DNA of 64,000 nucleotides, taken from the NCBI RefSeq assembly GCF_000189635.1, contig NW_002476457.1:434001-498000 (forward strand), written 5' to 3'. The notes under the pieces are model-generated. The model was given only the letters and a program-made list of their open reading frames with translations, was not told the origin of the DNA and ran no database searches. The stretch comes from Tetrahymena thermophila SB210 (taxonomy: Eukaryota > Ciliophora > Oligohymenophorea > Hymenostomatida > Tetrahymenidae). Shown here one piece after another: positions 1-64,000 of the stretch; positions within the stretch are counted from its first letter, which is position 1; every line of letters begins with the position of its first letter. The translations under genes and the position numbers were made by a program.

Positions 1-207
1 ATCTATTTTTAAAAAAGACAAAGACTAGTAAATAATAAAGAAAATTTTTTCTTTTTACTTTGATTGATAAAAATTTTAATTTTATTTTCTTTAAAAGTGA
101 AAAAATAATAATTTTAATTTATGAAAGAAAGTAGAACACAAAATACTAAATAATTTTAGCTAAATTGAATTATAATTATTTGATTTTTTTCAATTAAATA
201 TTATTAT

Positions 208-3200
208 TCAGTTTTTACTTTTTAATCGACTTTTTGGTTATGGAGATTTACTTTTAGATTAATCTCTTTATTAATCTTAAACTCTATAATTATCTGCATT
301 GTGAGGTTAAGGACTCGATTTTCTTTTTACCTGAGGCGAAGCTTTGTATTAAGTACTCTCTACAGCTTTAGGTTCAATTAAAGTAAATCTTTTATTTAAT
401 AGATAAATAATTATATTAAGTTAAAATAAAGTGATTACCCTAATGCTTAAATAAAAATTTCATTGAGAATTTCATATCCATATTTCATCCCTTAAGGAAG
501 CATTAATTCCTAAGGAACTTAATATTTAAAAGCTAGTTCTTTTTCTTACACCTTTTTATATCCCTAATTTATTTATGATTTAATAATTTAATAATCAAAT
601 CATTGATTTATTCAAAAAAATTTTTAATTACCTCTGGTAACTCGGTATTTGGGTTTTATTTAAGCTATTTATTGAGTTCTTGCTTCATTTAAAATTCTTC
701 ATAGTTTATTTTATCAGGGTCTTCAAATATGTTTGTGCTATGGCCTTACTTTCTAGTTATACTTTTCATATATTCAATTAACTTTTCAATAGAGTAGCTT
801 ATGGGCAAATGACGAAGATCTTAAGGTGGTTTGGAGCAAAATTTGTAAGAAAATTAAATGATATATTGTTCAAATCCTTTAAAATCTATTTATTGAAAAT
901 CATTCTATTTATTTTAAATTAATTAAAATTTTATTTTTAATCAAATTTAATAAATTTTTGATATTTTTACTTTTTTATTTAGGTAATTGGTATTGATAAG
1001 CTTAAAAATAGTTTTGTGCTCTTCTTAAGTTATATATTAAATCAATTCATAATCTTTAATCATTTTCCAAACTTCTGCTGATGTTATTGATTAGGCTTTA
1101 TCCTTTAGTTTATCGAAGGTCATACCTTAATTATCAAATGTCTAAACTAAATTTATAAATTTTGTGGTTTTTTTACTCAAATATTAATTTATCATTTAAA
1201 TTATTAGCTTTAAAAAATAATAATATTTTAAAAACTGTTAATAAATTCAAATACAGATTAATGATTTAAGCTTTAAATCACTTAATCATTAAAATATTTT
1301 GATGTAACTTTTTAGTGTGAATTAAATTTGTGAAAATTTGAATGGAACTTTAATTCGATTATTTAAATTTAAAAAAATTAAAATTTATTTAATAAAATAT
1401 TTGAAATTTGTTATTTAACTTTAAATAAATACTCTCAAAGTCAAAAATAGTTAGTTTAAATTTAAATTTTACTTTAACTATTTTTTAATTTTTTTATGAG
1501 GAAATTATTAAATTTTTACCAATTTTGATTTTGTAAAATTTTTATAATTCTTTGAAAATATTTTAAAGTAAAATAATTAAAATGTTTAAGCTTTAAAGTT
1601 AGTTTTAATTAAAATATTTAAATAAAAATATTAATTAATTATACTTGAATTAGAGTATTTCACAAAAAGATGCCTAAAAAGCTTATGGTATTTTTTTAAA
1701 AGAGCTTCAGCCATTAATTTATCACGGTCTTCTTCTTAATTTAAATCAAAGTAGTTTAATTAAGGAGATACTTTTTTATTATCTTTTTTCATTTCTTTTT
1801 CTCGAGAGCCAAATTCAAATAAATGATTTGCCTCTGTATCTGGTTTGTTTTTGGCTGCAATACCCTGCTCTATACTTCTCACTTCAAGCTACTTTCGAAG
1901 TTGTTGTTTTTATTTTTCTATCTATTAATTTTCAACTTCTTTCTTTTTTTAATCACTTTCCTACTTAGCTTTATATTCTTTTTTTTTATCTTCAATAATT
2001 TAAAGAATTTTAGGATCTGTTTCTTGTGGCTTTCTCAGCTATGCCAATTTATACTGCTCTTCTTTTGTCAATGTTATTTTTTTCTTTTGATGTTTTAATG
2101 CATATTTTTTAAGGTTCTCTGTTACTTTTTTTTCATGGTCATTCATATATTTCATATTTTCTTAATTTTCCCTCTCTTCTTGCTCTTCTCTTTCTTTTTT
2201 TTATATTCTTTTAAAATTATAAATATTTAACAAACATGTTTTAAGTTTAAGCTACTTACTCTATGTGACTTTAGTACTCTTTTTTGTATTCTTAAATAAT
2301 TTCTTTAGGATCTCCGAATTCTTCCAATACATGCATCATACCTTTCCATTTATATTAAAAGAGAGTCTTGTGTTAATTAAGATTATTGTATTTAATTAAA
2401 TACCTTTGTTTTCTTTTTTCTGGAACTCTTCAATTTGAATGGCTGTGTGAGCAACTAAAGGCTTCATTTTTAAATTTATTGGTCTGCTTTATATGTTAGC
2501 TATAGATTTTAAAAGTTAAACAATTTTAGCCCTTTTTTGAGCATTTATTAGTTCTTGTTCTATTTCTGAAGGCTGTAAAACGAGCGATTTAGAAGCTGCT
2601 TAGTTATTGTATAGTGGCAATACTTTTTCTTTTGGTTTCTTTTTTTTCTCACTTGCATAATACATTGCAAGATTAATTTTGATGAATTTATTTAAATAGT
2701 CTTAAACTGAAGGAATATCATAATATTTATAGAGAAGCTCCATGAAACAATCATGGACAATATTAGAAAAAATAATATTGTTTAAAAGAATTTTTCCAAG
2801 AAAATCTATCAGCAAAACGAGTAATTTTGTGTTCAAGTTTTTGTTTCTAGAAATAAAATTTAGAAATTAGAAATCACAAACATTCAACTTTTCAAATATC
2901 TTATCAGAAGCTTATATTTGTGAAATATATGGTTCTAGCATTATTCCTACTGGAATCGAAGGTATTTCATTAAAAATATCAATAAAATTTATTAGACAGA
3001 ATTCTCTCATGCTAAGGTTTTCTAAGCTCGAGATCAAAATTTAAGTGAGTGCCTTAATTTATTTTATTTTAAATAAAAGACTGATCAGATAGAAATAGAT
3101 TTTATTTATTATACTCTAAATTATTTGGGTTTGTTTATTTTTTATTTCATTGAGAGTAATTAAGAAATTTTTCTTGATAATAATATTTTACTTTGTAAAT

Positions 3201-5245
3201 TTTTGGTGCATAAAAGTTCTTTTCTTTTCCGAGTTTCATTAGCAGCCTAAAGAGTTAACCTTAGCAGTTAATGCCTAATAAGACACTTTAACTTGAATCA
3301 TAGCATCCTTCAATTAAATGATTTATGACTTGATTAGCCCTTGATTCAGCCTCTTCAATTTTTTTGGGGTGATTTATCCAACATTCTGACAAAAAATTTA
3401 AAGCTTCTAATCTTAAATCATTTTATATGTATGGCTGTGCACATTCAAATGCTATTTCTAACCAATCTTCCATTATTCCATTTTGTAAGACCTGTTAAAA
3501 TTTGAAGAAATTATTTTTTATTAATTAATTATTCCATAAGTGTTTCAAAAATATTAAAAACTATCCTAAAATAATTTTTTACTTCTTATAATATAAACGG
3601 ATGAGAACTGATAGGCTAAATAATAGTACTAATAAAATGCATGTGGTCTTTAGTGTCAGGTAATTCAACTTTAAGGTAAGTAGTAAATAGTTCAACAAAA
3701 TTAAATTGCCCATACTAATAGAATATTTTCACTATTTCTTCATTTAGTTTTGGGTGTCTCTTAATACATTTAATACATGTGTAAAGTCCATTGTTATTAT
3801 CATTGACGAACCAGTCCCAAGCCTTATTTGAAAGGCTTCTTTTATTAAATTCAACCCCAAAGCCAAATATAAAATTGCAAGCAAGCTAAGCAACAGTATC
3901 ATTTTTACAAACCATTCCTGTTTTAAGTGCCTTTTTTTAGTTTATTTTCTTAATATTTTAAAATATCATAAAAGCAAATACATACATTCATTATGATAAA
4001 GATTATTTTCATATCTTTTAAGCAGAGCTCAAAAAAATGAGTGATGTACTCATTGATGTTCTAAAAAAGCAGAATAATAGGATCGTACAGTCCTCTCACT
4101 CCTTTAACGATTGCATGAGCTAAATACTTACAATTCTCAGTCATTAGACTTGCAGACTTATATAAAGCAATAAAAAAAGCATTATGGAAAAATATTTTTA
4201 ATAACTAAATTAAGATTCTTTAATTTTTTATTTAAAATTTAGATTTAAAAAGAGAATATCAACAAAGAAATGTTTAGAAATAGAATTTTTTAAAAACTAA
4301 ATAATCTTTGGTTTTTTATTTTAAATTTAGTCTTTTCAGCCACAAAAAAAGAAAGCCAAAAATTCTTTCAAAATAAAATTTTAAAAAACAATTTTATTAA
4401 GTTTTATAATTTTGATTTAGATTTTTAAGAAACTTTGTAGATTAAGATATTTATTCAATATTTCTCTGCTTATTTTTTCTATGTTAAATTATTTCTTTCT
4501 TTCTATCATAAATTAAATTATAGAAGCTAAAAGAGAATATCGAATTATTTTAAAATGGAATTACTTAGTTAGGAGTTAAGTGCAGACTTTTGGACATTAA
4601 TGCAATCAAGAATTCTAAGGAAGAAGAAGTTTAGAGAGGATCCTTTTCTATCTATACCTTTTTCAAATCAACTGTATCTAATTTCAATATTTATAGTAAG
4701 ATATAAAGAAAGGTTATTCGTAGGAATAATTTAAGATATCAATCAAATAGTCTATTAAATTATTTTTTGTTAGTTAGTTAGTTACTTTCTTTTTCTTTTT
4801 ACTTTGAAGGCGATAATTATTATGTTTTCTGTACATAATTCTGATAATCGGGATATTTTTTTATTACATATTGATGTAATGTGTCCAATAAGTGATTTGC
4901 GGCCTGGAAATCTCCTGAAGCGATGAGTGTTTTTTGATCTGGATGAACTGAAATATCGTATTTTATAAAATAAGACAAAACAATATTCCAATTGAAGAAT
5001 TTTGAAGAAGGTTTGTTTCCCTCTTTGAGTGAACCAATGTTTGGAAGTGGCTATTCTGGCAAATTATTTTTTATTTACTGAATCCTATTTATTTATTTTG
5101 CTATCTTGGCGAAATATATTGCATTTTCAAAATTAGCAGACATCTCCTTTGGAAGCCTGACTTGTTGATTGCTTAAGCGAGTGGCTTCTTATGGTATGAT
5201 GTCAAAGCTTACTAAAAATTTAAAGAGTTATTCACTTATTTCCAT
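208..5245 (-). CDS. CH-like / helical-repeat / coiled-coil protein, 12 exons, 1250 aa
   Basis: Read with TGA as the only stop. Exons: 5245-4786, 4677-4298, 4204-3986, 3930-3562, 3491-3192, 3052-2404, 2341-2260, 2207-1664, 1141-971, 904-632, 563-439, 388-208. All junctions are GT/AG and the phases sum to exactly 1251 codons, which strongly supports one gene. The N-terminal ~150 residues resemble the CH_2 fold of SPATA4/SPEF1-like ciliary proteins (FFNWNIVLSYFIKYDISVHP followed by a short helical stretch). Residues from about 280 to 780 are Leu/Ile-rich paired helices of HEAT/ARM type. The exons at 1664-2341 code a Lys/Glu/Gln coiled coil. The last exon is a Ser/Lys/Pro/Gln-rich basic tail. A ciliary or microtubule-associated role is an inference from the CH-like start and is not proven. 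I do not recognise the exact family. The 522-bp intron at 1142-1663 is unusually long for this window. Confidence 0.82.
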
Positions 5246-5694
5246 CTTAAAAGCTGAACAGAATCAGATTTAAAGTAAAAAAATGATTTTAGCTTGTTAA
5301 TTTGTTATAATCAAGTTAAACGTATCTGAAATTACTTTATATAAATACTCAAAGCTAGTAAAAGCTAAAACAAACAAGAATTATTAAAGATTTAGAGGTT
5401 ATTAACATTAACTGAGATAATAATTCGCAGAATCCCAATCAATCAATTTTTTAACCAACTATCCTCCCAAAATAATAAATTTTTTGAAAAATAAGCATAT
5501 GTAAGATTAAATTTTTTTAGAAAATGACATTTTTTTAACAAATAATAAATTAATAACTTTCTATATTTATCAAGAGTTTTTTATAATGAAAATAGCACAA
5601 ACTTTAACAATTTTTTATTTTAATTAAAAGAAGTATTTTATAAATTAATTAAAATATTTTTATATTATTTTCAAACTGAATATTTAATTTTAAC
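5246..5694. other. A+T-rich 5' flank, no gene seen
   Basis: Upstream region of the gene starting at 5245. It holds A- and T-runs with TGA stops in all frames at short intervals. I see no convincing exon, RNA or defined promoter motif. Confidence 0.5.
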
Positions 5695-6250
5695 AAACTA
5701 GATTTTATTTATCTACAAATGCTAATTTCTAACAAGTAAGCAAATTATTAATTTCTAAGTTAAAAATAAATGCAAATTAGTTAATTTGAAGTATTTTAAC
5801 TGATAATTAGTGTTATTAAATAATATTATTAATACTAATTAGTGTTATTAAATAATATCATTAATACTAATTAGTGTTTTATAAAATAAAAACTAATTAA
5901 AATATTTCTATATTATTTTAGCAATAAATATATATTTATATATTTTAACAAAATAGATTTTATTTAATTACAAATATTAATTTATATTTCTAAGCAAGCG
6001 AAAAATAAATGCAAATTAGTTAATTTGATGTATTTTAACTGATAATTAATTAGTGTTATTAAATATGATTAATACTAAATAAATATTTTTATATTACTTT
6101 CTTAATACATATTTAATTTTAACAAACTAGATTTTATTTAATTACAAATGTTAATTTATAGAAAGTAAATTATTAATTTGCAAGCTAAAAATTAATTCAA
6201 TTTAGTGAATTTGATGTATTTTAACTGATAATTAGAGTTATTAAATATTC
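5695..6250. repeat. Degenerate direct repeat, three copies
   Basis: Three copies of a roughly 115-130 bp block recur at about 5695-5822, 5949-6063 and 6125-6247. Each begins with an ACTAGATTTTATTTA-like string, passes through AATAAATGCAAATTAGTTAA and ends in TATTTTAACTGATAATTAG plus GTTATTAAATA. A smaller duplication (TACTAATTAGTGTTATTAAA, twice) lies at 5815-5880. No coding frame is conserved between copies. This looks like decayed tandem duplication in a spacer. Confidence 0.7.
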
Positions 6251-7417
6251 TCAATATTAATTAATTATACTAGTAATATTTTATTTTTTATTTTGAGATA
6301 ATATTAATTAATTAATTGATTATTATTTGGGATCTAATTCAGTTATAATTAGATTGTTCTATGCATGGAGAGTAAATATTTTTTCTTTACATTAAATACT
6401 AGAAAGCTTATCTTAAACTGATGAAAGATAATGAAAAAGTTACTCGAAATAAGAAAATTAGAATTTGATTGAAAGTAAATGTTATCTACATGAAAAAAAA
6501 ATTAATTTTCAAAAGCGTGTTTCATTTTTTTTTCTTCAAAAATTAATTAATTGAAAATAAATAAAATACTGATAAATGCTAATTAACATATCAAATTAGT
6601 TCTTTCTTAAAAATTTTGCTGTTAAAAATAATATTTAATAATTAACTAATTTTTTTTTCGATCTAAATTTTTATGTTTGACTTTATTTTTTTAAGTCTTG
6701 CAATCGAAATACTAACAAACTAACGTTTGCTTGCTTTTTGTATGAAAGATAAATGTTTGCATGAAAAATTCAGTATTAGCTTTCAATCAAGGAGCTAGCA
6801 AGCTAGTAAGCAAGCAAGCAACAAAGCAGACAACAAGTTTGATGTTAATAATGTTTTTCGCAAAAAAATAAATAAATAAAGAAAGAAAAATGAAAATGGA
6901 ATGGAAATACAATAAAATAAATTATATATCTTTTGTTTATAAAATTTATTGATAAAAATCAATAAAAAAATCATCAATAAAATTTAATCATATTAAAAAA
7001 TTATTAATTTAGTAGAAAACGCGAAACTTTCTTAATAATTATTAATGCTATTACATTCATTTTGATTGACTGATTGATCTTTCTAATTAATAGAAGCAAC
7101 CAATTTGCTAATTAAAATTTAGTAATAATTAAATGCTATATCAATTAAAGAAAGAGTGTTAACAAAAAATAAGAAAAAGGGAAAAAGAGTCGCTAAATTT
7201 TATAAATCTTAAAAGAAAGAATAATAATTAAAAAAACAAAATTAAGACAATAAAGCTTGTCAATAAATATATATTATATTTATATATACAAAGACACTCA
7301 GTCAAGTAATTAAATAGTCTATTATTCTCTGTTTTCATAGAAGAGTAAGAAAGAGCAGGCAAGCAGCATTTTTTAGCAGTTAAACTTCATATCTCAATAA
7401 CAAATAAGAGCAGAAAG
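6251..7417. other. A+T-rich spacer before the Q/N-rich gene
   Basis: No gene is visible on either strand. A short CAAG/AAGC-rich patch sits at 6790-6830 and the last ~100 bases form the 5' flank of the gene starting at 7418. Standard-code ORFs here are chance runs. Confidence 0.45.
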
Positions 7418-8584
7418 ATGTACTCAATTCAATTCATGGAAGAAATGTAATTGTTTATTCGCTTTTCTAATTAAATTCTCCAAACCATATTTTAAATTTT
7501 CTTAACTCTAGTTAACAAACAGTTCTCCTCCTACTTTACTTAATAAAAAAGCAAACATAAATCCAAAAAAAATAAAGCAAAAAGCGTTTAAATAAATGGG
7601 CCAAAAAGCTCAATTCTTCAATTAAAATGCTAATTTCAATAAAATTAAGTAGCAACCCATATTAAACTAATTTTATTATATAGAGAAAAGGAAAACTTCT
7701 CAAACAGCGGCCAAATTAGTCCTATTTCTATGAATTTCAACGGAGTTGCGCAAAAAAATTTTTCTTATTACAATAAGGACAACATAGATTTAAATAGGTT
7801 CTTCGAAAAAATGACCTTTTAGGACTTGTACAATGACTTCGCTGAGGAAAATACACCTTAACACTCAGGCAGTCTACAATCTTGTTCCAGCTCCAACTAA
7901 CCTCAACAAATAAGCTAGAATTGTAATACTCCTAACAACTAGATCACTTAAACTTCTTGTTAAATGCCCCTTTAAGAGTTCACAAATAACTACTAAAATA
8001 TGAATTATCGCTAAAAAATTTAATTATAAAGCTAATCATCCTTCTGCTCTTCAGCTTCTACTAACTCCTCTTAAATATCCTCTTTTGGGTCTGCAGCAGC
8101 ATATTAAGCAAACCCTTTTAGTAATATTACCAACATCAAAGGCAATAATTGCACTGTGATTACTACTTAAGGAAACACTCCATCTCATTTCAGCCATCAA
8201 CACGCTGCAAACCAACAACTTCTACAAAACATTCCCTTTAATAAGCAAACTTCATTTAAAGTGGAGAAAAAATAGACCAAATAGCTTAGATTGAAAAATT
8301 CACTTGATGAATTTTTTGCTCGTCCACTTGATTGCAAATTCTAGTAGAAAATAATGTATTAAAATACATGCCCATATATTATCCCTATGAGTGTAAATTC
8401 TATGTAAAATTATAGTGATCAATTCTGCAACAACAACAATAGCAATAAAAACAACGGCAACAATACTTACGATCTTTTCTCTAATTCAACTAACAGCAGC
8501 AGCTGTTTTTCATTATTTATGAGCCAGTAAAACAGCCAAAGCTTCTCAGAAAGTGAAACAAACTCAGAATTCTCTGTTTATTGA
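7418..8584 (+). CDS. Q/N/S-rich low-complexity protein, 388 aa
   Basis: A single open frame of 389 codons from ATG at 7418 to TGA at 8582-8584, read with TAA/TAG as Gln. The first 35 residues are fairly hydrophobic. A Lys-rich stretch follows (KSKHKSKKNKAKS), then a long region dominated by Gln, Asn, Ser and Thr, for example NNNNSNKNNGNN and poly-Ser patches. No catalytic motif or known domain is visible. A short block near residue 285 (VEKKQTKQLRLKNSLDEFF) is the most globular-looking part. Base composition is clearly richer in C than the flanks, which favours real coding sequence. The N-terminal ~30 codons could instead hold a small intron (GTAATT...CTAG at 7447-7511), but removing it breaks the frame, so I kept the uninterrupted reading. 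Function unknown. Such prion-like proteins are common in ciliates. Confidence 0.65.
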
Positions 8585-9990
8585 AAAAACTCTTGTAAAT
8601 AAACAAAAAATAAGAAGTGAGTTAATTAATTTCACAGCTATAAGCAAATAAACAAACAAAACAACAAACACCCTAATTAATTTAAGTTACAAACGAATTA
8701 TTTTGAATATCAGATATATCCTAGTCTTATATTCTAGTGTTATTTAATTTTCAACTAACTATTAGCATAACAAAAATTTCTAATTTAATGACAAGTTATT
8801 TACCTAATAAAATCTGCGCTCTTAGATATTCCTAATCCAACATGCATCATAATTATCGAATACGAACATTTTTTATCAAATAAAACTGATAGTCATTTAT
8901 TTTCTTCTTAATTTTTTACAAACAGCAATGCTTTATTTAAAAAGATAGAAAATAAAAACTAATTACAATTAATAATAAATAAACTATTCAGGCAAATGAT
9001 TGTTTACTTTTCTATTAAATAAATTGCATAGCTAATTTTTGAATTTAAAAAGACCTATTAAAAATAATTAATTAACCAAAGGATTAGATTAAAAATAAAT
9101 TTGAGCACAAACTATCTATTCTTACTATACTTACTTATTAACAATAAGTAAAGAACTAGATTCTATTTAAATTAGAAGTTAAGAATATGCTAATGGTAAC
9201 CTAAAATGAGAGAACACAAAATAAATAAATAAATATAAAACTAATTTCAATTTTTTTCCAAATTATAATAAATATATAAATAATTATAAAAAAATATATA
9301 ATTAAATAAATAAGAAAAATAAGTAATTAAATATAAAGGATGTATAAACTAAAACAATTTGGTAAGCCATTTAAATTTAATAAATCAACCAATCAATCAA
9401 ACTACCAAAGAACCAACATTTTTACTGTAATAATTAATGATAGAACTATCTATCTATCAACTTGAATAATAAACAAATAAATATCTACTTATCAAAAATA
9501 ATATTAATTTAACATATTAGAACTATTGAATTTAAGTGTATGTTTTTATATTTTAATTTATTGTATTATCTTTAAATAAATTATTCAATTAACAACCAAT
9601 CAAATTATTCATTTTGATAATAAATTAAATTTAATCTTAACTGTATTTTTTAAATAAAATTTATTACTAAATTCTATTTAACTTTTGTTTATGAGCTAGC
9701 TCTACAAATTTTTAGTTACGATTATTACAATTTTTCTTCAGTTTAGTCTAAATAAATTATTTTTTTAGGCACTCTAATGATTCACTCACTCATTTGATTA
9801 AATGATTTGACAATAAAAAAAGACTCTTCATTAAAATAATTATTAATGTCAATATAAATATTTAAATCTTATATTTGGATATTAAATAAATAAAGTATCC
9901 CATTCATGCTTAAGCATTAAAGATAACATTTTAAAATACAATTTTAAGATTTTAGCTAAAATAATCTTTTAATAAAATAATAAATACTGT
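8585..9990. other. A+T-rich 3' flank and spacer
   Basis: Follows the Q/N-rich gene. The first few hundred bases are A-rich (AACAAACAAAACAAC patches) and may be its 3' untranslated region. No coding region with convincing amino-acid content is seen on either strand. Confidence 0.45.
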
Positions 9991-9991
9991 C

Positions 9992-10129
9992 AATCCTCAT
10001 AAATTTAAGGTTTTTTATCAATTATTCTTATGAATAATTTCTATATTTTGAGTTCCTTAGCCTAGTATAAAATTTGGTCAGAGGGTAGACCTTAATTAAT
10101 GAGGATTAATGATATATATTATTCATAAG
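9992..10129. other. Candidate structured RNA / paired inverted repeats
   Basis: A long inverted repeat pairs AATCCTCATAAATTTAAGG (9992-10010) with CCTTAATTAATGAGGATT (10090-10107): 9 + 6 perfect pairs around a 3-4 nt bulge. Inside the loop are a hairpin (ATTATTCTTATGAATAAT, 10021-10038) and a small GGTC...GACC hairpin (10076-10091). CTTATGAATAAT (10027-10038) is also perfectly complementary to ATTATTCATAAG at 10118-10129, so an alternative fold is possible. A run of seven T lies near 10170. No known RNA family is recognised and the strand is unknown. Confidence 0.3.
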
Positions 10130-11050
10130 TTATAGATTGCCTAAATATTAGTAAAAACTATTCAAATATATTTTTTTATAATCAAACTGATTTAATAAAT
10201 AAATTCAAATAAAACGGAACTGTAACCAATTATTTTTTATAATAAAAAAAATTATTTAAAATTTATATGTTTTTTTTACATGAGAGGATATTATCAGTTA
10301 TTTTTATCTCAATATTAAAAGCAATCATAGTTTAACCCAAAAATCTTCTAAATTGTAAATTACTAATTTCACATTTCATTAAAAAACAAAGGTTTATTTT
10401 TTGATTTTTTAGGTCATTTAAGCAAAATAATATTTTAAGGAAGTATTTTAATTTAATTAAATTAATTCATTTTATTATTTTGAACTTTTTATTAAAATAA
10501 ACTTGTAATCTTTCTTGTTTAAAGTTTAAATAAATTAACATTTTAAAATTATATTTTTTAAGTAACAAATATTAATTCTCTGTTTAAGTAATAATGTTTC
10601 ATAAATTCTGATATTTTATCAAAAAAGATTTATTTTATTTAAATTATTTTAAATAATAAAATAAACAATCTATCTTTGAGATACATTAAAGAAAAATATA
10701 GAAAAATAGTAAATTATAAAAAATTGAATTTAAAATTTACCAGATGACTGTTTTCTTTAAGTTTTTAATCACCAAGTAAAATAAATATCTATCATTCTTC
10801 TTTTTATCATTTTTATATTTTTTTAAATTATGGTCTTGTTTAATAGATTTAATTGAGTTTGTTTCTTTGTGTTTATTTGTATTGAAAGTACTCTTAATTA
10901 ATTAATTAAGTATTATTTGAAAAAGAATTGAATAATTAAATTTACAAAATTTTATACACACTAAATTGGTTATATATTTTATAAAATTAAAAGCAGCTGC
11001 TTTTTAGCAATTTAAAGTAGATTTTTTAGATAGGTGGTTAATTTTGAAAT
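10130..11050. other. A+T-rich 5' flank of LRR gene
   Basis: Dense A/T runs with no gene on either strand. The short standard-code ORF on the minus strand at 11004-11228 is a shadow of the LRR gene's start. Confidence 0.45.
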
Positions 11051-14000
11051 ATGAATAGCAGTGCTGGGTTTGCTGATAGTGCATAGGAAGGTGGTTATTT
11101 TTATTGTAAATTTGATAAATGTGGAAGAAAATTTGAAAGCGAAACAAGATTAAGAGATCATTAATACAGAATGCATGATAAAGATATTTTATAATAGAAT
11201 CAAAAGGTATAAGTAGAAATGAATACAAGCAATGGAAGCAATATGTACAAAAAGGATGAGTAGTTAAAGTTACCTACAATAAGCAACAATAATAGCCAAA
11301 TTTCTTAAAGCAATTAGCGAGTTAATTTAGTTTAAAAAAACGCAGATAAATAGGATCAACTTCACCCTGTAATTAGGTAGGCTTAACAAATAGCCAGCTT
11401 AAATAATAGTACAGCTACTATGATTTCTAACAATAATAGTAGTTATTCTCATTAGAAAAAACCTTCAATAAATAGTCAAGTTGTCAAACACAATAATAGT
11501 ATTTCTGGGGGAATTGTTGTTGGAAGTCGCCCATCATCATCATCTTCTTCTAATTTTAACACTACAAGCTCGTCAACAAACAATATTGAGTTCGGAATCA
11601 AAGAGAATAATATAATGAAAAATTCTTATTTGGAAAATAGCTAAGTTTAGCAAAAGAATATTTAAATTTAGAATAAGATGGATCAAAAAATAAATGTAGA
11701 AAGTAATTAATCAAACATAAAGCTGAATATTTCTTCTAATGATAAATCATAATATAATAATGGTCGGATAACACCTAATTTAATGAGAAAAAATAATTCT
11801 TAATAGTCTCTTTAAGCGTAGGTTAAAGTTCAAAATTCTGTTGATTAATAGTAGGGAGCAGAAATAAAAACCAGTATTCAAGATAAACCTACTAAAAAGG
11901 AAGAAAGGATTAAATCGAAAGAGGAGATTTTATTTGGTAAAAAAGGTGTTGAGAGAATTCAAACAATTTTAAAAGACTAAAAGGAGATCAATAGCAAAAA
12001 ATAAATTCAAAAAGTTAGAGATTTAAATGAAAATTTAAACAAGGAATAACTAGAAAATTAAGATGATAGTGAAGATAGTGATGAAAACGATGAAGATATT
12101 GCTAATTAAATTAATAGAGAAGATTAGATTCTTAATATGTAATTTTCTGATGATAATGAAGATGATGGTGAAGAGAGTGTTGGCGATAATGATGATGATG
12201 AAATATTTGAGGAAGATGAAGAAGAATAAGAAGTAAGTTTAAATGATAGTTAGGACAAAGAGGATTTTAAGAAAATTACAAGTAAAGAATAATAAGAGAT
12301 TTTAAACAAAAATAATAAAATAACTGATAAAATAATGGCAAGACCTTCTCCTTAGAAGCAACTTAAAGGGAAAGATTCTAACTAATAAGAAAAAAATGAT
12401 AAACAAGCTAATAAGCTGACAGAAAAGAGAAAAGTTTCATTCTCAAATTAAGAAATTGACCTTGTAAAAGAAAAGGAAATGGAAGAGTTAAGAAAATAAA
12501 GTTAAATTGAAACACAAAAGATCTTGACAAGTAAATTTATCTTGGAATACACTGGATATGAAAAAATAGAATAAGTAGATCAGCTTTTCTTGAGGAATAA
12601 GAATTTGTTATATTTGAAAGATACTGATTAACTTGATTGGAGTGAGTTTATGGATTTACAATATTTAGTTGTGGCTCACAACCCACTTTTGGAAAACATT
12701 GACTGCATCAGCAGTATTCCTAATCACAATTTACTGTAGTTAAATTTAGAATACAACAATATAGAAGATATCACTCCGATATTCCATCACACTTAACTTC
12801 AAGTTTTATATTTAAATGGCAATAGAATAACTTCTATTTAGGGAATAAATATATTATCATAACTAAAAACTTTAGCTCTGATGAAAAATAAAATTAAAGG
12901 ATTTGAAAATACTCTTAATACTCTTTGTATGCTCAGTAATTTAGAAGAGTTAGAATTGGAGTAAAATCCGGTTTCCTCTAGATTTAATTATAAGTACGAT
13001 CTTTTATGGAAGCTGAAACTCAAAAAACTTGATGGGGAGGAAGTTACTGATATTGATTTAGAGCTTTCTAGAGCATTTCAAAAAGAGTCTTTGAACTACA
13101 TACAGCAAAAATCTGGACTCCCATTAAGACCTGGTACTGCTAAAGATTGGGGTAGTAGAAGTGCCTTCAATGAAGGTGCAGTTAATAGTAAGAGCAATTA
13201 CAAAGATAGGTTCAAATAAAAAATCAATGATTTAGTATAAGAGTCAAAAGAAGTATTGAAGAGTATCCCTGAAGACAGAGCTGCCGAATTAGAAATAGAA
13301 ATAGAATTGGCAAGACAGTAGCAAGAATAACTAGAGTAAGAACTCGAAATTCTCTACTGTGAATAATAAGAATTAAGAGAGAAAAAAGATAAGTTAATTA
13401 AATAAAATGATGAATTTTAACAACAAATCCCAGAATTTTAATCACTTTAGTAACAAAAAAATTAACTCTCATAGAAATATCGTTCTTATGTAGACCATCT
13501 TAAGAATAATGATAATGATGTAGGAAAATTTATCAAAGAAATATTTAAATTAAATCTGAAGCTAGAAGATCTATAATAAGAAAACTAAGAGTTAGTTATA
13601 GAAAACAATATGTTGCAGCAAACTTAATCCAAATTTTTCTAATCTACGAATAGACCTTCCACAGCAAATAAAACAATGAAATAATCAAAAGCAGATTTTC
13701 ATAAAAGTCTAACTATTTTTAACTAAATAGAATAAACTTTAAAGTAGCAGTAGTAACAACTATCATAACCTCCTAAATATTCTTCCAAAATTTATGATGA
13801 TGCAGAAGAAGTTTTAAGCTAAGATGAATAAGATGAAGAGTAATAGCAAGAATAAGAAATACCAGACAAAAAATAAAATAAAATCTTAAAAAGTGATATG
13901 TTGCAAGATAAAAAAATACAAGAATAAAAACCTGAAAATGATTTACAAGAAGAGGAGGATGAAGATGATTTAAATTACGGAAATTTACACTTAGATAAAG

Positions 14001-14107
14001 GATTTGAAAGTGAAGAACTTGATGATGACATGAAAGAAATTTAAGAATTATTGAGGAAAAATGATGAAGCACTTAAAGGAGTGAAAAGCGAATTAAAAGA
14101 TTTTTGA
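11051..14107 (+). CDS. C2H2 zinc finger + leucine-rich repeat + coiled-coil protein, 1018 aa
   Basis: One uninterrupted ciliate-code frame from ATG at 11051 to TGA at 14105. Near the N-terminus is a TFIIIA-type finger: C19 and C24 (C-x4-C), then H37 and H42 (H-x4-H), preceded by an aromatic pair. Residues ~45-330 are Asn/Ser/Gln-rich. About 336-400 is strongly acidic (Asp/Glu runs). About 490-670 holds SDS22-like leucine-rich repeats such as LQYLVVAHNPLLENID, LLQLNLEYNNIEDIT and LQVLYLNGNRITSI. About 725-865 is a Gln/Glu coiled coil. The C-terminus is acidic again. SDS22-like LRRs with a coiled coil are typical of axonemal or protein-interaction proteins, while a single finger may bind nucleic acid or protein. 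The combined role is unknown. No introns are needed. Confidence 0.88.
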
Positions 14108-14159
14108 TTTAAATTAATTAATTAATTAATAAATTGCTATTTTATATTATTTATTGAAA

Positions 14160-14575
14160 AATATATATTTATTTTTATAAACAAATTAATTTACTAATTT
14201 CAAAAATTAAAAAATTTCAACAATTTATTCAGTTTTTTAAATAATTATTTATAGTTTGCTTAATAAGCACTTTTGGTAGTATCAGCAAAATAATTATTTA
14301 TAGTTTGCTTAATAAACACTTTTGGTAGTATCAGCAAAATATTTATATCCTTTGCAAGAAATACCATATATATTTATTTTTATAAACAAATTTACTAATT
14401 TCAAAAATTAAAAAATTTCAACAATTTATTCAGTTTTTTAAATAATTATTTATAATTTGCTTAATAAACACTTTTGGTAGTATCAGCAAAATAATTATTT
14501 ATAGTTTGCTTAATAAGCACTTTTGGTAGTATTAGCAAAATATTTATATCCTTTGCAAGATATACCATAAGAATC
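14160..14575. repeat. Tandem duplication (~209 bp x2) with 49-bp sub-repeats
   Basis: Two near-identical units, about 14160-14368 and 14369-14575. Each contains two copies of a 49-bp sub-repeat (TTTGCTTAATAAGCACTTTT, GGTAGTATCAGCAAAA) followed by TATTTATATCCTTTGCAAGA. Divergence is only a few percent, so the duplication is recent. It begins just after the LRR gene's stop. Confidence 0.85.
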
Positions 14576-14599
14576 AGAAAGATTATTAGTAGTGGACAT
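14483..14599 (-). CDS. Tiny ORF in duplicated block, 38 aa
   Basis: ATG at 14599 to TGA at 14483-14485. The product includes YGISCKGYKYFANTTKSAYQ followed by ANYKQLFC. The same peptide frame, with Ala/Val and Asn/Asp differences, is kept in the other unit (about 14280-14364), though without the ATG-bearing start. The 49-bp sub-repeat shifts the frame by one base per copy, which is what creates the TGA. This is either a very small gene or a decayed terminal exon spread by the local duplication. Its content is more protein-like than the surrounding A/T runs, but I recognise no family. Confidence 0.3.
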
Positions 14600-15165
14600 T
14601 CAATTTATTAATCAAGATTTAGAAATATATTTTTATAAGAAAATAAAAAATTTTAATTATTTATTCAAATAAATTTATTTTCATATAAACAATAGTTAAA
14701 TAAATATTTTTATGTATAACTAATTACCTAATCTCTCAATCACCATTAATTTTTCAATAAATAAAAATCTATTTAAAAAAATTCAATTTAATGTAAATCT
14801 TTTGAAAGTAAATAAAAAAATTCCTTTAATTTTGAATCTTAAATTTGAGATTTTTTATAATCTAATTTAATATTTATATTAATTTAAGCTACTAATAGTT
14901 TTCTCAATAACAAGTATTTATTTATTTTTTTATCTTTTAAAAATATTATTTGCTAATTATAGCTATATTAATATTCATAAAAGTTATTTGAAATTTGATG
15001 ATTATTTTTAATTTTTTAAATATTCCTTAAAAAAATACTTCATTCCATTTATCAAGTAATAAAGGATGCTTTTTTATATATAAATGCACATATAAATAGT
15101 CAAAAATTAAAAATATATCTATGCCGAGAATAATTTTACTATTATTATAAAAGTAGATCGATAAA
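14600..15165. other. A+T-rich spacer, nothing seen
   Basis: No exon, RNA or repeat of note. It likely includes the 3' untranslated region of the minus-strand gene that ends at 15166. Confidence 0.45.
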
Positions 15166-16560
15166 TCATAAAATTTAATATTTGTATTTTCTAAATTTTT
15201 ATTATAGAATGAGCTCTAATAGAGGGTGAAAAATGTATAGCTCAGCCTTGCCGTCGTAAGAAATAGGAGAAACAACTGGTATCTTGAAATTTTTAGCTTC
15301 TTAAGACTAATGGAACTGCTATTCTTCACACTCTCTATAGCATAGAAAAGCTTTGTAAAACTTAGCATAGAAGTTCTTGAAATGGACATCAACTCTTTCT
15401 ATGTTTTTGGTGAAGCCAATTTTACAGTAGTAATAGTTTTGGTAGTCGTCAAGACGGAATTTTTTTTAAATTGCATCAACAAGATGTTGTCTAAATTGCT
15501 TCCAATTTGGATTAGTGACTAGTTAATCATCTTTAAGAGTAAAAATAGAAATATATATCAAATTAATATCATTTGTTCTTTATTTTAAATGATAATAAGT
15601 TTAATACCCCTTTTTTAACTTTTCATCGATGATATTATGATAATTGCTAATAGAAAGCAAAAAAGTCTTACCTAAACTACTTTGATTATTAAACATAACT
15701 ATCTAATTACTTTAAGACAAGTAATTTTAATTAAAAAAGTTATTGGATTTTTCTTCGATTTCTAATTCTTGTTCATCTGAAAGATTTGATTGCTCATGAT
15801 TGCAAGTAGATGTATTTTCGATGTAGACCACTTCGCTATTATCTTCCGAAAATGTAATCTCTTGTTACTCATCTTCTTGCTTTTGTGATTAACTCTTCTA
15901 CTAAGAATTATTTTAGGATTAATATTCTTCTTATTGTTATTATTAAGATTGGATATCAGATTATTGTTCTAATTTCTACTTTTTGATAAGATTTTCATAG
16001 GCAAAGATATTAGAGCCGTTTATACTATTAGTGGTGTATATTCCGATTTACTACTAAATGTATTTTTTATTCTTTGTTTAACTTAAAATGCTGTCTTCTT
16101 AGGAGTTTTCTATTTTTTAAATAACATTTTGCTCCTTAGATTAAATTTGATGTGATTTTGAAGAGCTAAGCTCACTTTCAATGTCTCTCAATTAGATTTT
16201 ACTAGCGTATAATTGATATGCCATTATGTTTTCACCTTTTAGCCGAAATTGTTCTTTGTGTTTGTATATGTAGACAGTTTTAAGAGATCTACTAAACTGG
16301 TCTCGTGGAATCAAATTATTTAAATTTTTTAAAAGCTACTCTCCAGTAACTTCTTTGATATCTTCTGTTTTACTAATAATTATGTCTTGATTCACAGCAA
16401 GAGTCATGATGAAATCCTAAATTGAATTTAATGTGATCTATTGATATTTTTTAAAATCTCCTATTTGATTGCGGCAGCATCCCTTTTGTGAGATGTAGCT
16501 CTTGAAATTAAGCAGACTATATTTATGATAAGGCTGAGGCTGAACTTTAACTGTTCTCAT
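15166..16560 (-). CDS. Unknown protein, 464 aa, Q/S-rich centre
   Basis: A single frame of 465 codons from ATG at 16560 to TGA at 15166-15168, no introns. The N-terminal ~135 residues look globular (QIGDFKKYQQITLNSIQDFI, then SKTEDIKEVTGEQLLKNLNN). Residues ~140-275 are rich in Gln, Ser and Glu and probably disordered. The C-terminal ~190 residues look globular and aromatic-rich, with NWKQFRQHLVDAIQKKFRLD, a run of tyrosines, and FKNFYAKFYKAFLCY. No signal peptide, membrane span or catalytic motif is visible. The two ordered ends joined by a Gln-rich linker suggest a regulatory or scaffold protein, but that is only a guess. I do not recognise the family. Confidence 0.78.
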
Positions 16561-18063
16561 TAATAATCTTATTTTTTATTTTTGCTTTTCTTTATAAAAA
16601 ATTATTTAAATTAGCTATCCCAAGTTATGTTTATAAAGGCAAACATGTCAAAATATTTCAATCTAATGTAAAACCAATCAAATTATAATAAAATCCTCTT
16701 TAGAGGAGCACTCTAAACGGTAATAATAAATTATTAGCTTCAATCAATTAATTATTGTCTTGCTTCATCCATCACCTTCTTTATTTTTTTAAACTTTATT
16801 TCGTATTATAAACATTGTTTAAAAATATTTAACAAATAAATCACATTCATTATTCCCCCTTTTCATTTCCACAAAGTAGATTTTACTCTTATTTTTGTAA
16901 TAAAAAATATCTGATCTAAAATTATAAGAAAGAGTTTTCCTAATAATTGTTATTAAAAAAAAACGAACCTTCAAGTTGACTTTAATATCTTTTTTAATAT
17001 AAATTAATGATATTGCAAAATTTTTACTGAAAAAATGGTTAATAAATAAATAACTCGTTATTTTAATCAAATGATATATAAAATTTTTGATTATCTTTTA
17101 GACTTACTTACTTATTCATCTAATTTGTAAAAATATTTTTTTTAAAAATCTTTTAAATCCATTTTCATATTTGTAAAAATAGTATGAATTTCAAAAAGAA
17201 TGGATTTTTTTTGAATTAAAAAAGCTCATTAAAATTAGATGAATAAAATTATTTTCTTTGCTAACTCAAAATCAGATTGTTAAATATTTAAATTTATTTT
17301 TAAATAAAAGCTCTTGTTTAGAAAATGATAAAAAAATTGATCTATTTTTATAATAATTTATGTTATAATAAATATTTTTTTTTATTTTTCTAAAGAAAAT
17401 CAGTTAGAAATAAACATAAAAGAAGTTAAAATTGGGAGTCAAGTTATTAATTTAATTTGAAAGCTTAATAATTAAAAATAATTGATATGATAATATGCAT
17501 TTTTTTATCTAAGATATTCATTAATACTTGAAGAGCAAATTTATTTATAATTTACAAATTGATTTAATTATTTATTTATTAAATAAATAAATAACACCAA
17601 AAAAAAAATGTATTTTGATTTTGTTTGATCAATCATTTATTTATAATAACTCATAAGAAATTATTAAGATAATTTATAAATTAATACATAAGAAGAAGAA
17701 ATTGAACTGATAAAATGTTGAATTATTTATTATCTCTAAATATATTTTATCTATTGAATAAGTATGCTATAGTTTACTATAGAGATATTCACAAAGTGAT
17801 TATTATGTTTTTTATTATTTTGCATAAATAAAAAATTATTTTTATTTTATTGCATACGATTCTTTAACTAACATAGGAAATAAATAAAGGAAGATCATAA
17901 TGAAATATAATATAGTAATAATGAAGCATAAAAGATAATAAATAAATAGTATTTATTGATTGCTATATAAAATACTATTTTGTCGATAGATAATTAAGGA
18001 ATAAATAATATTAATAGTATGATTTTGATTAAGTTGATGTTAGTTATAAATTAAAAGATTTTT
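16561..18063. other. A+T-rich spacer, no supported gene
   Basis: A short perfect hairpin (TCCTCTTTAGAGGA) lies near 16693. A minus-strand frame at 16765-17070 begins at TTG rather than ATG and has low-complexity content, so it is not called. Nothing else is seen. Confidence 0.45.
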
Positions 18064-23052
<4,989 letters not shown>

Positions 23053-23889
23053 ATTATTTGCCTGCTAATTTTGTCAAAAAAACTTGAAAAACAAACTATC
23101 AATTTAAAATCGAGAACTTAACTAATTATAATTAATTTATAAAGTTTTATGCAATTTGTATAATTAATTATTGCTTTTAATCCAATTATAGTTTGCTTAT
23201 TGTTATTTCAGTATTATAAAAAAAATTATAATTCATTGAAATGAATCAGAAATTCATTCACATAAAATAAATTTCTAATTCAACTTCTCCTTTCTCAAAC
23301 CATTAAATCACAAATAATATAAACTCCAGGTGTAAATAGTAGCTATTTATTCTTTAACAGTAATACTTATTTTGCCTACTTTTTAAACAAATTTCAGTTA
23401 TTTAAGCATTTTTTTAATTTAATAAGCTTTTTATTTCATCTAAAAGTTATTTCTTACTAGCATGTTTATTTGATATTTATTCACTTAATTTGCTCTAAAT
23501 TTACGAAGTATAATAGTTTTTGCATAATTCTTATGTCATTTTAATTAGCTCATATAATAAGAGTAATAAACGATTCATACAGTCAACATTCAACTCATTT
23601 TTAATAATTTTTTATTTAGAATAAATTTTATTTTTATCTTATTAATTACAATTAAAAAATCATTTTATTAAATATATAATCAATCAATCAATTATTTATT
23701 TATTTATGATTTAGATATTATTATAAATTAATTATCTTGATGTATTTAATTATTTAATGTAAGAGTCGTTTGTTTACATTAAAATATATATTTAGCAATT
23801 TAAATAGGGAATTAAAAAATAGAAAAAGTATTCATTAATTAATTAATAGATTTAAAAAGATAAAAAAGTAAAAATTAAATTATTTACAC
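23053..23889. other. Spacer upstream of PI3K
   Basis: The 5' flank of the kinase gene. It is A+T-rich with no supported exon or RNA. Confidence 0.45.
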
Positions 23890-23949
23890 TTTATCCCTTT
23901 TATTAATATTTTAAAAGTAGCTAACAAATGAAGAAGAAGGAATTTAGAA

Positions 23950-25450
23950 CTATATTAAACAGTTAGCCAAATTATTTGAAAATAATTTATTGATTTATAT
24001 AATAGCATTATTATCTTAATATAATTTCATAAATACAAAGAAAGTTAATCAATAATTAATATATTTAAACAGCTATGAATGTAACTAAAAAATATATTAA
24101 AATATTTAATTCTTAAAAATGTTAACTTTTAAATAATATAAAACTAACTATTCAATGAAATCTCGAAGAAGTAATTTGGAATTCATTTAAGCATTAAGCT
24201 TAATTAATAATTTGCACATTTTAAACTAATTTATAAAATATCTTTTTATCATTCATTATATTAATCATAAAATTGATGGAAAAAACTGTAAATTTATTTA
24301 ATATATTTTAACTTAAAATTGTAATTAAAAAGACTAATAAATTCAATCAGTTAGTTAAATTATTTTTAAACAATTTATTATATTTATGATAGCTTTATTA
24401 TCACTATATAAATTAATTAAATTAAATTGAAAAAAATATATTTTATATTTTTAAACAGTAAAAATTATAATAAAAAATATAAAATGATTGATAAAAATAT
24501 TTACTTTTTATTCATATTTTCAAACTTATTAATTAAAACTGAAAGAATTATTTTAAACAGTCAGTGAATTAAATTATTAGTAAACAATTTATTTATTTTT
24601 ATGATAGCATTATTATCATTATATAAATTAATTAAATTGAAAAAAATATATTTAATACATTTAAATAGCAAAAATTATAATAAAAAATATAAAATGATTT
24701 CTATTTATTAATATTTTAATACTTATTAATTAAAACTGAAAGAATTATTTTAAACAGTCAATGAATTAAATTATTAGTAAACAATTTATTTATTTTTATG
24801 ATAGCATTATTATCATTATATAAATTAATTAAATTGAAAAAAATATATTTAATACATTTAAACAGTAAAAATTATAATAAAAAATATAAAATGATTACTT
24901 TTTATTAATATTTTAATACTTATAAATGAAAACTGAAAGAATAATTTTAAACAGTCAGTGAATTAAATAATTTGTTAAGAATTTATTTATTTATATAATA
25001 ATATTATTATGATTATATAAATTAATTAGATTTGAATTAAAAAAATATATTTAATACATTTAAACAGCTAAAATAATAATAAAAATTATAAAATGATTTC
25101 TATTTATTAATATTTTAAAACTTATTAATGAAAACTGAAAGAATAATTTTAAACAGTCAGTGAATTAAATAATTTGTTAAGAATTTATTTATTTATATAA
25201 TAACATTATTATGATTATATAAATTAATTAAATTAAATTGAAAAAAATATATTTAATACATTTAAACAGTAAAAATTATAATAAAAAATATAAAATGATT
25301 ACTTTTTATTAATATTTTAAAAATTATTTTTTATTGAAAATAAAAGATTAAACAGTTAGTTAGTGAATTAAATCATTTATTAAGAATTGACATATAATAG
25401 CACTATTTATTTTATTATATTAGTTCATAAAATTCAAGGAAGAATATATT
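23950..25450. repeat. ~200-bp satellite-like tandem repeat, 7-8 copies
   Basis: A marker string AAACAGTCAGTGAATTAAAT recurs at about 24347 (degenerate), 24556, 24753, 24951, 25153 and 25350, a period of 197-205 bp. Weaker copies extend left to about 23950. Each unit also contains ATAGCATTATTATCATTATA, AAAAAATATATTTAATACAT and AAAATTATAATAAAAAATAT. Central copies are the most alike and the edges are decayed, as expected for an array kept homogeneous by unequal exchange. No frame is conserved, so this is non-coding. Confidence 0.85.
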
Positions 25451-25646
25451 TTTTATAATTGGAAATTAATATAAATTAATATTTTAAAAATATAAATTAG
25501 ATATCTATTTTATATAAATATTTTAATTATTAATTAATTTTCATTATTTCAATTTTTTAACTTAACATTTTCTATTTGTTTGCAGAAAGGTAAAGAGTAG
25601 TTAGTTATCTGTGCATAATTTAGCTAATTTAATAAGAGAAACTTTA

Positions 25647-26948
25647 TCAAATAAATAATACCACTATGATGATGGTAATTGAATAGATTAAAATATTTGA
25701 AAAAGTTGTTGAAGTTTAAATGCCTGCAACACAAGTACCAGCACTACCAACTACTGGTGCATTCGGATTGCAAAGTGCACAATCAGCTGTAGACCAAGAA
25801 ACTTAGCCTCTACTTGAAGAATTGCATGAAGCAGAAGCTGCAACGCATGAAGTACCAGCTAAATTTGCGTATAAATTTTTATTTCCATAGTTAGTTGCAC
25901 ACAAAGAGCATATTGTATCAGAGAGTTAAGTATTAACTAAGCAATTCTAACATGAATTAGAATTCAAAATATAATTATTTCCAAAACAAGTCTAACAATC
26001 ATCTTTCGTCCAAGGTTTACTCTAATCTCTTGAATTACATGAATTTTAAGAAGCAACACAAGCTGTTCCGGACGCATTTGCATATAATTTATTTTAGTTT
26101 AAGCTTGCACATGCCTAGCAAGTTGTATCCGTTAATTATTAGAAAGAAGAGCAGTTAATACAGGATTATTTTCCATCATAAGCATATGTATTACCGTAAC
26201 ATGTCGCACAATCATTCGAATTCCAAGCTAGTTAACCTCTAGATTAGCATTAAACACTTACACACTGAGTACCATTAATATTAGCATATATATTTCCTGC
26301 TCCGTTATTACATGCATTACAAATTGCATCAGTAAGGGAATTTGTTGCCTAACAATTAACACATTAATTATTAACTGCAGCATAATTAGTAGGATAACAT
26401 AATCTACAATCACTTGTACTCCAAGCAGTTTATCCTCTATTTTAGCATGAAGCAGTAGAAGCAACACAAGCATTTGCTTGCGAATTAGCATATTAGTTTA
26501 AGCAGGCTTAGCAATTTACGTCATTAAATGTAGAAAGACTCGAGCAATTTATACATTAATTATTAGCTGCAGCATAACTAGTAGTATAACATAATTTACA
26601 ATCACTTGTAATCCAAGTAGTCTATCCTCTATTTTAGCATGAAGCAGTAGAAGCAACACATGAACTACCTGCAATATTAGTAAAAACTGCACTATTTTAA
26701 CCACAAGATTGGCATACTAAATCTGTTAGCCCTGCCGCTGATCCACTAGTAAAACAAGAACAATCTGTTATTGAACATGTAGGAGCGGTTTAACCTTATG
26801 GAAGAGACCAACTACAAGAATTAGGTACTGTAGAACAGTTTTAAACTGAACATTAATTAGTTCCTTGGGTACAAGAAACGTTCTTTCCAGCAAGGGCCAT
26901 TATTTAAGAAGTTGTAGATAAAAATATCAAAAGAAATTAAATTCTCAT
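25647..26948 (-). CDS. Immobilization-antigen-like GPI-anchored surface protein, 433 aa
   Basis: A single frame from ATG at 26948 to TGA at 25647-25649. It starts with a signal peptide (MRIQFLLIFLSTTSQIMALA). The body is built from about six Cys-rich repeats of roughly 60-70 residues with CxxC pairs, for example SCQNRGQTTWITSDCKLCY, NNQCINCSS and NCQACLNQYANS, rich in Ser, Thr, Asn and Ala. The C-terminus is a hydrophobic tail (SNILIYSITIIVVLFI) preceded by small polar residues, which is the usual signal for GPI attachment. This matches the ciliate immobilization (Ser/i-) antigen type coat proteins, which cover cell and cilia and are often expressed one at a time. No introns. The neighbouring satellite array on the 3' side may help such loci recombine, but that is speculation. 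Codon and base use are much richer in G+C than the flanks. Confidence 0.9.
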
Positions 26949-28604
26949 GTTTAGCTTACTCTTATATTTCTTTAAAACTTATTAATTATTCAGAAAATAT
27001 AGATTTGCCAAACAAACAAAATCTTAGAAAAAAATAAAGAATTAATTTAAAATTTGCTTTTTTCGTAAATTAAAATTTTGAATTTTACTACAAAATTAAT
27101 TTTTAGGGATGATAAATTATTGAAATCTATTTAATCTTTTGATAGAGTAAAATAAATATTCTATTGTTAAAAGAATTTCTTCATAAATCTTAAAAATATT
27201 TATCCATTTTTATTTAAATAATTGTAAATATTTTTGAAATTTAAAACAAAAACTTTAAAAAATAAATAAAGAAAGAAAGAAAGAAGAGTGTGCTGGCAAA
27301 TATTGTTTTATTAAGGAGATTAAAATAAACTAACTAATTACCCTGAAAGAATCCATTCATCTATCCATCCATTTTTACATCAAGAATATCTTTTTTAATC
27401 ATAAGAGAAAAATAAATTTAAGAAAGATTTGCTTGAAGGATAAACGAAAAACAAATAAAAAATTTTTTTTAAATTATAAAAATTAACTAAGTAATCTAAA
27501 ATAAATGATATGACTAGCAAATATTTAATTTGTTAAAATATAAATAAAGTATTAGAGACTAAAAAAAAAGAAGTTTTTCTTAAACTTCTAAAGCATCAAA
27601 TAAATTATTAATTAATAAATAAATATATTTTATTTTTATATTTATTTTTTCAAATTTTACTTGAAAAATAATTAAATTAAAATATTTTATTTTAAAATAA
27701 ACCTTTAATATGATATCTAAGTGCTTCTTCAAATTATTGATCATTTATTTATTAGTTTAATCTAATAAATTAATTTTTAAATAATTTCAATAATATTAAA
27801 TAAACTTCAATAAAAATATGTCAGGCCTATCACTAAATTCTTGCTTATTAATTTAAATTTAAAGTTTATTGTTCATACAATTTTATAAAACTATAAAAAT
27901 TAAAATTATATTAATTAATTAATGATACTTTTTTTCTTAAACTTACTCCCTCAATAAATAAAGTTAACAAAAGATTAATGATGAACTTCAATAAAAATAT
28001 CTTTACTTTTTTTGTTAAATTTACATAAAAGACAAAAAAACTTTATAATTTTTTATATTTTGTATGATTTGATAAAATTATAAAAATACAAATTATTTTT
28101 ATTGAATAACTAACTGATTTAGATTAGCTGTGGTTGATTTTATTTAAAAAATGTATTTTTAAATATTTTAAATAGAAATGTACTTCAATTAAAATGTAAT
28201 AAATATACTTACTGTTAGATTTTTATTAATTAATTTTTTTTAAAATTAAGATATTATTTAACTATTATTCAAATTTGAAGAAATTAAAATATATGATTGA
28301 ATAACTAAATATTATCAATTTTGTTTAATGCTTTTAAATAATTTCTCACTTTATAATCAATAAAAGAAATTTGTTTTAAAATATTTCAAAAAATATTTTT
28401 TTTCATCCATTATTTATCTTTTATATGAAGTTATCAAAATAAAAATGTAGATTATATTGATTAAATAATTTTAAATTTGGTTAATTATTAGTTTATCATA
28501 CCTACTTACTTACTTACATACATAAAAAATAAATAATACACTAAATTAGTATTTTTAAATATATATATTAATTAACTAATTAATGATCTTATTAATTAGT
28601 ACAT
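26949..28604. other. A+T-rich spacer with short simple repeats
   Basis: No gene seen. Small simple repeats occur: (GAAA)n at 27268-27287 and (CCAT)n near 27360. Otherwise long A/T runs. Confidence 0.5.
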
Positions 28605-30630
28605 TCAGAATCTTCTTTGAAAAGGTTATTAATTTTAACCATAATTATTTCTATTTTAGTATTGTGGATTACTTTAAAAATTTCTATTTTAGTTTTGTGG
28701 ATTACTTTAAAAATTTCTATTTCCTTAATCAGTTCTTTCAACATGTTCTAATAATGCTAAGGTAGAGAGAGTTATACACTTTTTAGTATTGTTTTTGCCT
28801 TTATAATGTACGGTTAGCAATTAATTTATTTCAACTAAATTTATAATACTTTTAAATAAATAAATATTTTGTATATCTCCTTGATTTTTTAAATTAATAT
28901 CTGACTTGTTTAGCTAATAAGTATCATTTGACAGATTCCAAGTTATAGGCTAAATAGATTATGTAGTAGCTGTTACTATCGTTGCTTGATTAATTCCAAA
29001 AGATATTGAAAAGTCATTTAAAGGGAAATTGTTTTCATAAACTTTCTATACTTGTATCAAGTTTTTTGCTGCATATAAATATCCTAATTTAATATTTATG
29101 ATAATTAATAATTAATCAAATAAAAGAATGAATTATTCATCAGAAAGAAAATACCTTAAGGTTGATTGTTTCCTGGCTGTTATTATTATTATTGATTTCT
29201 GGTATCGTTTCTGAGCTAAGCAAACAAAAATAAATCGCTTGTTTTTGGATTAGTTACTATCTCTATTTTCTAAATCGCAGAAGTTGGAGGACCAATTTCT
29301 AGCTTTTATCCTTGAATTGGTCTTTGCTGAGTAAATTCAAGTTCTAAAACGTATGCACAGTTAGCTTAAGCTTATTGCTTTTGCTATTATTGAGGTTAGA
29401 ATTGTTCGAATCTAGGCTAATTATTTCATCAAAAATATTTTTTAATAATTTCATTTCTAGTTTAAAAATAAATTGAAATTTTTTCATTCTATTTTCTTTT
29501 TTAAAATTCAAAATTCATTTTGTTTGTTTGAAAATAAAATAAAAAATATATTAAAAAAAATAATTGTAAATGTTTTGAATAAAATCTAGAAGAAAAATTG
29601 GATTGATTAATTGATTGATTCGATTGATTACCTTGTTAAATGTAATGATGACAATTTATTTATTATTCATAGTAGTAAATTATAAATTATTAATACTTTC
29701 TAATTTTATGTTCTTCGAGTTAAACCATTATTCTAAATTATCTTTAAAAAATATTGTTGAACTCTAGTCGAGTGTTATTCCGTTTTGTTACAACTCCCAA
29801 AATTTGACAAAAGCATCTTGACTTGAATCTTAACTTGAGTTTGAAACAGTTACTATTTTACTTACGTTTCTGCTGTTGATTGATGTTTGGAATAAAAAGA
29901 TATTTGTTATAGGTTATTAATGAGCTACCATTTAGCACAACTGAGAGGTAATTTGATTACTATTCTATGGATCAGTGGTTATTATGGTAAATCCATAGTA
30001 GCCTTATTGGCTCTTTATCGTAAAAGCTGAAGCATCTTATCCGTTATTCAATAAATTTTTAAGTATAAAGCATTTTTCAATTTTAAAATTATTATCTTAT
30101 ATGGAAGTGCATCCGCTTGAAATCAATTTCATTCCCTAATCGCTTTTTTCAATTGTATGAACCTACATTGCTTGTTCATTGCAGAAAACTATTTGAACTT
30201 TATCCATGAAGTTTTATTAGATTTATTATGCTTAAGGCTATTGTTGTTTAGAACTTTGTACTAAACAGAGACTACTATCAGTAAAATCTTCAGTTAATGC
30301 TTATTCACTAATGATTTAGAGAACTGGCTTAAATTACTACTTAGGAACATAATTCTAATCTCTATTATTTCTGTAGCCATCTCCTTATCCTCCAGTTTAG
30401 ATTCCATTGTCGTTAGGTTAATTATATTGGCTTCTGCCTCCTGCAAAACCTCCATCTTATTATTATCTTTATTAACCTTAATTATCTCCTCCAAATCCGC
30501 CTCCTCTTGGTTTGTTACCATCATTTTAATCATTTCCAAGAAATCTATTTATTCCTCTGTAATTATTGCTTTAGTATTAATTCCTTTATTGCTATTACTA
30601 TCCGTCTCTTTAATCTTATCTCTAATACAT
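28605..30630 (-). CDS. Q/G-rich protein with propeller-like domain, 579 aa, 3 exons
   Basis: Exons 30630-29632, 29416-29155 and 29083-28605; phases sum to 580 codons. Residues 1-85 are Gln/Asn/Gly/Arg-rich with FG/RG-like patches (NDGNKPRGGGFGGDNQG), a composition seen in RNA-binding or nuclear-pore proteins. The following ~400 residues have the alternating short strands of a degenerate WD40/beta-propeller: SQDAFVKFWELQQNG, CAYVLELEFTQQRPIQG and TQSIQPITWNLSNDTYQL. The C-terminal tail is again Asn/Gln-rich and contains a tandem repeat (NRNFQSNPQ, twice) encoded by a direct DNA repeat at 28630-28720. The general look is of an mRNA-export or nucleoporin-type propeller protein, but I cannot assign a named family. 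An intron of 215 bp at 29417-29631 contains (GATT)n. Confidence 0.8.
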
Positions 30631-31289
30631 TTATATATTTTGCTTAATAATTTAATTAGCTTCAAAAATATGGAAGGAATATCTTATTCTTTATAACTTT
30701 AAGATAAAAATTATTGATATTTATTTCTTGATCAAATAATTGATTAAATAATTAATTAATAAATTTATTGTTTTAAATAATTTGTTTCTACCAAAATGCA
30801 ATAAATAAATAAATCAAAATCTTTTATCTATTAAATAGCTTAAAAATATTTAATTTTTATAAATAATTTCTATTACTTAACCTAGTTTATTAAGAAGATA
30901 TTATTTTACACAAAATCATTCATATAATAAAAAAATTACCTAAATTAAAACATATTCCTTCCCTCTAAAAAAACCTTATTTATTTATTAAAAAATTCAGA
31001 TAAATGGAAAATATCAAAAAATATTTATTTTTATTAAATGAATTAAGTAAAACATTATTTTATATATTTCACCCAAATAAGATTAAAATATGACTTGCTT
31101 GAATGAGTAATTTGTTTTAATTGAAATAAAAAATATAATTTTTTTTTAGTTTTGTTTCAAATTATATCAAAATCTCATAAATATACAAAAAATATTTTTA
31201 AATTTCATACTTACATCAATGTGTAGTAAAGATTTAAGAAATACCTAATGTTTTAGAATAGATTTTATTTAAAATATTGATTTAATGAA
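30631..31289. other. A+T-rich spacer between divergent genes
   Basis: Lies upstream of the minus-strand gene at 30630. No exon or RNA seen. Confidence 0.45.
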
Positions 31290-31292
31290 AAT

Positions 31293-31471
31293 TAATATAA
31301 TAAATACGTTCTACAATATTATTATCTAAGCAATTATTAAGATAGAAAAGATTAAATAAATGTTTTAGAATTAGCGTTCTATAAGAATATTGATGTTAAT
31401 AAAAAATAATATAATAAATACGTTCTACAATATTACTATCTGAGCAATTATTAAGATAGAAAAGATTAAAT
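31293..31471. repeat. Direct duplication, ~112-bp spacing
   Basis: A ~67-bp block starting AATATAATAAATACGTTCTA and ending AAGATAGAAAAGATTAAATA occurs at 31293-31361 and again at 31405-31471 with two or three mismatches. Non-coding spacer, recent local duplication. Confidence 0.85.
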
Positions 31472-32519
31472 AAGTATTCCATTATAATTTAATTTGATAT
31501 AAAGACAACAATAAAATTATAATTTTATCTCATTTAAAACACAAATAAACGAATAAAAAAATCTATTTTTTATTTTATTTTAATCTTTGTTAACAAAAAA
31601 TCCTTTTTTCTGAAATTTACTCACAAAATAACGATTTCTCATAAATATTAAGATAAAATACAATACCATTTTCTTAAATATCAATTACAAAATTTAATTA
31701 ATTAATTAATTCATCGTTTTAAATTGAATTTTTTTAAACATTAATTTAAATTTATTTATAAAAAAAATTTAAAATGTTTTGAAAAATTAAATTAATAAAT
31801 AATCTTTACTTTAAATATCCTTTCCTAATCATTGTCATTGGCTAAGGAATAGTAAAAATACAATAAATAATGGATAATATTATTAATATTTTTATTTAAA
31901 TGATAATATGTTAAAAAAAAAGTAGGCTTTGCACAGAATATTAAAACTTAACTAATATATTATAAGTTATTATTTTATGTTAAAAACTATTAAATAAAAA
32001 AAAGTCTATGAAACAATTTATTTATTTTTATATTAATAGAAATAAATTCAATCAATTCTAAGATTACAATTTTTAAAATAATCAATACAATTTTTGTTTT
32101 TTTATTATTGATTGATTGAGTGTATAACTCTATCAATATTTGGTTCAAGAAAAATAAATTTTGCATTTAATAAATAGTCAATATCTTACTAAGCTAAATA
32201 GAAATTTTATCTTAATTTGAATTCATAAATAGTATAATGAAAATTATTGAATGAATGTGCAAATAAATAGCTTACCTAATATATTTGTTTCTTGCTAGAC
32301 CTTAACTTTGATAATTAAAAATTAAGTAGGAAATACATAAAATTTAGAATCTTTGTAAAAAATAAAAGCAAGGAGAAATAAGTGATTAAACAGAAAAATT
32401 ATATTTATTTTTCACTGATTGATTGAAGAGATTGATTAATTTGTATAAGTCAACAAAAAAATCAATATATTTTTTAATATAAATTCAACATAATTTATTA
32501 AGAAGAAAGTAAAATAAAA
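31472..32519. other. A+T-rich 5' flank of CNBD gene
   Basis: No coding region seen. The last stretch before 32520 is A-rich (AAGAAGAAAGTAAAATAAAA), the usual look of a ciliate translation start. Confidence 0.45.
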
Positions 32520-35500
32520 ATGAGCAGCAATGAGCACGACAATAGTATTTTATCATTAAAGTACTTAGAAAATGATAATAATCTAGATGATGAACAGGAG
32601 AATTTAGATAAATTTCTTGATAACGACTATATTTTAGAAGAAAATCCCAAGAATGTTGCTGCGAATTCAAATAGCAATAATAATAATTAATAGAATAGCT
32701 CAAGCACTTAAATCCAAACAAGTTCTACTGAGATATTTATGGATACCAAAAAGCCAACTCAAATTTATGGGTCTTCATAGTCTTCAGTCACCATGCTGAA
32801 TAAGGCTTCTTTCACAGACCTTGGCTTTTTTCTTCAAAATAACTCTGAATACCCAATTGATTTGAATTCAGCAGGAGCTAACTTTATCAGACAAATGCTT
32901 TAAAGCAATTAGCCCATGAAGAATTACATGAACTACCTAAAAAAAGACCTTGTCGATCTTACAGATGAGAGAGATGCAGCGGTACTTTTAAACATCATAT
33001 TCTATATTTAAAATATTTGAAAAGGGATTGAATTAAAGGTTTAGTTTCAATTTTCAAGAAAGTTCATATCAAACTACTTCATTCATTCATTTATTAAAAA
33101 ATCAATAAATGTGTGAGTGATTGTTTATTTATTTGTTTGTTATAAATCTTGTTAATTGAAATTCTAAAAATAAGAAAGAAAAAGAAATTAATTAAAGAAA
33201 TAACACGAAAATTTCTTGAGAATTGAATAAATTGATAAATTATCTTAATATAATTTATATGACCATTCTAACACTTTTTAAAATTAATAGGTTGTTATGC
33301 AGATTCTGCAAAAACCGACAAAGAGTAAGAACGAATGCGACTTTCTCCTTAAATCTATACAAGGATTACATTTATTCTAAAAAAACAAAGATATGTTAAC
33401 TATGAAAGACTGTAACTAGACCTTGCTTGAGAAACTCAGATTGGAATATTTTCCAGCAAGAAAGACAATCTTTAATTATGGTACAGAAAATAAAAATTTT
33501 ACTAATAAATTTTTAAAAATAAATAAGTGATTTTGACTATCTTGTGATTTGAATTAAAAGCATGCAAGGACTTTTGATTAAATCTTTCTTTATTAATTTT
33601 CAAATAAATATTTTGATTGGTTGGCTGGTTCGACTTAATTTACTTTTTAAACGAATTATTAATACCTTTGATATTTAAAATATAAAAGCAAAAATTAGAA
33701 TCTTTCAAGCATCTATTTTTAATTTTCTGTTAAAATACTTTACTATAAATTAATTAATAAAAGAAGTGCTGATTAACAACTAAATATTTAGTTGAAAAAA
33801 ATAAATAGATAAATTAAAGACCAAAATAATTTTTTAATTTATTTAAATTAAATTTTTTTTTTATTATAAAATAGGTGACTTTGGTTACACTTATTACATA
33901 GTTTTGCAAGGTAAACAAACTACAATTATAAAGAGATTGTTTTTTTTATTATAAAATCTTCATAAAAAAATTCAAAATCTAATTAAGCAAATTGTTTAAT
34001 TATATAAATTACAATAATTAAAGGAGAATGTGATTTGTTGATTCCAGCTCCAACTCTAGATGCTAGCGATAAGTCTAAAAAGGACGAATCTGGTCATGGT
34101 AAAAGCGAAAACAACAAGGAGCATACTACATAACATCATAAACACCATTAAGAACATTATGCTAATAATTAACATAGTGAAGTTGAGAGTACAGTAGATT
34201 TAAGAGAAACTCAAACTGGTTCTCATCCTTTAAGTAAATTAGGCAAAAAAAAAGTAAAACTTGATAGCAAGTGGAAGGTGCTTAAATAAACATTCAATCC
34301 AGATCAAGAAAACATGCATCTTTAAGAAATGTAAGTTTATTTAAATTTATGTTTAATTTTAATGAGATATTGATTGATTGATTCTTAAATTGGGAAATGA
34401 CAAAGAAATATTCTGAGAAAAATATATTTTTAGAATAAATGAATGAAATATTGCGTTAAAAGTAATTAAGTAATTGAGTTAAGTATTTCTAAAAGATAAT
34501 TGGAAATTATTCTTAACAGAAAATTTGCAAATAGATTAATTTATTTTCACTATAAATTATATACTAATTTAATGTGATAGAAAAATAAATTTCTTTAAAT
34601 TACATTGTATCTAAGAAGCATAAATAGATTTATAAAATTCTACTCAATATAATATTTATCTAATTACATTTAAATATAGAACTATATTTAATTCATATTT
34701 TTACATAAAAAGATCTTCTCCACGCTAGAATTCAGACGCAACACCTATCAGAGACAATGAAACCCAAGAATAGTTTTTAGAAAGATGTTTTGTTGGGTTA
34801 AAATACATGAAGACTTTTAAACCAGGAGAGGCATTTGGTGAGATTGCTTTGATGACTAAACAGAGGAGGTAATAATAAATTTTATAATCAAACAAGCTTC
34901 TTCTTTTTTAAATTTATTTTATAAAATTGATTTTTTTGTTAGAGTTTTTAGCGTCAGCATTTGTTTTTTAATTTTTATTTCAATTATTTGAATTGTGTAA
35001 ATTTGCTTTAATTTATTCATTTAAAATATTTTATTCTTAAAAATTATTAGAACTGGTACTATCGTTTGTAGAGAAAACACCTTTTTAATGGCATTAACTA
35101 AAGAAAGTTTTGACATCATACTAGGAGCTTATCATGAAATAATTATTTAGAGAAAGCTCAACTTTTTAAAGTCATACAATTTCTTTAGAGGTGTACCAAA
35201 CTCAAAATTACTTTCGTTGCTCCACATGATGAAAATTGTTAATTACAGCAACAAAAATATTATTTACACTGAAAATGATCCAAGCAGATTTGTGTATTTA
35301 ATTAGAGAAGGAGAAGTTGAAATTTCTTAAGTGTGCAATATTGAAACTAATGTGGAAAAAGAGAAGAAGAAAAAAGAAGAGCAAGAAGACAATCCCAACG
35401 ATATAAATGCAGTTAAAGCTTAAAAAGAAATTAGAAATAAAAAGAAAAGAATTCCTATTGTAATTAAGGGTAAAAATTCTTATTTCGGTGAAGAAGAAAT

Positions 35501-38039
35501 TCTCAAACACATCGATACAAGAAAATAATAAGCTATTTGCAGCAGTGAGACAGCAGAAATATTCCTCATTAAAAAAGATGTATTTTAATTTTATTTAAAG
35601 AAAGCAATACAAACAAAAAAACATACTTTAAAATTTATGTTTTACTATTTTTTTAATGTTTGAAATTTATTTGATTAATTAATTTTGTTTAATTAATTTT
35701 GTTTAATATATTCTTTATGGAATTAACTATTTTTATGATCAAATAAATAGATCCTTTACAATTACACAAGAGGATATGGAGTTATTGATAAACTCAAGGA
35801 GGAGTTTAAGGTAAAAGGAGAGTGGAATTAAATTAGGTAGGCTAAGATAGTTCAAACAACTTAAAATACTAAAAGTGATATTGAGAAACAAATAACTTTA
35901 TTGTCGTTGAAGAGATCTTCAGCCACCTTATAAAACATCAATGAAACAAAAGGTTTGGAAAGTAAATCATAAAACTCGAATATATTCTCTATTAATTAGG
36001 CTAGAAGCTAGACTTTGCTAAATATTCCTGCAAATCCAGTATCTATGACCAGTATTAATTCTTCTGGAAATAAAAGAAATAGCATGATGAATACTTTTAA
36101 CAATAATCCTCGTACTCCTTCATAAACTAGTGGTCTAACTTTAGATCCTTTTGATGTCATGACTTCTAAGCAGAGATTATCACTAAGAACTAACCCTTTC
36201 AATCCAAACAGCTTAAATACACTTTAAAAGCAATTAGAGTTAGGATCTATTAACAAATAAAATTAAGGTACTGCTAACGATGAAAATAGCGATGCATTCT
36301 TTACTACTGGAGTTGGATAATTCTCAGCAAACACCATCTAAAACTAAAAACTAACTCCTGATTCTAAAGTTCATCTTAAACTAAGGCAAAACAGAAAAAG
36401 CTCGTAATAATCAACCTTTTATGGGATTGTTGCTAACGAAAGCTAAACTCCTTAACACAATAAACTTCCTACTACTATCACAGAAGAAGAAAATTACATA
36501 GAAAATAAAATCCTTAATAACAAAATGAGAAGATATGTTGGAGAATCATAAAAAACAAAAGAATAATTAGCTCAAGTAGCTCTTGAATAATTCGGGGATA
36601 TGTCTCATAATGCTTTTGTCAACAAAGTTGGTTAAACCTTAGAATATAAAATGTAGATTCTTAAAAAACTAAACTAAAATGGTTTGCAAAGTCCTACAAA
36701 TGTTTTCGCTGATTTATATGAAGAGTTTGGTTTAAAAAAGAAAACAAACTTTAAAGTCCGCAAGAGTTTGGCTGCTAGCAATCAAGGAAGTCAGAAAGAT
36801 CTCAACAGCAAAGCCTAATCTACACCAAACGGACAAGACTTCCAGAAAAAAATACTCTAAGAGAGAAAGAATTAAATTAAAGAAAACATCAAAAAACAAA
36901 ACACATTGAATTACATTGAAGACATCAACCTAGTTACTAGTGGTACTCTGTAAGATCATATCTAAAGAGGGAAAACATTCCATTCATTGTAGCAAAACTC
37001 TATGTAAGAATTGAATACTCCTGACCATTTCTCAAGAAATAAAGTTAGAGCTTCAACCACCATCAACTTCAACACTTACAATCACTAAACTTCTTCATCA
37101 TAAGAGTAAATTTTTTATTTCTTTCCTCCTAAAAAATATAGAAATTTAATGAAAGAATAAAATTTATTGAAAATTTTTAATAACTTTAAATGTAATTTAA
37201 ACTTTCAACAAATAAATAAAATTTAACAGAAAGGAATTTTTCTAAAATAAATTGAATTTGAAAAAAAACTTTTTATTATTTTAAGTGATCAAATTTTATT
37301 TTATTAAAATAGCTCTAGAAGAATAAGTGATAGATAAAAAAGTTTTGATGAAATAAACTTGAGTGGATATGAGTCACAAACATCATCTTAATCAAGCATA
37401 ACACTTCCAAAGAGAAACAGCTTTGCAGATAAATTTAAAAACCCTCCTATGATATAAGTAAAGAATTTAGATGTTTTAGAGGAAGTGTCTGAGAATAACT
37501 CTCCAGTTAAAATTACCCAAGAGCAAACTAAAAAAAGAAACAATACTGTAAACGAAATGAAAAGTCCTAGCTAAAGCGAATATGGGTTATCAAAATCACA
37601 ACTTTTGTAAGTTTAATATTTGTAATAGAAAATGAATAATGTTTAAGGCAGGATGTCTTTAGAGAGTAATGAAAATACATCTTCGTAGAATCTTACTAGC
37701 AAAAGCTAGGTTTTCTTAAACCCTTCAAAACAAATACTAACGAACTCAAGCAATTATAATACAGGAAACAGCTAATCTTAAAATTCTGATACATCATCAG
37801 TCACTAACAATTCTAATATATACACTAGTAAGTCATTTTTAAATAGAAACGCAACCAGCTTGAAAAAAAAATAAGAAGCAAGAAGGGCTATTTCCAGAAA
37901 TTCTTCATCCAACTCTAAAGAAAATTCTTTTAGAATCAGTGCAAAATAAAATAACTTTTTCTCTCTTCATAAAACTATGCAATATTGCCAATCCCAAGGC
38001 AATATGTAACATTAAAACCCAAATAGTACTCAAGTTTGA
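32520..38039 (+). CDS. Cyclic-nucleotide-binding-domain protein, 1253 aa, 8 exons
   Basis: Exons 32520-32981, 33291-33480, 33875-33910, 34024-34330, 34713-34868, 35051-35579, 35751-37105 and 37313-38039; phases sum to 1254 codons. After an acidic N-terminal region, a first CNBD spans about residues 195-420: FNYGDFGYTYYIVLQGECDL and KPGEAFGEIALMTKQRRTGT, the latter matching the phosphate-binding cassette with its Glu and Arg. About 110 charged, His/Ser-rich residues are inserted between the two halves. A second CNBD follows (~430-575: FVYLIREGEVEISQ and KNSYFGEEEILKHIDTRKQQ), also with a charged insertion and a less canonical cassette. The remaining ~680 residues are Ser/Asn/Gln-rich and probably disordered. 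No kinase or channel segment is present. It probably senses cAMP or cGMP, or only keeps the fold. Confidence 0.9.
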
Positions 38040-38951
38040 TAAAAAAATAAATAAATAAATAATTTATATAAATATAAAAACTTATATTCAACGAATATAT
38101 ATATCCAAAGAATTATATTAACTTACATTATTTACTTTAATTACAAAATAATTATTAATTGTAATTTATGTTATATTATTTATATTCTTATTTATCAATT
38201 TACATTATTACATCTACGTATGAATGAATTAATTAATGTATAAATAAATAAAAAAAAAAATATATTTATTACTTTTTATGTTATTTCTCAAAACTTTTTT
38301 GTAGAAATATTTATTAATAATTTCTATTGAATGAATAATAGGTAGGTCACTCATAAATTAAATAGTATTTAAAAGATTTAAATTTAAAAATAAAATAAGA
38401 AAATTTTTATTTAAAATTTTTTTTATTTAATAAACTTACCACAATATGACATTTATATGTATAAAAATAAAATAAATCTATCTATCTATATTTTAAGTTA
38501 AATTATCTATTTTTGATAGTCAAAGTAAAAGTAAAGAGCAATCACCTCTTTATTTTAAAAAATTTTATTCTTAACACAAATATACTCCTTTTTGTATATT
38601 AAACATATTTTATAATATTTATATTTATTCATGTTTTTTTCACCACTTTTTTATAATCATTAGAAGTATATTTTATAATTAACTAATCTTTTTAATTTAA
38701 GGCACTTTATTTCTAATTTTACTTATTATGAGTCATTGATTTAATTGTAACTTTTATTATAAATTAGTGTAAATTACTAAAAAAAATAAATTAAATAAAA
38801 TTTATTTTTAATTAATAAAAAAAAATTTGCAGTATAAAAAAGAAAAATAAATCAATAAATAGCAAATAAATTAATTAATTAAAAGAGTTAATTGTATTAT
38901 TTTAAATTAGTATTTATAATACACAAACCAAAACTAATAAACTGTTTTTAC
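38040..38951. other. A+T-rich spacer between CNBD gene and LRR array
   Basis: 3' flank of two converging transcription units. If the LRR array is a working minus-strand gene, its last exon and stop should lie here, but I could not recognise them. Confidence 0.4.
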
Positions 38952-41900
38952 TAAGTATTAAATGCCAAACTTGAGAGGTTATTGCATTTTGCTAAACCAA
39001 AACTTAAGCCTAATGCACCATCATCGCCAATTTCATTGTAACTTTTTAAATATTGAAGAAATAATAAAAAATTAATTAGTATGTTGGAAGGAAGAAATGA
39101 AGAAAAATTAAAGAAATCAATTAATAAATATACAATAAAATCAAAAGCTAAAAGTGAAAAATGAATAAATTAACAAAGATAGAAGAAAAAACTGCAAAAC
39201 ATAAAAAAATAGAAAGAAAGGTAAATCAAATTGAACCTATTAAATGAATTAAAATTGTTATTTTATTTTAAGTTCATTTTTATTATAAAAATTATCATAA
39301 TCTAATACAAATAAACTGTGTTTACAGAAGATTAAGTTTCAAATTGAACAGATTATTGCAACTTGCAAAAGCAGAACCTAAGCCTGATGCACCTGAATCG
39401 CCAATTTAATTATCCCTTTTAAAATATTAAAGAAAAAATGAATAATTTATTATAACAATAACAAAAAGCAAATAAGTAAATTAAAAGAGTTAGCTATATT
39501 GTTTCAAATTCATTTTATTATAAAAAATATCACAATTCAAAACTAATAAACTATATTTACGAAAGATTAAGAGCTAAATTTGTGAGACTAGAGCAATTTG
39601 TTAAAGCAAAACCTAAGCCTGATGCACCTTCATCGCCAATTTTATTGCAACTTTTTAAATATTGAAGAAAAAATATATAATTAATTAGTTACTTAGAAGC
39701 AAAAAATGAAGAAAATATGATAAAAAATGAATTAATTAATAATTAAAGCTAAAATTTAAAATGAAAAATGTTTTAAATTAACAAAGATACTAAAAAAACA
39801 CATGAAAAATAAAATAAAAAGAAAAAGAAATCAAATTAAAACCATTAAAGATTTAAATTATTTTAAATTAATTTTAATTTAAAAAATAACACAATCAAAA
39901 ATAAATAAACTATTTTTACTAAAGTTCAAGTGTCAAATTTGAGAGATTAGTACAAAATGCTAAACCAGAACCTAATCCTGATGCACCAATTGCACCAATT
40001 TAATTGTAACTTTTTAAATATTGAAGAAAAAATATAAAGTTAATTAGTTAGTTAAAAGGAAAAACAAAGAAATAATGTGAGAAAATAGCAAATTAATTAA
40101 TTTATTTATCTATTGATAAAACAAAAGTTAAAAATTAAAAAATGATTTATTTTAACTAAGAAAAAAAAAGCAAGTGGAATATAAAAAAGATAAATAAATC
40201 AAATAAAAATATAATAAGTAAGCTAAAAGATTTATTTCGCTTTAAATTTATTTTTAAAAATAAAAAATATCATTTTCAAAACTAATAAACTGTTTTTACA
40301 TAAGATCAAGTGTCAAATTTGAGAGATTAGCGCAATACGCTAAAGCAGAACCTAAACCTGATGCACCTTCGTCATCAATATTATTCTACCTTTTTAAACA
40401 TTGAAGAAAAAATATTTAAATAATTAGCCATTTAGAAAGAAAAAATGATAAGAAACGAATTAATTAATAATAAAAACTAATAGTTAAAATGAAAAATTGA
40501 TTTAAATTAACAAGGATAGATAGATAGTAAAAAACACAAAAGAATTATATTGTTTTAAATCATTTTTATATTAAAAAATATCGCAATCAAAAACAAATAA
40601 TCTGTTTTTACTTAAGCTCAAGTGTTAAATTTGAGAGATTAATGCAATTTGCTAAAGCTAACCCTAAGCCTGATAAACCAATTGCACCAATTTAATTCTT
40701 ACTTTTTAATATTGAGGAAAAAATATATAATTGATTTGTTAGTTAAATTAAAAATGAAGAAAAAATATGAAATAAAAAGAAATTAATTTATTAGAAATAA
40801 AAAAAAGTTTAAAATTAAAAAATTAATTAACAATGATCAGATAGAAGAAAAAAAACACAAGAGAATAAAAAAAAGAAAAATAAAAAACTAAAAAATAAAT
40901 TAAAAAAGATGTTTATATTGCTTTAAATTCATTTTCATAAAATGTTTTTACCTCAGATCAAGCGTCAAATTTGAGAGATTAGTGCTTTTTGCTAAAGCAG
41001 AACCTAAGCCTGAAGCACCTTCGTCATGAATTTAATTCTAACTTTTTATATTGAAGAAAAAATTTTTAATTAATTAGTTAGAAATAAGGGAAAAAAAAAA
41101 GAAATTAAATAATAAGAAAGAAAGAAAGAAATAAATAAATAAATTAATAATAATAAAAACTGAAAATGAAAATTGAGTTAAAGTAAAAAGATAAAAGAGA
41201 AAAAACACATTCAGAATAAATAAAAAAAGAAAAATAAATCAAATAAAAACTTATAAATACATAAAAAGTTTTATTGCTTTAAATTCATTTATATTTTTAA
41301 AAATATCAAAATCCAAAACTAATAAACTGATTTTACAAAAGATTAAGTGTCAAATTTGAGAGGTTAGTGCACTTTGCTAAAGCAGAACATAAACCTGATA
41401 CGCCCTCATCGCCAATTTAATTGCTTCTTTTTAATATTGATGAAAAAATATAAATTTAATTAGTTAGTTAGAAGGTAAAAAAGAGACAATAAGAAGTGAA
41501 TTAATTATTAATTAAAGCAAAAGTTGAAAATGAAAAATGAGTTAAATTAACAAAGATAGAACAAAAAAAACACACACAAGCAGAACAAAAAAATAAAGAA
41601 AAATAAATAAAATAGAACTAATTAATAAATTAAAAGTGTTATATTATTTTAAATAAAAACATTCAATATAAAAAAACTGTTTTTACTCAAGACTAAGTGT
41701 CAAATTAGAGAGATTATTGCAACTTGCTATAAGTGAACCTAAGCCTGATGCACCTTAGTCACCTATTTAATTTCCCCTTTTTAAATATTGAAGAATATCT
41801 ATAATTTATAAGTTATTTAGAAGGTTAAATTGAAGAAATAATATGAAAAAATGCGAAATTAATGACAAAAAAAGAAGAAAAAAAAATGCAATTAGAATAA

Positions 41901-42624
41901 AAAAAATTAAATAAATAATTAACAAATAAATTAAAAGATTTTATTGTTTTAAATTCATTTTTATAATAAAAATATCACATCTAAAACTAATAAATTGTTT
42001 TTACAATAGATAAAGTGCCAAATTTGAGAGGTTAGTGCATTTAGTTAAAGCAGAACCTAAGCTTGATGCACCAATATTGATTTTACATTTTATTTTTATC
42101 AAATTTTCAGGCTCTTTAAAAAGTGAGGAAACTGGGTGTATGCAAAATAATCAAAAAAACAAAAAAAAAATAAATAAATCTTAAATTTATCTTTAGTCTT
42201 TTTCATTATTAATTATGAGAACGAAAATGATTGTACACCTAAAAAATACATAATTAAATATATATATAAACATTAAAAATAAAATTATTTTTAAGTCATA
42301 TTCTGAGTGCATTTATATGTGCGAGTATTTCTATTCTATTCTGCACTAATTTAATTGCCACTTTTTAAATATTGAAGAAAAATATATTTGAAAAATAAAA
42401 ATGAGTTAAGCATAAGCAGAATAAAAAAAGAAAAATAAATCAAATAAAAACCTAATAAATTAATTAAGCTAATTATTTAGTAATTCATTTTTATAAAAAA
42501 ATATCACAACCCAAAACTAATAAACTGTTTTTACGATAGATTGAGTTTCAAATTTGAGAGGTTAGTGCAATTTGCTAAAGCAAAAGCTATGGCTGATGTA
42601 CCTTCATCGCCAAATTAATTCCCA
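38952..42624 (-). CDS. LRR protein gene fragment: 11 tandem 90-bp exons, one repeat per exon
   Basis: Eleven copies of a 90-bp exon, reading on the minus strand: 42624-42535, a split one (42360-~42340 plus ~42074-42005), 41776-41687, 41426-41337, 41041-40952, 40701-40612, 40389-40300, 40009-39920, 39650-39561, 39415-39326 and 39041-38952. Each whole copy is exactly 90 bp, follows a ...TAAAAG or AAATAG acceptor and is followed by a GTAAAAACAG-type donor, all in phase 2. Each codes one 30-residue repeat, for example NQIGDEGASGLGSALANCTN then LSNLTLDL, a ribonuclease-inhibitor-type leucine-rich repeat (conserved N, C and Leu positions). The split Asn codon is completed across introns. Introns also resemble each other, so exon plus intron was duplicated as a unit (spacing ~235-390 bp). 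I found no start or final exon, so it may be incomplete, larger than the window suggests, or decaying. Confidence 0.75.
42079..42339. other. ~260-bp insertion splitting one LRR exon
   Basis: Left flank ...GATGCACCAAT and right flank TGCACTAATTTAATTGCC join to a normal LRR exon when the intervening ~260 bp are removed (compare the unit at 39981-40009). The insert has no GT/AG ends on the coding strand, no clear terminal inverted repeats and no coding frame. Boundaries are uncertain by a few bases. Its origin is unknown. Confidence 0.5.
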
Positions 42625-43945
42625 CTATTTTAATATTGAAGAAAAAATATGAAATAATAAGAAATTAATTAATTATAATAAAAAAGTTTTAAATTTTTAA
42701 TCAAAAATAAATAAACTGCTATTTATTAAATAAGTGTAAGTATTAGAAAGAAATAATGAAGAAAAAATATAAAATCTTAAAAATTTATAATTAATAATTA
42801 AAATAAAAATTGAAAAATTAAGTTAAAATAATTGTATAACTAAAAATAAATAAATAAATATATTAGAATAATAATTTTATAAATAACTTGAAAAGTAAAT
42901 TAAAAAAAAGCATTAATAATAATTATATCAATAAATTAAATATACCTCTGAGTAATATCGAGTATCTAATGAGATTCGAATGAAGAGTTTAAAAACTTTT
43001 TTTTACAAATAAAATAAATTTAAAGAATATTAACAAAAAAAAAATTTATTACTTCTTGTAATTCGTAGAAATAATTTATCTTTTATGTCATTTATTATTT
43101 TAAAAAAATATATTTAATAGCAATTTATATCAATTTAATTAATAAGAAGTATATTAAAAAATTAATTTGCTTATATTTCTAATTAATAAAGATAAAAAGT
43201 ATAAATGAATTTATAAATTTGCTTTAAGGAAGAGATATTGTAAAAAATTAGTGTAACATTCATTATTTAATCTTAATATATCTATTTAAAACATATAGTT
43301 AAAAGTATAGTAGGAAAGAATTAGAGATGGATAGTCATACATGGAAAAAATTCTAAGAATTATAGTACTTAAGTTTTAATAATATAATTAATATTTAGGG
43401 TATTTTTCTGTTTTATTTGAGTAATAAGGGGAATTATTATATTATAATTTTTATTAAATCTCTTATTATTCTCAATCCTTTTAGTTTTTTTTGCAAACCA
43501 TAAGCCATGTTATTTAGGCAAATGGGTTGCATGCACCAAATAAATAAGTGCATTTATTTTTACCTATTTAAATAAATTTTTATTAAATAGATTATTCATT
43601 CATTTTTAATATAATCAATAATTAAAAAAAAATTTTTTAAATTCACAAACTATGTTTGTAAGAATTAAAAAATAAATTAATTAGGATATTTATTTACTAT
43701 AATAATTTAATTACCAAACAATTTAAAAAATTTATACATTTCCCCGATTAAGCAAGGAATAGTATTTTTTTTATATTTATTTTTATTTTTTTGATATTTT
43801 ATTGTTTAAATAAATTACAATAAATAATTTTTTTAATCAGCAAAATAAATGTTTTAAAAGATTTTTTTATGAATATTTTTATAATTTTTGTTACAATTGG
43901 AAATATTAAAAATATTAATAAACACATTTTAATATATTATAAAAT
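42625..43945. other. Spacer with remnant of an LRR-array unit
   Basis: At about 42710-42780 intron-like flanks of the LRR unit (AAACTGCTATTTATT... and AATGAAGAAAAAATAT) occur without the exon between them, as if an exon was lost. A plus-strand frame from 43327 is low-complexity and not called. Nothing else is seen. Confidence 0.4.
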
Positions 43946-46900
43946 TCAAGCTTTATCATTCTATTTTTCTACTTCTGAATCATCGTTTTAGAATCTACTA
44001 AATTGAAGATAAACTTATTCAAGAGAACTTTGGTTGATAGAGAAATCCTCAATAATTTGTTTTCCTTTTAACTCGTTTTCGCAGAGATTAAATGCCTTAG
44101 AGAATTTAAATTCTTCCTTTTTAATATTGAAATGGCAATAATCACTTCTCTTTTCAGGGATTTCTGAGATAGAAGGGAAAGTTTTTTCTAATATTTTTTT
44201 TATATCATCCTTGTTTTACTAATTGAGCTTAATTGTAATATTATATCCTTGACCATATTTATTTCTTAATTATTAAGGAGTTCCTATAGTTACGAATTAA
44301 CCCTTGATAAGTATACCAATTTTAGTACAAAGAGATTCAGCTTCTTCCATAGTATGCGTAGTCATACAAATAGCTGAATTTCTTAGCTTTATTCCCATAT
44401 TCAAGGTATTCCATAAGAATCTTCTTGCAATAGGATCAACACCAGTAGATGGTTCATCGAAAAATTAAACATCTGGACCTCCAATCAAAGCATTAGCGAC
44501 ACATAACTTTCTCTTATTACCTCCACTTAATTATCCTGCTTTCTTTTTTACCATTTCTGTCAATTACATAGCCTATATTTTTAAAAAAAATAAATATAAA
44601 AATTATTGAATTTCAATTCTTTTATTTAATTTTGTTAAAGTAGAATATTTGTTTACCTTTAAGAAGTAATCAACTGATTCATCAAGATCTTTGCCCTTCA
44701 AACCTTTCATTCTTCCGAAGAGCTTCAAGTGCTCTGGAGGTGAAAGATTTTCCCAAAGACAATCAAACTAAGGACAGATACCAACATCTTAGTAGATTTC
44801 CATGATACCTTTGTCAACTTCTATATTCTTAATTTTGAGTGATCCATAGGATTTAGGGATCAAACTAGTTAAGATACTAAAAGTTGATGATTTTCCTGCT
44901 CCATTAGGACCTAATAGACCAAATATTTCTCCTTTACCAAAAGTAAAGTTAGTATTTTTAATAGCAAGAGTACCATTATCATAAATCTTTGTTAATCCTT
45001 TCACTCTAACAGTTTAGTTTTCTAATTTAACTACTTTTTGATTTTCTTCTTCCACAAGTTGATCACCTTATTCTTCAATTTATGCTAGTATTTAAGCTTC
45101 ATCTATTTATTAATTTTAATATTAGGTAAGATTTTTTTTAATTTAATTTTATATTACTTTATTAATTGCCTGTGTTTTTTACTCCGTACTTTCTCTATTC
45201 AATGTAAAGAGTTAATCCCATAAATATAGATGCACTTGCAATCTGCATTAAACAGAATTAGTAAGGGTCATTTAAAGTAATTACTAAATCAGTATGTGCA
45301 ATTCCTTCATCAGAAGTTTGAGGATAAACGCTAATAAAAGCAACATTCATAGAGAATAAAGGACTAATTAAATACAAAGGAATTTCCAAAAATCCATTTA
45401 GCCACTCATTCAAGGTAGTTGCTATTACAAAAATGAAAAGTTTTTATTTAAAATAAAACTAATAATAAAAGTAAATTTACAAATAAGATTATTGTCATAA
45501 AGTTCATAAATAGATCCAATAATAATCCAGGGTAAACTGAAAACTACAAAGTAATTCATCAAAGGATAAAATTTAAGAGCAGCACTTGATTTTTAAAAGA
45601 TAAAACCCCAGAAATAAGAAGATGTTATATAAGTAGACCCAAAAGTAACTAAAATGAAGAAAATGTTAACAAACTCATCAGTAACATATGTAAGATTTTA
45701 AGCAAAACAGAGAATAATAAATATCACAATAGTCAAAAAGAATACTGCAAAATCAAACAAGAAAGTTCCCAACCAATAAGGTAAAACCTAAAGAAAGAAA
45801 GTAATAAATAAATAAATTATTGAGTTAAAAATAAATTATTAATTAGTAAATATTTTACTCTGCAACCCATAACATTAAGAGCATACTTAAGATGATATTC
45901 TCTTTCCATAACAGGAAGTTGAATGAAAATAGCTGAGTTGAATGTATAAGCAAGAACCATAAAATAGCTCATAAATGATAATCTGAAATTATTCTCATTG
46001 ACTCCTGGAGGTTTTGAGAAAAACCCAACAACCTTAAATAAAATTTATAAAAAACAATTTTAAAGAAGAAAATTATTTTATTTATCTTAAATTATTTTGA
46101 ATAAGAAAATAAATTATTATCTTTACAAGTTCTTCATTTAAAAAATTAAATTTATAATTGATTTTATTGAAATTCTTAATTTATTTGTTTATTTAACTTT
46201 ATCATTTTTTGTTTATTATGAAATAGAAATTGTTTAAAAATATTGTTTTATTTAAATGAAAAAGCTAAAATTTGATTTTTAATGTTTGAAAAAAATTAAT
46301 TGTTTACGACTGTAGCGGCAATTAAAAGAATCAATGCAATAACAAAAGATATCCAATTGGTGGAATTTCTTATGGTATAATAGAATCTACGAAGAAAGAT
46401 GGCTTGGAGTTGTGAAACAAAGCTGTAAGATGGAGGATTTTTCAAACAGTCAGGAACTTAGATATCATTGAAGTTTGTATACTCATTTTTGGTGATATTT
46501 TTGTGTTCTCCTTCATTTTACTAATTATTTTTGCTTCCACTTCTACTTAATCTGCGATTATTTCTTTCTAAGAAATTTTCTTCATCCATTCCAATATTAA
46601 TGAAAGCGTCTTCTAAACTGTTCATTTCTAAATCAACGTTTATGTGTTCATATTTCTCGAGAGAGTGAAATAATTCAGCAAAACAAGCTTGTGCTGAAAA
46701 AGGGATCAAATATAAGATTGTATCAGCAGGAGTTTATGGGTTGAATTAACAATCTTTAATTCTAGATTCTATTATATTCTTAATTTCTTATTTCCATTAG
46801 CTTTAGAAATCCTAAATGTGCTATTCCTCAACTGATATTCTAAGAGAATAGCCTTCTCCGAAATTCTTTTTAATAAACTAACTTGAACCAACAGCTAAAA

Positions 46901-49248
46901 GTTTTCCTTTTGCCATAATTCCAATTCTATCAGCTAGCACTTCTGCTTCATCTAAGTGGTGAGTTGTTAACACCAAAGTACGCTCTTCACTACGCACAGA
47001 TTCTAAAATATCCCAAATGGCTCTTCTGCTTAAGTTATCCATTCCAGATGTAGGCTCATCTAAAAATATCATCTTTGAACCTCCAATCAAAGCCATACCT
47101 AAAGATAATTTACGTTTTTGGCCTCCAGATAATTCCTTAACCTTTTTATTAGCCTCACTATGAGTACCTGTTTTTTCTAATATATATTCTACTTCTTATA
47201 ATAGCTTCTCACCACTTAAGCCTTTAATTTATCCAATCAATTTAAGCTACTCAATAAATGTTAAATCATCATAAAGACAGTCTCTTTAAGTACACAAACC
47301 GATATTATTTCTAATTTGATCTATGTCAGTCTCTAAATCCTTGTCATAAACTATTTGTTATTTTATATTAGTTTGCCTTTTAAAGTATAATTTGACAATG
47401 TTACTTACTTTAAACATTACCAGATGTCTTGCTAATCAATCCCGTCAAAAGAGAAATAGTAGTAGTTTTACCAGCTCCGTTGTGACCTAATAAGCTATAT
47501 TTTATAAATGACAATTATTGATAATTCTTTCACAATAATAATAAGCAAGATTAGATTTTAAAAGTTTTTGAAAAAGCAATAAATAACTTTATAAAGAAAA
47601 ACTTCCAAAACCACCACGAATGCTTTTGTAAGCATTTCAAATAGATTTAATTGAAAAATGTAAATTTTATTTAAAAAGTGTGATTTTCTTTATATAATCT
47701 TTACCAGAAAATATTAGATTCGTAAAGGTTTATTGATATTTTATCGACGGCAGTAAAATCACCAAACACCTTTTAGAGAGATTTTATAATTACACGAGCA
47801 GGTAAGTTCTTTTCATTAGGATAAACCTCATGGAAAAGGGCAGAAGAAGTATCTTGTGGGTTTTAGAAAACACTGACTTATTCTTCATCATTTTGGTTCA
47901 ATGGTTGGATGAGAGAGTTATTTTTAGATTCTTTTGTAAATAAAAAATGGAGGTTAGTGGTAAATTAGTGGCATTATATTTTGAATAAAATTATGGTTTT
48001 TATTACTTAATCTATTTGAAGATGTTTTATCTGACTTTTTAAATAAATTAATCACAAAGAAGAGAGGATGCTTAGAAACACCATACTCGTTAGGAATGAC
48101 TTAATCAAGATAGAAATAAAGAATTATGTAAACGAAAATCATGAATGAAAGCTAAATAATTGCATCGCTAGAACTGTAGTATGAGCTAATTAGATTTCCA
48201 TTCTAATAAAACATTGATCCTTCTTATTACAAAGCTATATAGCAAAAAGCGATTGAACATTAGGGGAATAAACCCATAATCCAATAAAATTCTGACTTAC
48301 TATTTTTAATAAAAATGTATGATTAAAACTCAATCTATTCCTATGTAACTAACTCCTCATAAATTATATATTTCAGTATGCAAGCATGAATGAAGTTTTT
48401 TGTCATAAATATATATATATAGATTGATTGATTGATATCACTGTAATGTTTTTTATTGCTCATTATTTTTTTTTTTGTTCACTCATACTGCTTACTTCTT
48501 TATAAATTTTAAATTACTTTTTGACTTCATCTACAAAAATTAAAAAGACTAAGAATATTGGAATGATCATAAGGATGGTTCCTATTTCTGAAGCCATTTT
48601 CACCTTTGAAAACATGGTAGAAAAGCAAAGTGACTAATGGATGGAGCAAATAAAGTACAAGAAATAGGCAATGACAAATGGGGCAGCATTATCCACATAA
48701 GGAAATCCGCTGATCAGTGGAGCGATAATAAAAGTAAAGACACTCTATATATTTTTGATATAAAAGTTAATATTTTTAGCCATTTTCTTTGAATTTAATT
48801 TCATTTATATTACCAAAACACCTTTTGAATAGCTAGAACTTATCCATGCGGTAATGTATGCGCTCTATTTCAATCCCATAATCTAAGTTTTACAAATTTT
48901 TAAAATCAATTTTGAAATTAAAATCTAAAATTTTCATACCTTCTAAGTTTCTTTGTATCTTTCTGCCTTTTCTTCAACTAACTAAATTAAAGTTGATCTA
49001 CTTGTACCGCTGATAGCAAGAGGGATTAGTAAAGGTGCCATCATAGCAAGCTAATCCAAATATTCTTCAAATTTTAAAATTTTAAAATAAATAAAAATGA
49101 AAAATATTATTTGATTACTTGTTAAAAGAAGCAAAACGCCTGCGAAGAGAGGCAAGGTACTCTCCTTGAATATATCTTTGCTCCTATAAGCTATTAACAT
49201 ATTCTTCTTATAAATTGTGGAGAACTAAAGCCTAAAAAGACTATCCAT
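43946..49248 (-). CDS. ABCA-type full ABC transporter, copy 1
   Basis: ATG at 49248 ([20 protein letters not shown]), TGA at 43946-43948, several short introns. Domain order is TMD1-NBD1-TMD2-NBD2. TMD1 (48.0-49.25 kb) lacks the very large extracellular loop of animal ABCA proteins. NBD1 (~46.5-47.85 kb): Walker [11 protein letters not shown] near 47480, signature LSGGQKRK near 47125, Walker [13 protein letters not shown] and switch His in [12 protein letters not shown]2 covers 45.1-46.4 kb. NBD2 (43.95-45.1 kb): Walker [11 protein letters not shown] near 44910, signature LSGGNKRK, Walker [14 protein letters not shown] and TTHTMEEAE. The VFGDF and [14 protein letters not shown] contexts are ABCA-like. 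Both ATP sites keep their key residues, so this is probably an active lipid or amphipath transporter. It lies directly downstream of a close paralogue on the same strand. Confidence 0.92.
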
Positions 49249-50905
49249 TATTATAATTAACTATCTACTTTTTCAGTGAAAAATCTACTTTTAAAATCTT
49301 AATTTCTTTTTTTTGATTGATATTTTTGATAAATTTTTAATTTATTTTGCTTTCTCTTTTTATATAGATTTGTGAGTAATCGTTTTAAACTGCTGTTTTG
49401 AATTTAAGAATTTAATTAAGATTTCAATCAAAAATAAAAAGAAAATTTATGCAAATTCAGAATAACTAACTTCGAAATTGCATCATTTGATTAGTCTGAA
49501 TGTTAATAAATTCTTATGACATTTCGCAAATAACCAATTTTTATAATTAACTTTAATCCACAAACTCATCAGTAAATTATTATTAATTAATAGTAAAATA
49601 TCTCATTTCAATGCAAAGATATTCTCTTTTATTTAAATTTGTAAATAAAATCTAATTTCTTTTTAATTCTTCAAATTACACACATTTTAGCATTTTTAAA
49701 ATATCTTTGAATTTTATTCCTTAAACCTTCTTTCTCTATTTAAAATACTTTTCAATTAGAATTCATTTTATACGCAAAAAAATTACTTTCTGCGAGGTTT
49801 TATGATAAATGAATTAAAATTGAGCTTTTTAAATAATTTACAAATTAACTTAATCGACTATTAGTATAATATTAATAATACTTTTAAATGCGTTAAATAA
49901 AGAAAAATAAACACAATACATCTATTTAAATAATTTTATTTTAAGTAAATAATATTTCGTTTAATAAACATTTTAAACTAATTAGAAATATATAATTAAT
50001 TTTTGTAAATCCAAAACTAATTATTTTATCTATTATTTAAATGGATATTTAAAAATGTGTTTTTTTTTTGTTATGTTGATAAAAACAATGAACCTCTTTT
50101 GTTAGATCCTAAACAAATGGTAATAAATAAGAAATTAATTAATTTATTGATTTTACTTGTAAACAAAGTCTGATTACCCTTTTTTACTATCTTATCAAGT
50201 TATTTTGATAATTTACACAGAAGATTGATCAAATTTACCTCAATTTATTTATTAGGAATTTAACTCAGTTTAATTAATTTATTTAATTACTTATCATCTC
50301 CATCAAAATTTTCTAGAAAAACAATTACTTTTTTTCTTTCAAATTTAGTTTATGAATTCAAAATGTAAATTAATTCCCTAAAAATCAGTTTGTAAAAAAG
50401 TAAATTCATTTTTATTTATGAAAAGAAAAAAAACTAAACTTTTGTAGTAGTCTTTATTTTTATGTTTGAACAGCGAAGATATATTCTTTTATAATTATTT
50501 TAAAAAAATTAATTAGTGTGTAACAATCATATCATTTCTTTTAAATTCTTAATTATAGATTGATTTTAAATTGACTAAAAAAAAATATATAGTTAATTTT
50601 TAATTATTTATTCATTTTTGGGCTTATTATTTAATAAAATGGAATTACTTATTATTTATTTATTAATCTATTTTTTTTTTTTGATTTGGATTTAATTTAA
50701 AATGGAGGATTTGCAATATTTTGATTATAAAATTATAAAATATGGATTTTTTTGATAATTATTATTCAATTAAAAAAATGAATTTTTGTTGATATGAATT
50801 AATATGCGATATTTATATTTGATACATTCAATTAATTTTTTATAAAATTAACTCAATAAAATAAATTTGTTACATAAGAATAATATATTTTCTTCATTTA
50901 TTGAT
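49249..50905. other. A+T-rich spacer between the two ABCA genes
   Basis: The 5' flank of copy 1 and 3' flank of copy 2. No exon, RNA or strong repeat seen. Confidence 0.5.
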
Positions 50906-53900
50906 TCATTCAATTGTTTTAATTTGATTATGTAATAATTATTCATTGTTTTCTTCGATTTGGAATTTACTAAATTGAGAGTAAACCTATTCTAATGAAC
51001 TTTAGTTAATTGAGAAATCATCAACTAAGTTTTGTTTTTTCAAGCTGTTTTCACATAATTCAAAGGCTTCTAAGAATTAGAATTCCTCTTTTCCAATTTA
51101 GAAAGTAGAATAATCAGACCTTTTGTCTTAAATCATGAATGCGTTAGGGAATTACATCTTAATCATTTTCTCTAGTTATTCCTTAGAGGCATTTTTGTTA
51201 AGTTTAAATGTAATATTGTAACCAGAACCGTACTTATTTCTTAGTTACTAAGGAGTACCGAGGGTTTAAAATTAGCCTTTAATAAGAATTCCAATCTTTG
51301 TGCAAAGGGATTCAGCCTATTTAATTTCAAAAAAAATTAAATAAATAACTTAAACTAAAAAACTATTAATTACTTCATCCATAGTATGAGTTGTCATGCA
51401 AATAGCAGAGTTTCTTAATTTCATTCCCATAGTTAATGTGTTCCATAAGAATCTTCTAGCAATAGGATCAACACCTGTTGATGGTTCATCAAAGAACTAA
51501 ACATCAGGACCACCAATAAGAGCATTAGCAACACAAAGCTTTCTCTTATTACCACCACTTAATTCACCTGCCTTCTTGAGAACCATTTCAGTTAATTGCA
51601 TAGTCTTATTTAAAATTATAAATATTTTATTATTTCAATTTCAATAATACAATAAAATAAATTAATTGCCATTATAATTTTAAATATTATCTTTTCAATT
51701 TTATTTAATTAAGAATTTCAAGTAATATGCAAATAAATACCTATAAGAAATATTCAACTGATTCATTTAAGTCAGTTCCACTTAATCCTTTCATTCTTCC
51801 AAAAAGTTTTAAATGTTCTGGAGGAGTAAGATTTTCCCATAGGCAATCAAATTAGGGACAAATACCTACATCTTAATAGATTTCCATAATACCTTTATCG
51901 ACTTCGAAATTCTTAATCTTGAGAGAACCGTAGGTTTTAGGGATCAAACTAGTTAATATGCTGAAAGTAGTAGACTTACCTGCTCCGTTGGGACCAAGTA
52001 AACCAAAGATCTCGCCTTTATCAACACAAAATTTGGTGTTCTTTACAGCTAAAGTACCCGTTTCATACTTTTTGATTAAGCCATTAACTCTAATAGTTTC
52101 GTTATTGTTCTGATTTAAGCGAGCGATTTCTTCTTATACTAACTCATCTCCTTATTCTGGGATTTACTAGAGAATCTCGTCTTCAGCTAATTTTCAGTTA
52201 ATATTTTTTAATTTTTAATAAAAAATGATTAAAAAATAAATATATTACTTTCTTAACCACCAGTGTTTTTTAGACCATATTTCTTCTATTCAATGAACAA
52301 AGTAATAAGCATAAAAGATATAGCAGAAGCTAGGATTATGAGGCAGAATCCATAAACGGTGTTAATGGTTGTACCAAAATTTGGTCCGTTTGTTCTTGCT
52401 TGAGGATAGACAACAATAAAAGCAAATTATAAACAAAATAGAGGACTAATAAGGTAAGAAGGTATTTAAGCAATACCATTTAAAATGCTGTAAGTGTCAG
52501 AGTCTTAAAAAATAAAAAAAATAATTAGTATAATATTTTTATAATTTTTATTATATTTTACTTATATAGCTGTTTTTGTAAAGTTAATAAATGGGTCCAC
52601 ACAATATCCAAGGGATGGCATAAATCAAGAAGAAATTCATCAATGGGTAGAATTTAAGAGCTGCACTTGCTTTTTTGAAGAGAAAACCCCAGAAATAAGA
52701 AGAAGTTATATAAGCAGCTCCAAAAGTAGTTAAAATGAAGAAAACTGACCAGAAAGCAGAAGTCACATATGTAAGTTATTAAGCTACACACAAAAGCAAG
52801 AAGATTACAATAGTCAAAAAGAATATCATGTAGTCAAACAAGAATGTACCAAGCCAATAAGGTACTACCTTTAAATGAAATCAAATAAATATTTCAATAA
52901 AAAATTATTATATTAATTAAATAATTAATTAATTACTCTGCAACCCATAACATTTAGAGCGTATTTAAGATTGTATTCTCTTTCCATTACTGGAAGTGAA
53001 ATGAAAATAGAAGAATTGAAAGTGTATGCAAGAACAAGGAAGTTACTCATAAATGTCAATCTAAAGTTATCTTTAGCGAATTCAAATGCAGCTGGAATAG
53101 TTATAACGTTTACGACCTGTTTATTATTTTTTTAAACAAGATTTTATTATTTCAAAAAGATTGATTTTTATGTAAAAATAAATTACGATTGTTGCAGAAA
53201 CAAGAAGGACAAAAGCGATTATAAAAGAAATCCAGTTTGTTGTATTTCTTATTGTGTAGAAGTATCTTCTCAAGAAAATAGCAAGCAATTAGCTAACAAA
53301 TTTATAGGTTGGTGGATTTTCGAGGCATTTAGGAACTGCAATGTCGCTGAAGTTTGTGTATTCATTTTTGGTTGCTTCCTTTTTTTCTCCTAAACCACTC
53401 AGACGAGTTTTATTTTTTTCTAAGAATTTCTCTTCATCCATACCAATATTGATAAATGCGTCTTCTAAGCTGTTCATTACTAAATCAATGTTGACATGCT
53501 CAAATTTTTTGAGTTTTTTGAACAATTCTATGAACCTAGGTTATTCGCTGAAAGGAATTAAGTAAAGAATTGTATCGGCTTAAGTTTAAGGATTGAGTTA
53601 AGTGTCTTTCAAAGTTGTTTCTATAATTTACTTGATTTCTTATTTCCAACTGCCTTAGAATTCAGATAAATGATTATCTTCTACTGATATTCTCAAAGAG
53701 TAACCTTCACCGAAGTTCTTTTTAATAAACTAGCTTGAACCAACAGCCAAGAATTTACCCTTAGCCATGATACCGATTCTATCTGCTAAAACTTCAGCCT
53801 CATCTAAGTGATGGGTTGTTAAGACAAGGGTACGCTTCTCATCACGAACAGACTCTAAAATATCCCAAATAGCTCTTCTACTCAAATTATCCATACCTGA

Positions 53901-56132
53901 AGTAGGTTCATCCAAGAATATAACTTTAGATCCTCCAATAAGAGCCATACCAAGTGAAAGTTTACGTTTTTAACCACCAGAAAGTTCCTTGGACATTTTA
54001 TTCGCTTCTTGCTGAGTTCCTGTCTTATTTAAAATATATTGGACCTCATCTTCTAGAGCTTAGCCATCTAAACCCTTAATGTTTCCTATTAATCTCAGAT
54101 GCTCAATAAAAGTCAAATCGTCATATAAACAGTCTCTTTGAGTGCACAATCCAATAAATTTTCTAATATCATCCATATCAGTTTCTAGATCTTTTCCATA
54201 CACTAAATTTTTGAAAAAAGTAAATCATTTTTTTAAAAATTATTGACTCATAAATTTTAAAATTTACTTTGAACTTGTCCATTAGTTTTGCTGAGTAAGC
54301 CTGTGAGCAAAGAAATGGTGGTTGTTTTGCCTGCACCGTTGTGTCCAAGTAAGCTTTTATTTTATTTATTAATATTAAAAAATGTTTAAAAATCCAATTA
54401 AAGTCAATTTACCAGAAAATGTTTGATTCGTAAAGTTTGATAGAAATTTAGTTAACTGCAGTAAAATCACCAAATTTCTTTTCAAGCCCTTTAATAAGTA
54501 CGCTGGCAGGAAGTCTCTTTTCATTTGGATAAGGTTCATGGAAATCAGCAGATGAAGTGTCTTGTTGAGCCAAAGAAGCACGAGAAATTTCAATATCAGA
54601 CACATCGTTGCGATTTAAAGCCTCTTTGAGACCTTAATTTTCACCTTGGGAAGAGACATCTTTTAAAAATTATATTTAATTCTTTATATGCAAAAAAAAT
54701 AAAGTCTAATTTTACCTGTATTTGACTTCTTAAATAAGTCTTTAATGAAAAAGAGAGGGTGCTTGGAAACTCCATATTCGTTAGGAATTACTTAATCCAA
54801 GTAAAAGTAGAGTATTATGTATAAAAACACATTCATAACCAATTCACCAATTGCATCATTTACAGTATAGTAATCGCTTACAGGAGGAGTTTAGTAGAAA
54901 GTAGATTAGTCATTTAACGAAGACATGTAAGCAAATGCAATTGTGCATTAAGGAAATAATCCCAAGAACCAATAATAAGGCACAAATCTTTAATAAAAAA
55001 AGAGATTAATAAAAAATTAATCTAAATTTGTAAACTAAACAGAATCAATTAATTGTTAAATCTTTTATTAAAAACAATTGATTCTTATTCATACTTTCTT
55101 GAATAATTAGCGAATAAAAAATTATATATTATAAAAGACTTTTCAAGTCCCAGCTAACATCATTGAAATTAAAAACTTATTATTATTTATGATAATTAAT
55201 TTTAAGCATTGTTTTTCTAATAGCTTTCTAATAAAAAATTTTATTTGGTACGACTTAAATTAGAAATGTTTGTATTTATTTTGGAGAAAAAGATGCTTAT
55301 TCCTATGAAAACTTTGTAAAAAAAGATATTGTATGCATGGGTTTAATTGTTTAATAATAATATTATTATCAAATAGGCAAATCAAAATGAATTTAATTAT
55401 AAATTTACGATCTAATATCTTAGACGAGAATTAAAAAGACCAAAAAGATTGGAATAATTGTCAAAAGTGTGCCAATTTCTGAAGCCATTTTAGTCTTTGA
55501 AAATAGTGTAGATAGACATAAAGATTGATGAATTGCTGCAACGTAATAAATCAAGTAAGCTCCTATAAAAGGGCCTGGTGAGTCTATAAAGGCTAATCCA
55601 GCTACTGCAGGAATGATTAAAAAGGTAATTGAGCTCTATTGTTAAGTTAAAAAAGATTATCAATAAACATACCTCTAAAGTAAATAAATGTCTTACGAAA
55701 ATACCTCTGAGATAGCTAGAACTAATCCAAGCTGTGATGTATGCTTTCTAAGACAGTCCCATAATCTAATTTGATAATCATTTGTTTATTACTAATTAAT
55801 ATCGATTAATTGAATTTACCTTTTATGTTTCTTTATATCTTTCAGCCTTTTCATCTACTAATTAAATCAATGTAGACCTACTTGAACCACTGATGGCAAG
55901 AGGTACTAAGAGTGGAGCCATAAACTGAAGTTATGAAAGATATTCTGTTGGAAATGTAAAAAAGAATCATTAAAATAAGCTAAAAATAAATGAAAATTAA
56001 TTATTTACTGACTAAAAGAAGGAGAATGCCTGCAAAAAGCGGGAGAATGTTCTCCTTAAGTATATCTTTGTTACGCCAACCTATTACCATGTTCTTTTTC
56101 AGAACACTTTTAAATTGTAAACTAAAAGTCAT
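50906..56132 (-). CDS. ABCA-type full ABC transporter, copy 2
   Basis: ATG at 56132 ([20 protein letters not shown]), TGA at 50906-50908. Same architecture as copy 1 and alignable throughout: N-terminal segment [21 protein letters not shown]1 with [10 protein letters not shown] near 54330 and LSGGQKRK near 53975 (the Gln is a TAA codon), [24 protein letters not shown]2 with [20 protein letters not shown] near 51990 and the ABCA C-terminal regulatory region ending in [19 protein letters not shown]. Most intron positions match copy 1, but an extra intron interrupts NBD2 at about 51318-51375 after LCTKIGIL, where copy 1 reads straight through. This indicates tandem gene duplication followed by intron gain or loss. 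Likely transports lipids or related molecules across the plasma membrane or an internal membrane. Confidence 0.92.
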
Positions 56133-56321
56133 TGAATTGGACTACTTTGAGCTTATGCTTTTTACTCTAATTACTTTTAAGCACGAATATATTATTTATT
56201 TGTTTGTTTTTGATTTATTGAATTAAGATAATGCTCAACACGATTTAATAAGTTTAGTTATATGATAGTAATTGATTTTTAGAATTGCCAAAAAACATTG
56301 AAAATTGTTTAATGAAGCATC

Positions 56322-56513
56322 TCATTTTTTATCAGATAGATATTCAAATTCTGGATTAAAAGCAAAAATTTGATTGGAATTATAACTATCAGATGGAAAT
56401 TTAAAGAATTTCTTTACTTTACTCTCTCCTATAGTATCATTATTAATAGAACATTTTCAGAAGAAAATAGCTAATAAATAAATTGCTTTTATAGATGTGG
56501 TCAATATTATCAT
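56322..56513 (-). CDS. Short secreted-type ORF with one in-frame UGA
   Basis: ATG at 56513 gives an 18-residue hydrophobic start (MIILTTSIKAIYLLAIFF), then a TGA at 56457-56459, then 44 more codons in the same frame (KCSINNDTIGESKVKKFF, ending FNPEFEYLSDKK) to a second TGA at 56322-56324. The second part has protein-like composition, unlike random A/T sequence. No GT/AG intron removes the first TGA. Options are a selenocysteine codon (UGA has both uses in Tetrahymena, and here it is followed by Lys-Cys), stop read-through, a decayed gene, or two unrelated pieces. I could not recognise a SECIS element in the ~190 bp before the ABCA start. Confidence 0.28.
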
Positions 56514-57522
56514 TAATTTGAGTAAATTTTAAATTTTAAATTAAGTAAATAATTTAATTAATATCTTTACTTATTTTCCAAATTCCCTTACAATTTCATA
56601 ACTTAAGTTATTCTTTTTTCTTCATTTTATAAGAAGATTTATATTAAAATTACTAACTTGGTTAAAGCTTTAAAATATTTTTATTATGAAAATCCTAAAA
56701 TTTACATTTTAAACAAACCAAGGATATTAGCAGTAATTGATTTTATAAAAGAATATTTCATGAATTATATTTAATAAGATAAAGAATGTTCATAATATTT
56801 TTCTTTTGTTTGAGGATTTTATCAGTATTAATTCATCTTACAATTTTCGTGCATGTAATAAAAAATTGAATCAAATATATTAGGTGAGTTTTATATTAAA
56901 ACTAAATATTTACTTATTTCAAAAACTTAAGTAGTTTAAATAAAATAAAATTGTGTTATTTTGTTTGTTTGTTTAAAGAAATAATTTTTCTTAATGTAAA
57001 AATTTGTTAAATATTTTATTACGCTAAGCTAATTTCAATCGCTTTTATAAGTAAGAAAGAATAAAATAGATATCATAAATTTATATTATTTTTGATGCTG
57101 ACTCATAAATATATAACATCGTCAGATTTATTTAGAAGTATTAAAAAATTACACAATTTAGATGTAAATTAATAATTTTTATCATCCTTTAACAAAGTGT
57201 AAGCTAAAAATTAATTTAATAAATAGAGAGAATCTTTTTGTCTTTTTACTTATTTTATTATATACTCATCATTTTTTGACGAAATTATGTTGTTTTCTAA
57301 GTTTAAAATATTTTAAATTATATTAAAAATTATTAAGATTCAAAATTATTTATTTGACTTTAAAGATTTGTAAATTTTTTTATTAATCTAAATCAAGATA
57401 AAAGTAATTACATTATAGTATAAATTAATTTATTAAATATTAGATTTGCTGATTAGTGAAATTTTCCATAAATCCTCATTAATCATCAACAAACAACCCT
57501 GAAAATCCTTTATATCTTTAGC
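56514..57522. other. A+T-rich spacer, nothing supported
   Basis: No exon or RNA seen on either strand. Confidence 0.45.
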
Positions 57523-57813
57523 ATGAAAAAGTACTTAGTGATTGGTAAATCAGAGAATCCAAGGATTTCTTAAAAATAGAGGAAATAAGGTAGTTTTATA
57601 AATATATTAATTTAAAAGGATACACTATATGATCACCTGATTAAAATAGAAAAGTTATAGCAGAGTAAAAAAAATGAGGATGGTTATATTGATTATATAA
57701 ATCAATTAAAATAATCCATAAGAAAATAGCAGTCTACTATAACTAAACTATTAAAAATTGCTAAAAATACCTGGACTCTGGGAAAAAAAAGATGTGACTA
57801 AGTTATATTCTGA
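57523..57813 (+). CDS. Orphan ORF, 96 aa, Lys/Gln-rich
   Basis: ATG at 57523 to TGA at 57811 in the ciliate code. Product is basic and helical-looking (DTLYDHLIKIEKLQQSKK, then YIDYINQLKQSIRKQQST, then AKNTWTLGKKRC). The local base composition is richer in G+C than the surrounding spacer. A different frame just upstream (PENPLYLQHEKVLSDWQIRE) is also protein-like, so this may be an exon or a decayed gene rather than a complete one. No family recognised. Confidence 0.35.
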
Positions 57814-58879
57814 AAAGGATAAAAATTAAATATTAAAGATAATTTTGAATTTATTGCTACATATTTAAATTTTTTGACAATACATCTTTGCAAGTACTTT
57901 ATAATACTGATTATTAAAACACTCTAGACAGAGTTAATTTTTCTTTTATTAAAATATTGTAAATTATTTTTAGTTTTCCAACTAATTTACATAATTTTAT
58001 CAGTATTAATTAAATTTTATGAGGTTGTTCTTGAGAAAATAAAGGTAATTTTGTAATAAAAAATGGAAAATAAAATTATATTTTTTAATAATTATAATTA
58101 TCATCATAAATTCACTTCAATAATTTGATAAAATATTAATTTAACAGAAAAAGCTAAATATTACATTTATTTGATTAATTAGTTGCTATCAAATAATTAA
58201 AGATACATAAATGGAAGTAATTAAAATAAATTTATTTTATTTATTTGTATCAGTTGATTCTTTTTTTCATAAATTATAAAATGATTTTTTTTATTATCCT
58301 TTTTACAAATTTAAAAAGAACGTCTTCAATTAAATAAAATTTTGATGATAATGAAAACGATTGATATTTGAAATTTTATATCCACTTATAATTGGAATTC
58401 TTCTTCATTCTTCTTCTATAGTGATGTCTTTGGGTGATTATGAAGATAACTTTCCATGCATAGCCTAGTAAAATTATTCAAATATATGTATTAAAATTTT
58501 ACAAATAATATTCTGAGAACTCAAAATAGTTTATATTATAAACTATAAGTTTTGAATAAGATTATCTTTAATTAATAAAATATATTTAAAAGTTAAAAAT
58601 GTTAATTGTTTTAGTTTTTAAATTAAATTGATGAAATATTAAAATAAATTTATAAAAATAAAGAATTAATTCTAGATGAAAAAATATAAAAATCAAACAA
58701 AAAAATAAAATGAATAAACCAACCAAAGTGATAAGATCTTAATAATTTTATTTATAGAGATATTTTTCTAAAATATTTAAAAAAATAATAATTTTTTAAT
58801 AACTTTACATTATTAAATGCATATAAAATTTATTTGAAACTCGATCTTTTAAAGTTATTGCATCATTTTTAATTTAAAA
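57814..58879. other. A+T-rich spacer
   Basis: A slightly G+C-richer patch at 58390-58475 (minus strand, repeated GAAGAA) is too short to call. Nothing else is supported. Confidence 0.4.
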
Positions 58880-59225
58880 TCATTTTATTAAGAAAATACT
58901 ATGAAAACAGCATACATTCTTAATATCAAGAGCATTCAAATCCATTCTTTAAAAATGATTGATAAAATCATCCCTGTTTTTTTTGTTTGAGTTCACATAA
59001 TTTTCATGATAATTAAAATCATATGAAGACAATATAGTTGCCAAGATAGGACCCTGACAGTGTTAATTGAAATTCAATGATAAAATACCTAAAAGAATGA
59101 AAAATATCTCTGCTTGATTATTGTGCAAAGCTAAAAATAAATCGTCAGGAGCATGCTATACAGTGCTAATTTGTGTTTATACACTTGAAAGAACTTTATC
59201 ATATTGTTAAAGAGATAATTCTAAA
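58880..59225 (-). pseudogene. 5'-truncated paralogue of the 59447-60667 gene
   Basis: On the minus strand this block reads APDDLFLALHNNQAEIFFIL and then GPILATILSSYDFNYHENYV, clearly related to the C-terminal third of the neighbouring gene (SPDVLFLVFHILSKDN, GPILATILSSYDFNYHENYI). No counterpart of the N-terminal two thirds is present; the sequence between 59226 and 59446 is simple-repeat spacer. Near the end a one-base difference shifts the frame relative to the intact gene, so it ends early at TGA 58880-58882. Best read as a truncated tandem copy, although use as an alternative last exon cannot be excluded. Confidence 0.6.
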
Positions 59226-59261
59226 TATACTATATTTTTAAAATCAGTAAACATATAAACC

Positions 59262-59307
59262 AATAAATAAGTAAGTAAGTAAGTAAGTAAATAAATAAAT
59301 AAATAAA
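59262..59307. repeat. (GTAA)n/(ATAA)n microsatellite
   Basis: Perfect GTAA repeats grading into AAAT repeats, between the truncated copy and the intact gene. Confidence 0.9.
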
Positions 59308-59446
59308 GATTTTAAGATTTTATTCATAAATTTTAATAATTTATTTACTTATATTTTTTATTAATTTCAATAAATGCATACAATTTAAAAAAATTACTTT
59401 ATAAAAGAAAAAAATAAAATTAAAGCATTTTAAATATATTTGAAGC

Positions 59447-60667
59447 TCATTAATTTAAATTATTGATTTATTTTTCATTTTTAATCATTTTATTAAGTAG
59501 ATCTTATGAAAATAACATACGATTCTTAGCATCAAAAGCATTCAAATTAATTCTTTGAAAATGATTCATTAAATCCTCTCTAGTATTTTTGCTTTGGTTA
59601 ATGTAATTTTCATGATAATTAAAATCATATGAAGATAAGATTGTTGCTAAGATAGGACCATGTGACTGAGAATATAAATTCATCTAACTCGTATCTAATA
59701 GAATGTCAAATATATCTCTATTAGATTAATTGTCTTTTGATAAAATGTGGAAAACCAAAAATAAAACATCTGGAGAGTATTATTCAAAATTAATTACGTA
59801 TGGCTTTAAAAGAAGTTAAGTAAATTTTTTAATAGACATAAATTTATTGCTTCTAAAAGTTTTTGTGTTATGGTGAGGATAATATATGTTTCGATTTAAA
59901 AATCTTATTTAACATCCTCTTTACTACAAAAGGTAGTTAAAAAAATTAGGATCTTCCCAGTTAAAATAGCCATTTTCATTTTAGTAAAAAAGACAATAAT
60001 AAAGCAGCATTATGTGATTTTCGAGGATTTCCTTTTTATTCTCAATTTTAGAACCGAAATTTGTTTTGATATTTAGATATTTTTCCCATTCGTATTTAAT
60101 TTATTCTTATTATTTCTTGGAAGTTAATTTATGCACTTAATCTATAAGTTAATTTGCTTCCACTCCTTATCCAAAATAGGCATTTATTATTTTAACAAAA
60201 TGGTTGTCTCTAAATTCAATAACAAGCTCTTTTACTGCCTGAAAAATATTTTTGTTTCTTTAAAAAAGTGACTATTATAAAATAAGCTTAATTTAAATGA
60301 AAGATAGAAGCAAAACACAAACCTAACCCTAGAAATTGTAATGAGTCAGTTAAGCTTAATCATGCTAACATAGCATATAGTAATACACTAGCTTCTCAGC
60401 AAATTCACTCTTAATCTCTTTAAAATTTTGTTAACCAATCTAAGGAACGCCTTTATTTATTTGCTTAAATTAATTTACCATTTATATGAATACCTCAAAG
60501 AAACCTACACTTCTAATTAAAGGTCCACATCCTGAGGATCCCAATAAAATATCCATATTTTTGTCAGCTTTGAATTCGCTTAATTTAGAAATAAAAAACC
60601 AATCCCGAGACCATAATTTAGGTTCCTATCTTTTTTATATTTTTTGAAACATTTTTTTATCTTTCAT
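59447..60667 (-). CDS. Unknown protein, 378 aa, 2 exons
   Basis: Exon 1 60667-60323, intron 60322-60239, exon 2 60238-59447; the total is 379 codons. The N-terminus is basic (MKDKKMFQKIQKRQEPKLWS). Segments such as KNMDILLGSSGCGPLIRSV, AVKELVIEFRDNHFVKIINA, WEDPNFFNYLLQQRGC and GPILATILSSYDFNYHENY are well ordered and not low-complexity. No signal peptide or membrane span is visible. The last third is duplicated just downstream. The ATG lies only 11 bp from the ATG of an oppositely oriented frame, so either the two genes share a minimal promoter or one start is misplaced. I do not recognise the family. Confidence 0.75.
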
Positions 60668-60678
60668 ACGAAAATCAA

Positions 60679-61215
60679 ATGAATCGTCAATATTTTGTTA
60701 AAATTTATTATTGTTGTTGTTTTGGATCAAATATTTATGAAATTATTTTTGCCAATTTTAATAAAGAAGAGACTGATTTAAATCAATGGTTATTTAAGAA
60801 TTATTTGTTATTGCTTCTGCTTGATAATATTTATGTAAACAATTTTCTTTTACATGATTATAAATTTCATTATTTCCAGGGTATCTTATAAATAATTCAA
60901 GATATGAAACTTAATATTTTTGAGAAAGTTACTCAGGATTAATATTTACCATTCTTTAGAAAAATATATAATCAAAAATCAAAGAGTATTTTAATCCATT
61001 ATTAATTTGATTCCAAAGCAATTTCTTTTGATCTTAAACAGGTTAAAAAAAGAGATATTAGTCATCTATCTCATTGTTATACTTATATTTAAAGAAGCAA
61101 CCATGTGATCTATCAAGGTTTTATGTCTGAACTAAGAATTCATAAAAATGCTTTTCCAGTCCATTAGTCTTTTGTAAAAAATTTTTAACCTATTTCATTT
61201 TTTAGATATATCTGA
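60679..61215 (+). CDS. Unknown protein, 178 aa
   Basis: A single frame of 179 codons, ATG at 60679 to TGA at 61213. It begins with MNRQYFVKIYYCCCFG, a triple Cys that could be palmitoylated, followed by EIIFANFNKEETDLNQWLFK, a Leu-rich helix, then FEKVTQDQYLPFFRKIY and SHLSHCYTYIQRSNHVIYQG. The sequence is compositionally complex and looks coding. The frame stays open upstream of the ATG, across the start of the neighbouring minus-strand gene, so the true start could lie elsewhere. No known family recognised. Confidence 0.6.
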
Positions 61216-63521
61216 TACTTTCTTTTTACCAAATAAGATAAATAATTTCTAATTATTCTTTATAAATTATTTATTTTTTAGAGATAATATTTCAATCAAT
61301 TTAAAAGTGACTTTCAAATTATTAATTTATTCAAGAAGTTTCTTTTATATTTTTAGCTTATGAAAATAAAGGAATATAAAAAATAAATTTCTTGATCTGA
61401 TAAGATCTTAATAGAAGAATATAGAAAATTAAAAATTCTCTTCAAAAATTTTTGATGAAATGAAATTTTAATTATCATTTTTAGTTTTAGATAAAAAAAT
61501 TATTAAATATAATTTTTCTTAAATTAAAATAATTTATAAATAAAATCATAAAATAATCCTCTTTTAGTTGTAATATTTATTTTGTAAAAAGTAATGCTTT
61601 AATAAAAATATACTTGAATCCCTCATATTATTTTGCAAGCCCAGCAATTTAATTTTTAAAATGTAATATGTTTTTAATCGGTAATAATTAAATAAATATC
61701 AGCTTGTGCTGAAAGAAAACAAAATCTAATTTTAGACAGTGCTTATTATACATCAATTATCTAATACTTAATAAAAAATAATTCTAATAAATTACAAGTA
61801 AAAAATACAAATTAATTTAAAAAATGTATTCAATTTTTATAACTATTAATAGATTTTAATAATTAACAGATAGCTGAATCAAATTTTCAAGAATAGAAAA
61901 CAAACTTTCATGATTTTTACAAATAGATTAATTTTATTTGCAGTCATTCCATAAAATTCCAAAAAAAGTATTTAATATATAATTCTATTTATTTTTCTTT
62001 GGATTAGTTAATAATTAATTTAATAAATATTTCATCAATTAAAAGACTTAAATAATTCTAATTTTAAGTTAAATTTTAGCCTCAATTTTAGTTTAATGCT
62101 AGAATGAACTTTTCATTAAATTAAAGTATTTGTAGGGATTTACTTAGATAGGACCATCTGCTAAGTTGAGATTATCAGACAATTATTTTAAAATCAAAAG
62201 TTGTATAAATAAATAAATTTTCAAGCTTATAAATTATTTAAAATTCTACATTTATTATAATAAAATTTTTATTATTTTATAAAAATTATAAATATCTACT
62301 GCCTTGATACTTAAAAAATATTAATAAATAAAAATATTTAGTAACTATCAAAGAATACTTTATTTTGTTACTTAATAATTAGAAATATAATTTTATTTGT
62401 TATTAATCAAGTATTGTTATCTATCTCTTTTGGAAAAAAAATCTATTTATAAGTTTCATGTATATAGTAATTTAACTGCTAGAGTAAAATCTAGAAATGT
62501 CAATTTAATCTCATTTTTTAATTGTTAGATGAAAATATCCATTTTTATAAGAACAAAATATGTTTTATTATGGAAGGAATTGTCAAATTAAAATATATTC
62601 TAGATTATTAATTAAATAGCTGAATATAATTAATATTTTAAGAAATTAAGTAATGGTTTATTAGTGAAAACGCAAAAGATCAAATAGCGAATAAAAGCAG
62701 AATAAAGTACTTATAATATTAAAGCTCTTTATTTATTATTTAGTATTAGCCTTTTATCTATTAACCAAGAAAAATTATATTCAAAAATAGTTAGATAGAT
62801 TTGTAAATAGAAAGAAAGATAAATAGACTTATTAAATTGTGAATGAACAATTCTTGATATTGATATTACTTATTATTAAATTATTTTGTTAGGAAAAGAT
62901 AGATGAAGATTAAATATGTATTTATATATATATTATATGCTAATATTAGCAAGAAGTATATTTTTATTATTCATTTGATCAACTAATTAATTTATGAAAA
63001 TATCAAAAAAGAATAATAACAATAACTAAATTGATGGTTTGATAAGTAAATTCAGTAGTTCACTTTATTTAATTACATAATACAAAGGAAATTGATATTT
63101 GTTTTTTGTTCAGTTTAATTAATAATTTAAGTTAAAGCAAAATCAAAGAAACAAAGCATAAAATAAAGCAGTAAAGCCAATACAATTACAGAGGGCTCTT
63201 AGAATTTGAATAACATATATAGGGCCATAAAAAAGGCATCTTAGCTGAAAATAAAATTATATTATTATACTTAGAGGTCAATCGATTGATTTAAGAGCAA
63301 GGATTATAGTTAGTCATATTTTAGTTTAGAAAACTTTCAACTTTCTAAAAAAAAAAGCTGAAAGCACAAGCTTATATTTGGGCATAAATATTAGAAATAA
63401 GACAAATTTTTATTTGAATACAGCTAAGTACATTAAAAAGATAGATTTTAAGATACAAAAAAGGCAAATAAATTGCTAAAAAATAATAAGACATTTAATA
63501 CTTAAGGGTTTATTTGTTGGG
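61216..63521. other. Long A+T-rich spacer
   Basis: Mostly A/T runs. A minus-strand stretch at about 62099-62190 (LSDNLNLADGPIQVNPYKYF) is more protein-like than its surroundings and lies in a long TGA-free frame, but such frames are expected by chance here and no gene is called. From about 63250 the plus strand is open into the next gene and may hold an earlier exon. Confidence 0.35.
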
Positions 63522-64000
63522 ATGAAAAATTTTAGCAAAATCATTTAAATATTAAAGCCGGAGAGACTTTATAGTAGCATTTGGTATTTTAGATTTAAAG
63601 ATAGCGAAATTGAGGAGAAATACAACCAAAACAAATTTGAATCCAGGAAAAATGTTTATTTTATGATACAGATAATTCTTTTAATTATTATTGGAGGATT
63701 GTTTTTATATAATTTAATATTTACAAATTATAAAATGTGGATCGCCCGTGGGGTTCAAGTGATAATAATTATACTTACTATCTTAGCTATTTACAAGCAA
63801 AAAGAAAAAATTATGAAAATACTTTCTATCGTATAATTTTTAGTAGATTGCGTGACTTTTAATGTAGTTTTGAAACAATTAATTATAGATATGATTCCTA
63901 AAAATCCAGATGATTATTTTAACTATGCTCTCTTTATAGGAGTCCGCTATACCTTTTAACTACTTGGTTACATGATTTCTGTGAACAATACAATATTATA
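63522..64000 (+). CDS. N-terminal part of a multi-span membrane protein (cut by window end)
   Basis: From ATG at 63522 the frame is open to the end of the window (159 codons). After SSIWYFRFKDSEIEEKYNQN come at least three or four hydrophobic segments: YFMIQIILLIIIGGLFLYNL, VQVIIIILTILAIY, ILSIVQFLVDCVTFNVVL and a further one starting FIGVRYTFQLLGYM. The layout of a short 'F-K-D-x-E-x-E' motif before a cluster of spans resembles the N-terminal part of ciliate six-span nucleotide cyclases, but the catalytic part would lie outside the window, so this is only a suggestion. The frame is open back to a TGA at about 63247, so the start is uncertain and an upstream exon is possible. Confidence 0.6.

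Follow-up and report, generated by a model that had tools for sequence, protein, structure and literature searches.

The window analyzed here, a stretch of 64,000 nucleotides from Tetrahymena thermophila SB210, contains what we are confident is a protein-coding gene for a product of 379 amino acids, composed of 90-bp leucine-rich repeat (LRR) exons, one of which is split by a REP-like fragment whose tail lies antisense at a fixed exon site. Beyond this single gene, we consider it probable that T. thermophila harbors a non-LTR element with a protein-coding exon as its landing site, inserted antisense after exon nucleotides 17–20, and that the array acts as its tolerant host. Both readings start from the exon structure, the closed reading frame, the fixed insert junction and the divergent flanks, all of which can be read from the DNA itself.

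Results

Structure of the LRR array gene

The LRR exon array on the minus strand at 38.6–43.1 kb is real and decoded with the ciliate genetic code. Searching this strand of the window for 90-nt segments bordered by AG and GT yielded 10 LRR-coding units with an open frame and no in-frame TGA. The frame is open only if TAA and TAG are read as glutamine; the same in-frame TAA and TAG codons rule out a bacterial reading. A profile made from the ten units re-scored its own source units at 132.9–155.3 bits, and the top score among 10 simulated first-order Markov windows, each scanned on one strand, was -27.5. Comparison of these profile scores rules out a chance origin of the array.

All exons of the gene model lie on the minus strand. 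The first coding exon (42946–43091, 146 nt) begins with an ATG and ends in phase 2 at AG/GTATAT. It is followed by LRR exon 1 (42535–42624), located ahead of the split exon described below, and by nine consecutive exons at 41687–41776, 41337–41426, 40952–41041, 40612–40701, 40300–40389, 39920–40009, 39561–39650, 39326–39415 and 38952–39041, all ten being 90 bp long and recovered by both the AG/GT search and the profile. The last exon (38657–38750; YNQINDSQQVKLEIKCLKLKRLVNYKIYFQ) ends with a TGA stop and resembles sequences in related arrays. The joined model comprises 1,140 nt and encodes 379 aa with a single stop at the end, and all of its introns (11/11) are in phase 2. Between LRR exons, eight introns measure 145–295 nt (median about 265 bp), and a ninth, which contains the split exon, measures 758 nt. 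The 5' flank at 43092–43331 on the same strand is conserved among related array genes and represents a candidate promoter and 5' UTR.

Comparison with related loci agrees with both terminal exons. A rule-based search of eight upstream regions from relatives recovered an open, homologous exon with matching phase in three (L037, L039 and L041); the DNA block of the first exon could be aligned in 7/7 relatives for which an alignment was made, those beyond these three failing the exon rule. Sequences resembling the last exon are present in the related arrays L015, L028, L011, L023 and L018 (E 1.3e-7 to 1.7e-6).

A first-pass annotation of this DNA had described eleven units of exactly 90 bp with phase-2 GT/AG borders, each exon coding for one repeat in a modular exon-intron unit. 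The phase, the borders and the modular organization are borne out at every junction of the model. The length holds for ten units; the eleventh, placed at 42094–42005, scores 76.9 bits by profile, lacks an acceptor AG and turned out to be the far part of the split exon. Strand, genetic code, first exon, last exon and insert were missing from that annotation and were all found here.

Other parts of the window contain two tandem ABC transporter genes on the minus strand (approximately 43949–48500 and 50900–55100). An ABCA1-like R1 domain is present in one of them, and one pair of ABC parts from the two genes aligns over 352 columns with 76% identity. A cysteine-rich protein encoded at 25647–27353 on the minus strand matches the Tetrahymena surface immobilization antigen family SerH (Pfam, 5.1e-74), and its gene adjoins a 197-bp tandem repeat at 24494–25328.

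Relationships among the units, selection and predicted product

As had been noted from the sequence, exons and introns are both similar between units. Mean identity was 74.7% for exons (45 pairs of the ten window exons) and 74.1% for introns (28 pairs, excluding the 758-nt intron), compared to 50.4% for shuffled introns. Adjacent exons resemble one another no more (0.741 identity) than exon pairs overall (0.747), and 10/10 window units are closer to an exon of another fetched locus than to their nine own companions, the outside pool being much larger. These relationships would fit duplication long ago and subsequent shuffling between genes rather than recent tandem duplication in place. Unequal crossing-over, put forward earlier as the way in which repeat number changes, agrees with a published proposal that invokes it together with REP retrotransposition as a cause of LRR arrays (PMC6564038), but no recent event of this kind is visible in the window array.

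Among the window units, pN was lower than pS in 36 of 45 exon pairs and dN/dS was 0.76. To a larger sample of 235 distinct exons from 30 loci including the window, in which pairs are non-independent and AT bias is uncorrected, belongs an overall pN/pS of 1.14 among close exon pairs. In 177 such pairs, pN was 0.002–0.012 and pS 0.017–0.187 at the scaffold positions 2, 4, 12, 16, 21, 22, 25 and 27, and pN reached 0.145–0.481 at the variable positions 1, 28, 7, 3, 6 and 26. Since pS is also high (0.23–0.36) at four of these six, namely positions 1, 28, 7 and 6, positive selection is not demonstrated. At the protein level the scaffold leucines, isoleucine and asparagines are nearly constant across the 235 exons.

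An alternative to a functional gene would be a pseudogene in decay, or a neutral repeat that expands by itself and yields no useful protein. In its favor are the insert that splits one exon, the nearly equal divergence of exons and introns, and the values of dN/dS in the window and of pN/pS in the family. Against it, the ten other units have kept acceptor, donor, length and open frame, the terminal exons complete a frame of 379 aa, and scaffold positions combine very low pN with ongoing change at synonymous sites. In addition, RNA-seq support for many 90-bp-exon LRR genes and Ka/Ks values indicating purifying selection for most of them are reported in the text of PMC6564038. We therefore regard a pseudogene or neutral repeat as unlikely and treat the array as a protein-coding gene.

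The 379-aa product matches LRR_6 in Pfam at 1e-27, with no second domain above the Pfam cut-off. Its best match among PDB structures is the LRR protein of 9y6s (3.1e-25); the ribonuclease inhibitor structures 1dfj and 3tsr match at E values of 2.1e-8 and 8.4e-9, and RanGAP is likewise similar among solved structures. LRRs of ribonuclease inhibitor have a period of 28/29 residues. The original label "RI-type" is therefore fair in view of the detectable sequence similarity, but the period here is 30 residues, with one exon per repeat. The product is likely to be an RI-like solenoid with a constant Leu/Ile/Asn scaffold and variable residues at or near the beta strand, resembling a binding surface. 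By analogy with LRR structure in general, the variable positions would be exposed, and the protein may have a role in recognition or binding.

A published family of 90-bp-exon genes

The organization with one exon per repeat, called striking in the first-pass annotation, is indeed present but already known, and the window array is one more member of a published family that comprises thousands of Tetrahymena genes. Nearly 50,000 90-bp LRR exons have been reported across ten Tetrahymena species, more than 96% of them separated by phase-2 introns (Xiong et al., 2019, PMC6564038).

The assembly (101.0 Mb, 445 contigs) contains one match to a ciliate telomerase RNA and a telomerase reverse transcriptase whose long exon stretches agree with PDB 6d6v, a T. 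thermophila entry, with no difference seen; it is most likely the somatic genome of this species. To place the array within it, we used several queries. The window array itself gave at least 103 matches including itself (26 scored of 1,102 candidates). A genome search for other arrays with the same intron ends had been suggested earlier as a check. A 34-letter pattern of exon end plus donor matched 2,941 times at up to 3 mismatches, and the reversed control gave 0 matches. In 30 partly overlapping loci, window locus included, 333 of 344 units consisted of AG, 90 nt and GT with an open frame. When half-profiles were fitted separately on 30 loci that include the window array, the implied exon length was 90 in 238 of 240 distinct sequences, and 84 and 87 once each. 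A genome search with LRR_6 gave at least 2 matches (150 scored of 280 candidates) and is uninformative on family size because the length of one exon does not suffice to reach its threshold. At L015, L011 and L012, a sequence resembling the last exon of one array precedes the first units of the next; the predicted array genes stand in tandem clusters there.

The window gene comes closest to "group III" of Xiong et al. (2019), a young group for which the text of PMC6564038 gives as marks nucleotide repeats, introns of about 257 bp (the T. thermophila peak) and masking by RepeatModeler CRS. It shares with this group exact 90-bp exons, phase-2 introns, an array of ten, unit similarity at the nucleotide level (74–75%) and a closely similar median intron length. 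Group III genes are described as pericentromeric or subtelomeric in the germline (PMC6564038); the distance between the window array and the closer end of its somatic contig (686,164 bp) is about 209 kb.

An LRR exon split by a 266-bp insert

The eleventh unit is a 90-bp exon interrupted after nucleotide 19 by 266 bp. The 5' part of the exon (42342–42360, minus strand, 19 nt) has an intact acceptor and the 3' part (42005–42075, minus strand, 71 nt) an intact donor. The insert between them (42076–42341) ends on the plus strand in a conserved tail, ...GTGCGAGTATTTCTATTCTATTC, which is antisense to the LRR gene. A 9-bp direct repeat, TGCAC(C/T)AAT, is found at the insert ends. It may be a target duplication or a natural repeat of an IGAIGA-type exon; if it is a target duplication, the exon measured 81 bp beforehand.

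Retention of the split exon would add 356 nt and, as computed, lead to a stop at residue 166, whereas the computed frame stays open when it is left out. The exon can be skipped without loss of frame because each LRR exon is 90 bp long and each intron is in phase 2, and the prediction that exon skipping preserves the frame is correct as arithmetic on phase and length. Inspection by eye of three candidate acceptors within the insert showed none that was compatible with phase 2. Cassette exons account for 139 of 1,474 alternative splicing events reported in T. thermophila (PMC3274533).

The insert has at least 41 matches in the genome including itself (40 of 146 candidates scored). Among the matches listed, four other copies are 95–99% identical over nearly the full length; of the remainder, some are diverged at similar extent and many cover mainly the 3' end. 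Many of the listed matches have only the 3' end in common and several the 5' end too, the window insert sharing both ends with L044–L047, L058 and L081. As common 5' ends are not predicted by random 5' truncation, the 266 bp may represent a short SINE-like element or the fixed residue of a somatic excision.

Another explanation of the insert would be a germline internal eliminated sequence that was left behind in the somatic genome, or a mixed assembly. In its favor, REP is reported to be germline-limited, with the tail alone kept in the macronucleus (PMC6564038). However, the tail occurs at 110 places in this assembly, the same paper reports 169 copies, and the four close copies match the 266 bp nearly end to end. 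A retained eliminated sequence or assembly mixture is accordingly improbable.

The conserved tail joins LRR exons at one position

A 36-letter piece from the 3' end of the insert was found at 110 places in the genome at up to 3 mismatches, with 0 in the control. We examined 100 of them, window included, which have 99 distinct 3' flanks, L139 and L049 having an identical 45-nt flank. With the threshold above the highest score reached by 196 simulated sequences (12.9), an antisense LRR exon head with its acceptor follows the tail in 92 of the 99 flanks. The junction lies at exon nucleotide 19–20, joined directly, in 81 flanks; the other 11 count 22–27 exon nucleotides, with a few extra, mostly tail-like letters in between. 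A sense-oriented exon head was found in 0 of the 99 distinct flanks. The final 1–3 letters of the junction are indistinguishable from the tail's own TAT, and GGTGATA occurs in 6 of 235 intact exons.

Seven flanks remained below the threshold. Two of them (L094 and L140) look like decayed LRR exons and five (L046, L101, L117, L136 and L138) are not LRR. Outside LRR exons, L046, L117 and L138 join at TATCTCC or CATCTCC, near the LRR site TATCACC, which hints at a short recognition sequence of the element.

In L044, L045 and L047, array units flank the insert on either side. To compare tails with their surroundings we used 47 copies with longer flanks and a stricter measure of divergence, a first one having proved uninformative (shuffled control 0.79). 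Mean identity was 90.8% for tails, 66.9% for intron flanks and 56.1% for the shuffled control. Tails were at least 97% alike in 46 pairs; flank identity reached 90% in none of these pairs and was below 70% in 23. These near-identical tails with diverged flanks suggest many separate insertions at one exon position. Some tail copies may nevertheless be duplicates, since the L139/L049 flank is identical and, at 75% identity, chaining places 31 of the 47 flanks in a single cluster.

The same comparison addresses whether tail and exon head were copied together, through self-copying of arrays or a REP carrying LRR sequence, instead of being joined by insertion at one site. Three points favor such co-duplication: REP-mediated co-retrotransduction and array shuffling are raised in PMC6564038, 11 of the 47 flanks form three clusters at a 90% threshold, and L139 and L049 have their flank in common. 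The absence of closely similar flanks among the 46 pairs with near-identical tails argues against it, as do the four near-full-length inserts, which are 95.8–98.9% identical to that of the window with 3' flanks of only 47–59% identity; one of these, L046, lies outside LRR sequence. Three shortened or diverged insert copies (insert 60–78%, flank 59–73%) do not separate the two readings. On balance, co-duplication as the general origin of the junctions seems quite unlikely, and repeated insertion at one site is preferred.

On the upstream side, exon nucleotides 23–62 were found within at most 420 nt of the insert in 16 of the 47 copies, as whole neighboring exons in 3 and as split exons in 13. 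In six of the 13 split exons (L044 second, L059, L063, L071, L076 and L077), a GGTGATG or GGTAATG site is present on the upstream side as well. Read by eye, the target site may be duplicated in these six; this reading is not firm, and L063 and L076 can alternatively be read as decayed exon heads.

Discussion

The conserved 3' block of the insert extends over about 54 bp, its edge being set by eye in 47 copies picked by 36 of those letters. Tt.REP, a non-LTR retrotransposon of T. thermophila, is described with a 54-bp tail; REP is germline-limited with only the tail retained in the macronucleus, in 169 copies, and LRR introns are its favored targets (PMC6564038). Likened by this description, the insert resembles Tt.REP in its more than 100 somatic copies, in the LRR neighborhood and, apparently, in the length of the 3' block; a full-length element is absent from the window. 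The tail is very probably that of Tt.REP, judging by length, copy number and setting. The lone RVT_1 match in the genome (G000:C134:182753-183433, L143; 1 candidate scored) lies in an open frame of at least 831 residues in the ciliate code, and no insert-type tail was found within the 6 kb examined near this locus.

Target-specific non-LTR elements such as R1, R2, SLACS, NeSL and Utopia likewise insert into multicopy sequences with the 3' end at a single position, and their site is duplicated in some copies, as it may be in six of the split exons here. For the tail studied here, this position is the antisense LRR exon head in 92 of 99 flanks, 81 of them at nucleotides 19–20. The targets listed for such elements are rRNA, tRNA, snRNA, spliced-leader exons, transposons, microsatellites and telomeric repeats (PMC4640811), whereas the junctions described here lie in protein-coding exons of a gene family.

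Most likely, the element integrates site-specifically into LRR exons by target-primed reverse transcription. In this mechanism, the LRR sense strand would be nicked near GGTG/A and the 3' end of the element reverse transcribed from the nick. The exon, not the intron, would be the target, and a hit exon would turn into intron once its remainder is lost. Given equal exon length and phase, loss of the hit exon would cost one repeat and no frame. In the window gene, which is presumably expressed, the damaged exon could be skipped.

The REP-like tail lies inside an exon here, whereas PMC6564038 favors introns, and a fixed exon junction would refine this published picture of LRR introns as favored REP targets. 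We found no description of exon-level site specificity in the main text of that paper, as distinct from its figures and supplements, or in literature searches. A coding exon family as a dedicated non-LTR target would be unusual. The fixed junction also offers a simple cause for both the association of REP with LRR genes and the loss of repeats: if the mechanism holds, hits in exons would explain this association, the exon losses and introns with fossil exon heads, and arrays and element would sustain each other.
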